This document shows, piece by piece, positions 1 through 64,000 of a stretch of DNA of 64,000 nt; within the stretch, counting starts at the first letter, position 1; each line of letters begins with the position of its first letter. A model generated the notes under the pieces. It made no database searches. It was not told the DNA's origin and saw only the letters and a list, made by a program, of their open reading frames with translations. Source of the stretch: Halobacteriales archaeon (GTDB taxonomy: Archaea; Halobacteriota; Halobacteria; Halobacteriales; SKSH01); contig SKSD01000030.1 of NCBI GenBank assembly GCA_007118145.1, forward strand, positions 1 through 64,000. The letters run 5' to 3'. Position numbers and translations under genes: made by a program.

Positions 1-918
1 ATAGGCCACGTCCACCTCAGGATCGCCACCATACTCCCGGTGTGACTCGATATCGTTCAGTCCGCCCGAGTAGGCATATCGCTGTATCTTGGTGGTGACC
101 GTCTCGCGGTCATCGCTCAGCAGGATACTCGGTGTATCGTCAGATGAACTCATCTTGCCTGGGCCGTCGAGGCTCGGGAGGAATTTCGAGAGGAGTGCAC
201 CAGGTTTGGTCACGTCGAAGCGACGCTTACCGGCGATATCGCGCGTGACGCGGACGTGTGGGTCTTGATCGATGGCGATCGGGACGAGCGTCGGATGACG
301 ACCCTCGACAAGTTGAGGTAACAGCAGGTGCGTCGCCTGCACGGCGGGATAGAACGACAAGCCGATGTTCGGCGGTTCGCCATACGTGGCGTTGACAGTG
401 GACTGAGTGACGTGCTTGGCGAGTGCGGTCGCGATCGGGTAGACAACATCGGCATCAGCCGTGTCGACGATAATCCGTGTCAGGTCTGGGTCGAACCCGA
501 CGGCGAGGAGATCGCGGAGGTTATCCCTGGTGTGTGTTGCGATCTCGGTCAATGTTTCGTCTTTAACGACGTACTTCTCGTCATCGGATATCGGGATGTA
601 GACGATTGTGCCCAACGTCTCTTGGAGGTACTTCGCGAAGTAGAACGGCACGATGTGGCCGATATGCATTGGCCCTGAGGGTCCACGACCCGTCACGATC
701 GAGTGGACTTCACCACGTGTGGCCGCATCGAGGAAGGGATCAAGGTCTCGGTGTGCGAAGAAGATGTTTCGCCGAAGAAGTGGATGGATCGGTTCGGGAA
801 ATCTGGCTTGCTGTTCGCTCGTCAGTGGGTCAGCCCCAAAGCTGTCGAGGAGTCGGTCATAGTCGATGTCGCCTTCGACGACATACGGTGTGACGGTGAA
901 GTCGGTTGTTGCTGGCAT
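1..918 (-). CDS. trpS: Tryptophanyl-tRNA synthetase (5' part only; C-terminal half lies beyond the left edge)
   Basis: Class I aminoacyl-tRNA synthetase charging tRNA-Trp with tryptophan in the cytoplasm. I translated the minus strand from the ATG at 918: 306 residues are in the window without a stop. The HIGH-type signature GPMHIGH is at about residues 82-88 and the KMSSS loop is at K255-S259, which together define the catalytic Rossmann domain. The N-terminal extension before the HIGH motif is typical of archaeal/eukaryotic TrpRS. The archaeal family is usually around 500 residues, so the anticodon-binding part should continue off the left edge. No partner gene is visible. The call is firm; only the C-terminus is unseen. 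Confidence 0.93.
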   Translation of the reverse strand, partial: MPATTDFTVTPYVVEGDIDYDRLLDSFGADPLTSEQQARFPEPIHPLLRRNIFFAHRDLDPFLDAATRGEVHSIVTGRGPSGPMHIGHIVPFYFAKYLQETLGTIVYIPISDDEKYVVKDETLTEIATHTRDNLRDLLAVGFDPDLTRIIVDTADADVVYPIATALAKHVTQSTVNATYGEPPNIGLSFYPAVQATHLLLPQLVEGRHPTLVPIAIDQDPHVRVTRDIAGKRRFDVTKPGALLSKFLPSLDGPGKMSSSDDTPSILLSDDRETVTTKIQRYAYSGGLNDIESHREYGGDPEVDVAY

Positions 919-1030
919 TGGTCTGCTTGGTTGTAGTGGTCACTTGCATTGCGATACGGTCGAGAAAGCGAGTGAGCCACGCGGCGAGAACCACCCAGGT
1001 GAAGCCCGACGGACCTCAAAACGCGAGACT

Positions 1031-1079
1031 ATCCGCTTCCCAGGGGAGCCACCGCCAGCGAACAGCATGGGAAGCGGAT
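1031..1079. other. Strong inverted repeat (12-bp arms, 25-nt loop)
   Basis: Arm ATCCGCTTCCCA (1031-1042) is perfectly complementary to TGGGAAGCGGAT (1068-1079). It lies in the roughly 300-base gap between the trpS start (918) and the regulator stop (1215). A weaker TCTCA/TGAGA pair follows at about 1079-1098, then an AT-rich stretch. It could be a small structured RNA or a terminator-like hairpin for the regulator gene. I see no protein gene in the gap and could not fit a tRNA to it. Confidence 0.4.
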
Positions 1080-1214
1080 CTCATATGCGAACGTGAGATT
1101 GGGGAATATAATAGAGTTTTTCATCAGCTCGGTCACAGACCGGCTATCGGATCAGACGGCATTTTCTCACGAGTAACTGATCGAATCACCGAAGCCGACT
1201 TGCCTATGGCAAAT

Positions 1215-2162
1215 TCATGACGGTGGGTCCGACACCGCTTGTATCTCATCATCGTCGAGGCTGAGCACGAGTTCGTCCTCACCGACGCTGATCGTGAATC
1301 GTGCACGTAAGGGGTCGGTCGAGAGCACCTCTTCGTCGAATTCGAACGCCCACCACGGATTCGATGTCGGCTGGAGAAGGTTGATCCCATGCTTCATCAA
1401 GAATGCTTGTACCTCGGTGTTCGCGACGAGACCATTGATGAAGATTCCCTCGGATCGGTGGATGCAGTTGGGACAATCGGTATGTATCCTGATGGCAAAG
1501 CGCTGGTCACACGCCTCACAGATGCCATCGGTCGAGTCGTGTGCCTCACAGACCGCCCACGAGCGATCGAGTGATGCTGAACACGCCGGGCAGAAACCCG
1601 TTGCGATGGCAAGCATTCGAAGATGCCCCCACGAGAGCGCCGCGATAAATGCCTCCTCCGGTGTGCGGTCGATGACTCCAGCTGCCGGTAGTAATGCACC
1701 ACCGAGGTGTCCTCGTCTGGTCTCGTCGATCGACTCACGTGACTTCCAGGCGTAGGCTCCCTCGCACTCGGTGCAGTACGTCTCTAGCCAGTCTTGTCTG
1801 TAGCTGATCTCGATCGGTTCCCCGCAATAGGTACATGGCATGTCGATCTGCGTCGGGGCGATCGCCGGATCGTCGGTGACCGCCCCGGAGAGGACGGCCT
1901 CGATGACGCGTTTTCCTGACTCTCGAAGCTCGTATCCTGCATCGGACTTCCTTACGAAGTGGCCGACCAGACGATCCAGGTGATAGTTGAACTGTGCACC
2001 CTGGCGAAGGCCGACACGTTTCCTGAGTTCGGTGAAGCCGAGTGGTTCGGTCGCCTCTCCAAGTGCCCGTAAGATGGCAATACGTGTCTCGTTGCCGAGA
2101 ACGGCGAACGCCTTGTCGGGAGAGAGTGTCTCACTTCCCTCGTCCTCACCCGCGTTCGACAT
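1215..2162 (-). CDS. Winged-helix transcriptional regulator with zinc-ribbon C-terminal part
   Basis: Probable DNA-binding regulator of 315 residues. Residues about 15-90 form an ArsR-like winged helix (AFAVLGNETRIAILRAL, then a FNYHLDRLV recognition region). The remainder holds paired cysteines of zinc-ribbon type: C110/C113 with C130/C133, and C191/C194, C205, C215/C218 and C230/C233. This arrangement, ArsR-type N-terminus plus a Cys-rich C-terminal domain, is widespread among uncharacterised haloarchaeal regulators. The gene stands alone, divergent from the small gene at 2345. Nothing in the sequence indicates its targets or effector; the Cys clusters suggest structural zinc and do not prove metal sensing. 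Confidence 0.75.
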   Translation of the reverse strand: MSNAGEDEGSETLSPDKAFAVLGNETRIAILRALGEATEPLGFTELRKRVGLRQGAQFNYHLDRLVGHFVRKSDAGYELRESGKRVIEAVLSGAVTDDPAIAPTQIDMPCTYCGEPIEISYRQDWLETYCTECEGAYAWKSRESIDETRRGHLGGALLPAAGVIDRTPEEAFIAALSWGHLRMLAIATGFCPACSASLDRSWAVCEAHDSTDGICEACDQRFAIRIHTDCPNCIHRSEGIFINGLVANTEVQAFLMKHGINLLQPTSNPWWAFEFDEEVLSTDPLRARFTISVGEDELVLSLDDDEIQAVSDPPS

Positions 2163-2344
2163 ATTGGTTCATACGTGGAGGTACTCAAAAAGACGTGTAT
2201 TCCAACGGTGACCTGTTAGTGTGATTCGAGCGATGCACTAACGCCCGGCCATCAGGGACCTTCTCAGTCAGTCTCTTTCTTAGCCACGGCGTGAGAATCG
2301 GAGTTGGAAGTTAAGCGTGTGAAAGTATACCATATGAGTGGATC

Positions 2345-2515
2345 ATGGCACTCCGACTTGACTGTCCAATGGACAACTGTCACGCGAGTATCGAGGCAGC
2401 GACCGAGGATGAATTGATGGAGCAGGTGTCGGCGCATGCCGAAGAGCGACATCCCGATGTCGAGCTTGATGATGATTTCGTCTCGTCGATCAAGGCCCAG
2501 ATCATCGAGGTGTGA
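2345..2515 (+). CDS. Small DUF1059-like protein
   Basis: A 56-residue ORF starting MALRLDCPMDNC and ending AQIIEV. Its N-terminal hydrophobic/cysteine pattern (C7, C12) and its helical H-A-x-x-R-H segment (residues 31-36) resemble DUF1059, a family of very small proteins common in haloarchaea. The function is unknown; a zinc site made by the two Cys and the later His residues is possible. Codon use with G/C third positions supports coding. It is divergent from the upstream regulator. The ATG at 2345 is chosen because the ATG at 2334 is in another frame and runs into a stop. Confidence 0.65.
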   Translation: MALRLDCPMDNCHASIEAATEDELMEQVSAHAEERHPDVELDDDFVSSIKAQIIEV

Positions 2516-2672
2516 GTGGAGAACCTGAAACTATACCCTCCCGAGTTTTTGTGACGCGGTGCGAGTACGTGAGTCGCATGGCTGTTTGACCAACCACGTT
2601 TTCTAGATACCAATATGGTTAGCGAAATCCGGTGGTTTATAGCCTCCACTCGTTTGCCTGTATCGTACGAGG

Positions 2673-3770
2673 ATGAACGGTGAGCGGGAGATTCCCACCA
2701 AGAAGTTGAAGCAGATGGCCGACCTCGTCGATCCAGCGGTGACGATCCGTGACGCAGACCTCGCGTCGACAGGTCATCAATCGGTGTATCATCTCGATAT
2801 CGAGCGCGAGGGCCGTCGCCAAGAGTGGGTCCTCAAGGCAGCGCGCGATGAGTCATCCGAGGATATCGCCACCGAGGCACGACTGCTCACTATCGTGAGC
2901 GAGTGGACCTCGATGCCGGTCCCTGCGGTCATCGGCGTGGTCGATGCACACGAGAAGCTCCCCACACCGTACTTCGTGATGGAGCGCACACCGGGGACGA
3001 ACCTCCCAAAGCGCGCGATCGCCGAGTTATCAGATGACGCGCTTGCACGAATCGCGTTTGAATCGGGTCGATATCTCGCCGAGTTACACGCACTCGATGG
3101 CCCGTCGGGGTATGGGCGTGTGACGGTTGCGGTAACAAGTCAGCACACCGGTGGGCGACCGTCGGTCTCGCTCGATCAGTTGGGAGTGGCCGTTCTCCAG
3201 GGGGCATCCTCGAGCGATCCCAGGGAATGGCCAGCGGTGTTTCGTACCTGGTGTGACGATACACTCGATCGGCTTGCATCGACGCGATTTGGTGACCTGA
3301 GAAGGGAGGTTGGTCCCGTGGTCGATACGCTTGTTGACGATTTTTCTGGGCCGTATGAGTCAGTCATCGCCAGGGTGGATCATGGTCTCAACAACATCCT
3401 CGTCGACCCAGAAACCGGTCGGATCACTGGCGTGATCGACTGGGCGTTCACGCTATCGGTGCCGCCGGCGTACGACCTTGCCTGTCTTGAGGCTAATCTC
3501 GCGATGGATCCGTGGTCGGTTCACCCATCGACACCAGATCGACGTGAACTTGTTCGGGAAAAGCTCCGGGAGGGCTACCGACTCAAGCAAGGTGCAGAGA
3601 TCGATGAACAACTCGACCGAAATCACTCGGTGTATATGCTGATCGCCATTCTGCGGGCGATGAATCACCTCGATGCCATGCCCGAGTTCGTCATGGACGG
3701 GGCAAACGAGGCAGATGTTGATGTGGCAGCCAAGGCATATCGACGGCTAGTTTCGACCTGGCTTTCGTAA
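2673..3770 (+). CDS. APH-family phosphotransferase
   Basis: A 365-residue protein kinase-like-fold phosphotransferase (aminoglycoside phosphotransferase family). N-lobe features are at residues 30-110 (VLKAARDE with the ATP-binding lysine, FVMERTPGTNLP hinge). The catalytic segment VDHGLNNILVD has D236 and N241 at the spacing of the Brenner-box Asp and Asn, and GVIDWAF gives the metal-binding D256. The usual His two residues before the catalytic Asp is absent (R234 instead), and H237 follows the Asp. The substrate cannot be deduced: haloarchaeal members are not known antibiotic resistance determinants, and small-molecule kinases (choline, homoserine and similar) share this fold. It stands alone. 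Confidence 0.8.
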   Translation: MNGEREIPTKKLKQMADLVDPAVTIRDADLASTGHQSVYHLDIEREGRRQEWVLKAARDESSEDIATEARLLTIVSEWTSMPVPAVIGVVDAHEKLPTPYFVMERTPGTNLPKRAIAELSDDALARIAFESGRYLAELHALDGPSGYGRVTVAVTSQHTGGRPSVSLDQLGVAVLQGASSSDPREWPAVFRTWCDDTLDRLASTRFGDLRREVGPVVDTLVDDFSGPYESVIARVDHGLNNILVDPETGRITGVIDWAFTLSVPPAYDLACLEANLAMDPWSVHPSTPDRRELVREKLREGYRLKQGAEIDEQLDRNHSVYMLIAILRAMNHLDAMPEFVMDGANEADVDVAAKAYRRLVSTWLS

Positions 3771-3884
3771 TCAGGTACATTTGGTGGTGCTGACAGAGGT
3801 ATCCGATTCACCGTTCGATATATAGGTGCGAGGTTGAAGCAGATTCGTATCCGAGCACGAGGATTAGAACGTGCAGGAGTTCAT

Positions 3885-4130
3885 TCACAATTTGGTATCG
3901 AATTCCTCGTCGAACACCTCGTAGGTGATTGTGAGTCGACCAGGAGTTTGCTCCTTGACGACCGCGCTAAGCGTCTCGAACTGGCCGAGCAATTCACTGG
4001 AATCCACTGACCCCTCACGGACGCTTCTGGACTCCTCTCTGATCGTGTCGTATACACGCTCGAGGATGCGTCTCGCTGCATATGAGTCACTTTTTGATTC
4101 GATCTCGAAGACGGCCTCATATCGCTCCAT
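3885..4130 (-). CDS. Small acidic conserved-type hypothetical protein
   Basis: An 82-residue acidic protein starting MERYEAVFEIESKSD. I prefer this ATG at 4130; an in-frame start at 4214 would add 28 residues of less protein-like sequence. A mixed alpha/beta pattern is visible: a strand (YEAVFEIE), helix (AARRILERVYDTIREE), helix (SELLGQFETLSAVV), strand (RLTITYEVF). That is an RRM- or ACT-sized ferredoxin-like order, but no motif identifies it. It is convergent with the APH gene and divergent from the acetyltransferase at 4249. Confidence 0.55.
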   Translation of the reverse strand: MERYEAVFEIESKSDSYAARRILERVYDTIREESRSVREGSVDSSELLGQFETLSAVVKEQTPGRLTITYEVFDEEFDTKL

Positions 4131-4248
4131 ACACGTGTCGTGGGGTTCAGCAGGGAAATGCTCGTATGCTGTATTGAGGATAGGTTGATATGAGTGGGGT
4201 GCAGTGAGATTCAAAAAGAACTTTCATCGCTAGTTTATCATCATCGGT

Positions 4249-4731
4249 ATGATGGATGTCTCGATCAGGGAGGCAACTCCAGATGACGCCGAGGTACTTG
4301 CACCTGTCTATCGAGGTGCCTATCAGGAGAACATCAAGCTAGGCTTCCCAGCGAAAGCTGCATCAGTCACCACCGAGATAGTGTCTGATTGGATCGAGGA
4401 ACATACCGTCTTCGTAGCGAGTATCGATAGCGAGATTGTCGGGGCCGTGCGGATTGAAGAGATGGAGCCCCATCGGGCAAAACTCAGTCGCCTCGGAGTG
4501 GGGGAGCCATGGAAGGGTGAGGGTGTTGGCAGTCGGTTATTGGACCACGTGGAGGGTTTCGCTCGGGAGCATGGATATACCACCCTATGTCTAACCACAC
4601 CTGAGGACCACCCGTATCTCGTGAAAATGTATCGACGCAGAGGCTTTGAGCAGACGGGTGACTATCCCTTGGCGTATCGTGACTACGATGAGGTGGTTAT
4701 GGAGAAACAGCTACCACCCAACGAAGGGTGA
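4249..4731 (+). CDS. GNAT-family N-acetyltransferase
   Basis: A 160-residue GNAT protein that should transfer an acetyl group from acetyl-CoA to an unknown amine. The N-terminal VSIREATPDDAEVLAPVY is a typical GNAT beginning. Motif A, for the CoA pyrophosphate, is GEPWKGEGVGSRLLDH (about residues 83-98), followed by the TLCLTTPEDHPYLVKMYRRRGFEQ motif-B region. Two adjacent ATGs (4249 and 4252) are possible starts. The gene is monocistronic and convergent with the GcvT-like gene. The substrate is not inferable. Confidence 0.85.
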   Translation: MMDVSIREATPDDAEVLAPVYRGAYQENIKLGFPAKAASVTTEIVSDWIEEHTVFVASIDSEIVGAVRIEEMEPHRAKLSRLGVGEPWKGEGVGSRLLDHVEGFAREHGYTTLCLTTPEDHPYLVKMYRRRGFEQTGDYPLAYRDYDEVVMEKQLPPNEG

Positions 4732-4790
4732 CTAACCGAAAGACGTTATTTGAAATTGAGAATAATTGATGAATCTGTTTGACCAATTCA

Positions 4791-6179
4791 CTACTCGGTA
4801 GCTTCCTCGCGTGCCTCCATCTTGGCACGCTCGCGCGCGCTTGGGTGGACCGATGGCTTGAACGGGACCTCAGACACGTATGCCCGTACCGGCTCGCCAG
4901 GTTCGTCAGCGTACTCATCGGGCAGGTGCACGAGGAACTCCACCTCAAGGTCTTGTCGGTAGATCGCGTCATTCAGTGGGATGTCCGTCTCAGCCTGTAG
5001 TTTCTCGGCAGGGACGAACCCAAGCCCGACGTTTCGCTCGAGTTCGGGATTGTACCACGGCGACGTCATGTAGCCACACTCCTCGCCGGTGTCGGGATCA
5101 CTGATGAGCCAGAAGTCAGGTGCGTAATCCGTCACCGGTTCACCCTCGAACTTGAGACCCACGAGCTTGAGTTCAAACGGATACTCGCCGTTCTCGATCT
5201 GCTCCTTCTGTGCCTCGAGCACCTCCTTGCCGACATAGTCTGCATCCTTGTCATCCGGGACGTGGTACCCGAGGTTCACCTCAAACGGCGATGTCTCGTG
5301 GTCCATGTCCTGGCCCCACGAGAGGATACCCGCTGCGATACGGCGGTGGTGACCAGGTGCGATCACCTCTCCGTCGTATGACTTGACCGCATCCAACACG
5401 GGATACCACACCTTCTCGGCGTTATCCATCGAGTCCTTGACGTATATCTCAAAGCCTTTCTCCCCTGAGAAACCCGTCTGGCTGACCAGGACGGGTGCAC
5501 CGCCTATCTCAGCCTCCATCAGGCCGTAGTACGGTATCTCACTCACCTCATCCCCGACGAGGTCGACCAGGACGTCCTCAGAGCGTGGCCCCTGGATTTG
5601 CATCGGCGAGACATCGATCTCGTCAATCTCGACATCGAAGCCCTCGCCGACGTTGACTCCCTGCAACCAGAGCATCAATGTCGAGTCAGAGATGGAGAAC
5701 CAGAACTCGTCCTCGGCGATGCGTAACAGGATGGGGTCGTTGAGGATGCCGCCCTTCTCGTTGCACAGGATGACATACCGCCCGTGCATCGGTTCGATCT
5801 CGGTCGCATCGCGCGTTATGACGTAGTTGGTGAACGCCTCGGCATCAGGGCCCTTAACGCGGATCTGTCGCTCGACGGCGACGTTCCACAGCGTGACGCG
5901 GTTGACGAGCGGGTCGTACTCGGCCATCGCACCGCCATCCTCGGGCTTGACATACCCACGTGGGTGATAGATGCGGTTGTAGACTGTCGCCCGCCAGCAG
6001 CCCTCCTCGACGGATAGGTGCCAGAAGGGTGACTTGCGAACACGCGTCGAGATGAGCATCTCGATACCGGGGTCACCCGATTGCCTGAGGTTCCTCGGCA
6101 GCACACGATCTGACTGATCGACTGAGGAGTGATTTGGATCTTTGACGTCGGCCCAGTTAGAATCAGTTTTATTGGCCAT
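4791..6179 (-). CDS. DmdA/GcvT-like tetrahydrofolate-dependent methyltransferase (aminomethyltransferase family)
   Basis: A 462-residue member of the GcvT/DmdA family, which moves methyl or aminomethyl groups from a substrate to tetrahydrofolate. The segment LISTRVRKSPFW (residues 42-53) resembles the N-terminus of DmdA (DMSP demethylase). VTLWNVAVERQIRVKG (95-110) and GGILNDPILL (143-152) match the folate-binding T-protein core, with N147-D148 at the conserved Asp position. The C-terminal barrel domain occupies about 350-450. It is longer than GcvT (about 365 residues), and no gcvH or gcvP neighbours are present, so a role in ordinary glycine cleavage is unlikely. DMSP, dimethylglycine, sarcosine or a methoxy compound are possible substrates; I cannot choose. 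A TATA-like TTTAAG about 27-32 nt upstream of the ATG suggests a leaderless transcript. Confidence 0.8.
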   Translation of the reverse strand: MANKTDSNWADVKDPNHSSVDQSDRVLPRNLRQSGDPGIEMLISTRVRKSPFWHLSVEEGCWRATVYNRIYHPRGYVKPEDGGAMAEYDPLVNRVTLWNVAVERQIRVKGPDAEAFTNYVITRDATEIEPMHGRYVILCNEKGGILNDPILLRIAEDEFWFSISDSTLMLWLQGVNVGEGFDVEIDEIDVSPMQIQGPRSEDVLVDLVGDEVSEIPYYGLMEAEIGGAPVLVSQTGFSGEKGFEIYVKDSMDNAEKVWYPVLDAVKSYDGEVIAPGHHRRIAAGILSWGQDMDHETSPFEVNLGYHVPDDKDADYVGKEVLEAQKEQIENGEYPFELKLVGLKFEGEPVTDYAPDFWLISDPDTGEECGYMTSPWYNPELERNVGLGFVPAEKLQAETDIPLNDAIYRQDLEVEFLVHLPDEYADEPGEPVRAYVSEVPFKPSVHPSARERAKMEAREEATE

Positions 6180-6204
6180 TACCTAGAAAAGACTCGCCAG
6201 CATA

Positions 6205-6212
6205 CCTTAAAC
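6205..6212 (-). promoter_or_regulatory. TATA-like promoter element for the DmdA/GcvT-like gene
   Basis: On the minus strand GTTTAAGG sits about 26-33 nt before the ATG at 6179. In haloarchaea this spacing matches a TATA box driving a leaderless mRNA. A further AT-rich AATAAATAT lies upstream at about 6214-6224. Confidence 0.45.
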
Positions 6213-6384
6213 GCACATATTTATTCCCAATTACTGGTGAATAGCCTCCCCCCGAGGGTGAAGAGAACCATCTCGCTCGATCTGAGATGTGGTCGCACGC
6301 TACCCGACAAGGCTAGCATACCTGACGATACACAGTAGATTCGTGGATCGGGATCATCCACTCGCTACCGTCAATCGTAGTGGG

Positions 6385-6804
6385 CTAATCTTCGATGATG
6401 GCGATAATGTCCCCCTCGTCGACGATGTGGTGTTCCTCGCCGGCGATCTCGAGTAAGACACCATCATCGAAGAAGAATACGCTATCTCCCTCCTCGACAT
6501 GGTCACCGTCGCCAGTCGCTCGAACGATCCCCCTGAGGTACTCTGCACCTTGACCAGGTCTCGCACCTGATCCTGTTCGGTCCTCTGTCTCTTCCTCTTC
6601 GATCAATACTCTGTCAAATGTCGGTGTGATGTTCATTGTGATTGTGATGTCGTTTGTATCTTGTGCTGCAGCTCCACTGAGTTGGCCACCTGTCAGTACC
6701 GTCACACCCGCGATACCCGCAAGTTTACCGAGTGATCGACGACTGATGCTGACCGATTCGTAGCGCCGCTGTATGCTTTCGTGTGTAGGTTCCTCTACCG
6801 GCAT
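6385..6804 (-). CDS. Tat-signal protein with GroES (Cpn10)-like domain
   Basis: A 139-residue protein from the ATG at 6804 (an in-frame start at 6843 adds 13 residues). A twin-arginine signal SRRSLGKLAG is followed by a hydrophobic stretch and an Ala-rich cleavage region (GAAAQ). The rest, about residues 57-139, follows the GroES order: DRVLIEEEETEDRTGSG, then RGIVRATGDG, then VEEGDSVFFFDDGV, then ILxIxEGDIIAIIED-like ending. GroES is normally a cytosolic partner of GroEL, and haloarchaea mainly use group II thermosomes, which need no Cpn10. An exported Cpn10-like fold is therefore odd. It may be a non-chaperonin binding domain, lipid-free or membrane-held by an uncleaved signal. It is divergent from the Mch-like gene. 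Confidence 0.7.
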   Translation of the reverse strand: MPVEEPTHESIQRRYESVSISRRSLGKLAGIAGVTVLTGGQLSGAAAQDTNDITITMNITPTFDRVLIEEEETEDRTGSGARPGQGAEYLRGIVRATGDGDHVEEGDSVFFFDDGVLLEIAGEEHHIVDEGDIIAIIED

Positions 6805-7054
6805 GATTGCTCGATATGAAGATTGCTCATGGTGTGCTCTCACTTGCTCAGTCGTCGTGTCAAACTTCGGATTGTGACACCTCGATCAAACTGTCGAGTG
6901 TTGCGTAATTAAATTTTTCCGTCACGAACTTATAGTGAATTTATTGACGTATCGGTGGTGACATCACCGCACTCACCAAGGGTCGTGTTAGCAAGTATAT
7001 ATTCCGCACTTGAAACCTCACAACCTCAATAGTCCACAGACACAACACAGCGAC

Positions 7055-7840
7055 ATGCACCCAGACGCAGTCGAGCTTATTGACGAGGCGATTGACTTCG
7101 CTGGCAACCTCGGCCTCGGTGTGACGAGGCTACCCACGGAGACGACCATCGTTGATGTTGGAATCGATGCCGAGGGTGGCTACGAGGCGGGGTTGGTCCT
7201 CGCAGAGCTCAGGTATGCTGGCCAAGTGACGGCCGATGTCCGGCCACGACGCCTCGGCGATCTCACCTGGCCCGTCGTCGATGTCATCGCCGATCGACCG
7301 ACCGAGGCTATCGAGCTAGCCATGCCAGCGATCCAGCTGGCAGAGGCAGATATCACCCTCACCGGCCCGTCACTCGACGGGTCGACCGACCCGTTCGCCG
7401 TCATCATCGCCGAATCAACACAACCCATTGGCGATGAGGAGGCGAAGGCCATCGCCGATCATCTCGGGGTCAACCCATCCAGCCTGTACATCGCAGGTGT
7501 CAGCCCAGGCCATCCGACGTGGTGTGTCTACGAGGCAACCCTCTCACTGCTGACCCTCGGTGAGGTGTTCGAGGCTGAGGGGGTGCTCGATCACCTCGAA
7601 GGTGCACTCCTCAGGGTACCGACCACACCACCGTTCACATATGAAACCAGTCCTGACACCCCCTGCCCACGCAGCCTCGCAGGCCGGGCACACCTCAGCT
7701 TGGGTGAGTCGATCGATACCCAGCTACTCGATAGATTCGTCGAGTCTATCATCGCCCAGGTGACGTTTACGACACCAGATGGTACTGTCCACACCCAAGG
7801 GTCGACCGACCCCGAGGCGTTCGCAGAGACGATCACATGA
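7055..7840 (+). CDS. Methenyl-tetrahydromethanopterin cyclohydrolase (Mch)-like protein, shortened
   Basis: A 262-residue protein beginning MHPDAVELIDEAI. The order of segments follows Mch, the enzyme that opens the methenyl bridge of the pterin carrier: TTIVDVGIDAEGGYEAGL (near the Mch VIDCGV..EAG start), a PVVDVIADRPTEAIELAMPA region, PFAVIIAESTQPIGDEEAKAIAD, then GVNPSSLYI and a C-terminal IIAQVTFTTPDGTVHT segment. Methanogen Mch has about 315-320 residues. Here the central and C-terminal parts are shorter, and I do not see the GSGPARA loop. Catalytic competence is thus doubtful. A TTG start at 7010 would add 15 residues; the ATG is preferred. It overlaps the next gene by 4 nt (ATGA). Confidence 0.62.
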   Translation: MHPDAVELIDEAIDFAGNLGLGVTRLPTETTIVDVGIDAEGGYEAGLVLAELRYAGQVTADVRPRRLGDLTWPVVDVIADRPTEAIELAMPAIQLAEADITLTGPSLDGSTDPFAVIIAESTQPIGDEEAKAIADHLGVNPSSLYIAGVSPGHPTWCVYEATLSLLTLGEVFEAEGVLDHLEGALLRVPTTPPFTYETSPDTPCPRSLAGRAHLSLGESIDTQLLDRFVESIIAQVTFTTPDGTVHTQGSTDPEAFAETIT

Positions 7841-8340
7841 GGTTCAAGGCCATCCCACCACCGCCAGCATCACTCGTCACACTCGAGGAGACGTGGCGTG
7901 CCGTTCCGCTCGTCCCCGAGACCGAGGGTACCTGCTGTGAGCGTATCGCCGGGAAGATCGACCGTGTCGACCTCGACGAGACGCGTCGCTGGCTTGCCCT
8001 GTTGCGTGCACTCGATATCGTCGAGAAAGGTGCCATCGGGTACGTCCGCGTCCGGCCATATCCCGAAACAGACGAACTCGCCATGCGGTATCGGGCGAAC
8101 GTCTTCGGCGTCAACGAACTCATCGATCACCTCGATAATCACGGTACCGCAGATATCGAGACGGCATTCACCGCCATCGAGGACGTGGTCCCACCGTGGG
8201 AGCGTCACCGTAACCCGAACACGTGGGAGGATGCCTGGCGCGAGCGCGTCGCCCACCTGCTCGCCTGGGGCGAGCTCTTTGGCATCTTCGAGCGAGCAGA
8301 CGACCGCTTCTCACTCGCTCCGAACCTTATAGGTAGCTAG
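7837..8340 (+). CDS. Hypothetical protein co-transcribed with the Mch-like gene
   Basis: A 167-residue soluble, charged protein with an N-terminal proline run (PPPPAS) and several helix-rich segments (LDETRRWLALLRALDIV, ERVAHLLAWGELFGIFE). No motif or cofactor site is recognisable. Its start overlaps the stop of the Mch-like gene in an ATGA, so the two are translationally coupled and probably work together. A helix-turn-helix-like arrangement at residues 48-75 is possible but not convincing. Confidence 0.65.
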   Translation: MRFKAIPPPPASLVTLEETWRAVPLVPETEGTCCERIAGKIDRVDLDETRRWLALLRALDIVEKGAIGYVRVRPYPETDELAMRYRANVFGVNELIDHLDNHGTADIETAFTAIEDVVPPWERHRNPNTWEDAWRERVAHLLAWGELFGIFERADDRFSLAPNLIGS

Positions 8341-8359
8341 CCGTCTAATCCCCGTGTGA

Positions 8360-9571
8360 ATGTCCGAGTTTCGCGATGAGGTTCAAAGCGAGGCTGTCGA
8401 GTACGAACCGATCAGCGTCAAGGATCTCCTGATCGAGACGAAAGACACCTCGGAGTTGCTCATCGATCTGGCGTACTCGGCTGTGTTGCACAACAGCCAG
8501 GATATCGCTAACGAGGTGATCGAGCTCGAGCGGGCGATGGACGTTCTGCAGATGCGCTCGCGGATGTCACTCTTGCTCGCCTCGCGAAACCCAGCTGAGG
8601 CAGAGCAACTCGCACCCGTTCTCGGCATGGTTGCCGGTGCAGAGAAGATCAGCGATGCCGCAGGCGATATCGCCAAGGTCGTCCTCGAGGAGATCGGCCT
8701 GCCAGACGCGGTACGACAAGCTCTACCCGAGGCTATCGAGACGGTTGCGCGCGGTAGTGTGGCGGATGACTCACCCTATGCGGGTCGCACACTCCTCGAT
8801 ATCGACCTCGAGAGTGAGACAGGCGTGCGCGTCATCGCCATCCGAAGGGGTAACGGGTGGATCATGAATCCGGGGCCTGAGACGGTGATTGAGGCGGGTG
8901 ATGTCGCCATCCTTCGGGGCCCGTTGAACGCACTGCAGGAGGTGTTCGAGACGCTCACCTGCGAGGCGTACGAGGTGACTGAGTTCGAGGAGACCGACCA
9001 CCCTGATTTCCTCGAGCGTGCGGTCGACTCGATTGTCCTGATGAAAGACCTCAGCGAACTCGCGGTCGATCTCGCCTACACGAGTGTACTCCTCGACAGT
9101 AGCGAGCTCGCCGAGGAGGTACATCACCTCGAGGTCGAAGTGGACGCACTTCGCTCGCGCTTTGAGGCATGGGTACTCCAGGCGGCGGCCGATGCTGAAG
9201 ATCCGGTCAGGTTACGCGGTCTTTTACACCTTGGCTTCGCCACCGAGACCATCAGCGATGCAGCTATCGAGATCAGTGAGGGTATCCTGCGAGATATCGA
9301 TGTCCACCCCGTCACGCAGGCGGCCGTCCAGGAGAGTGACGAACTGATGATCCGCGTCGAGGTCGACGAGGGTAGCGACCTCGAGGGGACGGCTGTCGAG
9401 ATGGGTGTCCCCGAGGCAATCCCGGCGATCAGCGTCCTCGCTATTCGTCGCCCACAGGAGGGCTGGTTGCTCATGGCCGACGGTTCAACCACTCTCCGCA
9501 CGGGCGATATCGTCATCGGCAAGGGGACGGCCACGGCTGTCGAGGGTTTCGACGAGGCCGGCACCACCTGA
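8360..9571 (+). CDS. Duplicated PhoU-like / TrkA_C regulator protein
   Basis: A 403-residue soluble protein made of two similar halves. Each half has a PhoU-like helical bundle (about 20-115 and 220-315, both opening with a K-D-(T/L)-S-E-L motif and an ELxxLIDLAYSAVL-type helix) followed by a TrkA_C (RCK-C) beta domain (about 130-200 and 330-400, with VRVIAIRRGNGWIMNPGPET and ISVLAIRRPQEGWLLMADGS). TrkA_C domains bind small ligands and gate cation channels. The two MgtE-type transporter genes lie just downstream on the other strand, ending 13 nt from this stop. The protein could regulate magnesium or potassium flux, but this is inferred from domain type and proximity. Confidence 0.78.
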   Translation: MSEFRDEVQSEAVEYEPISVKDLLIETKDTSELLIDLAYSAVLHNSQDIANEVIELERAMDVLQMRSRMSLLLASRNPAEAEQLAPVLGMVAGAEKISDAAGDIAKVVLEEIGLPDAVRQALPEAIETVARGSVADDSPYAGRTLLDIDLESETGVRVIAIRRGNGWIMNPGPETVIEAGDVAILRGPLNALQEVFETLTCEAYEVTEFEETDHPDFLERAVDSIVLMKDLSELAVDLAYTSVLLDSSELAEEVHHLEVEVDALRSRFEAWVLQAAADAEDPVRLRGLLHLGFATETISDAAIEISEGILRDIDVHPVTQAAVQESDELMIRVEVDEGSDLEGTAVEMGVPEAIPAISVLAIRRPQEGWLLMADGSTTLRTGDIVIGKGTATAVEGFDEAGTT

Positions 9572-9584
9572 GTCGGTCACCAGC

Positions 9585-10163
9585 TCAGAGGATGATGATT
9601 GCGACGATGGAGAGGATGATGACGCCGAGGATGTCGCAGACGTTCGTGACGACCGGGATGGTCGTGTCGTCAGGGTCGAGACCCCACTTGTAAGAGAGCC
9701 ACGTCGCGCCGATCGAGATGACGATCGCCAATACAGCCAGTATCATCCCGGAGATGAGTGAGATCGCCAGTAGGTCAACAAGCGGCAGTGGAGCCGAGAT
9801 GACGAACTCACCGATCGCCCATGCGGCGATACCCAGTCCGGTGAAGATCGTCAGTGCGAGTGCGAGGATGGCACCAACGTTCGTCTGGAGATTCTCATCA
9901 CGTAACTTGAACGTGAGCAACCCGAGGTGGAGTCGGGTTGACAGCCTCGAGCTCATGATACAACCAAGGTTGCCACCCATGTCGATCATCACGGGTACCA
10001 TCACGAGCAGCGTGGGATTACCGAGGTAGGTTTCCTCGAGCGTCTCGAGGATGTATCCCGAGCCCATCTGGAGGATGCTCAAACCGATGAGGATTGGCAT
10101 CATCGTGATGACGATAGCCCGTGTCTCCCACGTCCCGAGTGAGCCCTGTACCGGGAGTGTCAT
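9585..10163 (-). CDS. MgtE/SLC41-type cation transporter membrane domain, second half
   Basis: A 192-residue integral membrane protein with about five hydrophobic helices. The MgtE pore-domain signature is recognisable in LGNPTLLVMVPVMIDMGGNLGCIMSSRLSTRLHLG (shown here by its ends; positions about 48-82) and in the Asp near the end, KWGLDPDDTTIPV. It lacks the cytoplasmic N and CBS domains of bacterial MgtE. Its GTG/ATG start overlaps the stop of the preceding gene by 4 nt, and both encode the same size of domain, so they probably assemble as a pair equivalent to eukaryotic SLC41, which has two such domains in one chain. Mg2+ is the most likely substrate. Confidence 0.82.
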   Translation of the reverse strand: MTLPVQGSLGTWETRAIVITMMPILIGLSILQMGSGYILETLEETYLGNPTLLVMVPVMIDMGGNLGCIMSSRLSTRLHLGLLTFKLRDENLQTNVGAILALALTIFTGLGIAAWAIGEFVISAPLPLVDLLAISLISGMILAVLAIVISIGATWLSYKWGLDPDDTTIPVVTNVCDILGVIILSIVAIIIL

Positions 10164-10738
10164 ACGATCGCCCCCACGACCATGATCGAGACGAACAGGA
10201 AGACGACGCCGAAGATGTCACCCAGCGTGGTGACAATCGGCCCGACCAGGTTGTCGGGGTCGAGCCCGTAGCGATATCCGGCGAAGACGAGGATGACCAG
10301 CCCAATGATCATCACGACCGACGTGAGCAACCCGGCGAGCAGCATGATGCCGACGAGCGTCACGAGCGAAGGATCTGCCTCGGGGCGTAATACCGACGAG
10401 ATCGCCCACGAAAGCAGCCCGATGAAGACCGAGATATAGATACCGTTGATGAACGATGCCGTGATGGCGTTGATGAGACGACGATCCCAGCTCAATTCAG
10501 CTTCGATCAGCCCCTGATGGAGCCCGCTCGCGAGGCGTGCACCGAGTGAGCCGTAGACGTTCCCACGCGTGGCGAGGAATGCCGGTAGTAAGAGCAACAG
10601 TCCCGGGATGCGCTCGAACGCATCGACCATCCCTTCCGTGCCGAGGACGCTCCCCGCAAAGATTCCGCCACCGAGACTGACGAACAGGATGAGGATCGAC
10701 TCGGAGTAGATGCGACGAATCCCGGTGCGCACCGTCAT
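10160..10738 (-). CDS. MgtE/SLC41-type cation transporter membrane domain, first half
   Basis: A 192-residue membrane protein paralogous to the following gene. It contains GLLLLLPAFLATRGNVYGSLGARLASGLHQG (ends quoted, about residues 45-76), the same R-G-N-x-x-x-x-L-x-x-R-L signature found in MgtE pore domains, and a matching KYGLDPDN-type Asp-rich motif (YRYGLDPDNLVGPIVT) near the C-terminus. About five transmembrane segments are expected. The two genes overlap by 4 nt, giving a translationally coupled heterodimer. The PhoU/TrkA_C gene converges on this pair. Magnesium or cobalt transport is the family activity. Confidence 0.82.
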   Translation of the reverse strand: MTVRTGIRRIYSESILILFVSLGGGIFAGSVLGTEGMVDAFERIPGLLLLLPAFLATRGNVYGSLGARLASGLHQGLIEAELSWDRRLINAITASFINGIYISVFIGLLSWAISSVLRPEADPSLVTLVGIMLLAGLLTSVVMIIGLVILVFAGYRYGLDPDNLVGPIVTTLGDIFGVVFLFVSIMVVGAIV

Positions 10739-11023
10739 GGGGAGGATGTAAACGCAGGCGTTAGGTAAATCTATTGAGGCAGGTCGATGTCCACATTGCC
10801 GAGTGGGTCGCCCACGATGAGACAGTGATCGTGGTGTGTCGACATCGCCGGGCGAAAGTGATGCAAACAGATGGTCTCTGTATCACATATGAATGTATGG
10901 GATACTTGCAAGCGGTGAAACCATGCAATCCTCGTAAATCCGGGTCAATCCACCGAAATGAATCGAATTTCGTGTTGATGTTGACCCCAGTTTATCTGAT
11001 AGTCTGTGATAGCCGGGTATGCG

Positions 11024-11365
11024 ATGAAGTTGAACACACTGCTCACGATCACTGTATCACTGGTGGTGCTGCTCGGGACTGGTGCTGCCCTGGCAGGGGC
11101 CGTGCCTGGACAGGCAGCTCCAACGAACGACACACCGAACGAGACGGCACCTGGCCAGTCTGGTGAGGCGGCGAATACGACCGGCCTGAGTGCTGCGAAT
11201 GCATCAGTCGGTAACGCGACAGACGTGAGTCCCGGACCGGAAGATGGGCTACCACCGCAGGTACCTGACCATGTGAGTCAGATCCACGATACGATCGAGG
11301 CGTTCCTTGGTGGGACGCTCGATATGCTCGGGAATGCGTTGAGTGAACTGCTCACGCCGTTCTAG
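11024..11365 (+). CDS. Small secreted protein with Thr/Pro/Asn-rich linker
   Basis: A 113-residue protein from the ATG at 11024. A Sec-type signal peptide covers residues 1-25 (KLNTLLTITVSLVVLLGTGAALAGA). A low-complexity segment rich in Asn, Thr, Pro and Gly follows, with several N-x-T/S sites (NDT, NET, NTT, NAS, NAT) that could be N-glycosylated. An amphipathic C-terminus ends LGNALSELLTPF. No family is recognised. It is the first of two co-oriented genes, 25 nt before the GNAT gene. Confidence 0.6.
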   Translation: MKLNTLLTITVSLVVLLGTGAALAGAVPGQAAPTNDTPNETAPGQSGEAANTTGLSAANASVGNATDVSPGPEDGLPPQVPDHVSQIHDTIEAFLGGTLDMLGNALSELLTPF

Positions 11366-11390
11366 GCAAGACGCTAGCCAATCTTTGACC

Positions 11391-11948
11391 ATGATCATCA
11401 CGACAGCGGACGGATCCGACCTGGGGGTGCACATCCGGCCGACGACGGGTATCGATGATATGGCCGCCGTGATCCGTATCCACGGCCGTGCATGGAAGGT
11501 AGCACACCGGAAGGTGCTCCCACCTGCCGTTCTCGAACAGACGACGGTCGATGCCGATAGGGGGCTCTGTCAGGCATGGCTGGCGAATATTGACGATGAG
11601 ACGGATCGGTTCTTTGTCGCCATGGATGAGGACGAGCAGGTGCTCGGCTATCTCCACCTCAGGCTGGGTGAGGCTTCCGAGGCGAGCATCGTAGATCTCG
11701 CCGTCGACCCTGATCACTGGCGAGATGGTATCGGAACGGCCTTGTTCGAGCGTGCATACGATGAACTGCCTGCACGGACCGAGTCGATGCTGGTTGAGAT
11801 GATCGCCGGAAACGGTGTCGCCCGACTGTTCTACGAGCACCTCGGCTTCGAACGGACTGGCTATCGACCCACCACAATCGACGGCGAGCTCTACCCGGTG
11901 GCATGCTACCGCATGGAATGTATATCGAACCACTCCATGAGCTGTTGA
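11391..11948 (+). CDS. GNAT-family N-acetyltransferase
   Basis: A 185-residue GNAT enzyme. The acetyl-CoA core is at about 95-150: SIVDLAVDPDHWRDGIGTAL contains beta-4 and the D-x-x-G-I-G-T-A pyrophosphate loop, and GNGVARLFYEHLGFERTGYR is the usual alpha4-beta7 region. The N-terminus LGVHIRPTTGIDDMAAVIRIHGRAW is like that of ribosomal-protein or small-molecule acetyltransferases. The ATG at 11391 is used; an upstream GTG/ATG at 11343 overlaps the preceding gene. The substrate is unknown. Confidence 0.82.
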   Translation: MIITTADGSDLGVHIRPTTGIDDMAAVIRIHGRAWKVAHRKVLPPAVLEQTTVDADRGLCQAWLANIDDETDRFFVAMDEDEQVLGYLHLRLGEASEASIVDLAVDPDHWRDGIGTALFERAYDELPARTESMLVEMIAGNGVARLFYEHLGFERTGYRPTTIDGELYPVACYRMECISNHSMSC

Positions 11949-11977
11949 TTTCCACGCATCTCACACCGGACTCGCAA

Positions 11978-13585
11978 CTACCGGCGTAGATCGTCGATCG
12001 ATGTGACTGTACCGACACCCTTGGACTTACCCTCGCGGAAGACGAAGCGCTGGCCCTCCTCGACGAGGTAGGGACTGAACTTGAATGTGATCCTCGTCCG
12101 TCCGGTATCCCCCGGCAGTAGGTGACCATCGATCGGCTCGAACCGTGCCGCCTCGCTGACCGTCTCGAGGTGGACGACCGGTTCGTATCCCGAGGTGATA
12201 CGCGTTGGGTGGTTGAGCACCATCACCTCAGCTTCGAATGTCCTCACCGGCCGTGGCGGTGATGCCTCACTCGGGAAGAGCGCCATCCCTCGGGATACCT
12301 CATCTGCGGTCACACCCTTGAGAGCGATACCGACGATCTGCCCGGCTCTGGCACGGTCGGTGCGGTGATAGTGCATCTCGATCGAGCGCACCTCGACCTC
12401 GCGGTAGGCACCGTCTTGGAACGGCCCGAGCGTGAGGCGGTCACCCGCCTCAACCTCACCGGATCGGACCGTCCCCGAGGCGACCGGACCGACACCGGCG
12501 ATCGTGTAGACACGATCGATATACATACGAAACGAACCGGCATGCCCGGCTCGCTTGGGGAGATCACTGAACAGTGCATCAAGCTGATCGAGTCCGCGGC
12601 CGGTCACCGCACTCGTCACAACGAGAGGGACGACCCTCGGGCTGATCTCATCGATAGCTGTCTCGATACCGTGGCGGTCGACCGGCAGTGGAGTGCGACC
12701 CACCTCGCGGAGCATGCGCTCGATATCGTCGATGACTGCATCGGCACGTGTATCGACGACCATGTCTGTCTTCGTCACGGCGACGATGGTCGGTAACTCC
12801 ATCGCCAGGAGTATACCGAGGTGTTCACGCGTCGTCTCGGTCACGCCATCGTCCGCCGCAATCGTCAACAGGCCGTAATCCAATTTCCCGCCGACGATAC
12901 CGCGGATGGTCGTCCGCAGCCAGGGATCGTGTCCCACCGTATCGACGAACGAGACGACCCGGTCAGATGCCTCAACGACGCGGGCACGGTCACCCTTTCT
13001 GTTGGGGTTATCGAGATGGACGGTCTCCCCGTCGGTGAAACCGTAGACGCCGTAGGAGATATCTGCAGACAGCCCGCGTTCGATCTCGTGTGGCTTGAGG
13101 TCGAGATAGGCTCGCGTCGCCCCCTGGCCGTCATCGAGCTCGCCGGTGACGAGAGATCCGACGAGCGTGCTCTTGCCGTGGTCGACGTGTCCGGCCGTCC
13201 CGATGACGATATGGTCGTCATCGATGGGCAACACCGCACCCTCGACAATCCGAGCCAGGCCGACCAATCCGTCATTGATACCCCAGGTATCGACCGATGC
13301 AATATGCGCACCTGCCTCCTCAGCAAGCAGACTCAACACGTCCATCGACTCGGAAAAGCTCGACGGGTCGATACCGGCGAGACCGCCATCATCCGTCACA
13401 CCGATGACGTACGTGGCCTCGCCCTCACCGGAGAGGACCCGATGTCGCAACTGTGCAGCCAGACTCTCAAAGCGGCCATCGCTGAGGTGTATATCCTTCC
13501 GGAGGCGTTCCTTGAACTCGATGCTCCCACCATCGGATTCACCACGTTCGAGGGCCGCCTTGAGTTCGGCCCGGTCCTGGGCCAT
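11978..13585 (-). CDS. GTPBP1/EF-Tu-like translational GTPase
   Basis: A 535-residue GTPase related to EF-1alpha and GTPBP1/2. Residues 1-120 are an extra N-terminal domain. The G domain has GTAGHVDHGKST (129-140, P loop), DTVGH (215-219, G3) and TKTD (271-274, G4). Domains II and III follow (VYTIAGVGPVASGTVRSGEVEAGD; LPGDTGRTRITFKFSPYLVEEGQRFVFREG). Archaeal GTPBP1-like proteins are thought to act on ribosomes or mRNA decay, by analogy with eukaryotic GTPBP1/2; the exact task is not established. It is monocistronic and convergent with the GNAT gene. Confidence 0.85.
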   Translation of the reverse strand: MAQDRAELKAALERGESDGGSIEFKERLRKDIHLSDGRFESLAAQLRHRVLSGEGEATYVIGVTDDGGLAGIDPSSFSESMDVLSLLAEEAGAHIASVDTWGINDGLVGLARIVEGAVLPIDDDHIVIGTAGHVDHGKSTLVGSLVTGELDDGQGATRAYLDLKPHEIERGLSADISYGVYGFTDGETVHLDNPNRKGDRARVVEASDRVVSFVDTVGHDPWLRTTIRGIVGGKLDYGLLTIAADDGVTETTREHLGILLAMELPTIVAVTKTDMVVDTRADAVIDDIERMLREVGRTPLPVDRHGIETAIDEISPRVVPLVVTSAVTGRGLDQLDALFSDLPKRAGHAGSFRMYIDRVYTIAGVGPVASGTVRSGEVEAGDRLTLGPFQDGAYREVEVRSIEMHYHRTDRARAGQIVGIALKGVTADEVSRGMALFPSEASPPRPVRTFEAEVMVLNHPTRITSGYEPVVHLETVSEAARFEPIDGHLLPGDTGRTRITFKFSPYLVEEGQRFVFREGKSKGVGTVTSIDDLRR

Positions 13586-13679
13586 GTGAACGGCGGTAGG
13601 CCCGGATAGCGGAAAAAGCTTCGTGTGGTCTATCTCACACCCGAAGTGTTGAAGTTGAGCTCACTGATGCATCACTCTG

Positions 13680-14039
13680 TCACTGCTTGGTCGGGGAGGA
13701 TGCCCGGGTATCCAACGCCTCCCAGGCGATCTCGATGAACCACTCTAGATCGGGATAGAATCGTTCGATGTGTAACTTCTCCAAAGCGGATGGCGATGCA
13801 CTGAACGCCAGTGGAGAGAAGAATCGAGTGTCGGACACATCAAATCCGGCCTGCAACACACCTGTCGTGTTAGGTACCTCGATGGCGTAATCGATCCCCA
13901 CCATGTACATGTCGTTGACAGGCTCACCCCACGCATCGAAGAAGGAGGTTAACGCAGCGAGATCGACGACGAGTCCAGTCTCCTCCTCGAGGACACGGGC
14001 AACCCCTTTCGTAGTGACTCGCCAGGTACGATACTTCAT
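13680..14039 (-). CDS. Hypothetical protein, downstream partner of a small overlapping gene
   Basis: A 119-residue protein starting MKYRTWRVTTKGVARVLEEETG. The ATG at 14039 overlaps the TGA of the preceding 55-residue ORF in an ATGA, which decides this start over an in-frame one at 14054. The N-terminal half has a winged-helix-like look (TTKGVARVLEEETGLVVDLAALTSFFDAW) and the rest is an alpha/beta segment with no motif. The function is unknown. Confidence 0.55.
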   Translation of the reverse strand: MKYRTWRVTTKGVARVLEEETGLVVDLAALTSFFDAWGEPVNDMYMVGIDYAIEVPNTTGVLQAGFDVSDTRFFSPLAFSASPSALEKLHIERFYPDLEWFIEIAWEALDTRASSPTKQ

Positions 14040-14203
14040 GTCGGAAACTTCCACGCACCCTCGCTTTGAAAGTCCTCAACGAGGTGGATAGGCTCACCAT
14101 CGATGACAGCAATACAGCCACCCGGAGTTGGATGGTAGAACACGTGAACATCACCCGTATCACGCCGGTAGACCCTCGGTAAGTCGACCTCGGTCGTCAC
14201 CAT
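14036..14203 (-). CDS. Small hypothetical protein (55 residues)
   Basis: Read directly from the minus strand: ATG at 14203, 55 codons, TGA at 14038-14036 overlapping the next gene's ATG. The product begins MVTTEVDLPRVYRRDTG and ends GAWKFPT. A beta-strand-rich pattern (VHVFYHP, CIAVIDGEPIHLV) suggests a small folded protein. The 4-nt overlap and in-frame protein-like sequence support it as the first gene of a two-gene unit with the 119-residue gene. The function is unknown. Confidence 0.5.
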   Translation of the reverse strand: MVTTEVDLPRVYRRDTGDVHVFYHPTPGGCIAVIDGEPIHLVEDFQSEGAWKFPT

Positions 14204-14360
14204 TGATGCATCGATACCGGTGACGGGTGAACCTCAATATGGACAGTTCGAAGGTGACTGGTTCATGGCCACAGGATGTGAGGTCGCTCATCCTGGCCAA
14301 ACCACCGAAAACCTGCAAGATTCGCCTGAGCTTTCAACTCGATGCGATCGCCGTCATTGC

Positions 14361-17249
14361 TCAACCCGCCGGGACGATCTCGACACCCGTGAATTCGAAC
14401 CTGGCACCGCCAGACTCAGCCTGGGTCAGGGAGACCGACCACCCATGTGCCTCGGCGATCTCTTTGGCGATCGACAGTCCGAATCCCGTCCCCTGGTCGC
14501 TCGTTGAGTATCCCGGTTCGAACACCGCTTCACGCTCTCCGGCCGGGATACCTGGCCCGTTATCCTCGATAAAGAAGCCATCATCGAGCGTGCCAATGCG
14601 TACCGTCACTGACGTGTCACTGTGTTCGACAGCATTACGAAAGACGTTCTCGATGATCTGTCGTACCCGGTCCTTATCTCCCTGGATGACGAGGCCGGTG
14701 TCCACCTCGAGGATGGCCGTCTCAGAGGTGACGATATTCCAACACTGCCTGCTGAGCTCTCCGAGTGCGATTGGCTCGGACTCGGCGACCGTCTGGCCAT
14801 CCCTGGCGAGTGTCAGTGTATCCTCGATGAGCACCTCCATCCGGTCGAGCGCTGCTACGACGTGTTCGATATGCTCGCTGTTGCACTCCTCATCGACGAG
14901 CTGAATCCGACCAGCAGCGACATTGAGTGGATTGCGAAGGTCATGACTGACGATGCTCGAGAAGCGATCGAGACGGTCGTTCTGTCGTCTGAGTGCCTCC
15001 TCTCGGTCGAGCATATCGGAGATATCGCGTATCACACCGGCCGTCCCGGTGAAGGTCTCCTCATCGAACATCAAGGCGACGTGGTTCTCACACGGGATGA
15101 CGTCACCTGCCGCGGTGTGAAGGTCCATCTCGAAAGTCCCCCGGTCTTGCTCGCCCTCGAGTAATGATCGAATCAGCGAGCTACCTCGCTCATAGTCTTC
15201 CTCGTCCATGACCATCATACCTGACTCGCCGACGAGAGCTGCCTGATCGAACCCAGTGAGCTCGACCATCGCCTCGTTGACGAACGTGAAACAGCCTTCA
15301 CTGTCCAGGAGATACATCGGGTCGCCAGATGCCTCGACCAGTGCCTGATACCGCTCAAGCTCTCGGATATAATCCATCCGCTCGAGATGGCTCTGGATGA
15401 TCCTCACGAGTGTCTCAATGAGTGCCTGCTCCTCGTCGAGGAACGTACGTTCCTCATCAAGGATGACCGCCTCGAGGAGTACCTCACGACCGTCTTGCAT
15501 CGTCGATGTTGCGGAGAGGTGTGGTTCGGTGTGTTCGAACCCTTCTGTCGATACCATCTCATCACCGTGGGTGATCTGCACCTCCGTATCGGTTGGATAC
15601 TGGAACGACTCGGGTAACGTCGTGATGAACTCGGCCAATAACTCGTCGAACGTAGCCTCGTGCGACCCGAATAACGTGGTCGCCTCTCGGATGGCACTGA
15701 GTTCCTTCACCCGCTCGCGAAGTTCGTGTTCACGCTCCTTCCAGCCCGTGATATCACGACTGTTTATGACGAACCCACCCGTTGTCTCCTCGAGCCTGTT
15801 CGACCCCACCGCTTGTAGCCACACCCACGATCCACCGGCGTGTTTGAACCGAAACTCCTCGTAATCGTGGACGAGCTCTTTTTCATCGATGGTCTCATAG
15901 AACGTCTGCATCACCGCTTCACGATCATCGGGGTGGATGTATTCCATGGCTGGCTCACCGACGAGCTCGTCTTGCTCGTAACCGAGGATACGCTCGACAG
16001 CTGGACTTTCGTACTGGATGATGCCGTTCTCGTCGAGGACGGTGACGATATCTGAGCTGTTCTCGACGAACGCCTGGAATCGCTCTTTCACCCGGGCGAG
16101 TTGCTCCTCGCGTGCCTTGCGGTGGGTGATATCACGGACGATGCCGACGAATCGACGTTCGTCGGCATGTTCTATCTCGGTATATGATGATGCCACGTCG
16201 ATGCGTGTACCATCCTTTCTGAGCCCTGTTGACTCGGCATAATCCCAGTCAATCGTCCGCTCACCGGTCTCGAGATATCGTTCGAGTGCAGTGGTATGTT
16301 CCTCAGCCACATTATCCGGCATCAAGATCGCGAGTGACTCACCCGCTAGTTCATGCGGTTTGTATCCGAAGATATCCTCGACGGCTGGATTCACCGAGTG
16401 GATGGTGCCATCTTCGTTGATGAAGATGACCGCATCCCTCGCGGCCTGGATCAGCGACGAATGCTCCTCTAACAGGTGTTCATGTTCCTTCCGATCAGTG
16501 ATATCTTGAAACTGCGAGAAGATCGCCACCGTTTCACCGTCATCATCTGTGACGACGCGGTTGTGCCACTCACAGACGATACGCTCACCATCTGGGCGTA
16601 TGTTCTCGTTGATGCTATGGTAGCCACCCTGTGCATCGAGTAATTCATCGACCACCTGCCCGACCGCATCCATGTCCTCAGGCGGGACGATCACCTCCCA
16701 GGCCCTCCCCTCGAGCTCACTCGCATCATAGCCGAGTATCGATTCTGCTGCCTCGTTCATCCGATGGAAGTTGAACTCGTCATCCCACTCGATCACACCG
16801 AGGGGTGACTGTTCGAAAAAGAGGGAGAGTCGTTGTTGACTCTCCTCGAGTTGTTGTGTAGTCCGGTAGTTGGCAACGAGATTCGTGATACGATTCGCGA
16901 GCACGTCATACTGTCCAGTCCCTCGTCCCTTCTGGAGATAATCGGTCACACCGGCTGAGATGGCATCAGCGGCGATCTCCTCTGACCCCTTCCCGGTATA
17001 CAGGATGAACGGCAGATCTGGATTACTCGCACGGATCTCCTTGAGAAACTCGATACCCGTCTGCCCCGGCATCTCATAGTCACTCACGATGCAATCGAAT
17101 TCCTCCTCCTCGAGGTGTTCGAGACCCGCTGATACAGCGGTGACAGCAACGGTAGAGATCCGATCATCCACGCGCTCGAGAAATTCTCCAGTCATCGATG
17201 CAAAGCCTGGCTCGTCATCGACATGGAGCACGCGAATCTGATTGGCCAT
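14361..17249 (-). CDS. Hybrid receiver / multi-PAS sensor histidine kinase
   Basis: A 962-residue cytoplasmic signalling protein with no transmembrane segment. Order: CheY-like receiver at 1-120 with phospho-acceptor D57 (CIVSDYEMPG); PAS domains at about 140-255, 262-380 and 388-505 (each ending D-I-T-x-(R/G)-K/W); a GAF-like region at about 515-635; a fourth PAS at about 640-750; a HisKA helix with SHDLRNPL giving H769; and a HATPase domain with NVFRNAVEHS (N box), DNGPGIP and GTGFGLSIAKEI. A receiver at the N-terminus is common in haloarchaeal kinases. No response regulator lies next to it, so its output partner is encoded elsewhere. The ATG at 17249 is preferred to 17261. Confidence 0.9.
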   Translation of the reverse strand: MANQIRVLHVDDEPGFASMTGEFLERVDDRISTVAVTAVSAGLEHLEEEEFDCIVSDYEMPGQTGIEFLKEIRASNPDLPFILYTGKGSEEIAADAISAGVTDYLQKGRGTGQYDVLANRITNLVANYRTTQQLEESQQRLSLFFEQSPLGVIEWDDEFNFHRMNEAAESILGYDASELEGRAWEVIVPPEDMDAVGQVVDELLDAQGGYHSINENIRPDGERIVCEWHNRVVTDDDGETVAIFSQFQDITDRKEHEHLLEEHSSLIQAARDAVIFINEDGTIHSVNPAVEDIFGYKPHELAGESLAILMPDNVAEEHTTALERYLETGERTIDWDYAESTGLRKDGTRIDVASSYTEIEHADERRFVGIVRDITHRKAREEQLARVKERFQAFVENSSDIVTVLDENGIIQYESPAVERILGYEQDELVGEPAMEYIHPDDREAVMQTFYETIDEKELVHDYEEFRFKHAGGSWVWLQAVGSNRLEETTGGFVINSRDITGWKEREHELRERVKELSAIREATTLFGSHEATFDELLAEFITTLPESFQYPTDTEVQITHGDEMVSTEGFEHTEPHLSATSTMQDGREVLLEAVILDEERTFLDEEQALIETLVRIIQSHLERMDYIRELERYQALVEASGDPMYLLDSEGCFTFVNEAMVELTGFDQAALVGESGMMVMDEEDYERGSSLIRSLLEGEQDRGTFEMDLHTAAGDVIPCENHVALMFDEETFTGTAGVIRDISDMLDREEALRRQNDRLDRFSSIVSHDLRNPLNVAAGRIQLVDEECNSEHIEHVVAALDRMEVLIEDTLTLARDGQTVAESEPIALGELSRQCWNIVTSETAILEVDTGLVIQGDKDRVRQIIENVFRNAVEHSDTSVTVRIGTLDDGFFIEDNGPGIPAGEREAVFEPGYSTSDQGTGFGLSIAKEIAEAHGWSVSLTQAESGGARFEFTGVEIVPAG

Positions 17250-17504
17250 AATCTTGACCATACACCTTTTCAGGCATAAATCTCTGTGTCGACCATCGAA
17301 CGTGCTAGATATGTGAGCAAAGCAGTGTTATGGAGAAAGACCCCGTAAACATACGTCTCGAAGGGATTTCGACGCCTCTACGCATCGCTTACTAAAATAG
17401 CTCAATTGTGTGGAATAGGCCGTCGTTATGTTGTCACGTCCATCCAACCCGCTGTTGAGGTATCGCAACACCCACCACTCATCAATATATGTGAGGGATT
17501 CGAG

Positions 17505-18209
17505 ATGATCTGGCTCCCGTTGCAACAGTCCATCGAGGACACACTCCGCGATGCACTCAATGATGCCATCGCGTTCACACCGAGACTGCTCGGGGCACTA
17601 CTGGTCCTCCTGCTCGGGTTGATCATCGGTCGAATCCTCGGCGGTGTCGTCGAGCGTCTCGTACGCGCCTCTGGGCTCGACCGACGCGTGTTCGAGACAC
17701 GTGTCGGTGTGCTCTTCGACGATGAACATGGCTTTTCGTGGGCTGTTGGGAAGATCACCGCCTACTACATCTACCTCATCGCCCTGCTGGCAGCCGCTGA
17801 CGTCCTCGGCGTTGCCGTCCTCTCAGAATGGCTCGATACGGCCGTGTCGTTCCTGCCAGCACTCATCGCAGGGTTGCTCATCATCTTCCTTGGATTCATC
17901 CTTGCAGACCTCATCGCCAAGTTGATCCGCGAATCACCCACCTCGAGACGGACTGGCTTCGCACCTATCATCGCAACAGGTGTACAACTCTTTCTCTACT
18001 TCGTCGTGTTGACCATGGGTCTAGGCACGATGGGTGTGGATATCAGTATCCTCTTGGTCGTGCTCAGTGGCTTCGTCGGCGCGCTCGGTCTTGCTCTCGC
18101 CCTCGGTGTCGGTCTGGCTATCGGACTCGGTGGTAAGGAGTACGTCGCTGAACACATCGATGGCTGGGTGAGCGGTGTCGATGAGTCGATCGCTGAGTCA
18201 GAGGAATAG
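17505..18209 (+). CDS. MscS-like conserved TM-helix membrane protein
   Basis: A 234-residue membrane protein with a cytoplasmic N-terminal amphipathic segment and about four to five hydrophobic helices. The helix RLLGALLVLLLGLIIGRILGG and its counterpart SFLPALIAGLLIIFLGFILADLIAKLI are the 'conserved TM helix' repeats found in small mechanosensitive-channel relatives. A Gly/Ala-rich last helix (LVVLSGFVGALGLALALGVGLAIGLGG) resembles the MscS pore helix. The MscS beta domain is absent, so gating by tension is inferred from family only. The ATG at 17505 is used: upstream in-frame sequence from 17406 does not look like protein. Acts in the plasma membrane. Confidence 0.78.
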   Translation: MIWLPLQQSIEDTLRDALNDAIAFTPRLLGALLVLLLGLIIGRILGGVVERLVRASGLDRRVFETRVGVLFDDEHGFSWAVGKITAYYIYLIALLAAADVLGVAVLSEWLDTAVSFLPALIAGLLIIFLGFILADLIAKLIRESPTSRRTGFAPIIATGVQLFLYFVVLTMGLGTMGVDISILLVVLSGFVGALGLALALGVGLAIGLGGKEYVAEHIDGWVSGVDESIAESEE

Positions 18210-18251
18210 CAAGACCGTACTGACAAAAAACGAACAGTTCTGACTGCCTTC

Positions 18252-19109
18252 TTACAGCGTGAGATCGAGGGTCAGGCTATCCTCGTCACCACCGGTGAAC
18301 TCACCGTAGACGTGATCGACGTACTCCTGCTCGTCGATCTCATCCACATCGAACGGTCCTGGTAGCTCGAAGAGAGCTAGATGGAGATATCTCGATGGTG
18401 CGTCCTCATCGATGCTGAAGTAGACGGTTACCTGGGTAGGCTCATCTTCGTCATCGAAGTGGAACTGTTTATCGAGGATATCGACATCGTTCAACTGCCC
18501 GTCGGTCTGTTGACGGCGGTGACTCGGGTTTTCTTCGACGCCATTGACCGTATCACCGAGTGCACTCATGATATCATCCGGCCAGTACTTCGGTGGGATC
18601 GGTGGCTCGTCACCCTCGGCGAAGTCGAGTTGCCAGTGTATCTGCTCCACCTCGGTCGGGACACACTCTGCCTCGCTGATCGTCAACAGGGCATTCGCAC
18701 CACCGCCGGTGACGTCCACCTTCGCACTCTCGATGGTCCCACCCGGTGCCCGGCAGATATCGAAGTGATACGCACCGTTGCCTGCCTGCCAACCCCCGAC
18801 CGAAGTCTCATATCCGTCGTCGAACGTCACCTCTAGCTCGCCGACCTCCTCGAACTGGTGTGGTCCACCCCTCGTCAATACCCAGTGCCAACACGCCTGT
18901 TCACCGGGCTCGCAGACCCATTCTGCATACTCACTGCCTCGCTTGCCGTCCCACTCGATCGTTCGTTCACCCGGTGGGTCACCCGGCGGACCGCCTTGGT
19001 TGCCGACACCCTGGCGTGCAGCAACCGGGCCGAGGGTGACGCCGAAGGCTGTCGCAGTCCCGAGGGATTTGAGTACAATCCTTCTTGAGGTACCATCCTT
19101 ATCGGACAT
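18252..19109 (-). CDS. Tat-exported hypothetical protein
   Basis: A 285-residue protein with a twin-arginine signal (SRRIVLKSLGTATAFGVTLG, residues 8-27). A Gly/Pro-rich linker is followed by a beta-rich secreted domain with a possible disulfide (C66, C72), further cysteines at about 118 and 151, and an acidic C-terminus (DSLTLDLTL). The sequence is Trp/His-rich around VCEPGEQACWHWVLTRGGPHQF. No enzyme motif is recognised. It converges with the MscS-like gene. The function is unknown; extracellular or surface location is inferred from the signal. Confidence 0.65.
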   Translation of the reverse strand: MSDKDGTSRRIVLKSLGTATAFGVTLGPVAARQGVGNQGGPPGDPPGERTIEWDGKRGSEYAEWVCEPGEQACWHWVLTRGGPHQFEEVGELEVTFDDGYETSVGGWQAGNGAYHFDICRAPGGTIESAKVDVTGGGANALLTISEAECVPTEVEQIHWQLDFAEGDEPPIPPKYWPDDIMSALGDTVNGVEENPSHRRQQTDGQLNDVDILDKQFHFDDEDEPTQVTVYFSIDEDAPSRYLHLALFELPGPFDVDEIDEQEYVDHVYGEFTGGDEDSLTLDLTL

Positions 19110-19218
19110 ACATCACTATGCAATACCGAATATACGGTTTGTTATAGAGCGGATAGCTGGTATACGGTCTGTATAACGCCCAACGTGATGGAATCGGTGC
19201 AGTATGTGTACGGACGAG

Positions 19219-20352
19219 CTAGCGAGCAAGCACCGGCTCATTCACCTTCGAGACGGTCCTGACCACCTTGAACAGGAATCGCATCGCCTTCGAGTTGTAG
19301 TTCCACTGGTTGAACGTCCCGGCGAGGTAGACATCGTTGGCAGGGTTGTACATCATGAATGAACTGGTCGCACCGAGGCCACCCCAGAGGTGGTATCTCG
19401 ACATCATCGGCAGTGGGCGGAATCGGATGAGTCCATAGCCATAATCGAGCCCGACAGTCAGCTTACCCCACTGTTGCATCTGCGAGAGCGTGTCTGAATC
19501 GACCAGCTCGCCCTGAGCGAGTGCACGATGGAACGTGAGTAGGTCAGCCGCGGTATTGACCGTCTGTCCACCCGCATACCACGCACTGAAGCTGCGATAT
19601 GTCTCGGGGTTGAACGCTTGGTCATCCATATAGATATGCGCCACGGGTACCTCGCTCTCGACAGCAGGTGTCGAGTACTGTGACAGGTAGGAGTGGTCCA
19701 TACCGAGTGGATCGAACAGTCGGTCGTGTAGCACCTGGTGATACGCATCACCGGTAACTTCCTCGATGATCAACCCGAGGAGGTTGTACCCAACCTCTGA
19801 GTAAAAACGCCCCGCACCCGGTTGGAAATGGGGTCTGAGGTTTGCCTTCGCCCAGTCGACGGTCTCCTCCGGCTCCCAAAAGCGGGTAGGATCGTCGAGG
19901 ACAATATCGAGGAATGTCCGCCCATCAGGTCCCTGCTCGGGCTCACGGCGAAGAAGGCCGAACTCGTCGGCGAGGAGATGTGGCAGCCCTGAGGTGTGAC
20001 TGAGCAGGTGGTCGATACGGATATCCTCGCTGAAGTCATGCCCCTTGTAGACGTGAAGTCCATCGAACACCTCGGTATCGAGGTATGGCTCGATGGGATC
20101 GCTGAACTCGATATGGCCGTCCTCGACGAGCATCGCGATGAGTGTGGCCGTGAAGGTCTTACCCACACTAGCGGCATGGAACGGTCGGTTCGGGTCGGCC
20201 TCGCCAGCATCTGGCGAGGTGAACGCCATGTCCCAATGCAGCTCGCGACTTGGGGAATGAACGAGGAGGTGGACGTTATGTAGGTCTGGGTTCGATGAGA
20301 CACCCTCGGCGAGGCGTTCTTCGATTCTCTCACGTGCGGTCGATTCGTTCAT
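19219..20352 (-). CDS. Serine hydrolase, class C beta-lactamase/DD-peptidase fold
   Basis: A 377-residue member of the beta-lactamase-related (AmpC/EstB) family. The nucleophile motif is S62-V-G-K65 (FHAASVGKTFTA). IDHLLSHTSGLPH (113-125) is the usual loop of the family. The second motif, normally Y-x-N, reads Y184-S-E186, so the Asn is replaced. A third-motif candidate is HLWGGLGATSSF near the C-terminus. No signal peptide is apparent, so the protein is likely cytoplasmic, and an esterase or peptidase role is more likely than antibiotic resistance because haloarchaea lack murein. It stands alone. Confidence 0.82.
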   Translation of the reverse strand: MNESTARERIEERLAEGVSSNPDLHNVHLLVHSPSRELHWDMAFTSPDAGEADPNRPFHAASVGKTFTATLIAMLVEDGHIEFSDPIEPYLDTEVFDGLHVYKGHDFSEDIRIDHLLSHTSGLPHLLADEFGLLRREPEQGPDGRTFLDIVLDDPTRFWEPEETVDWAKANLRPHFQPGAGRFYSEVGYNLLGLIIEEVTGDAYHQVLHDRLFDPLGMDHSYLSQYSTPAVESEVPVAHIYMDDQAFNPETYRSFSAWYAGGQTVNTAADLLTFHRALAQGELVDSDTLSQMQQWGKLTVGLDYGYGLIRFRPLPMMSRYHLWGGLGATSSFMMYNPANDVYLAGTFNQWNYNSKAMRFLFKVVRTVSKVNEPVLAR

Positions 20353-20474
20353 ACCCGTACTTCATCTGGAGTGAGGATGAATCGATAGCGCGTTCTCACT
20401 ACCGGAGAACGGTGACCATCCCGCTGTAATCACGTGAATAGTTAACATGCTGGGACGCGAACCAATCCGGTCGC

Positions 20475-20678
20475 ATGGTAGTTCACAAGGAGGTCATCGT
20501 CACGGCAACGAGCGGGGAATCCTGGGAGGATGCGGCCATGAACGCCGTTGAGCGAACGGGCAAGACCGTCGAGAACCTGCAATGGGCTGTCGTCCAGGAC
20601 ATCTCGATTGAGTTGAACTCGTCCGATGAACCGAGGTACAAGACGAAGGTGAAGATCGGTTTCGAGGTGAGTGAGTAG
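20475..20678 (+). CDS. Dodecin (flavin-binding/storage protein)
   Basis: A 67-residue dodecin. The family layout is clear: VVHKEVIVTATSGESWEDAAMNAVERTGKTVENLQWAVVQDISIELN, with the flavin-stacking Trp in NLQWAVVQD (residue 36) and the final strand YKTKVKIGFEV. Dodecins assemble as hollow dodecamers that sequester riboflavin, lumichrome or FMN; Halobacterium dodecin is the best known. The gene is divergent from the serine hydrolase. Confidence 0.93.
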   Translation: MVVHKEVIVTATSGESWEDAAMNAVERTGKTVENLQWAVVQDISIELNSSDEPRYKTKVKIGFEVSE

Positions 20679-20736
20679 CGCCCCCCGATCGGGAGCAAGG
20701 CCGAGGTATTTCACCGCTCGAGATGAATCCATAGCA

Positions 20737-20895
20737 ATGAGCGTCACCGGGTTGTGTTCCATCTGCGAGGCTGCCCCGGCGAGACACATGTGCGAGCACT
20801 GCGGTGCACTGGTCTGTGATGATCACTTCAACCAGCGTGTCGGTGTCTGTGTCAACTGTGCACGGTCGATGGGCAGGGCACCTCGTGACCGTTAG
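20737..20895 (+). CDS. Small zinc-finger protein
   Basis: A 52-residue protein starting at ATG 20737, 58 nt after the dodecin stop. Eight likely ligands, C7/C10, C19/C22, C27/H30 and C38/C41, are spaced for two zinc ions in a cross-brace (B-box, FYVE or HIT-finger-like) fold. Haloarchaea have many single-domain zinc-finger proteins; their partners are mostly unknown. Its stop overlaps the pyrF stop by 4 nt (convergent). Confidence 0.7.
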   Translation: MSVTGLCSICEAAPARHMCEHCGALVCDDHFNQRVGVCVNCARSMGRAPRDR

Positions 20896-21683
20896 CGGTA
20901 CTCGTTGAGCCGGTCGCGAAGTCGCTTCGCGGCCGAACGAGCTGCCTTATCGAACGTCTCACCCTCACCAGCGAAGATGACACTCCGGCTCGCATTGATC
21001 AGCCCGACACCATCGACACACCCGTACGTGACTGCCGCCTCCACGTCACCACCTTGTGCACCGACACCTGGGACGAGGAAGGGCAACTCCGGAACGAGGT
21101 CACGCACCGCCTCGAGCTCGTCGGGCGTGGTCGCCCCGACGACGAGGCCGATATTATTCCGCTGATTCCACAGATCAGCCAGTGTCGCGACGCGCTCATA
21201 GAGTTGATCACCCTCGGCGAGTGCTAGCTCTTGGACGTCACTTGCACCCGGGTTGGTGGTCCGACAGAGGACGAACACCCCCGCATCGCTTCGTTGTAAG
21301 AACGGTTCTATCGCATCTCGACCAAGATAGGGGTTGACCGTGATCGCGTCAACTCGGTCGAGCTGTCTGGCGTACTGGCGTGTGGTGTTGCCGATATCTG
21401 CACGTTTTGCATCGAGGATGACCGGTACGTCTTTCCCATGGGCATACGCGATGGTCTCCTCGAGCGAGCGCCACCCGTCAGCATCCTCGTAGAACGCTGC
21501 ATTCGGTTTGTAGGCTGCAACCAGGTCGTGTGTGGCATCGATGATTCGACGGTTGAACGCCCATCGGGGTAGGTCAAACCCGTCGAGATGGGAGGGTAGC
21601 CGGTCGGTATCTGGGTCGAGGCCAACACAAAGCATGCTGTCGGTTTGTTCGATCCGGTCGCCAAGCCGGTCGAAGAAGCCCAT
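20892..21683 (-). CDS. pyrF: Orotidine-5'-phosphate decarboxylase
   Basis: A 263-residue enzyme that decarboxylates OMP to UMP, the last step of de novo pyrimidine synthesis. The start MGFFDRLGDRIEQTDS at 21683 is typical of the long (type 2) OMPDC; an upstream in-frame start at 21734 is unlikely. K60 (YKPN) and the catalytic array D91-x-K93-x-x-D96 (ILDAKRADIGNT) are present, as is the phosphate-binding FLVPGVGAQGGD region. The gene is divergent from the HAD gene. Confidence 0.93.
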   Translation of the reverse strand: MGFFDRLGDRIEQTDSMLCVGLDPDTDRLPSHLDGFDLPRWAFNRRIIDATHDLVAAYKPNAAFYEDADGWRSLEETIAYAHGKDVPVILDAKRADIGNTTRQYARQLDRVDAITVNPYLGRDAIEPFLQRSDAGVFVLCRTTNPGASDVQELALAEGDQLYERVATLADLWNQRNNIGLVVGATTPDELEAVRDLVPELPFLVPGVGAQGGDVEAAVTYGCVDGVGLINASRSVIFAGEGETFDKAARSAAKRLRDRLNEYR

Positions 21684-21761
21684 GGTCACCCTCTCCAACG
21701 CAGGGGCTAAACGGTTGTTGGTCGGGAGGTTCAAGACCCGTCCACTCCTGTGTCTAGGTAG

Positions 21762-22427
21762 ATGGGCATCAAGGCGGTCACCTTCGACCTCGACGATACC
21801 CTTGCCTTCCTGCGACGAGACCGTTCGACCATCCTTGAGGAGGCAGCCGTGTCGGTCGGTGCGCCATCGCTCTCACGAAGTGCGTATCTGAAGGCACACC
21901 GACAGCACCACGACCATGAGACACGCGAGGCGGCCTTCGCCGAAATGCTCGATGCCACCGACCGCGAGGATATCGACCCACTCCATCTCGCACGTGCCTA
22001 TCGGGAGGGTATCGGAGATTCACTCGAACCGCTCACCGGAGCCGACCGACTCCTCGACAGGCTGAGTGAACACTGTCTGGTCGGTCTCGTCACGAACGGG
22101 CCGGTCATCGCACAGCGCGACAAGCTCGAACGCCTCGACTGGATCGACCGATTCGACACCGTCGTCATCTCCGGGCAGGTCGGTGTTGCCAAACCCGATT
22201 CCCGCCCGTTCGAAGTCGCGTGCGATAACCTCGGTGTCACCGCTGATGAGGTGGTACACGTCGGTGACCACCCGGTCGAGGATATCAGGGGCGCACTCGA
22301 TGCCGGGATGAGAGCCATACACGTGGGTGATGACCCCGAGGCAATCCCTGATGGTGTAATTCATATCCATCCCGACGAGTTGGTCAGCACACTCCCCGAC
22401 CACCTGCCAAGGCTATCACCTGCCTAA
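21762..22427 (+). CDS. HAD-superfamily hydrolase
   Basis: A 221-residue haloacid dehalogenase-type phosphatase. Motif I is FDLDDTLAF (nucleophile D9, acid D11), motif II is LVTNGP (about 112-117), and motif III/IV is VHVGDHPVEDIRGALDAGM with the lysine in VGVAKPDSRPFE. A helical cap lies at 15-90. Small sugar or nucleotide phosphates are the usual substrates, but the identity cannot be read. It overlaps the convergent gene at 22424 by 4 nt. Confidence 0.87.
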   Translation: MGIKAVTFDLDDTLAFLRRDRSTILEEAAVSVGAPSLSRSAYLKAHRQHHDHETREAAFAEMLDATDREDIDPLHLARAYREGIGDSLEPLTGADRLLDRLSEHCLVGLVTNGPVIAQRDKLERLDWIDRFDTVVISGQVGVAKPDSRPFEVACDNLGVTADEVVHVGDHPVEDIRGALDAGMRAIHVGDDPEAIPDGVIHIHPDELVSTLPDHLPRLSPA

Positions 22428-22717
22428 TACTGCCGCCTGAGGAGTTCGTCTAACCCGGTCTTGACCGTCATGCCGTCTTCGATCCGTATCGATGGGCCAT
22501 CGATGAGTTCGATGACGATACCGGTCTCCTCGACCGCCAGTTGAGCCAGGAGTTCCCCATCTCGAACCACTTCGTATCGCTCGCCTATCGCACAGGTAAA
22601 GCGAGCTGGATGATCGATACCTGAGACCACGAGTCCACCCAGTCGACCGAGCTCGCGGCCGACCACCTCGGCGATGAACAACTCCGCAAGTCGCGCGCCA
22701 CCGAGGTCGTCGATCAT
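22424..22717 (-). CDS. Hypothetical protein paired with DUF2240
   Basis: A 97-residue protein with an N-terminal helical half and a C-terminal beta half (FTCAIGERYEVVRDGELLAQLAVEETGIVIELIDGP). No motif is recognised. Its ATG overlaps the stop of the upstream DUF2240 gene in an ATGA, so the two are coupled. Function unknown. Confidence 0.6.
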   Translation of the reverse strand: MIDDLGGARLAELFIAEVVGRELGRLGGLVVSGIDHPARFTCAIGERYEVVRDGELLAQLAVEETGIVIELIDGPSIRIEDGMTVKTGLDELLRRQY

Positions 22718-23175
22718 GCACGCTCAACCTGGCCTTCCAGATCACGACGCACTTCGGTCGCCACGGTCGATATATCAAGCCCCTGACGGTGTGCGTAGAT
22801 GACCGCAGCGGCATCGCTCGTCAGGTGTGACCGTGCCTGTAACTCATTGATACCCGCCACGCTCTCACGGCGGTCGTACCCCTCAGTCTCGAGTTCACCG
22901 AGTAACCGTTCGAACGGTGGTACGACATCGAGGAGCCCCTCAGGCGGTTCGTAACCCGAGGGGATGGTGACCTCCCCAACCTCGAACGTCGGCACCAGCA
23001 CATCCCCATCGGCGATGAGTTCTCCACGATCGACGCCGAGTTCGATCAGCTCTCTGACCTCATCAGGCGTGTACCAGCCACGGTCGAGGGCAAGCGCGCT
23101 GACGAGTTCGGTCTCGGTGAGACGTCCCCGCCCGTGATGTTTGAATCCTGCGGCGAGGACACGTCTGAGCGACAT
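22714..23175 (-). CDS. DUF2240 family protein
   Basis: A 153-residue protein of the archaeal DUF2240 family. The opening SLRRVLAAGFKHHGRGRLTETELVSALALDRGW and the GVDRGELIADGDVLVPTFEVGEVTIPSGYEPP middle are the family's recurring parts: a winged-helix-like N-terminus followed by a conserved VTIPxGxxPP turn. The role is unknown; a nucleic-acid-binding function has been suggested only by fold. It is divergent from rps8e. Confidence 0.75.
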   Translation of the reverse strand: MSLRRVLAAGFKHHGRGRLTETELVSALALDRGWYTPDEVRELIELGVDRGELIADGDVLVPTFEVGEVTIPSGYEPPEGLLDVVPPFERLLGELETEGYDRRESVAGINELQARSHLTSDAAAVIYAHRQGLDISTVATEVRRDLEGQVERA

Positions 23176-23255
23176 TGCAGGTTGGGTCGTCCCTCTCGCA
23201 GGTAACGGTTTCCATCCCGATTGATTAATGGTGCTCTATAGCCGAGTTGTCGGGC

Positions 23256-23630
23256 ATGAGCTATCACGGCCGGTCGCGAACCAAGCGCACTGGTGGGCGG
23301 ATCAAGCACAGTCGCAACAAGCGAAAGTACGAACAGGGGCGGTACTCAGCCGAGACTGAACTGGGCGAGAAGACACTCCGTGTCATCAATGCACGAGGTA
23401 ACACCGAGAAGATCAGAGCGTTGCGTACCGACCGAGCCTCGGTCACGACAGGCGATGGCGAGACGCTCGCGGCGACCATTGAGGACGTCCTCGAGAACGA
23501 TGCCGACCCGAACTACGCCCGCCGGAACATCATCACGAAGGGTGCGATCATCCAGACCGATCAGGGCCGTGCCCGGGTGACATCACGCCCCGGTCAGGAC
23601 GGTCAGGTAAACGCCATCTTGCTCGACTGA
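23256..23630 (+). CDS. rps8e: 30S ribosomal protein S8e
   Basis: A 124-residue small-subunit ribosomal protein of the archaeal/eukaryotic S8e family. The basic N-terminus SYHGRSRTKRTGGRIKHSRN binds rRNA, and the beta-barrel core ends RRNIITKGAIIQTDQGRARVTSRPGQDGQVNAILL. The ATG at 23256 is preferred to an in-frame start 9 nt upstream. This is strong evidence of archaeal origin. Confidence 0.96.
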   Translation: MSYHGRSRTKRTGGRIKHSRNKRKYEQGRYSAETELGEKTLRVINARGNTEKIRALRTDRASVTTGDGETLAATIEDVLENDADPNYARRNIITKGAIIQTDQGRARVTSRPGQDGQVNAILLD

Positions 23631-23760
23631 TAGATACACCCGGTCTGTACCGTTGCTAGCTGTGTACGGATGTGTCGCACATCGCCGAGTCAGACAACTC
23701 TGGTGGCAGAGGTGGGAACTGCCATAACAATTATCTGATTTATCTTCGTTCTTCCCTTGG

Positions 23761-24612
23761 ATGTACTCCCAACTACCCCTACAGGTGGCGATCGATACCG
23801 ACGAGATCGTGGCCATGGCGGTCGATGCGGTGATCACGATCGCACTGTTCGTCATCGCGTTCGTGCTGTTCTACCTCATCGGGAAGGCCATCTTCCCACG
23901 GATGGTCAAAGAGAGCCTCGAATTACGCGAAGTCGATGCGGCGATTGTCGGCCTCGCCACTAGCGTGACCGTCGTGATTACTGCCGTGTTGGCCATCGCC
24001 CTCGCGGCGACGGTGGCAGGCTTCGGTGTCGTCCTGTCTGCATTCGCCATCCTCGGCGGTGCACTCGCACTGGCCGTCGGGTTCGCCAGTCGCGATCTCC
24101 TGTCAAACTTCATCGCCGGTGTGTTCATCATCCAGGACGAACCGTTCGTCATCGGCGACTGGATCGAGTGGGATGGTAACTCGGGTATCGTCCGCGAGAT
24201 CCAACTCCGCGTCACGAAGGTCGATACCTTCGATGATGAACTCGTCACCGTACCGAACGCACATCTCGCCAATACAGCCGTGACGAACCCGGTGGCGAAC
24301 GATCAACTTCGAGTCCGATACGACTTCGGGATCGGTTACGATGACGATATCGACCAGGCTCGAGCGGCCATCATGGAAGAGGCTGAGCAGATTGATGGTG
24401 TGCTCGATGAACCCGCCCCATCAGCACCGGTGATCGACCTGGGCGATTCGGATGTCGTCCTCTCCGGACGGGTATGGATCGATCCGAACCAGACGAGTGC
24501 CGCGGGCGTCAGAACGCAACTTATCGAGGCGGTCAAGAAGCGCTTCGATGCAGAGGGAATCGATATCCCGTATCACAACACTGAACTCTCGGGCAGCATC
24601 GAGGTGACCTAG
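23761..24612 (+). CDS. Small-conductance mechanosensitive channel (MscS)
   Basis: A 283-residue MscS homologue with three transmembrane helices. TM1 is at about residues 20-45, TM2 at 60-85, and the pore helix TM3 is Gly/Ala-rich (LGGALALAVGFASRDLLSNFIAGVFII). The signature beta domain follows (EPFVIGDWIEWDGNSGIVREIQLRVTKVDTFDDELVTVPNAHLAN), then the C-terminal alpha/beta domain. It opens under membrane tension to release solutes on hypo-osmotic shock, which matters for a halophile. It converges with phoU. Confidence 0.92.
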   Translation: MYSQLPLQVAIDTDEIVAMAVDAVITIALFVIAFVLFYLIGKAIFPRMVKESLELREVDAAIVGLATSVTVVITAVLAIALAATVAGFGVVLSAFAILGGALALAVGFASRDLLSNFIAGVFIIQDEPFVIGDWIEWDGNSGIVREIQLRVTKVDTFDDELVTVPNAHLANTAVTNPVANDQLRVRYDFGIGYDDDIDQARAAIMEEAEQIDGVLDEPAPSAPVIDLGDSDVVLSGRVWIDPNQTSAAGVRTQLIEAVKKRFDAEGIDIPYHNTELSGSIEVT

Positions 24613-24622
24613 ACCGATACAC

Positions 24623-25618
24623 TCAGGGTCTTGGTGCGGCCTTTTGCAGGGCTGTTTCGGCGATGTTACCACCGTAGTCGGCACTCCGTGAGAGTGAGTC
24701 GACGATCAACCCCAGTGACTGTGCCTCGTGTGGGTCGAGCTGGCGAAGCAACTGGTCGATCTCGCGAGCGTGTTCGTCGATATCGATCACCCTCGAGCGT
24801 GACTCGTTCGCCAGCCGGGTCGACCGCTCACGGTCGGACTCGAGTAGCGCGTCGACGGAACCGTAGATCACCGCAGTCACCGCCTCGTGAAGGTCAGCGA
24901 GTGCCTCACACACTGGTTCGGGTACCGTATCGAGTTTAAGCGCGAGATTGCTGATCTTCGTCGCGTGGTCGGCGATACGTTCGAGCTGTCTCGCAGCTGA
25001 GTGAAAGTCGAAGCAGTCCTCCCTGGTGATACCGAGCGAAGCCGCGTCGACCGGTGAGCGTAGCGTCCCCCTGAAGATCCTCGAGACGACCAACCAGAGG
25101 CGGTCGACCTCGTCATCGCGACTGATGACGTCCTGCGCCATACTATCGTCATCTTCTGTGAGGGCGAGCAGCGCATCACCGAGCATCGAGTCGGCGATGA
25201 GATGCATCCGTTCGACAGCGTTCATCACGGAGAGTTCAGATGAATCGAGCAGGTCCTGGATGATGACTCGGTCGGTCGTCTCCTCAAGCACCTCGACTCC
25301 GATGAGGTTCTGTGTGGCGGTTCGAATCGCCTGGCGCTGTTCAGGCGTGATCCCATCTGCGGTGAGTTCGATCACGTCGAACCCACTCACGTACATGGTC
25401 ATGACAGACCTGGTGAGTTGTTCACCATCGAGGTCGCTCACGTCGAGCTCGCCGGTCGAGCGTCCCTCGACACTGTCGGTCGTAACGAGGAGGTTGTGAC
25501 CATCCTGCAAGAAGGAGAGCGTCGACCCCGCCTCGACACCGTTTTGCCGAGCCCACTCCTTCGGGAGCGAGACCGTATAGGTAGAGCCGCCCGTGAGTTG
25601 GACCTTCCGTGTCTCCAT
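24623..25618 (-). CDS. phoU: PhoU-type phosphate uptake regulator with AbrB domain
   Basis: A 331-residue protein with an N-terminal AbrB/SpoVT-like DNA-binding hairpin (RKVQLTGGSTYTVSLPKEWARQNGV, residues 3-28, then a strand to about 50) joined to two PhoU three-helix domains (about 115-215 and 225-320, with the E/D-x-x-(V/D) metal-binding helices such as DDEVDRLWLVVSRI). This fusion is the usual archaeal form. It is divergent from pstSCAB with a 206-bp shared promoter region, so it probably controls the Pst system in response to phosphate. Confidence 0.87.
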   Translation of the reverse strand: METRKVQLTGGSTYTVSLPKEWARQNGVEAGSTLSFLQDGHNLLVTTDSVEGRSTGELDVSDLDGEQLTRSVMTMYVSGFDVIELTADGITPEQRQAIRTATQNLIGVEVLEETTDRVIIQDLLDSSELSVMNAVERMHLIADSMLGDALLALTEDDDSMAQDVISRDDEVDRLWLVVSRIFRGTLRSPVDAASLGITREDCFDFHSAARQLERIADHATKISNLALKLDTVPEPVCEALADLHEAVTAVIYGSVDALLESDRERSTRLANESRSRVIDIDEHAREIDQLLRQLDPHEAQSLGLIVDSLSRSADYGGNIAETALQKAAPRP

Positions 25619-25824
25619 GCCCGACGATTAGGAGGTTATACATATATTTGTTATGAACTATGTAAATGCGTAGAGACCCCTAAAATCACAAAAATACCGA
25701 TATATGACGTGTTGGGGGATCCAAACGACACCATGACACCGTCACTCAATGAATATTTATATAGAAATATATAGTAAACATAGTAGGTTATTTAGGCATC
25801 ATTTCACCTAGTCAGTGGTAGAGG
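25619..25824. promoter_or_regulatory. Divergent phoU / pstS promoter region
   Basis: AT-rich 206 bp between the two starts. For pstS, TTTATATAG (25756-25764) is a TATA-like box and lies inside an inverted repeat ATATTT (25753-25758) / AAATAT (25765-25770). For phoU, GGTTATACATATATTT on the plus strand (25632-25647) contains TATA-like sequence close to the start. The palindrome over the pst TATA box is a candidate operator. Confidence 0.5.
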
Positions 25825-26871
25825 ATGGAACGTGGGACATCGGGTGCGTCAGGGGTCGATAGCGGCCGTCGTACCTTTCTCTCGCTCGTAGGTGCAACGG
25901 CACTCGCCGGTCTCGCAGGTTGTATCACACGTGGTCAGCCCAGCGAGCTGCGTGGGAGCTTCGTCATCGACGGGAGCAATACGGTCTTCCCTCATGGTTC
26001 GGCCATCGCCGAGGAGTTCATGTGGCGAAACAACCGCGTGATCATCTCTGCTCGTGGCTCGGGCACCGGTGCTGGTTTTCAGCGATTTTGTACCAGGGAG
26101 ACCCAGTTCCAAAACGCCAGTCGGGCGATTCTCCCTGATGAGGAGGCACGCTGTGAGCAACGTAGCGTCGAGTGGGTCGAACTCGAGGCATTGCTCGACG
26201 GTATCGCCATCTGGGTGCACCCCACGAATGACTGGTGTGACTGCCTCACCACACAACAACTCCGCGAGATATGGCAACGCGGCTCGACAGTACGACAATG
26301 GAGTGATATCGATCCGACCTGGCCTGATCGCAGTATCGATCTCTACGGACGTGACTCTGCCTCGGGGACGTTCGATTACTTCACCAATGCGATTAACGGT
26401 GAGTACGGCAACATCAGGAGAGATTACTCCGGGACGCCTGATACCAACCAGATCGTCCGAGGCGTGAGCGGTAACCGATTCGCCATGGGCTTTGGCGGGG
26501 CGGGATACTACTACGAGAACGAGGACGACCTCAAACTCGTCGGAGTCGATGCGGGCGACGGCTGTGTCATCCCGACCCGTGAGACGATCGAGGACGCCAG
26601 CTACAGACCACTCTCACGGCCTATGTTCGTCTACGTCCGTAAGGATGCACTCGCGAGGCAGGTGATTCGTGCGTTCGCCAGGTTCTACTTCCAGGAGGTC
26701 GATGAGGAGGGTTACAGACAGGCAGATCGAGCCGGTATCCGTGATCCAGATGAGCGACTCACCTGGACACAGTGGGCGGCACGTCGAGTCGGGTTCTACG
26801 CCATCGATGATGACCGACTCGGCGAGGGTGAGGCCGCTCTCGAGGCGGCCATCGATGAGGTGATCGGATGA
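25825..26871 (+). CDS. pstS: Phosphate ABC transporter substrate-binding lipoprotein
   Basis: A 348-residue periplasmic-type phosphate-binding protein. Export is by Tat (R15-R16-T-F-L-S) with lipobox AGLAGC, so C33 is probably lipid-modified and anchors the protein outside. The phosphate site follows the PstS pattern: DGSNTVFPHGSAIAEEF, ARGSGTGAGFQRFC, GRDSASGTFDYFT. Five further cysteines are present in the mature part (FCTRE, ARCEQ, WCDCL, GCVIP), which is unusual for a halophile exoprotein. It is the first gene of the pst operon, overlapping pstC by 4 nt. Confidence 0.93.
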   Translation: MERGTSGASGVDSGRRTFLSLVGATALAGLAGCITRGQPSELRGSFVIDGSNTVFPHGSAIAEEFMWRNNRVIISARGSGTGAGFQRFCTRETQFQNASRAILPDEEARCEQRSVEWVELEALLDGIAIWVHPTNDWCDCLTTQQLREIWQRGSTVRQWSDIDPTWPDRSIDLYGRDSASGTFDYFTNAINGEYGNIRRDYSGTPDTNQIVRGVSGNRFAMGFGGAGYYYENEDDLKLVGVDAGDGCVIPTRETIEDASYRPLSRPMFVYVRKDALARQVIRAFARFYFQEVDEEGYRQADRAGIRDPDERLTWTQWAARRVGFYAIDDDRLGEGEAALEAAIDEVIG

Positions 26872-27791
26872 GCACGGCTGACGAGGTAGACCTCAGCCAC
26901 GGTGGCTCGAGACGTGAGCACCGCGTGGACAGTCTCGTCCGATGGGTCTTCTTCATCTGCGCACTCCTCACCATCCTGACGACAGTCGGCATCATCCTCG
27001 TCCTCGTCCAGGGGGCAGTCACGTTCTTCCTCGATGTCTCCATCATCGAGTACTTCACCTCGATCGACTGGGCACCACTCGATGCCGACCCGAGCTTTGG
27101 CATCTGGCCACTCATCTGGGGAACCCTCGTCATCACTGTCGGTTCAGCCCTCATCGCCGTCCCGATCGGCACGCTGACGGCCATCTACCTGAGTGAGTAC
27201 GCCTCCGACCAGACCCGGTCGGTGTTGAAACCACTGCTCGAGATCCTCGCTGGCATCCCCACAATCGTCTACGGGTTCTTCGCCCTCTCGTTCATCACAC
27301 CGCAGATCCAGCGTGTCTTCCCAGACACAGGGACGTTCAACGCACTCGCTGGTGCCATCGTCGTAGGGATCATGATCATCCCGATGGTTTCATCGCTCTC
27401 TGAGGATGCCATGCATGCCGTCCCAGACGACCTTCGTCAGGCGGCGTACGGCCTTGGTGCGACGCGATTCGATGTCTCGACGAACGTCGTCGTCCCGGCT
27501 GCCCTATCGGGAATCGTCGCTGCGTACATCCTCGCCATCTCACGGGCGATTGGCGAGACGATGGCTGTGACACTCGCGGCGGGGATGCGTCCACAGATCA
27601 CGACCAACCCACTTGAGCCGATCCAGACGATGACTGCCTACATGGTCCAGGTCGGCACGGGAGACCTCTCTGTGGGATCGATCGGATATCAGAGTCTGTT
27701 CGCCGTCGGCCTGACGCTGTTTGCCATGACGCTCGCGATGAACCTGGTCAGCCTGTGGATCAAGGGCCGGTATCGTGAGGTGTACCGATGA
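26868..27791 (+). CDS. pstC: Phosphate ABC transporter permease PstC
   Basis: A 307-residue inner-membrane permease with six hydrophobic helices. The ABC-permease EAA loop reads [44 protein letters not shown] (quoted by its parts, about 184-228). [11 protein letters not shown] is a PstC/PstA-specific stretch. Its start and stop overlap neighbours by 4 nt each (ATGA), so translation is coupled through pstSCA. Confidence 0.93.
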
Positions 27792-28732
27792 GTCAGCGAT
27801 ATATCGATGAGGAAGGCTTCGCGATCGAAGGTGACAACCTCGACCGTAAGCGGTTCTATGGGAAGATATTCGTCGGTGTGTGTTTCGTGTCTGCGATCAT
27901 CGGCGTGATCGCCCTCGGGTTGCTCATCGCCGATGTCATCAATGAGGCATGGGGCTGGCTCGACTGGACGTTCCTCACGTATCCGCCATCGCAACTGATC
28001 GAGAACTACCTGCCAGACGGACGCGGTGCGGGTATCTTTCCAGCGCTGATCGGGTCGATCATCCTGATCGCACTGACGGCGATCTTCACTATCCTCCTCG
28101 GTGTCGGTGCGGCGATTTATCTCGAGGAGTACGCACCCCAGTCACGTCTGACGAGCCTTATCGAGGCGAACATCGCCAATCTCGCTGGTGTCCCGTCGAT
28201 CGTGTATGGCCTCCTCGGCCTCGCACTGTTCGTCCGTGCCTTCCAGATGGGGTCGAGCCTGATTGCCGGTGCGCTGACGCTCACACTGTTGATCCTCCCG
28301 ATCGTCATCGTCGCCAGTCAGGAGGCGATCCGAGCCGTCCCTGACTCACGGCGACAGGCTGCCTTCGGTGTCGGTGCGACCAAGTGGGAGGTCATCCGCG
28401 ATGTGGTGCTCCCGTCTGCCCTACCCGGGATCATGACGGGGACTATCCTATCGCTCTCGCGGGCGATCGGTGAGACGGCACCCATCCTCATGATCGGTGC
28501 TGCGACGACGATGTTCGCCCCTCCGATCCGCGATGGCCCGTACGGGACGCAACTGCCCGACCTATTCGGGCCGTTCTCTGCGATGCCGATGCAGATATTC
28601 GACTGGGCGACCCTCCCACAGGAGGGCTTTCAACACGTGGCTGCGGCCGGTATCGTGGTGTTATTGACTGTCTTGCTCTCCATGAATGCCCTTGCCATCT
28701 ACATTCGATACCGTTACGAAACCAAGACCTGA
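27788..28732 (+). CDS. pstA: Phosphate ABC transporter permease PstA
   Basis: A 314-residue permease pairing with PstC in the membrane. [14 protein letters not shown], then the EAA loop [21 protein letters not shown] and [26 protein letters not shown] are characteristic of PstA. Six transmembrane helices are expected. It overlaps pstC by 4 nt and is 3 nt from pstB. Confidence 0.94.
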
Positions 28733-28735
28733 ACC

Positions 28736-29566
28736 ATGTCACTAGTAGACGCCGTGACTGACCGCTTCGCCACCGACCTCAGAGCAGAATCGACGCGTGA
28801 GCCACCTGCAGATCCAGATACGATCATCGAAGCAAGAGATCTCTCGGTATACTACGGTGAGACGCTCGCGATCGACTCCGTGTCGATGCGTATCCCCGAG
28901 CGTCAGGTGACGGCCATCATCGGCCCATCCGGCTGTGGTAAATCCACCTTCCTCAGGTCGATCAACCGGATGAACGACCTCGTCCAGGGAGCCCGTGTCG
29001 AGGGTGAATTGCACTTTAAAGGCAAGAACGTCTACGATGAGGACGTCGACCCGGTCGCCCTCCGTCGACTCATCGGTATGGTCTTCCAACGGCCGAACCC
29101 CTTCCCGAAGTCGATCTACGATAACGTCGCTTATGGGTTGCGTATCCAGGATAAGGACGACAACCTCGACGAGCGTGTCGAGCAGGCGCTCAGACAGGCC
29201 GCCCTCTGGGACGAGGTGAACGACCAGCTCGACAAGAACGGGCTCGACCTCTCCGGCGGTCAGCAACAGCGCCTGTGTATCGCTCGTGCCATCGCGACCG
29301 ACCCTGAGGTGATCCTCATGGACGAACCGGCGAGTGCACTCGACCCGGTCGCCACCGCACAGATCGAAGATCTCATCGACGACCTCGCTCGTGACTACAC
29401 CGTCATCATCGTCACCCATAACATGCAACAGGCGGCACGCATCTCAGACAAGACGGCGGTCTTCCTGACCGGTGGCGAACTCGTCGAATTCGGGGATACC
29501 TCACAGATCTTCTCCGATCCGGAGAACGAACGTGTCGAGGCGTACATCACGGGCAGGTTCGGCTGA
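28736..29566 (+). CDS. pstB: Phosphate ABC transporter ATP-binding protein
   Basis: A 276-residue ATPase. Walker A is GPSGCGKST (63-71), the Q-loop is [15 protein letters not shown], the signature is [14 protein letters not shown], and Walker B is [13 protein letters not shown]; the switch His is in VTHNMQQA. The VFQ-x-P-N-P-F-P-K-S-I stretch is diagnostic of PstB. It energises phosphate import with PstC/PstA and completes the operon. Confidence 0.95.
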
Positions 29567-29693
29567 CCATGAGCGATGCCATCCAGGGTGTGCCACGAGA
29601 CACAGCGCCAGTAGATCGATTCGGCTGATGCATTTGACAGAACACTCTGCCAGAGGTCGAGGCTTTTTATGAGAGAATACCCTGGGGATAGCC

Positions 29694-31361
29694 ATGGCAC
29701 GTCGCCCGATCTTTCTCCTCCTTGGGTTCATCTGCGTTGGTGGGCTTCTCGTTGTCGGCGGAGTTGCGCTGTTTTCGAATGATGCCGGTGCGTCTGATGG
29801 TGATGGGTTCATCCAGCCCTGTGCGGCCGAACCACCGGCTGATTTTGCCGACCCCCCCGAGGGTAACGAGACCATCGGCTGGTTCGACGGCTACTGGTAC
29901 AACGAACCACTCGATATCGATACCGAGGACGGGATTACACAGGAGGAACTCGAGCGGTTGAGCAAGCGGACAGCAGCACGCTTTGAGGCACTTCGCTGTA
30001 TCACCTTCGATCGCTTACCCCCGGTCGAGATCATGACGCGTGATGAGTTCGCGAATCAGACGGAACAGGATTTCGCCGAGGTTGATGAGTCGACCAGGCT
30101 GTTCGACAATGCGAAGCTCGCCACGTTGTTGACCGTCGGTCACGATGAGGACTCGATCGATGTCCGGATGGCAAACCGACAGGTGACCGTCGGTGGCTAT
30201 TACAACTTCGTCGAGGAGCATATCGCCATCATCACGGACGACCCAGAACGGCTTCTCATCGACGAAGAGATTCTCGCACACGAACTCGGTCATGCGGTAC
30301 AGGATCAGTGGTTCAATCTCGAGGAGTATAACCGGACGCTCCACGATGTCGACAAGGGCAAGCTCGGCGTCATCGAGGGTGATGTACACCTGATCGAGCA
30401 TCGATACCTGCAGATGTGCGAGGAGGGTCTGTGGGAGGAGGAGTGTCTCGCCGAGGACTTCGACTCAGCGCCAGCTGGTGAGCTGGCCAACTGGGCGCTT
30501 TACTTCATGAACTTCCAGCCCTACAGTGACGGACCGGCGTTCATCGAACATATCTACGATCAGGGTGGTTGGGATGCGGTCAACGCACTCTACGATGAGA
30601 TGCCCGACTCATCAACGTACATCATCCACCCCGAGACATACGGTGAGACAACATTCGCAGACCTCGAGGTAAACGACCGCAGTGATGCTGACTGGGAGCG
30701 CCTCACGTTCGATGGCGCTCCTGACTATCAGGTGATCGGGGAGGGTGGCATGGCGTCGATATTCTTCGCACCACCGTACGAGACGAACGGTGCCATCGAG
30801 ATCATCCCACAACACGAGTTCCTCAACCTGATCTTCGAGGACGGGGAGACTCAGGTAGATCCGTTCAATCCTGTCGATTATGAGCACGATGCGACCGATG
30901 GGTGGGTGGGTGACCGACTCTACGTCTACTCGAACGATGTCAACGATACCGCGGCCGTCTGGAAGATCGCTTGGGAGGATGAGTCCGATCTCGATGCATT
31001 CCTCGACACGTACGAGCAGCTCATTGAGTACCGCCAGGGCGAACGCAAGTCGGAGTATGACAACGTCTACGTCTTCGATGATCAGAGCAACTTCGACATG
31101 GCGATGGTGCTCCATGCTGAGGGTGATCGCCTCTGGATCGTGACCGCACCGACGGTGAACGATCTCGACGCAGTCCATGCCGATGTCGAGTTTCTCGCCA
31201 CCGATGAGATGACACCGACGCCGACCCCTGAGCCGACACCGACGGACACACCGGCCCCTACGGTAACCCCCACACCACCGGATGAACAACCTGGGTTCGG
31301 CGCCGTCGTGGCAATCGTCGCCATCGCCCTCGGGGCATTGTTGGCTGTTCGTCGCCGATAG
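29694..31361 (+). CDS. Hvo_1808-family surface protein with HExxH motif
   Basis: A 555-residue exported, wall-anchored protein. An N-terminal hydrophobic segment (FLLLGFICVGGLLVVGGVAL, residues 7-26) is a signal/anchor. H196-E-L-G-H200 (LAHELGHAVQDQWF) is a zinc-metallopeptidase-type site. The C-terminus has a PTPTPEPTPTDTP linker, then PGF and a hydrophobic helix ending RRR, the PGF-CTERM signal removed by archaeosortase with lipid attachment. The Hvo_1808 family is known from haloarchaeal surfaces but has no proven activity. It is monocistronic. Confidence 0.85.
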   Translation: MARRPIFLLLGFICVGGLLVVGGVALFSNDAGASDGDGFIQPCAAEPPADFADPPEGNETIGWFDGYWYNEPLDIDTEDGITQEELERLSKRTAARFEALRCITFDRLPPVEIMTRDEFANQTEQDFAEVDESTRLFDNAKLATLLTVGHDEDSIDVRMANRQVTVGGYYNFVEEHIAIITDDPERLLIDEEILAHELGHAVQDQWFNLEEYNRTLHDVDKGKLGVIEGDVHLIEHRYLQMCEEGLWEEECLAEDFDSAPAGELANWALYFMNFQPYSDGPAFIEHIYDQGGWDAVNALYDEMPDSSTYIIHPETYGETTFADLEVNDRSDADWERLTFDGAPDYQVIGEGGMASIFFAPPYETNGAIEIIPQHEFLNLIFEDGETQVDPFNPVDYEHDATDGWVGDRLYVYSNDVNDTAAVWKIAWEDESDLDAFLDTYEQLIEYRQGERKSEYDNVYVFDDQSNFDMAMVLHAEGDRLWIVTAPTVNDLDAVHADVEFLATDEMTPTPTPEPTPTDTPAPTVTPTPPDEQPGFGAVVAIVAIALGALLAVRRR

Positions 31362-31430
31362 CATGCCGTTGGCCGTGTTTCGACGGGGTCACCAGCTACG
31401 GCGAGACGATAGTGTGTCCGTTGTGTTGAA

Positions 31431-31877
31431 CTACCTTACAGAAGGTTCGATGATGCCCAGTTGTTGCATCACCCCAAGGTAGTCTGTCTGTCCGTGTTCC
31501 TCGGCGATTTTGCCATCTCGAACGGTGAAGACGGTCGTACCTGTATAGTGCATCTTCTCGCCTGATGACGCAGGGAGGACGCCGTGGGGCAACTCCCATC
31601 TGCGTCCGGTGTGCGTTCCGCCCCCTTCCCAGCGGGCGACCACCTGATCCCCGTCAGCGATCAACGCATCGGTGATGTCAAACCTGCCATGTGGGAATAT
31701 CTCCTGAAAGCCAATAATGCGCTCCTTGACCGCTTTTCGACCGTGGACCTCACCTGCAAGCGGATAGTACCATCGAATATCTTCTGTGGCCAGCTCGTCG
31801 ACGATATCCGGGTTTAATTCACCCCAGTACTCGGTGAACCAGCGTGAGACGATCGATTTGTTCGTTGCTTCCTTCAC
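31431..31877 (-). CDS. SnoaL-like polyketide-cyclase/ester-cyclase fold protein
   Basis: A 148-residue protein with the NTF2/SnoaL cone fold: NKSIVSRWFTEYWGELNPDIVDELATEDIRWYYP at the start, GRKAVKERIIGFQEIFPHGRFDITDALIADGDQVVARWEGGGTHTG in the middle, and TVFTVRDGKIAEEHGQTDYLGVMQQLG at the end (each quoted in part). Such proteins are often annotated as ester cyclases, but most haloarchaeal members have no known substrate. It stands alone with a 435-bp upstream gap. Confidence 0.78.
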   Translation of the reverse strand: MKEATNKSIVSRWFTEYWGELNPDIVDELATEDIRWYYPLAGEVHGRKAVKERIIGFQEIFPHGRFDITDALIADGDQVVARWEGGGTHTGRRWELPHGVLPASSGEKMHYTGTTVFTVRDGKIAEEHGQTDYLGVMQQLGIIEPSVR

Positions 31878-32312
31878 GGGTTACGCTCCGTCAGTTGCTA
31901 CCCGGACGACCCATATGTACGTACGCGATGAAAGTCGTGCACCCGGTGCATATCTCGCGGACCATGCGCGAGATCATACGAGATATATATCCAGTATGTG
32001 TCACGAACAACCCTCCCAAGCTATCTAGCTGACCGGTCGATTGTTGAGGGTGTGCACATGTGGATAGAACAGGCTCACATGTGCCTCATGACGTGTCTCG
32101 GCCCTTGTAGCCGTTCACCATGTATCACCGTTTGTGCACATTTGTGGTGATTGCCTGCAGTCTCACTACGGCTGGCTTGGCTCTATCTGGAGTACACAGC
32201 TGTGCGATGGACTTGACCAGACCATCGGGCACGTCGACTTCAAGGCATGGACTGGTGTTCGGTGGAAGGGTGAGTCAATATAAGCGAAAACCCACAGTCA
32301 GAGACAGGACAT
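31878..32312. other. Intergenic region with three CACATGTG-like boxes
   Basis: No convincing gene in 435 bp. It holds the promoter of the minus-strand SnoaL gene and the 3' end of metF. Three related near-palindromes are visible: TGTGCACATGTGG (32051-32063), CTCACATGTGCC (32074-32085) and TGTGCACATTTGTGG (32133-32147). AT-rich GAGATATATATCC at about 31979-31991 is a TATA candidate about 110 bp upstream of the SnoaL start. Confidence 0.4.
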
Positions 32313-33146
32313 TCACGAGAGTAGGTCGCGACGCCAGTGTTCGATATCGTCCACCTGGTTGAAGGTGTAGAGGTGGACGCCGGCGATATCGTAACGCGCC
32401 TGTCCTGCGTACGGTGAGAGTCCCTCGATGAGGGCGTCAGGCTCATACCGCCCCTTCGCACCGAGCATCTGTCTGAGCATCCCGAGGATGCCGGTCGTCT
32501 TTTTGACGAATCGGATGGAGTCACCCACACCCACCTTTCGAGAGATCGATAGCATGCGCTGGTACTGCATGACGCCCGGGATACCGACATAGACGGGTAG
32601 TTCGATACCTAATCCTCGGATATCTTCGATCCACCGGATGATATCGGTCGGATCGAAACACAGCTGCGTGACGATGTACGTGGCATATGGCTCCTTCTTC
32701 TGTAGCTCGTCGATGAGAGTGTCGTCATCGATGATGGGGTGTCCCTCGGGATAGCCGGTGATACCCACCTCGGGGAAGGAGTACCCTCGCTCGTCGAGAT
32801 CGGTCAGGAGCTGATATGACGAATCATACGGTCCGAGTGGCTCTTCGTTATCACCCCCTGGGACGAAGAGATCCTCGATACCGGCATCTGAGAGGCGCGT
32901 GGCCACCTCCTCGAGGTGGGCTTCACTCTCGACTGCACGTGCGGCGATATGTGGGATCGTCTCGAACCCACGCTCAGCTGTACGGACCGACTGGTCGACC
33001 GTCAGCTCGAGGCCCTTTTCAGGCGACGCCGTGATGGCCACCTTCGCACCATCAGGGAGCTTGGTGAGCTCGTCCTCGAAACCCATGAAGGGCAGCAGTT
33101 CGTAACGTGGGGCTGAGAGCAGGTGGCTGATGGCATCGTTGGACAT
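32313..33146 (-). CDS. metF: Methylenetetrahydrofolate reductase (MetF-type)
   Basis: A 277-residue TIM-barrel flavoprotein interconverting methylene-THF and methyl-THF. Recognisable parts are a strand KVAITASPEKGLELTVDQSV, the IPHIAARAVES segment (matching the MTHFR H-x-x-x-R motif), DLFVPGGDNEEPLGPYDS (the family's GGD), EVGITGYPEGHP and YIVTQLCFDPTDIIRWIEDI. Length fits bacterial MetF. In the C1 context it could run in the oxidative direction, feeding methyl groups into methylene-THF. It is 63 nt after the dihydrofolate reductase gene, same strand, so thyA-folA-metF look like an operon. Confidence 0.82.
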   Translation of the reverse strand: MSNDAISHLLSAPRYELLPFMGFEDELTKLPDGAKVAITASPEKGLELTVDQSVRTAERGFETIPHIAARAVESEAHLEEVATRLSDAGIEDLFVPGGDNEEPLGPYDSSYQLLTDLDERGYSFPEVGITGYPEGHPIIDDDTLIDELQKKEPYATYIVTQLCFDPTDIIRWIEDIRGLGIELPVYVGIPGVMQYQRMLSISRKVGVGDSIRFVKKTTGILGMLRQMLGAKGRYEPDALIEGLSPYAGQARYDIAGVHLYTFNQVDDIEHWRRDLLS

Positions 33147-33209
33147 CGCTCGTCATTCACCGACTTCCACCGCCGATGCCTTAAAGACGCAGACAACCCA
33201 GCAAAGACA

Positions 33210-33770
33210 TCACTCAACCTGACTGGGAGGTCGGTCCGACCGTCTCCGACGGTAGGTGACAAACGTGAGTGGGTCGTCATGTGTCCGGTCGGCGATCTCC
33301 CATACCTCGGTGTCGATGACCGGGAAGGTTGTGTCACCGTCGAACCTACCGGGTACCTCCGTGATGATGAGACCATCCGCCTCGGGGAGGAACTGTTCGT
33401 AGATGCTCGCCCCTCCGATGACGTACGCCGTTGATGCACCGGTCTCACCGGCTCGAGCGATCGCAGCATCGATACTCGATGCAACGAGGATATCCGTCTC
33501 ACCATCAGGTCGGTCTGACACATCCACCACTGCACTTGCCACACGGCTGGTCAGGACGATATTGGTGCGGCCGTCGAGCGCGTGGCCGAGTCGGTCGACG
33601 ATGCTCTCGTAGGTCTTGCGACCCATGATGACCGGCGAGCCGAGCGTCACCTGTCGAAAGTGACGGAGGTCCTCGGGGTGGTGCCACGGGATGGACCCAT
33701 CATCACCGATCGTACCGTCCTCTGCCACCGCCGCGATGAGTACCAGTTCGAGGGTATCGCTCACGTTCAC
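33210..33770 (-). CDS. folA: Dihydrofolate reductase
   Basis: A 186-residue enzyme reducing dihydrofolate to tetrahydrofolate with NADPH. The N-terminus (LELVLIAAVAEDGTIGDDGSIPWHHPEDLRHFR, quoted in part) and PVIMGRKTYESI are classic, and ASTAYVIGGASIYEQFLPEADGLIITEVPG is the cofactor-binding GG region. The start is a GTG at 33770 that overlaps the thyA stop (GTGA), so translation is coupled to thymidylate synthase, which makes the dihydrofolate. Confidence 0.93.
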   Translation of the reverse strand: MNVSDTLELVLIAAVAEDGTIGDDGSIPWHHPEDLRHFRQVTLGSPVIMGRKTYESIVDRLGHALDGRTNIVLTSRVASAVVDVSDRPDGETDILVASSIDAAIARAGETGASTAYVIGGASIYEQFLPEADGLIITEVPGRFDGDTTFPVIDTEVWEIADRTHDDPLTFVTYRRRRSDRPPSQVE

Positions 33771-34762
33771 TCCGCGACGGCGAAGTGTAGCCGTGGGTGT
33801 GGATCGTATCCCGAGAGCGTCACGTCATCGACGCCGAGGTCATCCAGTGGCTTATCAGCAACCTCGACCGTCGGTAACGACCGTGGCTGACGGCTCAACT
33901 GCTCGAGTAGGTTGGGTATGTGATCGAAGCCCGCCTCACCCTCACCCTCCGCTGGTGCGACCGAGGTCAGCCAGTCACGTACCTCCAGGTACCCCTCGGG
34001 TTCGTCCACGGCCGCCACACGGGCTTGTACCTCCTCGAGATGGTCATCATACCATGCACCACGCTCGCCCGTCCCGCAGTAGATGTGTGCGTCGGTGAGA
34101 GAGTGGGCGAAGATACCCGGTTCGTATCCCACCTGCGCAGCCATCGTGAGCAACAACAGCGAGTAGGCGGCGATGTTGAACGGCACCCCGAGGGCGATAT
34201 CAGCCGAGCGTTGCTCGAGCTTTAGGTTGAGTGTCTCACCCTGGACATTGAAGGTATACGTGTAGTGACATGGCGGTAGCTTCGAGACAGCAGCGTTCGC
34301 CGGGTGCCACGCATTGACGACGATACGACGGGAGTGTGGCCTCTCCTCGAGGCTGTTGAGCACGTGAGCGATCTGGTCGAACGTCCCCTCATCGTTCACC
34401 GCTGGATGGTCCGCATCTGGCCATGCCTCGCCCGGGAGTCGGTTCGACGGGTCGGGGATGGGATAGCGACGCCAGAATCGGCCGTAGGCGGTCTGGAGAT
34501 GACCATCTCCGTCTGCCCACTCGTCCCAGATCGACGTATGCTTGCGTAACTCTCTGATGTGCTCCTCACCAGAGAGGTACCAGAAGAACTCATACAGCAT
34601 CGACTCCCAGTACATCTCCTTCGTCGTCAGGAGTGGAAAGCCCGCAGCCAGGTCGAGTTCGTACTCGTAGTGAAAGGTCGATATCGTGTCAACGGCGGTT
34701 CGATTCGGCTTGTACCCACCCGTGGTCAGGACGGTTTCGACGAGTGTCTGATAGTCGCGCAT
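33767..34762 (-). CDS. thyA: Thymidylate synthase (ThyA type)
   Basis: A 331-residue enzyme methylating dUMP with methylene-THF to give dTMP and dihydrofolate. The catalytic Cys is C165 in LPPCHYTYTFNV, followed by RSADIALGVPFNIAAYSLL; ILVNAWHPANAA lies before it. The ATG at 34762 (MRDYQTLVETVL) is preferred to an in-frame start 22 codons upstream. First gene of thyA-folA-metF; divergent from the MOT1 gene. Confidence 0.94.
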   Translation of the reverse strand: MRDYQTLVETVLTTGGYKPNRTAVDTISTFHYEYELDLAAGFPLLTTKEMYWESMLYEFFWYLSGEEHIRELRKHTSIWDEWADGDGHLQTAYGRFWRRYPIPDPSNRLPGEAWPDADHPAVNDEGTFDQIAHVLNSLEERPHSRRIVVNAWHPANAAVSKLPPCHYTYTFNVQGETLNLKLEQRSADIALGVPFNIAAYSLLLLTMAAQVGYEPGIFAHSLTDAHIYCGTGERGAWYDDHLEEVQARVAAVDEPEGYLEVRDWLTSVAPAEGEGEAGFDHIPNLLEQLSRQPRSLPTVEVADKPLDDLGVDDVTLSGYDPHPRLHFAVAE

Positions 34763-34867
34763 GTCCGTTGTCTGCGTAGTGTCACCCGGGGGGCTTAATG
34801 GTCGCTCTTCGGCTGGTGACCATCGCATCGAACAAGCCCTATCTACACCAGTCTCGAAATCCGAGCA

Positions 34868-35965
34868 ATGGCGGGGTTGATGCCCGAGCGTGGGACCGTT
34901 GACTTCTCTGTCGACGAGTTCACCGGTGCAGTCGGTGATGTTGCCGTTGTCCTCCCGCTCGTGGTGGCACTCGCGGCGCTCACCGAACTCTCACTTGCGG
35001 TGATGCTCGTGTGGTTCGGTATCTTCCAGATCGTCTTCGGTCTCTACTACGGCCTGCCAATATCGGTCGAGCCGATGAAGGTGCTCGCCGCACTCGCCAT
35101 CGCCGGTGCGCTCACCGCTGGCGAGTTGGCACTCGCCGGGATCGCCCTCGGGGTGGTTCTCATCCTCATCGGCGTACCACGCCTCCTCGACCGGGTGGGA
35201 TTCCTCTTTGGCGACCCGGTCGTCAGGGGTGTGCAACTCGCCGTGGCGTTCGTGTTGCTCGAGATCGCGATCGACCTCAGCCTCGATGATATCACACTTG
35301 CTGTAATCGGATTCGCCATCGCCATGCTTGTCATCGTTATCGGCTATCATACACTGAGTGCGATCGCTGTGATCGCCGTCGGTGGCGGGGTCGCCCTCTG
35401 GGTGGCTGGGATACCCTCGCCCGAACTCCCTGCGATGGGATTGGCTTACACCAGTGATGACCTCACCGTCTCACTCGCCGTCGCCGACGCTACTCTCGCC
35501 CAGCTGGCGATGACGATCGGCAACGCAGCCCTCGCGACATCGGTACTGCTCGGTGATCTGTACGAACGCGATATCTCCGCTGACCGGCTCTCGACAGGGA
35601 TGGGCGTGATGAACATCGTCTCTGTCCCACTCGGTGCACTCCCGATGTGCCATGGGAGCGGTGGCGTCGCCGGAAAGTACGCCTTCGGGGCACGCACCGG
35701 TGGGTCGAATATCTACCTCGGTATCGGCTACCTCCTCGCCGCCATCTTCGCAGTCGGTCTCGTCGTCGCGTTCCCACTCTCGATGCTCGGGGTGATACTC
35801 GTCATCGTCTCGCTCCAACTCGCGATGGTCAGTCTCAAGACTGAACAGCTGTGGCTCACCATCGGGGTGGGTGTACTCGGTGTGCTCACCAATATCGGTC
35901 TCGCCTTCCTGGTGGGTGTCGGTATCTATCTCATCTGGCGGTGGTACGGCGCCACAGATACCTGA
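34868..35965 (+). CDS. MOT1-type molybdate/sulfate transporter
   Basis: A 365-residue membrane protein with about ten to twelve hydrophobic helices. LPMCHGSGGVAGKYAFGARTGGSNIYLG near residue 255 is the MOT1 P-x-C-H-G-x-G-G-x-x-x-x-x-x-F-G-A-R-x-G signature, and YYGLPISVEPMKVLAALAIA is the matching N-terminal one. MOT1 proteins take up molybdate, sometimes sulfate. A molybdopterin formate dehydrogenase at 52907 could be a consumer. It is followed by the MttB gene 83 nt downstream in the same direction. Confidence 0.82.
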   Translation: MAGLMPERGTVDFSVDEFTGAVGDVAVVLPLVVALAALTELSLAVMLVWFGIFQIVFGLYYGLPISVEPMKVLAALAIAGALTAGELALAGIALGVVLILIGVPRLLDRVGFLFGDPVVRGVQLAVAFVLLEIAIDLSLDDITLAVIGFAIAMLVIVIGYHTLSAIAVIAVGGGVALWVAGIPSPELPAMGLAYTSDDLTVSLAVADATLAQLAMTIGNAALATSVLLGDLYERDISADRLSTGMGVMNIVSVPLGALPMCHGSGGVAGKYAFGARTGGSNIYLGIGYLLAAIFAVGLVVAFPLSMLGVILVIVSLQLAMVSLKTEQLWLTIGVGVLGVLTNIGLAFLVGVGIYLIWRWYGATDT

Positions 35966-36002
35966 CGACCGGTCGGCCGACGGGCTCGCGGACCGAAGTT
36001 GT

Positions 36003-36010
36003 TCTTATGA
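36003..36010 (+). promoter_or_regulatory. Possible promoter element for the MttB-family gene
   Basis: TTCTTATG lies about 38-45 nt before the ATG at 36048, the spacing of a haloarchaeal TATA-like box with a short leader. If it is used, the MttB gene is transcribed separately from the MOT1 gene. Confidence 0.3.
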
Positions 36011-36047
36011 CCGAGGGTGAAGCTGTGATGGACTGGCACAGCCAACC

Positions 36048-37496
36048 ATGACCACACCGACCGATACACAACCGGTTCCGACGCTGGACCGACTCGATGC
36101 GGATGGTATCGAGGCCATCCACGATACCTCGATGGAGATCATCGAGGAGATCGGCATCCAGGTGAATCATGACCGTGCACTGCAGACCCTCGAGGAACAC
36201 GGTGCCTCGGTCGATGCTGAGCGTATTGTGACGGCAGATCGCGAGCTCATCGAGGATGCCGTCGATGACGCACCGTCGTCGTTCACCTTACACGGGAGAG
36301 GCCCGGATACAGACCTCGATATCGGTGCTGGCGATATCCTCAGGGCACCAGGGTACGGTCCGCCCAACATCGTGACACATGCGGAAGGCCGACGTAACTC
36401 GCAACTGGCCGACTTCGAGGTGCTCCTCAAACTAGCCCACGAAGAGGATGTCATCAACTGCGCTGGGTACAATCTCTGCGAGCCGAACGATGTGGACCAG
36501 TCGGTCAAACATGTCGCCATGCTTCAGCGGTCCTTGACGATGACCGACATGCCGATCATGGGCTCGACCTACGGTGAGGACCGCGCAGAGACGTGCATGG
36601 AGCTGCTCAAACTCGCCACGGATGACCCAGACCTCGACCGGCCGTACATGGCCGGGCTCATCAATACCGTCCCACCGAGAAGTCTGGATACGCGCATGGT
36701 TGGCGGGCTTGTCACCTATGCAGCGTACGGCCAACCGACGGTGATCTCGTCATTCACCATGGCAGGTGCCTCCGGGCCAGCGACTCTGGCTGGATCGCTT
36801 GCCCAGGCGAACGCTGAGAATCTCCTCGGTATCGCCCTCACACAGTTCGTCAACCCCGGTGCACCGGTAGTCTACGGCGTTCCGTCATCGAACATCGATA
36901 TCAGGTACGGGTCGCTCTCGATCGGGAGTGCCGAATCGGCGCTGTTCACGTCGTTCGCCGGTCAAATGGGGCGGTACTACGACATCCCCTCACGAGGAGG
37001 GGGAAGCCTGTCAGATGCGAAGACCGTCGATTACCAGGCAGGATTCGAGTCGATGCTCACCATGGCGGTCACCGCATTCAGTCAGGTGGATTTCGTCCTC
37101 CATGCGGCTGGTATACTCGAGTCGTACTCGGCCATCTCACCGGAGAAGTTCGTGCTCGACTGCGAACTCATCCGCACACTCGACCGGTTCGTCGAGGGGT
37201 ACCCGATCGACGAGGAGCACTTCGCCCTTGATGTCATGTCATCGGTCGACCCCAGTGGTCATTTCCTCGCACAGCGACACACGCTCGAACACGCAGAGGA
37301 GACGTTCTATATGCCTGATATCATCGACAAGCGATCACACGGAGACTGGGAGGAGGATGGGTCGAAGACGGCGTTCGAACTCGGCAGTGAACGTGTCGAT
37401 GCGCTACTTGCATCCTACGAGGCACCAGACATTGATCCCGATATCGAGTCTGCCATCTCCACACTGGCTGAGGAGGCGATGGCCGGGGTCGAGTAA
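36048..37496 (+). CDS. MttB-family corrinoid methyltransferase, non-pyrrolysine
   Basis: A 482-residue member of the trimethylamine methyltransferase (MttB/COG5598) family, which passes a methyl group from a quaternary or tertiary amine to a corrinoid protein. Family segments include IEEIGIQVNHDRALQTLEEHG, the YGPPNIVTHAEGRR loop, the IDIRYGSLSIGSAESALFTSF region and HAAGILESYSAISPEKFVLDCELI. True MttB reads an in-frame amber as pyrrolysine; here the reading frame has no internal stop and the equivalent position is within G317-G318-G319. Pyrrolysine-free relatives such as MtgB demethylate glycine betaine. With the BCCT transporter in the same window, betaine is the best guess but not proven. 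It is followed by fhs (130 nt). Confidence 0.85.
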   Translation: MTTPTDTQPVPTLDRLDADGIEAIHDTSMEIIEEIGIQVNHDRALQTLEEHGASVDAERIVTADRELIEDAVDDAPSSFTLHGRGPDTDLDIGAGDILRAPGYGPPNIVTHAEGRRNSQLADFEVLLKLAHEEDVINCAGYNLCEPNDVDQSVKHVAMLQRSLTMTDMPIMGSTYGEDRAETCMELLKLATDDPDLDRPYMAGLINTVPPRSLDTRMVGGLVTYAAYGQPTVISSFTMAGASGPATLAGSLAQANAENLLGIALTQFVNPGAPVVYGVPSSNIDIRYGSLSIGSAESALFTSFAGQMGRYYDIPSRGGGSLSDAKTVDYQAGFESMLTMAVTAFSQVDFVLHAAGILESYSAISPEKFVLDCELIRTLDRFVEGYPIDEEHFALDVMSSVDPSGHFLAQRHTLEHAEETFYMPDIIDKRSHGDWEEDGSKTAFELGSERVDALLASYEAPDIDPDIESAISTLAEEAMAGVE

Positions 37497-37626
37497 TCGG
37501 ACAACGATACCGCTGAGACACCTCAATGGCCGTTCTTCCGGTGGACACACACACCGATCACATCCTCTCAACTCACGCGTATATCACCATCATTGATAAG
37601 AACCGACCGAGAAGTTCTGCGTTGAG

Positions 37627-39348
37627 ATGACACCGACAGACGATTCTGACGCTACATTGTCGACAGATTATGAGATTGCAAAATCGGTCGAGAAGCAACC
37701 CATCTGGGAGGTCACCCAGCCCTTCGGTCTCGACCGATCCGACCTCGACCTCTACGGCGATTACAAGGCCAAGTTGACACAGGAGACGGTCAACGAGCTG
37801 CAAGGTGGCGACACGGGAGATTCGAGGCTCATCCTCGTCACCGGGATGACACCGACCCCGCTGGGTGAGGGCAAGACGGTGACGACCGTCGGCCTCGGCC
37901 AGGCGTTTAACCAACTCGATGAACAGACGCTCATCTGCATCCGCGAGCCATCGTTAGGGCCGGTCTTCGGCATCAAGGGTGGTGCCGCCGGTGGTGGCTG
38001 GTCGCAGGTGCTCCCCATGGAGGACGTCAACCTGCACTTCACGGGCGATATCCATGCACTCACCGCCGCACACAACCTCATCTCGGCCATGCTTGACACC
38101 CACCTCGCCAAGGGTAACGAGCTCAACATCGATATCAACGAGGTGGTCTGGCCGCGGTCAATCGACATGAACGACCGCGCACTCAGAGACACGGTCATCG
38201 GTCTCGGTGGGCGTACGGGTGGTGTCCCTCGCGAGGACGGTTTCCTCCTCACCGCCGCGTCAGAGTTGATGGCCGTACTCTGTCTCGCCGACAGCCTGGC
38301 TGACCTCAAAGAGCGTATCTCACGCATCATCATCGCGTATGACGAGGATGGCGAACCGGTCACCGCTGGCGATATCGAGGCGGCCGGTGCTGCGGCGATC
38401 CTCCTCAGGGATGCGCTTCGTCCCAACGTCGTCCAGACCATCGAGGGCACACCGGCGTTCATCCACGGTGGCCCGTTCGCAAACATCGCCCACGGTACCA
38501 ACTCACTCATCGCCGACAAGCTCGCATTCGGTCTCGCCGATTACGTCGTTACCGAGGCTGGGTTCGGCTCCGACCTTGGTGCTGAGAAGTTCATGAACGT
38601 CGTCTGCCGCTTCGGTGAGATGGAGCCCGATGCCGTCGTCATCGTTGCCACGATTCGAGCACTCAAATACCACGGTCTCGATATGTGGCCGGCAGACCAG
38701 GATGCTCTCTCCGACCCCGATGTCGATGCGGTGCGAAACGGCTTTGCGAACCTCGATAAGCACATTGAGAACCTCCAGAAGTTCGGCGTCCCTGTCATCG
38801 TGGCGATCAACCGGTTCCCACAGGATACCGATGAGGAGGTCCAGGCGGTCATCGATCATTGTCAGGATGACCTCGGGGTCCGAGCTGCTGAGTCGAACGT
38901 TTTCGGCGAAGGTGGCGAGGGTGGCATCGACCTTGCAGAGAACGTCATCGATGCAGTCGAGCATGACGATGCAGCCTTTGAGTACCTCTACGATGCCGAT
39001 GCACCCATCAAGGAGAAGATCGAGACGATCGCGACGGAGATCTACGGTGCAGGTGAGGTGAAGTACGTCGGGTCAGCTGAGAAGGATATCGCGAAGCTCG
39101 AGGAGATCGGTATGGATGACACACCGGTCGTCATGTCGAAGACGTTCCACTCATTCAGTGATGATTCGTCGATCAAGGGCGCACCGACAGGTTGGGAGCT
39201 CGAGGTGAAGGAGGTCTACCCGTCGGCAGGTGCAGGGTTCGTCGTCGCCCTCACCGGTGACGTGTTGACACTCCCAGGTCTGCCTGCCCGACCGGCCGCG
39301 GCGGATATGGATATCGACCCGGACGGGACGATCCACGGGTTGTTCTGA
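37627..39348 (+). CDS. fhs: Formate-tetrahydrofolate ligase
   Basis: A 573-residue enzyme interconverting formate + THF + ATP and 10-formyl-THF + ADP + Pi. The ATP-binding segment TPTPLGEGKTVTT is at 75-87. EPSLGPVFGIKGGAAGGGWSQVLPMEDVNLHFTGD (quoted in part) and TEAGFGSDLGAEKF are family signatures, and VVIVATIRALKYHG is also present. Slightly longer than bacterial Fhs at the N-terminus. Run in reverse it would conserve ATP from methyl-group oxidation. It is downstream of the MttB gene. Confidence 0.95.
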   Translation: MTPTDDSDATLSTDYEIAKSVEKQPIWEVTQPFGLDRSDLDLYGDYKAKLTQETVNELQGGDTGDSRLILVTGMTPTPLGEGKTVTTVGLGQAFNQLDEQTLICIREPSLGPVFGIKGGAAGGGWSQVLPMEDVNLHFTGDIHALTAAHNLISAMLDTHLAKGNELNIDINEVVWPRSIDMNDRALRDTVIGLGGRTGGVPREDGFLLTAASELMAVLCLADSLADLKERISRIIIAYDEDGEPVTAGDIEAAGAAAILLRDALRPNVVQTIEGTPAFIHGGPFANIAHGTNSLIADKLAFGLADYVVTEAGFGSDLGAEKFMNVVCRFGEMEPDAVVIVATIRALKYHGLDMWPADQDALSDPDVDAVRNGFANLDKHIENLQKFGVPVIVAINRFPQDTDEEVQAVIDHCQDDLGVRAAESNVFGEGGEGGIDLAENVIDAVEHDDAAFEYLYDADAPIKEKIETIATEIYGAGEVKYVGSAEKDIAKLEEIGMDDTPVVMSKTFHSFSDDSSIKGAPTGWELEVKEVYPSAGAGFVVALTGDVLTLPGLPARPAAADMDIDPDGTIHGLF

Positions 39349-39529
39349 GGTTCATCCCCGTTCAGCTCCCCGAGTTTTCAGCCAGATTGCCTGCGATTTA
39401 TCAGCATCCTAATAATCTGTCAGGAGGGTGTCTTCGCAGGTATCCGTGAAACGTCTGAGGATTCGTTCGAGTGTCTGTCTCAACGGTCGCGGTATGGGAA
39501 AGACACACATGGTTCGGGGTGCTCGATAG

Positions 39530-41569
39530 ATGTACATGTTAGATGCTGGCTTGGTACTCGTCGTCGATGAAGACCCCACACGAGACCTCACCGAGCCAAT
39601 CGCTGAACGCGGCTTCGATGTCGTCACGTCACCGTCATTCAGTGAGCTCAAAGATCATGACCTTGAGGGGGTTAGCTGCGTCGTCTGTGCCCAGTCTTCG
39701 ACGCGACCGGTGACGACCCTCATCGAGGCACTCAGCGGCGAACACAGACCTGTCGTCTTTGTCTATAACCATCAGGCGGCTGCCGCCCGTGCCCGGGATG
39801 CCGGTGCAGCCGCGACGGTGCCACTCGACGGGACTGGTGATGGGTGGGCGAACCACCTGGGTGCCACTGTCGAGGGTATCGTTCGCCATCATACACGACC
39901 GGGTGACCAACTGGTCTCACCTGCACTCGATGAGTTACCCGATATCCTCTTCGTGACCACGATCAGCGGCCGACTGCTCAGGTGGAACGACCGCCTGACG
40001 GAGGTGACTGGTTACAGCGATGAGGAGATCGCCGACATGCAGCCACTCGAGCTATTCGACCATCTGGACATCGACCGTATCGAGCAGACCATCGGTAAGA
40101 TCGTCATGAACGGTCATGCGATGGTGGTTGCAGATATCCAGACGAGGGAGGGCGATGCGATCCCGCATGAGTTCACCGGGTCCCTCATCGAGGTCGATGG
40201 CACACAGGCGATCGTCGGGACCGCACGTGATATCAGCGATCGTTTGGCACGAGAGCAAGCGCTGGCCGAACAGGCCGAGCGCCTTGAGGCTGTCAATCAC
40301 GTTAACGCACTCATCAGAGACGTGATGGGTGTATTACTTGCCGCAGAGACACGCGAGGAGCTCATCGCCAACGTCTGCGATCGACTGACCGGGCCGAACG
40401 GCTATCGCCTCGCTTGGATCGGCGGTTATGATAGCGCCTCTGGTAGGGTCGAACCTGAGGTGTGGTCTGGTGAGGGGGCATCCTATCTCAAGGAACGCCC
40501 GACTGGCGAGGGGAGTGAGGACACCGTGACCGCCCTGACGGCAATCCGGGAGCGAGCCGTCGTCTTCGCACAGGACGTCTCATCGGATGCGGCTGCGACT
40601 GGCTGGCGGGCAGCCGCGCTGGAACACGGACATCGTGCCGCGGCAGCGATCCCTCTCACCTACGACTCGGTGGCCTATGGCTGTCTCTGTCTGTATGCTG
40701 ACCGACCGGATGCGTTCGGTCCGCTCGAGCGGGAGGTACTCGCCGAGCTGGGTGATATCATCGGCCACGCCATCCATGCCACCGAGGCGCAACGAGCACT
40801 CATCACCGATACGGTCACCGAGTTACAGTTCAGGCTGACCGATGAGGACTCCTTCCTCGTTCAGGCGGCAGAGGATGTGGATGCGAACCTATCGCTCGTC
40901 GGAGCGGTCGGTCGACCTGATGGGGCGATCATCCAACTGTATGAGGTATCAGGGATCGATCCGGAGACGGTCCAGCACTTCGTCGAACTCACCCCGACCG
41001 ATGCGGAAATCGTCACTCGACATGAGGGTGACTGTGTGGTGAAGGTCACGATCACGGAGTACTCGATCGCCCACGTCCTCGCTGAGGCTGGGGGGAGTAT
41101 CCGTTCGATCGAGGTGGTCGACGGTGAGGTGCGAATCAGTGCTCACATCCCGACGACGGTCGATGCTGGAGAGGTACTCGATCGTATCGGACATCTCTTC
41201 GATATCGAGTTCCTGTCAAGGCGTGAGGTAGAACGTCCTGCCCACACCGACACCGAGTTCCGGGCAAGTGTTGAGCGACGTCTCACCCAGCGACAGTTCG
41301 ATGTGCTTGAGACGGCGTTCAACGCGGGCTTCTTTGAACAGCCACGGATGAAGTCAGGTGAGGACATCGCTGAGCTATTGGAGATTTCTGCACCCACGTT
41401 CCATCAACACCTCAGGATCGGTGAGCGCAAGCTGCTTGAGGTACTGTTCGAACACCGAACACCCGAGCGTGGGGATATCGACTGGGCCGCGTTCGACATG
41501 GATGTCTTTCATGAGGTGGCGCTCGAGTTCGGCGAGGTCTCTGAGTCCGATCAGACCGAGTCAGAGTGA
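39530..41569 (+). CDS. Bat/HTH-10 family regulator with PAS and GAF domains
   Basis: A 679-residue haloarchaeal regulator of the bacterio-opsin activator type. Residues 1-115 look like a receiver domain without the phospho-acceptor Asp (GLVLVVDEDPTRDL at the start). A PAS domain is at about 130-250 (ILFVTTISGRLLRWNDRLTEVTGY), a GAF domain at about 265-425, then the BAT-specific beta domain, and the HTH-10 DNA-binding domain at 615-665 (LTQRQFDVLETAFNAGFFE, then IAELLEISAPTFHQHLRIGERKLLEVLF). Its targets are unknown; it lies between fhs and the exoprotease cluster and could regulate either. Confidence 0.87.
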   Translation: MYMLDAGLVLVVDEDPTRDLTEPIAERGFDVVTSPSFSELKDHDLEGVSCVVCAQSSTRPVTTLIEALSGEHRPVVFVYNHQAAAARARDAGAAATVPLDGTGDGWANHLGATVEGIVRHHTRPGDQLVSPALDELPDILFVTTISGRLLRWNDRLTEVTGYSDEEIADMQPLELFDHLDIDRIEQTIGKIVMNGHAMVVADIQTREGDAIPHEFTGSLIEVDGTQAIVGTARDISDRLAREQALAEQAERLEAVNHVNALIRDVMGVLLAAETREELIANVCDRLTGPNGYRLAWIGGYDSASGRVEPEVWSGEGASYLKERPTGEGSEDTVTALTAIRERAVVFAQDVSSDAAATGWRAAALEHGHRAAAAIPLTYDSVAYGCLCLYADRPDAFGPLEREVLAELGDIIGHAIHATEAQRALITDTVTELQFRLTDEDSFLVQAAEDVDANLSLVGAVGRPDGAIIQLYEVSGIDPETVQHFVELTPTDAEIVTRHEGDCVVKVTITEYSIAHVLAEAGGSIRSIEVVDGEVRISAHIPTTVDAGEVLDRIGHLFDIEFLSRREVERPAHTDTEFRASVERRLTQRQFDVLETAFNAGFFEQPRMKSGEDIAELLEISAPTFHQHLRIGERKLLEVLFEHRTPERGDIDWAAFDMDVFHEVALEFGEVSESDQTESE

Positions 41570-41962
41570 CCATGCCACCTGTAAGAGCCCTGAATACGGT
41601 CATCAAAGGCCATCGTATCTCACCCATCCGGTAACTGATCATCCGGATATGATGTGTCACAACATGCTATCGAGGGGATCGCCACCATGATGGAGGTGCC
41701 TAAAATATTAGGGTCACCCGAATTTCGAACAGTAGCTCGATATGGCTCTCACCGAAAAATAACCGAGACAGACTTCCCACTTCATATCATATATTTGGTA
41801 TATTGATACCGGTTGGATACATGACTTATATCCGCTATACTCGTGCTTCATGAAATTAATCAATTGAGATTGATATGAACCGGTGCTCGGCCACCATCCC
41901 GTGATACCTTCACATTTTAGGTTCGCATTTGAATGGGAATACTTTGGTCTATGAGAGTGGGA
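41570..41962 (+). promoter_or_regulatory. Upstream region of the exoprotease cluster
   Basis: 393 bp without a gene. It becomes AT-rich towards the protease gene, with TATA candidates at TATCATATATTTGG (41785-41798) and ACTTATATCC (41824-41833). ATCAAT (41859-41864) and ATTGAT (41869-41874), separated by TGAG, form an operator-like inverted repeat about 90-105 bp before the start chosen at 41963. The segment before about 41690 has no recognisable content. Confidence 0.45.
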
Positions 41963-44900
41963 ATGTCAGATAAACCCACACAAGATGAACCCAGGCAGAT
42001 TCCTTTTCAGCACGATTCCCCAACAGGTGAAGTAACATCAGATCGAGCCGATGCGGTCGCACGACGTGACTTCCTGCGTTCGACATCAGCGGTGGCTGCC
42101 CTCGGCTTGGCAGCACCCACAGTTGTCACACAGGATGTGGCAGGTCTGATCGGTAACGATCCCGCGCCAGATGACATCCTCGTCTTCGCGAACCCGAGGG
42201 TGCAGGAGGCGATGCACGCATGGGAACGCGGCTATCGAGGTAACCCGATGCGATCGCTCGCGTTGACCGACACCGGTGTCGACAGTCGTCATCCGGACAT
42301 CGGTCCGTGGAACGGTATCACCGCGACCACGGCGAATGGTGAACTTGAGCTCCGTCGGATCGATCAAGACCGTGATTGGGAGCCCGACACGACGACCCTC
42401 GACGAGGAGGTATTCGAGGGCGAGGAGCTCGGTGGTGAGGTCGTCGGTTTCAGCGAGACGTATGAACTCGATGTCCCAAAGGGTACAGAATTGATCGAGG
42501 TGACACTCGATTGGGACTCCACGACGTCGGACGATATCGAATTGCGATTCCTCGAAGACGGCAACCAGCGAGGCCTCGATCGGTCGGACGAGCCGCCACT
42601 CACCGTCGAGTATCACGAACCAGACGAAGACACCACCTTCGAGATCGAGATCATGGTCTGGTCTGGTGTCATCGACTACGTCGCGACAGCCACCCACAGC
42701 GAGGTCAGCGGTCACCTGACCCCACCGTGGGAACCCGACGATCCCGATCCATTTGCACTCGTCGATGATACCGGTGAACCCGCGCTCGTTGGGTGGCACA
42801 ACGATTTCCCACGGTTCGGCCGATATACCAGACCTCGCGACGAGAACAGTCACGGCACGCACGTGGCCTCGATCATGGCAGGATCTGGCCGGGCAGCCAC
42901 GTTCGACACCGATAGCCTCCAGTTTGACGCACCGAGAACGACCCTCGTCCTCGGTGATACACTCACGTACACCGTCGATGCTGAGGCTGACACCGGTGTC
43001 TTTGCTAGTGTATACGGATCGGCTATCGATGTCATCATCGAGGGTCCTGATGGGCAGGAACTCGCAGGGGCATACGGTGCCCAGGGGACGAGCGAGGAGA
43101 CGTTCGAGAACAATATCGCAGAGACACCAACGGTCCACGACGATGGGGAGGCAACCTACATGGTGCACGTTCGGGCCGTTGAGGGTGAGTTGCTTTCAGT
43201 GGGCAATGTCGAAACCGTCGCAGTCGGTGTGTTCAAGCATCCGGTAGACACAGCTGGTGACGCCCTTGACACCGGCGATATCTCGCTCCATGGGGGTATG
43301 GCACCCGGGTACTCGATCACCTCACTGTCGGATCTCGGCACGGCGACCGTGGCCATCGGCGAGTTCGCCGATTCGTTCGCCGAGACGTTCAACATTCGAG
43401 CGGTCAACATGTCCTGGGGGTACATCGGAGGCCTACCGTTGGGTGGCGCGGGCGGGATTCTCGACGACATCCCGACGTATATCCGCAGTCTTGCCAACGC
43501 AGGCATGCTCAGTGTGGCTGCAGCTGGCAACGATGCCACACCGGCGAGCGGTAACGGGGCTCCTGCGGTGGTGAATGAGGCGATCTCGGTCGTTGCAACC
43601 GATCGACGAGATGGGATCGCATCCTACTCAAGTGGCGGCATTGGTGGCATCGACGACGAGTCTGGCGAATTCTACATGAAACCTGATGTCACCGCACCAG
43701 GTGGCGAGCTCACCGAGTTGGACCTCGCGGCGTTAACTGGGGATCCTGAGGCGAGCTTCACAGATAGGGAGCCAGCTGCTGGGCTGGGTGAGGCAGAGTT
43801 GGAGCCCGTTGTTGACATAGAGGACCTCGATGGCGACGATGTCGCGCCGAAGACGGTCCTTGACGCTGGCATCACCGGCGAACTTGGTTATGAACCGGAG
43901 CTGAGCACGGTCGTCATCGACGCGTTCGAGGAGGAAGCGCTGCTCGCTGACCTCCTGCTCAACCGACACGAGGGTCGCGAACGGGGTTCATCGAAGGGCA
44001 GAGGTGGCGGTGGGCGCCCACATGACGGGATCGAGGGCGATGGTCGCGACGGCGTACGTGATTTCACCGGGAAGGGTGGCACAAGCATGGCAGCCCCATC
44101 GGTCGCCGGTGTCACCGGCCTCGTCGCAGATGCCCTTGAGAACGATGCACCCGAGGCGATTTCGATCCCCGAACCTGCTGAGACGGGTTACGAAGACGTA
44201 CTCAGACTCAAACAGATCATCCTCGCAACGGCCACGGAGACGGCACTCACCGCAGCTCCGTATCACGCTGCGAAGGCGCCGGTCTACCGATTTGGAGAGC
44301 GCGATCAGTACGAGGGTTACGGCCGTGTCAACGTCGGCCCGGCAATCGACGCTGTGACGGTCGATCTGACCGAGACCTCGACAACGGGCGAGGTCGGCCT
44401 CGATATCCCCCGAGATGAGCGTGCCGTGGCCGGGTACGTCCTCGTTGACGAGCCCGGTGAGGCGAGTGCCACCATCGAGTTCAGTCACTACGGTGGAGGC
44501 AATGCAGGTGCCACTCGGGGTGATCCACACCTTGACCTCTTCGTCTACGATGCCCAAAACCCCGATCCTCTCACCGGTGAACCGACGGTCGTCGCGCGTG
44601 ATGCCGGTGTGACCGGCGATGCGGAGGTGTCGTGGAGCGTGAGTGTTGACGACCTTGATGATAACGACGGCGAACGTGTCTTCTTCGTCGTTGCCAAGCT
44701 TGTCAATGTCCCTGGTTTGGTCAACGGCTTCGATGTTCAGGTGTACATCGACCTCGAGACAGCCTTCGACGCAGATGGACTCGTCGTCGGTGCCGGTCGG
44801 GAGGGAGACGGCTCTGTGTTCACCGGCGGACAGACCACCAGGAACGACCTTGATGTCGAGGTACTGTTTCCAGAGGGTGTGGAAGTGCTTATCCGCGATC

Positions 44901-45193
44901 ACGCCCCACCAGGGTGGGATGTCGACGAGGAGTTCGGCGATACCGAGGCGACGACGCCAGCGTTAACCGGTGGCACGCACGTGTACTTCGGCATAGACGA
45001 CCCGAGCGACCTCTTCGAGGAACTCACCTACTTCTCTGAGGCCCCCGATAACATCGAGGATTCTGGTCGTTACACCTTCGGCCCGATCGCCGTGACGACA
45101 GAAACTGATGAGGAGGGGACTCTGACCGACCGTGACTGGGTGACGATCGCCGGTACGGAGCGTGAGGTGACGGTCGTCGCAGAAGAGACCTGA
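41963..45193 (+). CDS. Tat-exported subtilase (S8) with large inserted domains
   Basis: A 1076-residue exoprotease, numbered from the ATG at 41963 (an in-frame start at 41933 is also possible). The Tat signal is RRDFLRSTSAVAALGLAAPTV. The catalytic triad is D103 (LALTDTGVDSRHPDI), H297 (NSHGTHVASIMAG) and S708 (GTSMAAPSVAGV), with an oxyanion region SVAAAGNDATPASGN. Spacing is abnormal: about 194 residues between Asp and His (about 32 in subtilisin) and about 411 between His and Ser (about 157). The first insert looks like a PPC-type beta sandwich (ELIEVTLDWDSTTSDDIELRF), the second like another beta domain (TLVLGDTLTYTVDAEADTG). A Gly-rich segment precedes the Ser. The C-terminal about 130 residues are shared with the M14 and LVIVD genes. 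Confidence 0.9.
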   Translation: MSDKPTQDEPRQIPFQHDSPTGEVTSDRADAVARRDFLRSTSAVAALGLAAPTVVTQDVAGLIGNDPAPDDILVFANPRVQEAMHAWERGYRGNPMRSLALTDTGVDSRHPDIGPWNGITATTANGELELRRIDQDRDWEPDTTTLDEEVFEGEELGGEVVGFSETYELDVPKGTELIEVTLDWDSTTSDDIELRFLEDGNQRGLDRSDEPPLTVEYHEPDEDTTFEIEIMVWSGVIDYVATATHSEVSGHLTPPWEPDDPDPFALVDDTGEPALVGWHNDFPRFGRYTRPRDENSHGTHVASIMAGSGRAATFDTDSLQFDAPRTTLVLGDTLTYTVDAEADTGVFASVYGSAIDVIIEGPDGQELAGAYGAQGTSEETFENNIAETPTVHDDGEATYMVHVRAVEGELLSVGNVETVAVGVFKHPVDTAGDALDTGDISLHGGMAPGYSITSLSDLGTATVAIGEFADSFAETFNIRAVNMSWGYIGGLPLGGAGGILDDIPTYIRSLANAGMLSVAAAGNDATPASGNGAPAVVNEAISVVATDRRDGIASYSSGGIGGIDDESGEFYMKPDVTAPGGELTELDLAALTGDPEASFTDREPAAGLGEAELEPVVDIEDLDGDDVAPKTVLDAGITGELGYEPELSTVVIDAFEEEALLADLLLNRHEGRERGSSKGRGGGGRPHDGIEGDGRDGVRDFTGKGGTSMAAPSVAGVTGLVADALENDAPEAISIPEPAETGYEDVLRLKQIILATATETALTAAPYHAAKAPVYRFGERDQYEGYGRVNVGPAIDAVTVDLTETSTTGEVGLDIPRDERAVAGYVLVDEPGEASATIEFSHYGGGNAGATRGDPHLDLFVYDAQNPDPLTGEPTVVARDAGVTGDAEVSWSVSVDDLDDNDGERVFFVVAKLVNVPGLVNGFDVQVYIDLETAFDADGLVVGAGREGDGSVFTGGQTTRNDLDVEVLFPEGVEVLIRDHAPPGWDVDEEFGDTEATTPALTGGTHVYFGIDDPSDLFEELTYFSEAPDNIEDSGRYTFGPIAVTTETDEEGTLTDRDWVTIAGTEREVTVVAEET
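44788..45190 (+). repeat. Shared C-terminal module, copy 1 (in the S8 protease)
   Basis: Starts near GREGDGSVFTGGQT and contains VEVLIRDHAPPGWDVDEEFGD, TPALTGGTHVYFGIDDP and the SGRYTFGPIAVTT end. It aligns by eye with the ends of the M14 carboxypeptidase and the LVIVD protein. It is at the protein level and is probably a secreted-protein attachment or interaction domain. Confidence 0.8.
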
Positions 45194-45234
45194 TCAAATC
45201 CGTCACAGACAGCGCGACAATCAGTAATCCCAAC

Positions 45235-48200
45235 ATGACAGCACACGATCCTACCACACACAACGTTTCAGACAGGGGAAGGCTTGAGGAACGAACAACC
45301 GAGCATGTCGACCGACGCTTTGAGGATACCCCACTAACGCGGCGGCGATTCGCGATACTGGCAGGTACCATCGGCGGTGCGTTGGCGTTGCCTGGCAATG
45401 CGTACGCAGATATCGAGTCGGGCAAGATGACTGAGGAATACGAGTTCATTGTCAACCATACTCCTGATGACTTCGCCGTATCGACGGTGATCGAGTTCAC
45501 CAGTATCCTGGGTATCGCCGATCTCAAAGACCTCGGCATCGAGGTGGATGACGATTGGACGCTCGATGAGCCACCAGCAGCATACGCACAATTGACGACG
45601 AGTCAGGTCGAGGATGTTGTCGAACTTCCGACCGCTGAAACGCTCAGTTGGGCTCCTGGGTCGAACCCATTCTGGCGCCTTGGACAGTATCCATTCGGGG
45701 TGTTCCCAGCACCGTACCGCTCGGTCGACTTCATCCATTACGAGCAGATGATCTCGGGGATGGAGTATCTCGGGGCAGAGCACCCCGAGATGCTCAAATT
45801 CTACGCTCTGGCAGACGAAGACAATCCACACGATGTCGTCTATGACCGGAGTCCGGGTCATAACAACAACCTCACCGATCGACACGATCCAAAGGATATC
45901 CACGTCGCCGAGTTGACGAAACCACCCGATGGCTACGACACCCTCGAAGAGTTCAGGGACTCGAAGCAATTCGCCGAGCGCCAGAAGGTGATGTACGAGG
46001 CGTCCATCCACGGTCTCGAACGGGCTGGTCCCGAGGCCTGTTATCGCTTCATCGAGCGCATCCTCACCGGTAGAGAGATCGAGTTCGAGCAGTTGCTCGA
46101 TGAGTGCGTCCTCATCATCCTCTCTGTCAATCCCGACGGGTGGGTCGCCCGTGACCCCCAATACGACAGCGGGTGGCAGGTCACCGGGGAGGGCCGGGAC
46201 GACCTTCGCTTTCCTGCCTGGCCCCAGTACGAGCGGGGCAATGCGCAGGTGTTCGATACCAACCGACAGTACCCAACCGTCGGTTGGGTCAATCCGGGTT
46301 ATCACCCGGGAGAACCGGACGAAGACCGGTGGGCCGAGGACAATCCCCACGACATCATCAACATGGTTCCGGATGCCATGGGGACGGTCGAGCACTTTCG
46401 CCAGTACGACAATCTCACCCACGGCGCTGACCTTCACGCGATGTTGTGGAACTCTGACTTCATCCTCGGCCTCATCAACCAGATCGAGTACACGCAAGAC
46501 GAATTCCATGACCTCTATGAGATGAACCACGTCCTCGAACAGAGCCTCGAGGCAAAGATGGACGAGTGGGAGTCACTCGCCGATATTCAGCATGAGGCGG
46601 CGGACGACTTCAACGTCGACCTGTTGGGGTTTCCAGTGCTTCCAGAGACGGCATACGACTACTCGACCATCTGGGACACGATCGGTTACACCGTCACCGG
46701 TGCACTCATCGGCTTCATGGGGGCAGCCGAGGAGCGAGGCGGCCTTGACGTGACGACGATGGCCTTCGAGATGGCATTCAGTCACATGGTGGGCGGGAAC
46801 AAGTGGGAACCCGTCCTCGGTGAGTGGTGGGTTGAGGGTTACATGGAGGCGATGCGGACGATGACGGACTACGCGTTGCGTGACGTGGATTCCGAGGTCG
46901 CGACCCCCGATGGAACGGTCGAGACGGTCGCATTTGTGACGAGTGACACGGTCATCCGGTCATCAGACGACCTCGAGTTCCTTCAGGAGGATCCTGACAA
47001 CGAGGAGACCAACGCCGTCATGACTCACGACCATCAGCAACTGGAGGTGGCAGCAGAATCGGTCGAGACCACGACCGTGGACGTTGCCTCGAACCTGCAC
47101 ACGCTATCCATCCAGCCACACGCTGAGCAGGCGCTGGCTGACGTGGTCCTCAGAGATCCCGATGGTGCAGAGGTACGGGCATACCGCCCGTCTGATACCG
47201 GTGGTGAGGCGCACCACGACTACGAACCGTTCGTTGTCCGCGAACCCGTAGGTGGTACCTGGACGGTCGAGGTGACGAGTCTGATGGCCGAGCACCCGGT
47301 CCAGATGGACCTCCACGTCGGGACGCTCCAGTCCGACTACGAACACCCAGACCCACGTGACGCCCTTGGCTTCGAACAGGAGGCATACGAGGTCTCACCG
47401 CTCGTGTTCTTCGATGAGTTCGCGGCTGACAACGACCTCGTCGAGACCGTTGGGTTGACCCCAGAGGAGGTCTCCACCGAAGGGATTGACGCAGACCACC
47501 TCGTGGTCATCCACGACGACCGTGGTGAAGACCCGGTGGGATACGTGGATGCCATCGATGCCTTCGTCGATGCTGGAGGGAACCTCGTCGTGACAGACAC
47601 CGGGGTGCACCTCCTCGGGGCACTCGAGTCAGTCGATGGCATCTCCAGCGACGACATCAGCGACGAGACCTTCGGGGTCAGCCATCTCGAAGAGCGTGTC
47701 GAGGACCACCCACTGCTCGTTGATACTCGGCCGATCCAGCGCATGACCTGGAAGGTCGCGCCGCTTGGCTACCCATACGCCAACGACGCCCCGATGACAC
47801 TCGTCGACGACGATGCCTTCATCACGGCCGGGGGTACCGTCGCCGGGTTGACCGATGACCATGTCAGCGCTGGCTCGATCTTCACCGACGACGAGGCTTG
47901 GCAGGGTATCCACGTCATCGGCGGGCTGTTGCCGCCGGCTACCCAGCGGGAGCTGCATCCCTTCGGACTCAAGAACTACGTGATGGCCTACTTCGGCCTG
48001 ACCGTCCTGATCAACGCCCTCGGGATGGAGCAACATCGCTTTGTCGACGGTGAGCTCGTCCGGGTCATCGGGGATACCGGAAAGGAACCGATCACCCCAG
48101 ACCTCACGGTCATCGGTGACCGTGATGGCTCTGGCAGCGTCTTCACCGGTGGCCAGACCAACCGGACGGAGCTGGACGTCGAGGTGGTGACACCACCTGA

Positions 48201-48516
48201 GGAGACGGTTCTTGTCCGCGATCACGTTCCTGAGGACTGGGATGTTGACGAGGAGTTCGGGGATGTCGAGGCGACGACGCCGTCGATGTCCGGTGGGACG
48301 TGGGTCTACTTCGGCCTCGACGACCCTCAGGGTGATTATGCTGACCTCACCCACTTCGCCCAGGCACCAGACGACCTGCTCGAGTCGGGTACCTACACGT
48401 TCGGACCGATTGAGGTAACGACGGATACCGAAGCTGATGGTACACTGATCGACCGCGACTGGCAAGCGATCGAGGGCAACGATCTGTCCGTGACGGTCCT
48501 CGGATTACACACTTGA
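45235..48516 (+). CDS. Tat-exported M14 zinc carboxypeptidase, multidomain
   Basis: A 1093-residue exported metallopeptidase. The Tat signal is at about 35-55 (TRRRFAILAGTIGGALALPGNAYA, N-terminal region long). The zinc ligands H259-x-x-E262 (ASIHGLERAG) and H401 (ADLHAML) fit the M14 pattern, with LILSVNPDGW as the usual strand between them. After the catalytic domain come a beta domain near 640-700 (ADVVLRDPDGAEVR, GGTWTVEVTS) resembling the P-type or PPC fold, a Rossmann-like region at about 720-870, and the shared C-terminal module from residue about 959. Extra length compared with carboxypeptidase A (about 310 residues) is due to these. Lies 41 nt after the S8 gene. Confidence 0.88.
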   Translation: MTAHDPTTHNVSDRGRLEERTTEHVDRRFEDTPLTRRRFAILAGTIGGALALPGNAYADIESGKMTEEYEFIVNHTPDDFAVSTVIEFTSILGIADLKDLGIEVDDDWTLDEPPAAYAQLTTSQVEDVVELPTAETLSWAPGSNPFWRLGQYPFGVFPAPYRSVDFIHYEQMISGMEYLGAEHPEMLKFYALADEDNPHDVVYDRSPGHNNNLTDRHDPKDIHVAELTKPPDGYDTLEEFRDSKQFAERQKVMYEASIHGLERAGPEACYRFIERILTGREIEFEQLLDECVLIILSVNPDGWVARDPQYDSGWQVTGEGRDDLRFPAWPQYERGNAQVFDTNRQYPTVGWVNPGYHPGEPDEDRWAEDNPHDIINMVPDAMGTVEHFRQYDNLTHGADLHAMLWNSDFILGLINQIEYTQDEFHDLYEMNHVLEQSLEAKMDEWESLADIQHEAADDFNVDLLGFPVLPETAYDYSTIWDTIGYTVTGALIGFMGAAEERGGLDVTTMAFEMAFSHMVGGNKWEPVLGEWWVEGYMEAMRTMTDYALRDVDSEVATPDGTVETVAFVTSDTVIRSSDDLEFLQEDPDNEETNAVMTHDHQQLEVAAESVETTTVDVASNLHTLSIQPHAEQALADVVLRDPDGAEVRAYRPSDTGGEAHHDYEPFVVREPVGGTWTVEVTSLMAEHPVQMDLHVGTLQSDYEHPDPRDALGFEQEAYEVSPLVFFDEFAADNDLVETVGLTPEEVSTEGIDADHLVVIHDDRGEDPVGYVDAIDAFVDAGGNLVVTDTGVHLLGALESVDGISSDDISDETFGVSHLEERVEDHPLLVDTRPIQRMTWKVAPLGYPYANDAPMTLVDDDAFITAGGTVAGLTDDHVSAGSIFTDDEAWQGIHVIGGLLPPATQRELHPFGLKNYVMAYFGLTVLINALGMEQHRFVDGELVRVIGDTGKEPITPDLTVIGDRDGSGSVFTGGQTNRTELDVEVVTPPEETVLVRDHVPEDWDVDEEFGDVEATTPSMSGGTWVYFGLDDPQGDYADLTHFAQAPDDLLESGTYTFGPIEVTTDTEADGTLIDRDWQAIEGNDLSVTVLGLHT
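48110..48513 (+). repeat. Shared C-terminal module, copy 2 (in the M14 carboxypeptidase)
   Basis: From about GDRDGSGSVFTGGQTN, through ETVLVRDHVPEDWDVDEEF, TPSMSGGTWVYFGLDDP, to SGTYTFGPIEVTTDT. It is the closest relative of copy 1: GSVFTGGQT, DEEFGD, EATTP and YTFGPI are identical or nearly so. Confidence 0.8.
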
Positions 48517-48541
48517 TTTACATCACCCACACAACACTTCA

Positions 48542-50050
48542 ATGACACGAACTGACCCGACGACACGAAGCGTATCGAACAGACGACGATTCCTCAGACT
48601 CATCGGTGTCACCGGTGCCGGTGGTCTCACCCTTGGTGCCACCCTCCCCGGCGCTAGCGGGTTCGTCGAGGATGAACTGTACGAGGTGATCATCGTCTTC
48701 GAATCAGCTGATGACGTCGACCTGTTGTTCGACCTCGATCTTGAGACCGGGGTGTACGAGTACGAGATGCTCCCCTTCGCATACACGATGCTCACCGGTG
48801 CGCAGATCGACACGGTCGTGACCTGGCCAGAGGTGCTCCGTGTCGCAGAGAACGAACAGCTGCAGTGGGAGCATGACGACGCCCGTGCGGATACCAGGGC
48901 CAACGACGTACAGGCCGGGGAGGGATTGGACTCGCCGTATACAGGTGAGAACGTTCATGTGGCTGTCGTTGACACCGGTATCGATCCATTGCATCCAGAT
49001 CTGGCCGGCAACATCGAGGGCCACTGGCAGTGGGTCGGCGATCCGCTATCAGATCCTCAGGGGACTGTCTGGATCGAGGCAGGCGATGTCAACACCGACG
49101 ATAACGGACACGGCACCCACTGTGCGGGCAGTATCACCGCAACCGGGACACAAAGCGATGGTGAGTTCCGTGGGATGGCACCGGAGACGAGTATCACGGC
49201 CTACTCTGTGAACATCACAGTGTCGATCGACAAGGCCATCGCAGCGTATGATCATATGATGCAACTTCAGGAAGCAGGCGATCACGAGATTCACATCGCC
49301 TCGAACTCGTGGGGTGCCGGTCCCGGTGAGTTCGACCCGTACGACCCGTTCAATGTCGCCGCATGGAAGGCCCACGAGATGGGCATCCTCACGACGTTCT
49401 CCGCTGGGAACGACGGCGAGGCGTGTGAGACAGAGCTCGGACTCAACTGCTGGACGGAGTTCGACACCCTCGGGCATCGAAAACAGGCACCGTACGTACT
49501 GAGCGTCGCTGCCACGCATGCAGATCAGTCTCTGGCGTGGTTCTCCTCCAGAGGTGCCAAGGACCTGAATCACGATCGAGAGGAGGCTTACCAGAACATG
49601 GTGAAGTTCTATTCTGGCGTCCCTGAGGACGAGATCGATGGCCCACTCGGGCTGTACCGACCGGCCGTCGGGGCCAAGGGTGCAAGCCTGATGAGCACGC
49701 TCAACCCCGCCCATCCGTTACAGGCGGTCGAATCGGATACCGAGGTGTGGTACGGTCGGCTATCTGGAACGAGCATGTCGAACCCGACCGTCGCAGGCTG
49801 TGCAGCATTGCTCATCGATGCATATATCGAGAACGTCGGCGAGGTACCGGACCCGATGGCGGTAATCAACACCATCGAGGCAACGGCTGACCCACATGCC
49901 ACCGACGGACTGGAGGATCCAGACGGAACTGCGACGTACACGGTGATGAACATGGGGACAGGCTATGTCGATGCACTCGCGGCGACACAGCGAGCTGAGA
50001 ACGGTGACCTGGCTGACTTCGATGAGGTGGAACTCCTCCCAGGTGACTGA
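48542..50050 (+). CDS. Tat-exported subtilase (S8)
   Basis: A 502-residue halolysin-type serine protease of normal layout. Tat signal SNRRRFLRLIGVTGAGGLTLG; a propeptide of I9 type at about 40-115 (YEVIIVFESADDVDLLFDLD). The catalytic triad is D144 (AVVDTGIDPLHPDL), H190 (NGHGTHCAGSI) and S411 (GTSMSNPTVAGCA), with oxyanion N in FSAGNDGEACE. Cysteines near 193 and in GEACETELGLNC could form disulfides or bind metal. It has no shared C-terminal module, unlike its neighbours. It is 25 nt after the M14 gene and 3 nt before the LVIVD gene. Confidence 0.9.
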   Translation: MTRTDPTTRSVSNRRRFLRLIGVTGAGGLTLGATLPGASGFVEDELYEVIIVFESADDVDLLFDLDLETGVYEYEMLPFAYTMLTGAQIDTVVTWPEVLRVAENEQLQWEHDDARADTRANDVQAGEGLDSPYTGENVHVAVVDTGIDPLHPDLAGNIEGHWQWVGDPLSDPQGTVWIEAGDVNTDDNGHGTHCAGSITATGTQSDGEFRGMAPETSITAYSVNITVSIDKAIAAYDHMMQLQEAGDHEIHIASNSWGAGPGEFDPYDPFNVAAWKAHEMGILTTFSAGNDGEACETELGLNCWTEFDTLGHRKQAPYVLSVAATHADQSLAWFSSRGAKDLNHDREEAYQNMVKFYSGVPEDEIDGPLGLYRPAVGAKGASLMSTLNPAHPLQAVESDTEVWYGRLSGTSMSNPTVAGCAALLIDAYIENVGEVPDPMAVINTIEATADPHATDGLEDPDGTATYTVMNMGTGYVDALAATQRAENGDLADFDEVELLPGD

Positions 50051-50053
50051 ACG

Positions 50054-52153
50054 ATGTTCAAAAGCGACACCGATCGATGTGAACGTATCGCCATGATTAC
50101 CAGACGCTCGGCGTTGAAGGTCGCCGGTGGAGCGATCGGGCTCTCACTCGTGGTCGGCTCAGCGACCGGTCACAAGTACACGACCGATGGCCCCCTTGGC
50201 GAGCAGTTCGACGGCAATCGACCACAATCGACAGCGGGCACCGAGATCGTCGGTTATCACAGTGGGGGTGGTATCGGTTCTGAAGCAATATCGGGGTCAC
50301 CTGGCGACCCTCACTGGGGTGCGTTCACCGAGCTCCGCGTGCATGACGATATCGCCGTCCAGAGCGTCTTCTCCTCACGTGGTGAAACACCCGGTCGGGG
50401 CATGATGGTGCTTGACATCGGTGACTACTCACGTGCCACGAGCTCGGCTACACTTGATACCGCCAGCCTCACCGTCCTGTCCTATTATGGCAATGACAAC
50501 GGTGCGTCGGCGTGTATGGACGTCAAGCTCTCCGATGACGGCAAGTACGCCTTCATCTCGAAACAGCCGCTGACAGCGTTGTTTGACGAGGCAGAACTCC
50601 ACTTCGATATTGATGACGATGCCGACAGCGGTGGTGGCGATGGAGCCGCCCTCGAGGTGGTCGACCTGAGCGACCCGGGCAATCCCGAGTTGGTAACGCA
50701 GTCGTCACTGTCGATCTGGGCACTGGGGCCACACAACGCATGGTATCACCAGATAGCCGGCGAGGAGTACGTCTTCACCGTCCATGGCGAGGATGGCCTC
50801 ACTGGTGGTATCAACGTGTTCCGATTCGACCGCGACCTCTCTACGCTAGAGCACGTCAACTGGTGGAACTTCTCGGCCGAACTCGCCCAACCGGAGACGG
50901 AGATCGACACGGCCGGTGGCGAGTACTATGCCCATGATATCGTCGTCCAGGATGACCCGCGCTTCGGTACGCCGGTCGCCTATCTTGCGAACTGGGATGC
51001 CGGGACGAGGGTTCTCGATGTCTCCGACCCGACCGATATCGAGGAGATCGGACTGTTCGAGATGGAACGGTCACACCACACGGTACCGGCGCCGACACTG
51101 CTCAACGGCAAGCGGGTCTTCATCGCCGGGCATGAGAATCCGTCCGGTGGTGCGGGCTGGGTCCGCAATGAGGGCGAGTCAGGTCACTATTACCTCGTGG
51201 ACGCAGATCCACTCGATTCCGTCCTGAGTGACGATACAGACGAGCCCGTCTACCTCGGTATCTCGTCAACCATCCATGACGACGGGGTCGTTCCGGGCAC
51301 CCGCGAACCATCCGAGATGTACGATGATGTATCCGCGACGACAGAACTCGATCACTGGATCCTCTTCGAGGATGTCACCCAGACCTTCGACGAGACCCCA
51401 GGGTTCGAACAGGAGGCTACTGCCGATGATTGGGAGTATGAGGGCTTCGATGACTTCAATCTCAGCAGTCACAACATCGATATCGATCACCAGGGGTTCG
51501 TCACCGTGGGTCACTACCACGCTGGCACGAGATTCTTACAGATTACGGATGGGTTTTCCCTCGAATCGATCGGTTACAGTCGTGTGGGTGAGGATGTCCC
51601 CGAGGAATCGACCATGATGGCTCTTACCTCTGGGACGCCGTTTCACTGGTGTGCGGTGATGAGAAACGGCGTCACGTTCGCTGGAGGGATTAATGCCGGA
51701 CCACAGGCCATTGTCCACGATGACATCACCGTCGGCGAGGATACCCCCGTTGATGCAACCATCGAGCGCGAGGCTGATGCCTCGCTGTTTACCGCCGGCC
51801 AGACGAGTCAGGTGAAGATTCACGTCGATGCTGACGAACCGGTGCGGATACGAGACCGGTTACCAGCGGCGTGGGTCGTCGAGGAGGAACATGGCGACGT
51901 GGCCTCCATCGACACGATTGGCGATGGCTTTCGTCAGGTCATCACGCTCGACGAGACGATCGAGGAGGGTACCTTGCGTTATTACGTCACCGTTCCGGAG
52001 AACCTCCTCGAGACCTTCACGATCGGTCCGGTCGAGTTCGCCAGACCGACGGTCACCTCGACCTACGGTGGTGGCATCTCGACGAACAACTACCTGTGGC
52101 GGAAGGTGAACGCCGAGACGGTCACGAAGACGGTCGTCGGTGCTTCCCTCTGA
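50054..52153 (+). CDS. Tat-exported LVIVD-repeat beta-propeller protein
   Basis: A 699-residue secreted protein. The Tat signal is MITRRSALKVAGGAIGLSLV; the start at 50054 is favoured because AGGTGA 8-9 nt upstream is Shine-Dalgarno-like, although an ATG at 50093 gives a shorter n-region. The body has LVIVD-type repeats (GMMVLDIGDYSRATSS, LEVVDLSDPGNPELV, TRVLDVSDPTDIEEIGLF, RFLQITDGFSLESIGY), typical of a beta-propeller. The C-terminal about 130 residues are a diverged copy of the module found in the S8 and M14 genes (READASLFTAGQT, VRIRDRLPAAWVV, FTIGPVEF). The enzymatic role is unknown; it may organise or regulate the proteases. Confidence 0.8.
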   Translation: MFKSDTDRCERIAMITRRSALKVAGGAIGLSLVVGSATGHKYTTDGPLGEQFDGNRPQSTAGTEIVGYHSGGGIGSEAISGSPGDPHWGAFTELRVHDDIAVQSVFSSRGETPGRGMMVLDIGDYSRATSSATLDTASLTVLSYYGNDNGASACMDVKLSDDGKYAFISKQPLTALFDEAELHFDIDDDADSGGGDGAALEVVDLSDPGNPELVTQSSLSIWALGPHNAWYHQIAGEEYVFTVHGEDGLTGGINVFRFDRDLSTLEHVNWWNFSAELAQPETEIDTAGGEYYAHDIVVQDDPRFGTPVAYLANWDAGTRVLDVSDPTDIEEIGLFEMERSHHTVPAPTLLNGKRVFIAGHENPSGGAGWVRNEGESGHYYLVDADPLDSVLSDDTDEPVYLGISSTIHDDGVVPGTREPSEMYDDVSATTELDHWILFEDVTQTFDETPGFEQEATADDWEYEGFDDFNLSSHNIDIDHQGFVTVGHYHAGTRFLQITDGFSLESIGYSRVGEDVPEESTMMALTSGTPFHWCAVMRNGVTFAGGINAGPQAIVHDDITVGEDTPVDATIEREADASLFTAGQTSQVKIHVDADEPVRIRDRLPAAWVVEEEHGDVASIDTIGDGFRQVITLDETIEEGTLRYYVTVPENLLETFTIGPVEFARPTVTSTYGGGISTNNYLWRKVNAETVTKTVVGASL
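51748..52150 (+). repeat. Shared C-terminal module, copy 3 (in the LVIVD protein)
   Basis: A diverged copy: SLFTAGQTS, then a strand VRIRDRLPAAWVVEEEHGD, then ETFTIGPVEF. It keeps the G-x-T-(I/V)-G-P core, and RDR/RDH, W and the acidic EEE are in the same order as in copies 1 and 2. Confidence 0.65.
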
Positions 52154-52184
52154 CGTCCTCACTGGTCGATCGGCCCGGAAACCA

Positions 52185-52757
52185 TCAGGATGTCGATGTC
52201 TCCACGGTCAACCTCCAAAGTGACCGCTGCAACTCGATGAACGTGATGTTGAGGCGGTCGGCCACGGTGGTACACACCTCGAGATACGTGCAGTAATCCG
52301 AGGGTCTGACCTTTTTGGGATATGCCTCATTGATTTCACCGACGCCCTCGAGCGCGTGCCACTCACGCCCACCCATGACGATATCGCGTGTCGGGTCGAT
52401 GAAGTACAACATCCCAGAGGCGACCGGGATGTCGATCCCGTCAAGCGTATGGACCTGTGCGACACGCTCGGCAGGGTCGTCGATATCGATGACAGACTCG
52501 AGTGTCGCCCGGATGGTGGCCCATTCGTTCGATCGGTAGGCGCGCTCGGCATCCCTGGCGCGAGCGTTGTACGTCGAGGTGAGGAACCGGCGGTAGTACC
52601 ACCGCACCAACCACTCCACATCCTTCCACGAGAGGGTGCCCTCCCGCACCGCCTCGGGCATCGTCTCGAGGCGTTCCTGCTCGACCAGGTAGAACGCCTC
52701 GGTCCGCTCGTAGTCACGGTTGAGTTCTTCAACAACCGTTCGCGTCAGCGTTGTCAC
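52185..52757 (-). CDS. Hypothetical haloarchaeal protein
   Basis: A 190-residue helical, charged protein. I choose the GTG at 52757 because it overlaps the TGA of the small ORF before it; an ATG-type start at 52799 would extend over that ORF. Recurrent segments are REGTLSWKDVEWLVRWYYRRF, ATIRATLESVIDI and GMLYFIDPTRDIVMGGREWHALEGVGE. No known motif. It converges with the exoprotease cluster and is divergent from formate dehydrogenase. Confidence 0.6.
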   Translation of the reverse strand: MTTLTRTVVEELNRDYERTEAFYLVEQERLETMPEAVREGTLSWKDVEWLVRWYYRRFLTSTYNARARDAERAYRSNEWATIRATLESVIDIDDPAERVAQVHTLDGIDIPVASGMLYFIDPTRDIVMGGREWHALEGVGEINEAYPKKVRPSDYCTYLEVCTTVADRLNITFIELQRSLWRLTVETSTS

Positions 52758-52846
52758 AGGGGGGATACTTCTCGGTCGGGGTTGATGAACGCCACGCACA
52801 TCCCGGGGTGAGACCCGCCGAGGCCGAGGGTGACATCGTAGACCAT
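52754..52846 (-). CDS. Very small candidate protein (30 residues)
   Basis: Read from ATG 52846 (or 52861) to TGA 52756-52754: begins MVYDVTLGLGGSHPGMC, ends REVSPL. Of its codons, most end in G or C, like real genes in this window, and its stop overlaps the GTG start of the 190-residue gene, as in a coupled pair. No function can be given. It is short enough that chance is not excluded. Confidence 0.4.
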   Translation of the reverse strand: MVYDVTLGLGGSHPGMCVAFINPDREVSPL

Positions 52847-52906
52847 GTCAGAAAGATACATGCAGCCATGAGACCTACCCCCGACAGTTAGGGGTCAGAT
52901 TCCATT

Positions 52907-54985
52907 ATGTCCACCGAGCAAGACGACCTTGTCAAGACGATCTGTCCATACTGTGGTGTCGGGTGCGGACTGCAGTTGCAACCGGGCGATGAGCCAGGTG
53001 AGGTATCGATAAAACCGTGGTTCGACAACCCCGTCAACGGTGGTGCACTGTGCATCAAGGGTGGTGCGTCGACCCAGGTGGTCGATCACGAAGAGCGCCT
53101 CAAGGAGCCTCTCATCAAGGAGGACGGCGAGTTCCGCGAGGCGAGCTGGGACGAGGCGCTCTCGTTGATCGTCGATGAACTCATGCGCATCCGTGATGAG
53201 CACGGACCGGATGCGGTCGGTTTCTTCGGTTCATCGAAGGTGATGAACGAGGAGAACTACCTGCTTCAGAAGCTGTCGCGTCGATTCGGGACAAATAACG
53301 TGGACAACTGCACGCGCATGTGTCATGCATCGACCGTATATACACTCCGTCAAAGCCTCGGGGCAGGTGCGATGACCAACAGCATGCAGGACCTGATGGA
53401 GGCTGGTGATGTCTACTGGATCCAGGGGGCGAATCCGGCCGAACAACACCCTATCGCACATAGCCAGTACCTCAGACAGGCTGCCCTTGAGGATGCCACC
53501 ATCATCCAGGTCGACCCTCACGCCAACAAGACCACACGTGACGCCGATATCCATCTCCAGCTCGAGCCCGGAACCGACATCCCGCTTTTGAACATCGTCA
53601 TCAAGACGATCATCGACGAGGGTCTCATCGATGAGGCGTTCATCGAGGAACGCACGAAGGGATTCGATCACCTCAAGGCGACCCTGGCTGACTTCGATAT
53701 GGAGGAGGCAGCCGATATCTGCGGTGTGCCACTCGAGGACATCCAGGAGGCTGCACGAATCTATGGTGAGGCTGAGAACGCCGCCATCTTCACCGGGATG
53801 GGTATGAGCCAGCATACCTGCGGTGTCGATAACGTGCAAAACGAGGTCAATCTCGCACTCATCACGGGCAACCTCGGCCGACCGGGGACAGGCGTCAATC
53901 CACTCAGGGGTCAGAACAACGTCCAGGGGACGTGTGACGTCGGTGCGATGCCGAACGTCCTACCCGGTTACCAGAACGTCGATGATGATGAGGCACGGGC
54001 ATCAGTCGAGGAGGTATGGGGCTTTGAGATCCCACCCGAACCTGGGCTGACCAACGTCGAGATATCGAACGCGATCGGCGAGTCCATCCATGGGCTGTTC
54101 GTCATGGGTGAGAACCCCATCATGAGCGAGCCCGATTCGAACCACGTCGAAAAGCGCTTCGCGAACGACCTCGAATTCCTCGTGGTCCAGGATATCTTCA
54201 TGAGCGATACCGCCGAGTACGCCGACGTGATCCTCCCTGCGACGAGCTGGGCAGAACGTGGTGGGACCGTCACCAACACAGACAGGCGTGTCCAGTTGAT
54301 GCGCCCTGCGACGAGCGTGCCTGGCAACACCCGCCATGACATCGATATCCTCTGCGAGCTCGGTACCCGGATGTTCGGCGAGGGATTCGACTTCGACGAT
54401 GTCGAGACGGTCTTCGAGGAGTTGCGGCAGGTCTGTCCGATCTATCACGGGATGACGTACGAAGCCCTCGGGCTCGAGGGCATCCAGTGGCCGTGTTATG
54501 AACCCGGCGACGAGGGTGACCAGTATCTATATGAGGAGTCGTTCGACACACCCGATGGCCTTGGCGCCATCAGGGGTGTCTTGCACCAGCCCCCAAAGGA
54601 GGTGCCAGACGACGAGTACACGCTCATCCTCACCACGGGCCGACTCGAAGAGCACTACAACACCGGGACGATGAGCACGCGCTCGCCCACACTCATCCGG
54701 CGGACACCGGAGAACTTCGTAGATATCCACCCGGCCGATGCGGAGGCACGCGGTATCGAGGATGGTGACTACGTGAAGATACGATCACGCCGTGGCGAAA
54801 TAGTCCTCGAGGCGAACGTGACGGAGGATATCAAGGAGGGGTCGATCTGGACGACACCTCACTTCTCAGATGCACGGGCGAACACACTCACGAACAACGT
54901 GATGGACCCACTGGCAAAGATCCCCGAGTACAAGGCTGCTGCAGCCGAGGTAGAACGCGTCGAATCAGGTCAGGCGGCCGACTGA
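52907..54985 (+). CDS. Molybdopterin formate dehydrogenase, catalytic subunit
   Basis: A 692-residue molybdopterin oxidoreductase oxidising formate to CO2. The [4Fe-4S] ligands are C13-x2-C16-x3-C20 and C49 (TICPYCGVGCGLQ and GGALCIKGG). The Mo ligand is C139-H140 in CTRMCHAST, cysteine and not selenocysteine. Family motifs GNLGRPGTGVNPLRGQNNVQGTCDVGAMP and DIFMSDTAEYADVILPATSWAERGGTVTNTDRRVQ (in part) are typical of FdhF. No N-terminal ferredoxin domain and no fdhD or electron-transfer subunit are next to it. It has an inverted repeat in its 5' region. It would remove formate released by Fhs. Confidence 0.87.
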   Translation: MSTEQDDLVKTICPYCGVGCGLQLQPGDEPGEVSIKPWFDNPVNGGALCIKGGASTQVVDHEERLKEPLIKEDGEFREASWDEALSLIVDELMRIRDEHGPDAVGFFGSSKVMNEENYLLQKLSRRFGTNNVDNCTRMCHASTVYTLRQSLGAGAMTNSMQDLMEAGDVYWIQGANPAEQHPIAHSQYLRQAALEDATIIQVDPHANKTTRDADIHLQLEPGTDIPLLNIVIKTIIDEGLIDEAFIEERTKGFDHLKATLADFDMEEAADICGVPLEDIQEAARIYGEAENAAIFTGMGMSQHTCGVDNVQNEVNLALITGNLGRPGTGVNPLRGQNNVQGTCDVGAMPNVLPGYQNVDDDEARASVEEVWGFEIPPEPGLTNVEISNAIGESIHGLFVMGENPIMSEPDSNHVEKRFANDLEFLVVQDIFMSDTAEYADVILPATSWAERGGTVTNTDRRVQLMRPATSVPGNTRHDIDILCELGTRMFGEGFDFDDVETVFEELRQVCPIYHGMTYEALGLEGIQWPCYEPGDEGDQYLYEESFDTPDGLGAIRGVLHQPPKEVPDDEYTLILTTGRLEEHYNTGTMSTRSPTLIRRTPENFVDIHPADAEARGIEDGDYVKIRSRRGEIVLEANVTEDIKEGSIWTTPHFSDARANTLTNNVMDPLAKIPEYKAAAAEVERVESGQAAD

Positions 54986-54999
54986 CGGGCACCACGTCA

Positions 55000-55380
55000 T
55001 CAATCTGTTGAACTCCCTCGTTGCTCATTGACCCGCTCGATGGCGGCTTCAATGCCATCGATGACGAACAGATGTGATTCACCATCTCGTGTATCGACCT
55101 GTAGCCGAGGAGGCACCCGCCTCGATCGCCCCTCTGGCCGGTCATCCGGTGTCTCCTCGCGCACCTCAGCGATATCGTCGAGATCGATACTGGTTCGATC
55201 ACCGCCAAGTAGCGCATCGAGGAAGTGAGGGAGGAAGACCAACCGCTGGTCGGTGAGGTACAACCTGCCACCGAGTGGCCGACTATCCCGGTAGAAGTAG
55301 TTCGTCGGATACTTGACGATCAGCTCCTCTCCTTCACCGAGTGGGTCACTCTTCAACCACCAACCCCCAAGCTTTGCCAT
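55000..55380 (-). CDS. PH/GRAM-like domain protein
   Basis: A 126-residue protein of a PH-like (GRAM) beta fold: GEELIVKYPTNYFYRDSRPLGGRLYLTDQRLVFLPH, then TSIDLDDIAEV, then HLFVIDGIEAAIERVNE. The L-x-L-T-D-x-R-L-V-F segment is the usual GRAM/PH signature. A membrane or lipid interaction is possible from family knowledge. It converges with formate dehydrogenase. Confidence 0.68.
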   Translation of the reverse strand: MAKLGGWWLKSDPLGEGEELIVKYPTNYFYRDSRPLGGRLYLTDQRLVFLPHFLDALLGGDRTSIDLDDIAEVREETPDDRPEGRSRRVPPRLQVDTRDGESHLFVIDGIEAAIERVNEQRGSSTD

Positions 55381-55496
55381 GTTGAGAGTGACTTGAACGC
55401 CTCGATAAGAAATAGCTTCCGTGGACTATGGACATCTCGACCGTAAGAACCTTGCTCGGATGTTGTATTTATCCCGGTAGTACGCGAACATCCATC

Positions 55497-55796
55497 ATGA
55501 GTATCTTTCATCCGACACACCCAGCCTGTTCGAACTGCCAGGCTGATCTTGAGGGTAACGAGGAGGTGTGTCCATACTGTGGCTTTCATCCCCGAAATGA
55601 GGGTCTCAAATGGGCTGGTGTGTTGTTACTCGTCGTCGTGATTCTCTACACGGCCACCATCTTCCTGGCACAATGGGATCCATTCATCGCCGCCTACGTC
55701 ATGGTGGGTGTCTTCATCTGCTTTTTCCTCTCCTTCATCGCGTTCGTGATCTCGTTCCTCGCCACACCGTACCGGTTCGGCTCACTCTTCACCTGA
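55497..55796 (+). CDS. Zinc-ribbon membrane protein
   Basis: A 99-residue protein. Residues 11-32 are a zinc ribbon with CxxC pairs (ACSNCQADLEGNEEVCPYCGF), then two transmembrane helices (VLLLVVVILYTATIFLAQWD; AAYVMVGVFICFFLSFIAFVI). Such 'zinc ribbon plus TM' proteins are common in haloarchaea and uncharacterised. The ATG at 55497 is chosen over an in-frame start at 55428. Confidence 0.65.
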   Translation: MSIFHPTHPACSNCQADLEGNEEVCPYCGFHPRNEGLKWAGVLLLVVVILYTATIFLAQWDPFIAAYVMVGVFICFFLSFIAFVISFLATPYRFGSLFT

Positions 55797-55883
55797 GACA
55801 GTGAAAGACACCAAAGGAGGTCGCCTCCGATTACCACATCGTCACGGAAACGTATATCCCGCGACCGTTGGTGCTTAAGGTAG

Positions 55884-56039
55884 ATGACAAACACTATCGC
55901 ATTGGCTGCACTGGCCACAGCGGCCATCTTCGGTATCATCGCGATTGTCATGATCTTGTTCGCCGAGTATCTCTTCGCAGGAATCAGCTTCCTAATTGTA
56001 GCTATCACTATCTATGTGTACGAGATAACAAAAGAGTAG
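55884..56039 (+). CDS. Small two-helix membrane protein
   Basis: A 51-residue hydrophobic protein, ATG 55884 to TAG ending 56039, beginning MTNTIALAALATAAIFGII. Two likely helices: residues 5-25 and 30-46. Alternate hydrophobic/Ala pattern and the short acidic end (EITKE) are plausible for a membrane microprotein. It is co-oriented with the zinc-ribbon gene and converges with the BCCT gene. Confidence 0.5.
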   Translation: MTNTIALAALATAAIFGIIAIVMILFAEYLFAGISFLIVAITIYVYEITKE

Positions 56040-56065
56040 AATCGGGTTACGACGCGGTACCCAGT

Positions 56066-58000
56066 TCAGTCGTCTGACATACCGCCGTCACCACCGCCAC
56101 CGCCTTCGCCTTCCTTGATCTCGCTGATGACACCGGTACCGGTCTTGCGGACCGTGAGACCCTCAGTCTCCATGAGTTCTTGCACCGCTGCGTCGAACTC
56201 CTCGGATTGTAAGGTCTCGTACTCCTCTTGGAAGCCTTTCCAGACACTGTAACACATGAACAGCAACACCACTGCGAACGGTAAGCCGGCGGTGATAGAC
56301 GCTGTTTGCAGTGCCGAAAGTCCACCGGCGACCAGTAACACCGCGGCAACAGCCCCCTCGATCAGTGCCCAGGAGATACGCTGGTTGCGTGGTGCTCGGT
56401 GCTTACCACCTGAGCTGAGGTGGCCGAGCACGAGCGATCCTGAGTCTGAGGAGGTAACGAAGAACGTCACGACGAGGATGACTGCCAATACCGACAGGAG
56501 TATACTGAACGCGAGCGTGTCGAACATCTCGAACATAGCTACGTCCTCACCGAGTGCCCACAGCGGTCTGAGCAGGGTTTCGTGTTCCGCGGTGATGGCA
56601 CCCTGTTCGACTGCCTCTGCGGGTGTCAGTCCCTCGTCCTCGAGGACGCCGTCGAGTTCGCTCTGGAATGCCATCTCGGCCTCCATCGCCGCACCGCCGA
56701 GGATGCCGATGAACAGGAAGGAGAACACGACCGGCATGATCAACACACCGAGCGCGAACTCACGTACCGTCCGTCCCCGTGAAATCCGCGCGATAAACAT
56801 CCCCACGAAGGGTGACCACGCGATCCACCAGCCCCAGTAGAAGACCGTCCAGAAGCCCTGGAAGCCATCATACGCACCGATGGAACCCCCGGTTGCTGTT
56901 GCTTCGGCGAAGAACGCCAGCTCAGGCAGGTTCTGGAGGTAGTATCCGATCGATTGTGGGACGAGCTGGAGGAGGAACAACGTTGGACCGAGGATCAACA
57001 CGGAGAACATCAAGATGAGCATGAGACCCACGTTGATGTTGCTGAGCACTCGAATTCCCCGGTGAATCCCAAGTGCCACCGATACCACCGCGATGGCGGT
57101 GATACCGAAGATGATCACGACCTGCTGGGCATCGCCGGTACCGAGCGAAATACCGAGGAGGTCGTCAGCGACTATATCGAGCCCTGTGTTGACCTGTAAC
57201 GCCCCGAGACCCAACGAGGTGCCAAGACCGAACAGCGTGGCGAAGATGGCGAGGATGTCGATGAGGTGACCCCACCAGCCATAGATGCGCTCACCCAGCA
57301 CCGGCCAGAAGACCGACCGGAAGGTGAGTGGCAGGCCGCGGTTGAACGCGAAGAAAGCGAGTGCGAGGCCGACCACGCCGTAGATGGCCCATGGGTGGAA
57401 TGCCCAGTGGAAGTAGGTCACAGCCATGGCAACCTCAGCGGCAGCCACCTGTTCGCCGACCATGAAGACGCTCTCCTCAGCGATGATGTTCCCGTCGGCA
57501 TCGTACTCCATGATACCGTAGTTGAGCCCGTCAACGCCGAAGAGTGGGTCCGCCATGTGGAACAGCGGCTCACCGACGCTCCAGAACATCAACCCGATAC
57601 CCATCCCGGCACTGAACAGCATGGCGATCCACGAGATGTCGCTGAATTCCTTCTCGGCGTCGACACCGCCCAGTCTGATGTTCCCGTACTTACTCAACGC
57701 GAAGAACAACACGGCCAGGATGAAGAGATTGGCCGCGATGATGTAGAACCAACCGAAGTTGGTGTTGATGAAGGTGAAGATCTCGCCGTACAGATCACCG
57801 GCTTGATCGGTGAACAGTGCCGAGTAGATGATGAACAGCAAGATCAGCCCCATCGAGATGAAGAACACCTGTGGTTGGATGTCGAACCCGGCGATCTGCA
57901 TGTTGGTGTCGCCCGGCTTCCGATCTGTATCGGCGTGGAAGAACTCCTCGGTCAGGTCCGTCGCCCATACGTGAACGGGTTCACGTTCATCCGAAGACAT
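56066..58000 (-). CDS. BCCT-family betaine/carnitine/choline transporter
   Basis: A 644-residue membrane transporter with about twelve helices, taking up quaternary amines with a cation gradient. Diagnostic stretches are SAGMGIGLMFWSVGEPLFHMADP, VFYWGWWIAWSPFVGMFIARISRG and SDSGSLVLGHLSS. The Trp-rich W-x-x-W-x-(W)-W-x-x-W motif is the betaine-binding box. A Gly-rich C-tail ends MSDD. In a halophile it could serve osmoprotection, but its neighbours are corrinoid and folate C1 genes, so it may also feed demethylation. It is preceded by an unusually long 980-bp upstream region. Confidence 0.92.
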   Translation of the reverse strand: MSSDEREPVHVWATDLTEEFFHADTDRKPGDTNMQIAGFDIQPQVFFISMGLILLFIIYSALFTDQAGDLYGEIFTFINTNFGWFYIIAANLFILAVLFFALSKYGNIRLGGVDAEKEFSDISWIAMLFSAGMGIGLMFWSVGEPLFHMADPLFGVDGLNYGIMEYDADGNIIAEESVFMVGEQVAAAEVAMAVTYFHWAFHPWAIYGVVGLALAFFAFNRGLPLTFRSVFWPVLGERIYGWWGHLIDILAIFATLFGLGTSLGLGALQVNTGLDIVADDLLGISLGTGDAQQVVIIFGITAIAVVSVALGIHRGIRVLSNINVGLMLILMFSVLILGPTLFLLQLVPQSIGYYLQNLPELAFFAEATATGGSIGAYDGFQGFWTVFYWGWWIAWSPFVGMFIARISRGRTVREFALGVLIMPVVFSFLFIGILGGAAMEAEMAFQSELDGVLEDEGLTPAEAVEQGAITAEHETLLRPLWALGEDVAMFEMFDTLAFSILLSVLAVILVVTFFVTSSDSGSLVLGHLSSGGKHRAPRNQRISWALIEGAVAAVLLVAGGLSALQTASITAGLPFAVVLLFMCYSVWKGFQEEYETLQSEEFDAAVQELMETEGLTVRKTGTGVISEIKEGEGGGGGDGGMSDD

Positions 58001-58980
58001 AGATTACCCCCCGTTTAGTTTCTCTCACGATACTACCCCTGTCGTTGGTGGTTGTTGTCATGGTGATCGATCTTACGGTCGTGGGTTTGTTCGTCAGTTT
58101 CCTGTTCTGTCTGATTTTTTGATTGCCTATTTTGATGACTTATTGGGAAGAGTGGTTCTCCGAGAGGACTTCTTTGTTTCGATTCCTTTGATATCTGGTA
58201 GTTGTGATGGGGTCACATACACCACGTTGAGGGGTGTCACCCCCTGTTCCTCTGGTTTTCTGGGCTTAGAAACTTTGTTTAGTAGAAATTTAGGTAGAAT
58301 AATATTTGCACAGGTTAGAAAATAAATAAATCTTAATACTGATAATCCAGTTCAAAGTATCATGGTAGCTTACGCATAATTCAACGTTAGTGATAGTATA
58401 ACTGGTTGCGTAAATACAACTGACACATTTGTTGCGTATTTTACGTGTCAACCTGCTCCGCCCAGCACCAGATTCGACATACCGATACCAATAATCGATA
58501 TGGCACGTTCGATATCGGAATCTTGTCATCGAGGTGTACTGGCCGACCGCAATCAGTATGAGAGCACCGTCATATGGCGCCAGTCACACCGTGGGATCAG
58601 CCCTCAAGGAGCGATCGAGGGATCTCCTCGATGACTCGCTGAACCGATCGTTGAAACGTTACAGCGTTTTCAAGCAGATGTCATAGCATTGACGACATGT
58701 AGCCCATCTTATATGTGTACACTCTTCTCGCCACGATTAACAATTCCGTGGTGCTGAACGTGCAATCGATCGGCTGTTGGCATCTCACTGAGACCACTAA
58801 TGACAGGTCGGTAGAATCCTTTGAAAAGCATGTGATGGAGGTATATCAACGTCCACTGTCACAGATTGGGTGTCCACCTGTGACTGATGATCTCCATGTG
58901 CGCCTGGTATCGATAGCCATGTCTTCAAAGTGGTACTAGAGGGCGCAAGTATAACCGTGGATCAACAGGAGTGGAAGGTA
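58001..58980. promoter_or_regulatory. Long AT-rich intergenic region with repeated boxes
   Basis: About 980 bp with no convincing gene, between the BCCT start and the corrinoid gene's stop. Items seen: GGGGTGTCACCCC palindrome (58231-58243); an AT-rich stretch to 58400; direct repeats GTTGCGTA at 58405 and 58431, flanking TGACAC (58421-58426) whose inverse GTGTCA is at 58445-58450; a partial inverse GCTTACGCATAA (58369-58380); and TTGAAACG/CGTTTTCAA at 58651-58673. Possible control region for the transporter. Confidence 0.5.
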
Positions 58981-59730
58981 TCAAGCGGCCTGCTCAGCCC
59001 GATGAGTGACCGATTGACGACCCTCCGAGACGAGTTCCTTCGCTCGTTTGACCGCTGCATCGGCATTATCACCGTACCCATCAGCCCCGATCTCCTCACA
59101 CCACTCAGCCGAGGTCGGCGCCCCGCCCACCATTACCTTCACCCGGTCTCGAAGGCCACGTTCTTCGAGTAGTTCAATCACCTCTGCCTGGTGATCCATG
59201 GTCATCGTCATCAAAGCAGACATACCGAGGATGTCCGGGTCATGTTCCTCGACTGCCTCGACGAAGCGCTCGTTGGGTACCTCCACACCGAGGTCGATGA
59301 CCTCGAATCCGTTCGCCTTCAACATCGTCACCAGGATGTTCTTACCGATATTATGAATATCCTCATCGACAGTACCGATGACCACCTTACCTCCGGTATC
59401 CCCTACTGCTATCTCCATCTCTGCGAGGAGGGGGTCGACGTGCCTCACCCCTGCCTTCATCGCCTCCGCAGCCATCGCCAACTGGGGGAGGAAGACCTCT
59501 CCCCGACCGAACATGTCGCCGACGGCTTTTACACCGGCTGTCAGTCCGTCCTGGAGGAGATCCAGGGGATCAATTCCGTCCTCAATCGCCTGTTTCGTCA
59601 ACGTCTCCGTCTTGTCGGCATCGAGGTCGATGATCGACTGTTGTATCTCGGCCAGCACAGGCTCATCGACCCCGCTCAATCGCTCGTCGAGGTCATCTGC
59701 CTGATCAAGATAGTCGTCAGATTGACTCAT
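58981..59730 (-). CDS. Corrinoid (B12-binding) methyl-carrier protein
   Basis: A 249-residue corrinoid protein of the MttC/MtgC/MetH-B12 type. Residues about 20-110 are the helical cap (DPLDLLQDGLTAGVKAVGDMF, FLPQLAMAAEAMKAG) and 115-235 the Rossmann cobalamin domain with the cobalt-ligating motif D124-I-H126-N-I-G129 (DEDIHNIGKNILVTMLKANG) and MGGAPTSAEW-type loop (VGGAPTSAEWCEEIGADGY). Methyl groups are carried on cobalt between an MttB-type enzyme and a THF methyltransferase. The ATG at 59730 is preferred. Upstream AAATATTTATT lies 36-46 nt before it. Confidence 0.93.
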   Translation of the reverse strand: MSQSDDYLDQADDLDERLSGVDEPVLAEIQQSIIDLDADKTETLTKQAIEDGIDPLDLLQDGLTAGVKAVGDMFGRGEVFLPQLAMAAEAMKAGVRHVDPLLAEMEIAVGDTGGKVVIGTVDEDIHNIGKNILVTMLKANGFEVIDLGVEVPNERFVEAVEEHDPDILGMSALMTMTMDHQAEVIELLEERGLRDRVKVMVGGAPTSAEWCEEIGADGYGDNADAAVKRAKELVSEGRQSVTHRAEQAA

Positions 59731-59841
59731 GGGTATCTCGCTGTCCACACTTAGCCTATGAGCCAAATAAATATTTCTACTCTATAGATGCATATGAGTA
59801 ATATTATGGGTTGCCACAATCACCATAGTCACACGATGACC

Positions 59842-61116
59842 TCATCGTGGCTTACCCGGCTGAGGAAGTGACTCCCTCGGTTGCACGTTGACGATATCTA
59901 CCTCGTAACCATGGTGAGCGATCGCCTCGGTGATCGATCGTGAGTGATTGGCACCAGCTGTCTCGACCTGAAAGATCAGATACGCCTCACCGACGGTCAG
60001 ATCACCGACCGCACGCTCATGGCGTACCGTCCGGATGTTGGCACCATGATCTGCAAGGATCCCCGAGAGCTCGCTCATCTTGCCCGGGACATCTTTGATT
60101 CTGATACGCATCTGAAGCAGCTGCTCACGTTCAGCAAGTGCATGTGTGAGCACCATCTGTAACATCGGCATGTCGAGGTTCCCGCCTCCGAGCAGTGGCA
60201 TGACGGTCTCACTCTCGACATCCACTGCATCGCTCAACAACCCCGCCACCGATGCAGCCCCAGCCCCCTCGACGAGTTGCTTCGCTCGCTCGAGCAGGAG
60301 GAGGATGCTCCGTGCGATCGCCTCATCGGATACCTCGACCACCTCGTCGACATACTCCTCTATCAGTGAGAGCGTCAGATCGGAGATACCCCCCGTCGCG
60401 ATGCCGTCTGCGATGGTATCGACCGATGAGAGCAACTGTGGGATGCCCTTATCGAGGCTGTCATGAACGGTCGCAGCCTCCTTGGCCTGGACACCGATGA
60501 CCCGCACCTCGGGGTTCAACGTTGCGAATGCGGTGGCGACTCCACCGATCAGTCCACCACCTCCGATGGGGATGATCACGGTATCGACCTCGGGGAGGTC
60601 CTCGTACATCTCGACCCCGAGGGTACCCTGGCCGGCGACGATCAGCGGATCATCATATGCGTGGATGAAGGTAGCCTCAGCATCACTCCCGGCGAGTGAC
60701 TGTGCGTACTGCATCGCCTCCTGAAAGTCTGAGCCATGGAGCTCGACGGTTGCACCGTAATTTCTGGTGGCATCGATCTTTGTCTGTGGGGCTGTCTTCG
60801 GCATGACGATCGTCGCGTTGACACCGAGACGCGTCGCGGCAAGGGCAACACCCTGGGCGTGATTCCCAGCACTGGCGGCTATGGCATGCTCGATCCCGTC
60901 CGTCTCGAGACAGTACTTGAGCTTGTTGTACGCACCTCTGGTCTTGAACGATCCCGTCCACTGGAGGTGCTCCATCTTGAGAAAGACACGAGCGTCGACC
61001 ATCCCACCGAGGGACGTACTTCGCTCGATCGGTGTCCGTTTGACCACGGTGTCGTCATCGATACGCTCACGTGCGGCCTCGATATCCTCGAAGGTCACGC
61101 CGAGGTCGTCGCTCAT
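59842..61116 (-). CDS. ilvA: Threonine ammonia-lyase (biodegradative-type, with ACT domain)
   Basis: A 424-residue PLP enzyme deaminating threonine to 2-oxobutyrate (also serine to pyruvate). The PLP lysine is K58 in TGSFKTRGAYNKL. SAGNHAQGVALAA and GGGGLIGGVATA (phosphate-binding) follow the fold-type II layout, and a C-terminal ACT domain (RIRIKDVPGKMSELSGILADHGANI) is at about 330-415. It lies between corrinoid and folate genes in the same direction; a role for serine/glycine one-carbon supply is possible but not shown. Confidence 0.92.
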   Translation of the reverse strand: MSDDLGVTFEDIEAARERIDDDTVVKRTPIERSTSLGGMVDARVFLKMEHLQWTGSFKTRGAYNKLKYCLETDGIEHAIAASAGNHAQGVALAATRLGVNATIVMPKTAPQTKIDATRNYGATVELHGSDFQEAMQYAQSLAGSDAEATFIHAYDDPLIVAGQGTLGVEMYEDLPEVDTVIIPIGGGGLIGGVATAFATLNPEVRVIGVQAKEAATVHDSLDKGIPQLLSSVDTIADGIATGGISDLTLSLIEEYVDEVVEVSDEAIARSILLLLERAKQLVEGAGAASVAGLLSDAVDVESETVMPLLGGGNLDMPMLQMVLTHALAEREQLLQMRIRIKDVPGKMSELSGILADHGANIRTVRHERAVGDLTVGEAYLIFQVETAGANHSRSITEAIAHHGYEVDIVNVQPRESLPQPGKPR

Positions 61117-61176
61117 CGCATGATGCATCGAGCGCTCACACTGTTAAGTCATCGGCGAGCCCTTGATGAGGGATCC

Positions 61177-62070
61177 TCAGGGTAGGTCGATGTCCACCCC
61201 CTCGAGGTCGCCTGCAGCCTTGACGGTGTTCCAGAGCAACATGGTAATCGTCATCGGGCCGACGCCTCCAGGGACTGGTGTGATCGCTGAGGCGACCTCT
61301 CTCGCACTCTCGAAGTCGACGTCACCGACGAGTTTGTATCCCCGCTCGTTATCAGCGTCAACCCGGTTGACACCGACATCGATCACGACCGCACCCTCTT
61401 TGAGCATTGAGCCATCGACGATGCCTGGGTAGCCGACGGCGGCGATGACGATATCTGCCTGTCGGGTCTTAGCCGCGAGGTCAGCCGTCCGTGAGTGGCA
61501 GATCGTCACCGTGGCGTTCCCGACCGGGCCCTTCTGGATGAGGAGGTTCGCCATCGGTTTGCCGACGATATCAGACCGTCCGATGACGACCGCATCCGCA
61601 CCCTCGGTCTCGACACCGGTCTCTTGAAGCAGTCGTTGCACGCCGTGTGGGGTGGCAGGTTTGAACCGTGGGCGGCCAGCGACGAGCCGGCCCACGTTCT
61701 CTGGATGGAACCCATCGACATCCTTTGCTGGGTTGATGTAGTTGAGCACCTCCCATGTGTCGACATGGTCAGGGACAGGCATCTGGACGAGGATACCGTG
61801 TACTTCGGGGTCGGCGTTGAGTTCATCGAGGGTCGAGAACAACTCATCGGCTGGTGCATCGGGTTCGATCTCGACATGGATACCGTTGATCCCGATCTCC
61901 TCACATGCACGCTGCTTCATCGATACATACGTCGAACTCGCAGGATCCTCACTCATCAACACGGTGGCGAGTCCCGGTGTGACTCCTGCCTCATCGAGCA
62001 CCTCGACAGATCCCTCGAGCTCACCGCGGATGTCATCGCCGATGGCGTTACCGTCGATGATCGTGGTCAC
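61177..62070 (-). CDS. folD: Methylenetetrahydrofolate dehydrogenase / methenyl-THF cyclohydrolase
   Basis: A 297-residue bifunctional enzyme oxidising methylene-THF to 10-formyl-THF with NAD(P)+. Y48 and catalytic K52 (TYVSMKQRACEE) are present, as are QMPVPDHVD, PAKDVDGFHPENVGR, VVIGRSDIVGKPMANLL (Rossmann) and the terminal PGGVGPMTITMLLWNTV. Start is a GTG at 62070. A leading gene of the C1 cluster, with fhs giving the full formyl-THF branch. Confidence 0.95.
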   Translation of the reverse strand: MTTIIDGNAIGDDIRGELEGSVEVLDEAGVTPGLATVLMSEDPASSTYVSMKQRACEEIGINGIHVEIEPDAPADELFSTLDELNADPEVHGILVQMPVPDHVDTWEVLNYINPAKDVDGFHPENVGRLVAGRPRFKPATPHGVQRLLQETGVETEGADAVVIGRSDIVGKPMANLLIQKGPVGNATVTICHSRTADLAAKTRQADIVIAAVGYPGIVDGSMLKEGAVVIDVGVNRVDADNERGYKLVGDVDFESAREVASAITPVPGGVGPMTITMLLWNTVKAAGDLEGVDIDLP

Positions 62071-62140
62071 CGTTGCTCACCTCTGTGTGTGACCGTGATG
62101 GTATCCTGATTCCTCATTATCGTTCGCCTCGGTCTCGGTG

Positions 62141-62152
62141 TACACATGTGCA
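62141..62152. promoter_or_regulatory. CACATGTG-containing palindrome upstream of folD
   Basis: TACACATGTGCA at 62141-62152 lies about 70-80 bp upstream of the folD GTG. The same 8-mer core occurs in the gap at 31878-32312. A candidate operator only. Confidence 0.25.
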
Positions 62153-62256
62153 TAACTGGGTGATCTCCTGTGGGGAGCATGGCCATTCTCACTCGTGGCC
62201 GTCTCACGTGGTTGAGGGTTTCTGTCGGGTGTATTTAATGTTCTGTACTTTCCCAA

Positions 62257-63099
62257 TCAGTGACGGAAACGATCTCCCATGGCTCTGTGCGCGTCCCTGA
62301 TCGGCATCGTCGGTGGCACCTCGGTGATGAGCGACTCGTATCGCTTGGGTACATCCCCCAACATGGCTCGGATGAATGCATCAGAGGCTGGCTCGACCGC
62401 TACCTCGACTGACCGATCCGGTGTATCCTCGGCTGTGAGACGTTCGAAGAACGCACCAACGTCCTTGGCATACTCCTGATGGAATGGACGGAGCGTGCCG
62501 GTATCGAGGAGCACGACACGACAATAATATCCAAGCAACTCACCGAAGAACGTGTCTACCACAGATGCATCACGCACGGGTGGGTTGGCGACGAGTTCAC
62601 GATAGCGCTCACCCTTGTACCAGGTCGCGGTGGTGTCCTCATCGCTGACAGCAGCCTGCTCGAACGAGTCGACGAGCCGGTGTTCGGTACCGAGATAGCC
62701 GTGATAGAGCTTGAGCGGATCGATGCCGTGGTCGATACTCCCGCTGGTCAGGTAATATGTGCCTGTCGCCTTCATCGGTGGCTCGGCAGGCTCTTCCCCG
62801 ACGAGCAGTGCTGAGGTGCAATCCTCGACGGCCCACACACGGATCGTGCTCCGCTCGGCGTGGATCTCACCAAGAGCATCACCTGCGGTCGAGTAACAGA
62901 TGGCGATCGGGTCACACCCCGCCGCCTCGAGATCAGAGACGGACTCCTGAACGGCTGCCGTGATGCGGGAATCGTCACCCGGATCGGCTGGCGATTCATG
63001 GAACTCCTGGGGGACATAGTTGACATCGACTGGTCGGTCGATCTGTTCGATTATATCGTACAGACTCGAACAGGCCACGCAGCCGGGCTGCTCGCTCAT
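62257..63099 (-). CDS. DUF1638-like protein of the corrinoid cluster
   Basis: A 280-residue protein. The strands of DUF1638 can be followed: VDVNYVPQEFHESPAD, an alpha/beta part AAVQESVSDLEAAGCDPIAICYSTAG, then GTYYLTSGSIDHGIDPLKLYHGYLG (the family's G-T-x-x-L-T-x-x turn) and YYCRVVLLDTG. DUF1638 genes are regularly found beside corrinoid methyltransferase and RACo genes in anaerobes; no activity is proven. Its ATG overlaps the RACo stop in an ATGA, so the two are coupled. Confidence 0.68.
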   Translation of the reverse strand: MSEQPGCVACSSLYDIIEQIDRPVDVNYVPQEFHESPADPGDDSRITAAVQESVSDLEAAGCDPIAICYSTAGDALGEIHAERSTIRVWAVEDCTSALLVGEEPAEPPMKATGTYYLTSGSIDHGIDPLKLYHGYLGTEHRLVDSFEQAAVSDEDTTATWYKGERYRELVANPPVRDASVVDTFFGELLGYYCRVVLLDTGTLRPFHQEYAKDVGAFFERLTAEDTPDRSVEVAVEPASDAFIRAMLGDVPKRYESLITEVPPTMPIRDAHRAMGDRFRH

Positions 63100-64000
63100 G
63101 ATTCACGAGGTTGCTCCACATCGATCGGTGTGCGGATCGATTCGAGGTCTGCCTTGACACCTGGGTAGGTATCGAACACCTGATGAGGGAGGTACATCGC
63201 CCGAAGGAACGCTGCCTCGAAGCGATCTGTCCCGGCTATCTCGTAGTAATCAACCTGTTCGACGATTCTCCCTGCCTCCTGTCGCGCATCGACATCGAGC
63301 AGCGCGAGTTGGGCACCGACCCCAGCCCCGTTACCGAGTTGTGTGATTGAGTCGTGGTCGACCTCTGGATACAGGCCGATGGTGACCGCAGATGACGGGT
63401 CGATATAGTTCCCAAAACCACCGGCGATAACGAGGCGGTCGATCGTATCGACACCGAGTTCATCCAGCAATACGCGTGTCCCCGCCTGGATGGCAGCCTT
63501 CGCCATCTGTACGTCTCGGATGTCGTTCTGTGTGAGGACGATGTCCTCCTCATCGGCTGCGTCACCACGTTGCACGACGAACTCCACCTCACCGTCAGCG
63601 TTGGTCCGTAGCCGTGGGTGTGCACCTGGATCGATGGCGAACGTCCCCCGTCGGTCGACGATACCGGCGAGGAAGAGCTGTGCGAGTGCATCGATCACAC
63701 CCGAACCACAGATGCCGATAGCAGGTTCGTCATCGATCGTCGTGACCGATACCTCGTGACTTTCAGGGTCGACTGAGACGCGTTCAATCGCACCAGGTTG
63801 TGCCCTGACACCATCGGTCAACTCTGCCCCCTCAAGTGCCGGTCCGGCCGGTGCCGAGGTGGTCCAGGTCTGTGTTGCATTCCCCACGGAGATCTCACCA
63901 TTCGTCCCGATATCGATACAGACCGTCATCGCCTCATCGCGGTAGTGTCCAGAGGCGAGCAGTACGGACACCTTGTCTGGACCGACCCAGCCACCACTGA
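63096..64000 (-). CDS. RACo-type corrinoid activation protein (ASKHA domain), C-terminal part
   Basis: About 301 residues are visible; the N-terminal part, where the [2Fe-2S] domain of RACo would be, is beyond the right edge. The ATPase part has CIDIGTNGEISVGN (phosphate motif), SAPAGPALEGAEL, GICGSGVIDALAQLF, VIAGGFGNYIDPSSAVTIGLYP and a NGAGVGAQLALL segment, all typical of reductive activators of corrinoid proteins that use ATP to bring Co(II) back to Co(I). The reading frame is open from the edge (GGWVGPDK before the visible Val). It ends in an ATGA overlap with the DUF1638 gene. Confidence 0.9.
   Translation of the reverse strand, partial: SGGWVGPDKVSVLLASGHYRDEAMTVCIDIGTNGEISVGNATQTWTTSAPAGPALEGAELTDGVRAQPGAIERVSVDPESHEVSVTTIDDEPAIGICGSGVIDALAQLFLAGIVDRRGTFAIDPGAHPRLRTNADGEVEFVVQRGDAADEEDIVLTQNDIRDVQMAKAAIQAGTRVLLDELGVDTIDRLVIAGGFGNYIDPSSAVTIGLYPEVDHDSITQLGNGAGVGAQLALLDVDARQEAGRIVEQVDYYEIAGTDRFEAAFLRAMYLPHQVFDTYPGVKADLESIRTPIDVEQPRES

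Follow-up and report, generated by a model that had tools for sequence, protein, structure and literature searches.

A haloarchaeal Cpn10-domain protein with a predicted Tat signal and an altered GroEL-binding loop

The stretch of DNA analysed here (the window) comprises the first 64,000 nucleotides of contig SKSD01000030.1 from a Halobacteriales archaeon, and carries a small gene in which a domain of the GroES/Cpn10 co-chaperonin family appears to follow a Tat signal. This raises the question of what such a domain might do beyond the cytosol, and whether it still belongs to a chaperonin system at all. We suggest, with a probability of roughly 0.6, that the product is a Tat-exported, GroEL-independent Cpn10 barrel, probably ring-forming, which has taken on a task at the surface or outside the cell; this reading concerns a single gene from a single assembly of 79% completeness. 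Its chief competitors are that the gene is a groES remnant in decay, or that a cytosolic protein is translated from an internal start codon, Met57. The relevant features of the gene are the following.

6385..6804, minus strand: complete gene encoding a Tat signal and a Cpn10 domain, 139 aa (ORF and Pfam match)
6664..6804, minus strand: predicted Tat signal peptide, residues 1-47, with cleavage predicted after AAA (sequence, hydropathy, Tat signals of other proteins for comparison, genomic TatC genes)
6736..6741, minus strand: twin arginine, residues 22-23 (sequence)
6388..6636, minus strand: Cpn10/GroES domain, residues 57-139, 83 residues (profile, phmmer, alignment, fold model)
6541..6591, minus strand: mobile-loop region, residues 72-88, without the hydrophobic GroEL-binding tripeptide (alignments, lowest loop score of 54)
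6487..6513, minus strand: residues 98-106, where only a short turn is left of the roof hairpin (alignments)
6388..6414, minus strand: C-terminal strand GDIIAIIED, a subunit-joining strand in GroES (strand score)

The open reading frame runs on the minus strand from an ATG at 6804 to a stop codon at 6387-6385, and its 139 residues read, in succession, MPVEEPTHESIQRRYESVSISRRSLGKLAGIAGVTVLTGGQLSGAAA, QDTNDITIT and MNITPTFDRVLIEEEETEDRTGSGARPGQGAEYLRGIVRATGDGDHVEEGDSVFFFDDGVLLEIAGEEHHIVDEGDIIAIIED, with the predicted cleavage between the first and second parts and the start of the Cpn10 domain, Met57, at the beginning of the third. The frame looks coding. On a codon score trained on the neighbouring genes it reached +0.20, against -0.31 and -0.62 for the two remaining frames on that strand, and the neighbours themselves ranged from +0.15 to +0.43 on this table, a range slightly flattered by their own inclusion in it. 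Taken separately, the Cpn10 domain scored 0.33, inside the neighbours' range of 0.15-0.43, and the signal-coding part a neutral 0.01. As is to be expected in an archaeon, a scan for sigma-70-type promoters and terminators gave no hits.

Sequence comparison identifies the domain as a real Cpn10. In particular, the Pfam Cpn10 profile (PF00166) matched residues 58 to 137 over positions 1-93 of 93, at E=1e-6 and with 29.1 bits, where the curated gathering score is 21.1 bits. This places the protein within the family and bears out, over the whole profile, the Cpn10 pattern that the sequence-only reading had traced from DRVLI to GDIIAIIED. The PHROG GroES family matched at 2.2e-5, and no Cpn10 match was obtained for the reversed domain or for eight shuffles. 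NCBIfam GroES models gave matches down to 9e-7, yet far under the NCBIfam cut-offs, which points to a divergent member. The identity with E. coli GroES is 40% over 83 aligned columns, Met57 being aligned with Met1 and MNI opening both sequences. Among solved chains, phmmer ranked chloroplast Cpn20 best (7.5e-7), with E. coli GroES at 4.7e-5; the N-terminal Cpn10 half of Cpn20 (7ekq chain R) also has a short roof region, but Cpn20 consists of tandem domains, retains a GGVLLP loop and has chloroplast Cpn60 as its partner.

Compared with bacterial GroES (PF00166; E. coli GroES, 1aon chain O), the protein shares the full-domain profile, the predicted barrel and the N- and C-terminal strands. However, it is predicted to be exported, is strongly acidic, has lost the loop tripeptide and the roof hairpin, and has no GroEL beside it in the assembly. 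We scored the separate elements of the domain against 53 other Cpn10s (from E. coli, viral contigs and other Halobacteriota), leaving each sequence out in turn. The mobile-loop region, at -14.6, was the lowest of the 54 (mean 39.1 and minimum -10.2 for the other 53), a rank to be taken as descriptive, since related archaeal sequences dominate the set. At the positions corresponding to 25-27 of E. coli GroES the protein has A-R-P, whereas in 51 of the 53 others position 25 is occupied by I or L. The N-terminal strand (19.8 vs. a mean of 23.5 for the other 53) and the C-terminal strand (15.7 vs. 18.3) were ordinary. At -18, the net charge of the protein lies outside the range of the 53 other Cpn10s (-8 to +3), which fits a long residence in a halophile.

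The loop is the part of GroES by which GroEL is held: its Ile-Val-Leu touches GroEL, and the GroES mutant L27A is unable to interact with it (PMC3514286). The loss of the roof alone is not decisive, because phage T4 gp31, which is also devoid of roof loops (PMC6318259), still works. The two proteins resemble each other in fold as well (Z 9.3), but gp31 functions as a lid of GroEL and has a 22-residue mobile loop, whereas the haloarchaeal protein has a motif-less loop and no GroEL partner in its assembly. Loss of co-chaperonin function appears to be the best explanation of this sequence pattern, and the absence of the GroEL-binding tripeptide, which the sequence-only reading had not mentioned, strengthens its suggestion of a re-used fold. 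In GroES, the terminal N- and C-strands join the subunits into a ring; their retention here suggests that the ring has been kept, and a GroES-like ring is probably still formed through them. A Cpn10 family on viral contigs (L129, 501-812, and the related L130-L135) is also without the usual Gly-Gly-hydrophobic loop motif, so that loss of the grip on GroEL may have occurred elsewhere too.

The 1.72-Mb assembly, 78.7% complete, contains a single Cpn10, the 6804-6385 protein, and its two Cpn60-family genes are thermosome alpha and thermosome beta; no groEL (group I chaperonin) was found, at a completeness that leaves room for one to be missed. Furthermore, no other genome above the Cpn10 cut-off occurred among about 435 sampled haloarchaeal genomes (391 for the class and 392 for the order, overlapping), and the open-access literature searched held no report of a Cpn10 in haloarchaea. 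Within this coverage, the earlier statements that the gene stands alone, has no groEL and is a rarity among haloarchaea hold good. The weak domain matches across Halobacteria were attributed to chance, as most of the seven loci inspected were long Arg/His-rich frames such as the antisense strand of a GC-rich gene typically gives; the weak Cpn10 profile matches in the order covered the profile partially and lay mostly inside large frames. No close relatives were found in GTDB contigs (two scans), IMG/VR, PLSDB or INPHARED, the contig scans requiring near-exact peptide words, so that remote orthologues may be missed, and no orthologue of the putatively exported Cpn10 turned up in the databases and genomes searched.

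At the level of the phylum, 73 further genomes carry an ordinary Cpn10, all of them outside the class Halobacteria and presumably methanogens, judging from a Methanosarcina control and the known distribution. Their proteins, e.g., those of Methanosarcina, are likewise archaeal and belong to the same phylum and family, but the sampled ones keep the hydrophobic loop motif, were not seen to carry a Tat signal and form in our tree a supported clade of their own that excludes the haloarchaeal protein (99/99). The latter lies on the longest branch, 2.8. The tree supports only the exclusion from the methanogen clade and gives no source of the gene.

The site of the gene could be compared with that of one other genome of the same family (G391) by means of the two flanking genes.

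4791..6179, minus strand: downstream neighbour, GcvT-like aminomethyltransferase, flank for the empty-site comparison (sequence match)
7010..7840, plus strand: upstream divergent neighbour, MCH-like protein, flank for the empty-site comparison (sequence match)

In G391, the GcvT-like and MCH-like matches are separated by 154 bases that contain no Cpn10, against about 830 bases between the corresponding ORFs of the source contig; the Cpn10 gene has been either gained in the source lineage or lost in G391. As to the neighbourhood itself, the MCH-like neighbour matches no more than roughly the first third of the MCH profile and is divergent beyond it, and this is the sole MCH match in the assembly. 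In addition, the word GCYAGCATACCT occurs at 6196-6207 (+), 6312-6323 (+), 7211-7222 (-) and 53808-53819 (+); three of the five copies in the 1.72-Mb assembly fall within about 1 kb around the Cpn10 gene, and two of them sit in the interval that separates it from the GcvT-like gene. Because the word was chosen for repeating here, selection accounts for part of the excess; the repeats may have a regulatory function or be due to chance.

These data bear on the possibility that what remains here is a groES of bacterial or phage origin, decaying or without function, which landed by chance behind a signal sequence. Such an origin would agree with a singleton that is missing from the same site in G391, with the longest branch of the tree (2.8) and with the loss of both loop and roof. 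We nevertheless consider it unlikely, as the frame is intact, the codon use of the domain is host-like (0.33), the acidic adaptation is strong and the interface strands have been kept while the loop changed.

The reading of an exported Cpn10 depends equally on the N terminus, which by its sequence fits a Tat signal of the haloarchaeal type. The features recognized by pattern are SRRSLGK, a 21-residue uncharged stretch and AAA followed by QD, with no lipobox cysteine; the Tat signal that had been proposed ahead of the domain is thus seen again in the SRRSLGKL...AAA-QD pattern and its 21 uncharged residues. Several of the weak full-length matches in relatives begin with clear Tat signals of other proteins, e.g., MPNRRSFLKLTGAVGGTALAGGTAAAQ, and a weak match in the same genome falls on the N-terminal part of an M14 peptidase with a Tat-type signal (45235-48516). 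The matches in relatives were rejected as homologues, being Tat signal peptides of other proteins, and support the signal only. The genome encodes the Tat translocase: TatC was matched three times, in two frames that lie next to each other, and one of these has two TatC domains. At this locus (G000:C81:138511-141763), the single-domain and the double-domain proteins adjoin on opposite strands. Elsewhere in the window, three consecutive large peptidases with Tat-type signals, an M14 carboxypeptidase between two subtilases, occupy 41933-50050. Use of the pathway is predicted for 39-55% of secreted haloarchaeal proteins (PMC2945643). We infer that the present protein is exported and cleaved after AAA.

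It is possible to hypothesize instead that translation starts at the internal ATG (Met57), giving a cytosolic GroES, and that the upstream frame is untranslated. The exact alignment of Met57 with Met1 of E. coli GroES, with MNI in both, and the neutral codon score of the signal-coding part are what this start would predict. On the other hand, a complete in-frame Tat signal with its AAA site lies just upstream, and when the 64 kb were scanned crudely for signals of this kind, just 2 of the 11 hits were frames overlapping other genes and non-coding in appearance. Moreover, the loop motif that a cytosolic GroES would need for GroEL is gone, and GroEL itself was not found in the assembly. Taken together, we regard a start at Met57 as quite improbable.

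With regard to the fold, AlphaFold2 without an alignment was uninformative (pLDDT 40). When guided by an alignment of eleven Cpn10 relatives from viral contigs (A1), it gave a model with a pLDDT of 80.9, in which 49 of 91 residues reached at least 90 and the loop (28-38) stayed below 50; three other GroES alignments placed the short roof region worse and were left out of the model. For the alignment-guided model, the first 35 Foldseek rows were all GroES/Cpn10-family chains (best E 1.6e-5), and the VIA-align Z was 12.7 for M. tuberculosis Cpn10 and 10.4 for E. coli GroES; Cpn10s ranged from 8.6 to 12.7, and the other folds listed, mostly dehydrogenase-type domains, lay at 7.6 or less. The comparison with GroES by structure prediction, which had been proposed earlier, does give a GroES barrel, though the good model needed a GroES alignment. 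Since the alignment of GroES relatives steers such models, this one indicates compatibility with the GroES beta-barrel fold and is no independent proof of it. That the domain is some other small beta-barrel (the GroES-like domain of alcohol dehydrogenases, or a biotinyl domain) matching Cpn10 by chance is very improbable: a weak Biotin_lipoyl match (E 0.18) and the dehydrogenase-type domains in the next tier of fold matches would agree with it, but the Cpn10 match is full-length, above the cut-off and gone in shuffles, and on the alignment-guided model Cpn10s have Z 8.6-12.7 against 7.6 or less for other folds among those listed.

Returning to the exported Cpn10 barrel, we propose that a Cpn10 domain gained a haloarchaeal Tat signal and lost its co-chaperonin function. 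The precursor would be made and folded in the cytosol and exported in the folded state by Tat, a pathway that exports folded proteins and for which a barrel of the size of GroES is a plausible cargo. Cleavage after AAA would then release an acidic protein of about 92 residues, which would probably assemble as a GroES-like ring by means of its N- and C-terminal strands. Function as a chaperonin lid is unlikely, because there is no ATP-driven GroEL outside the cell and the loop tripeptide has been lost. Most likely, the product would act at the cell surface as a small scaffold, a ring or a barrel, that binds some other component located there or outside the cell. What we infer in this scheme is that the protein is exported, cleaved, assembled into a ring and put to work at the surface, most plausibly in a structural or binding capacity.

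More tentatively, and at slightly less than even odds, we would see here an extracellular Cpn10 ring that stands wholly outside the chaperonin system, with grip and roof gone, the ring strands kept, a Tat signal placed before the old start codon, and a use at the surface of an archaeon that has no group I chaperonin. To our knowledge, the Cpn10s reported outside cells are usually the ordinary protein with no dedicated signal. In the present protein, an export signal is joined to a Cpn10 whose chaperonin-docking motif has apparently been lost. If confirmed, this would be a clean and testable example of how the lid of a chaperone can become a building block outside the cell, and it would come from a class of archaea with hardly any other Cpn10.
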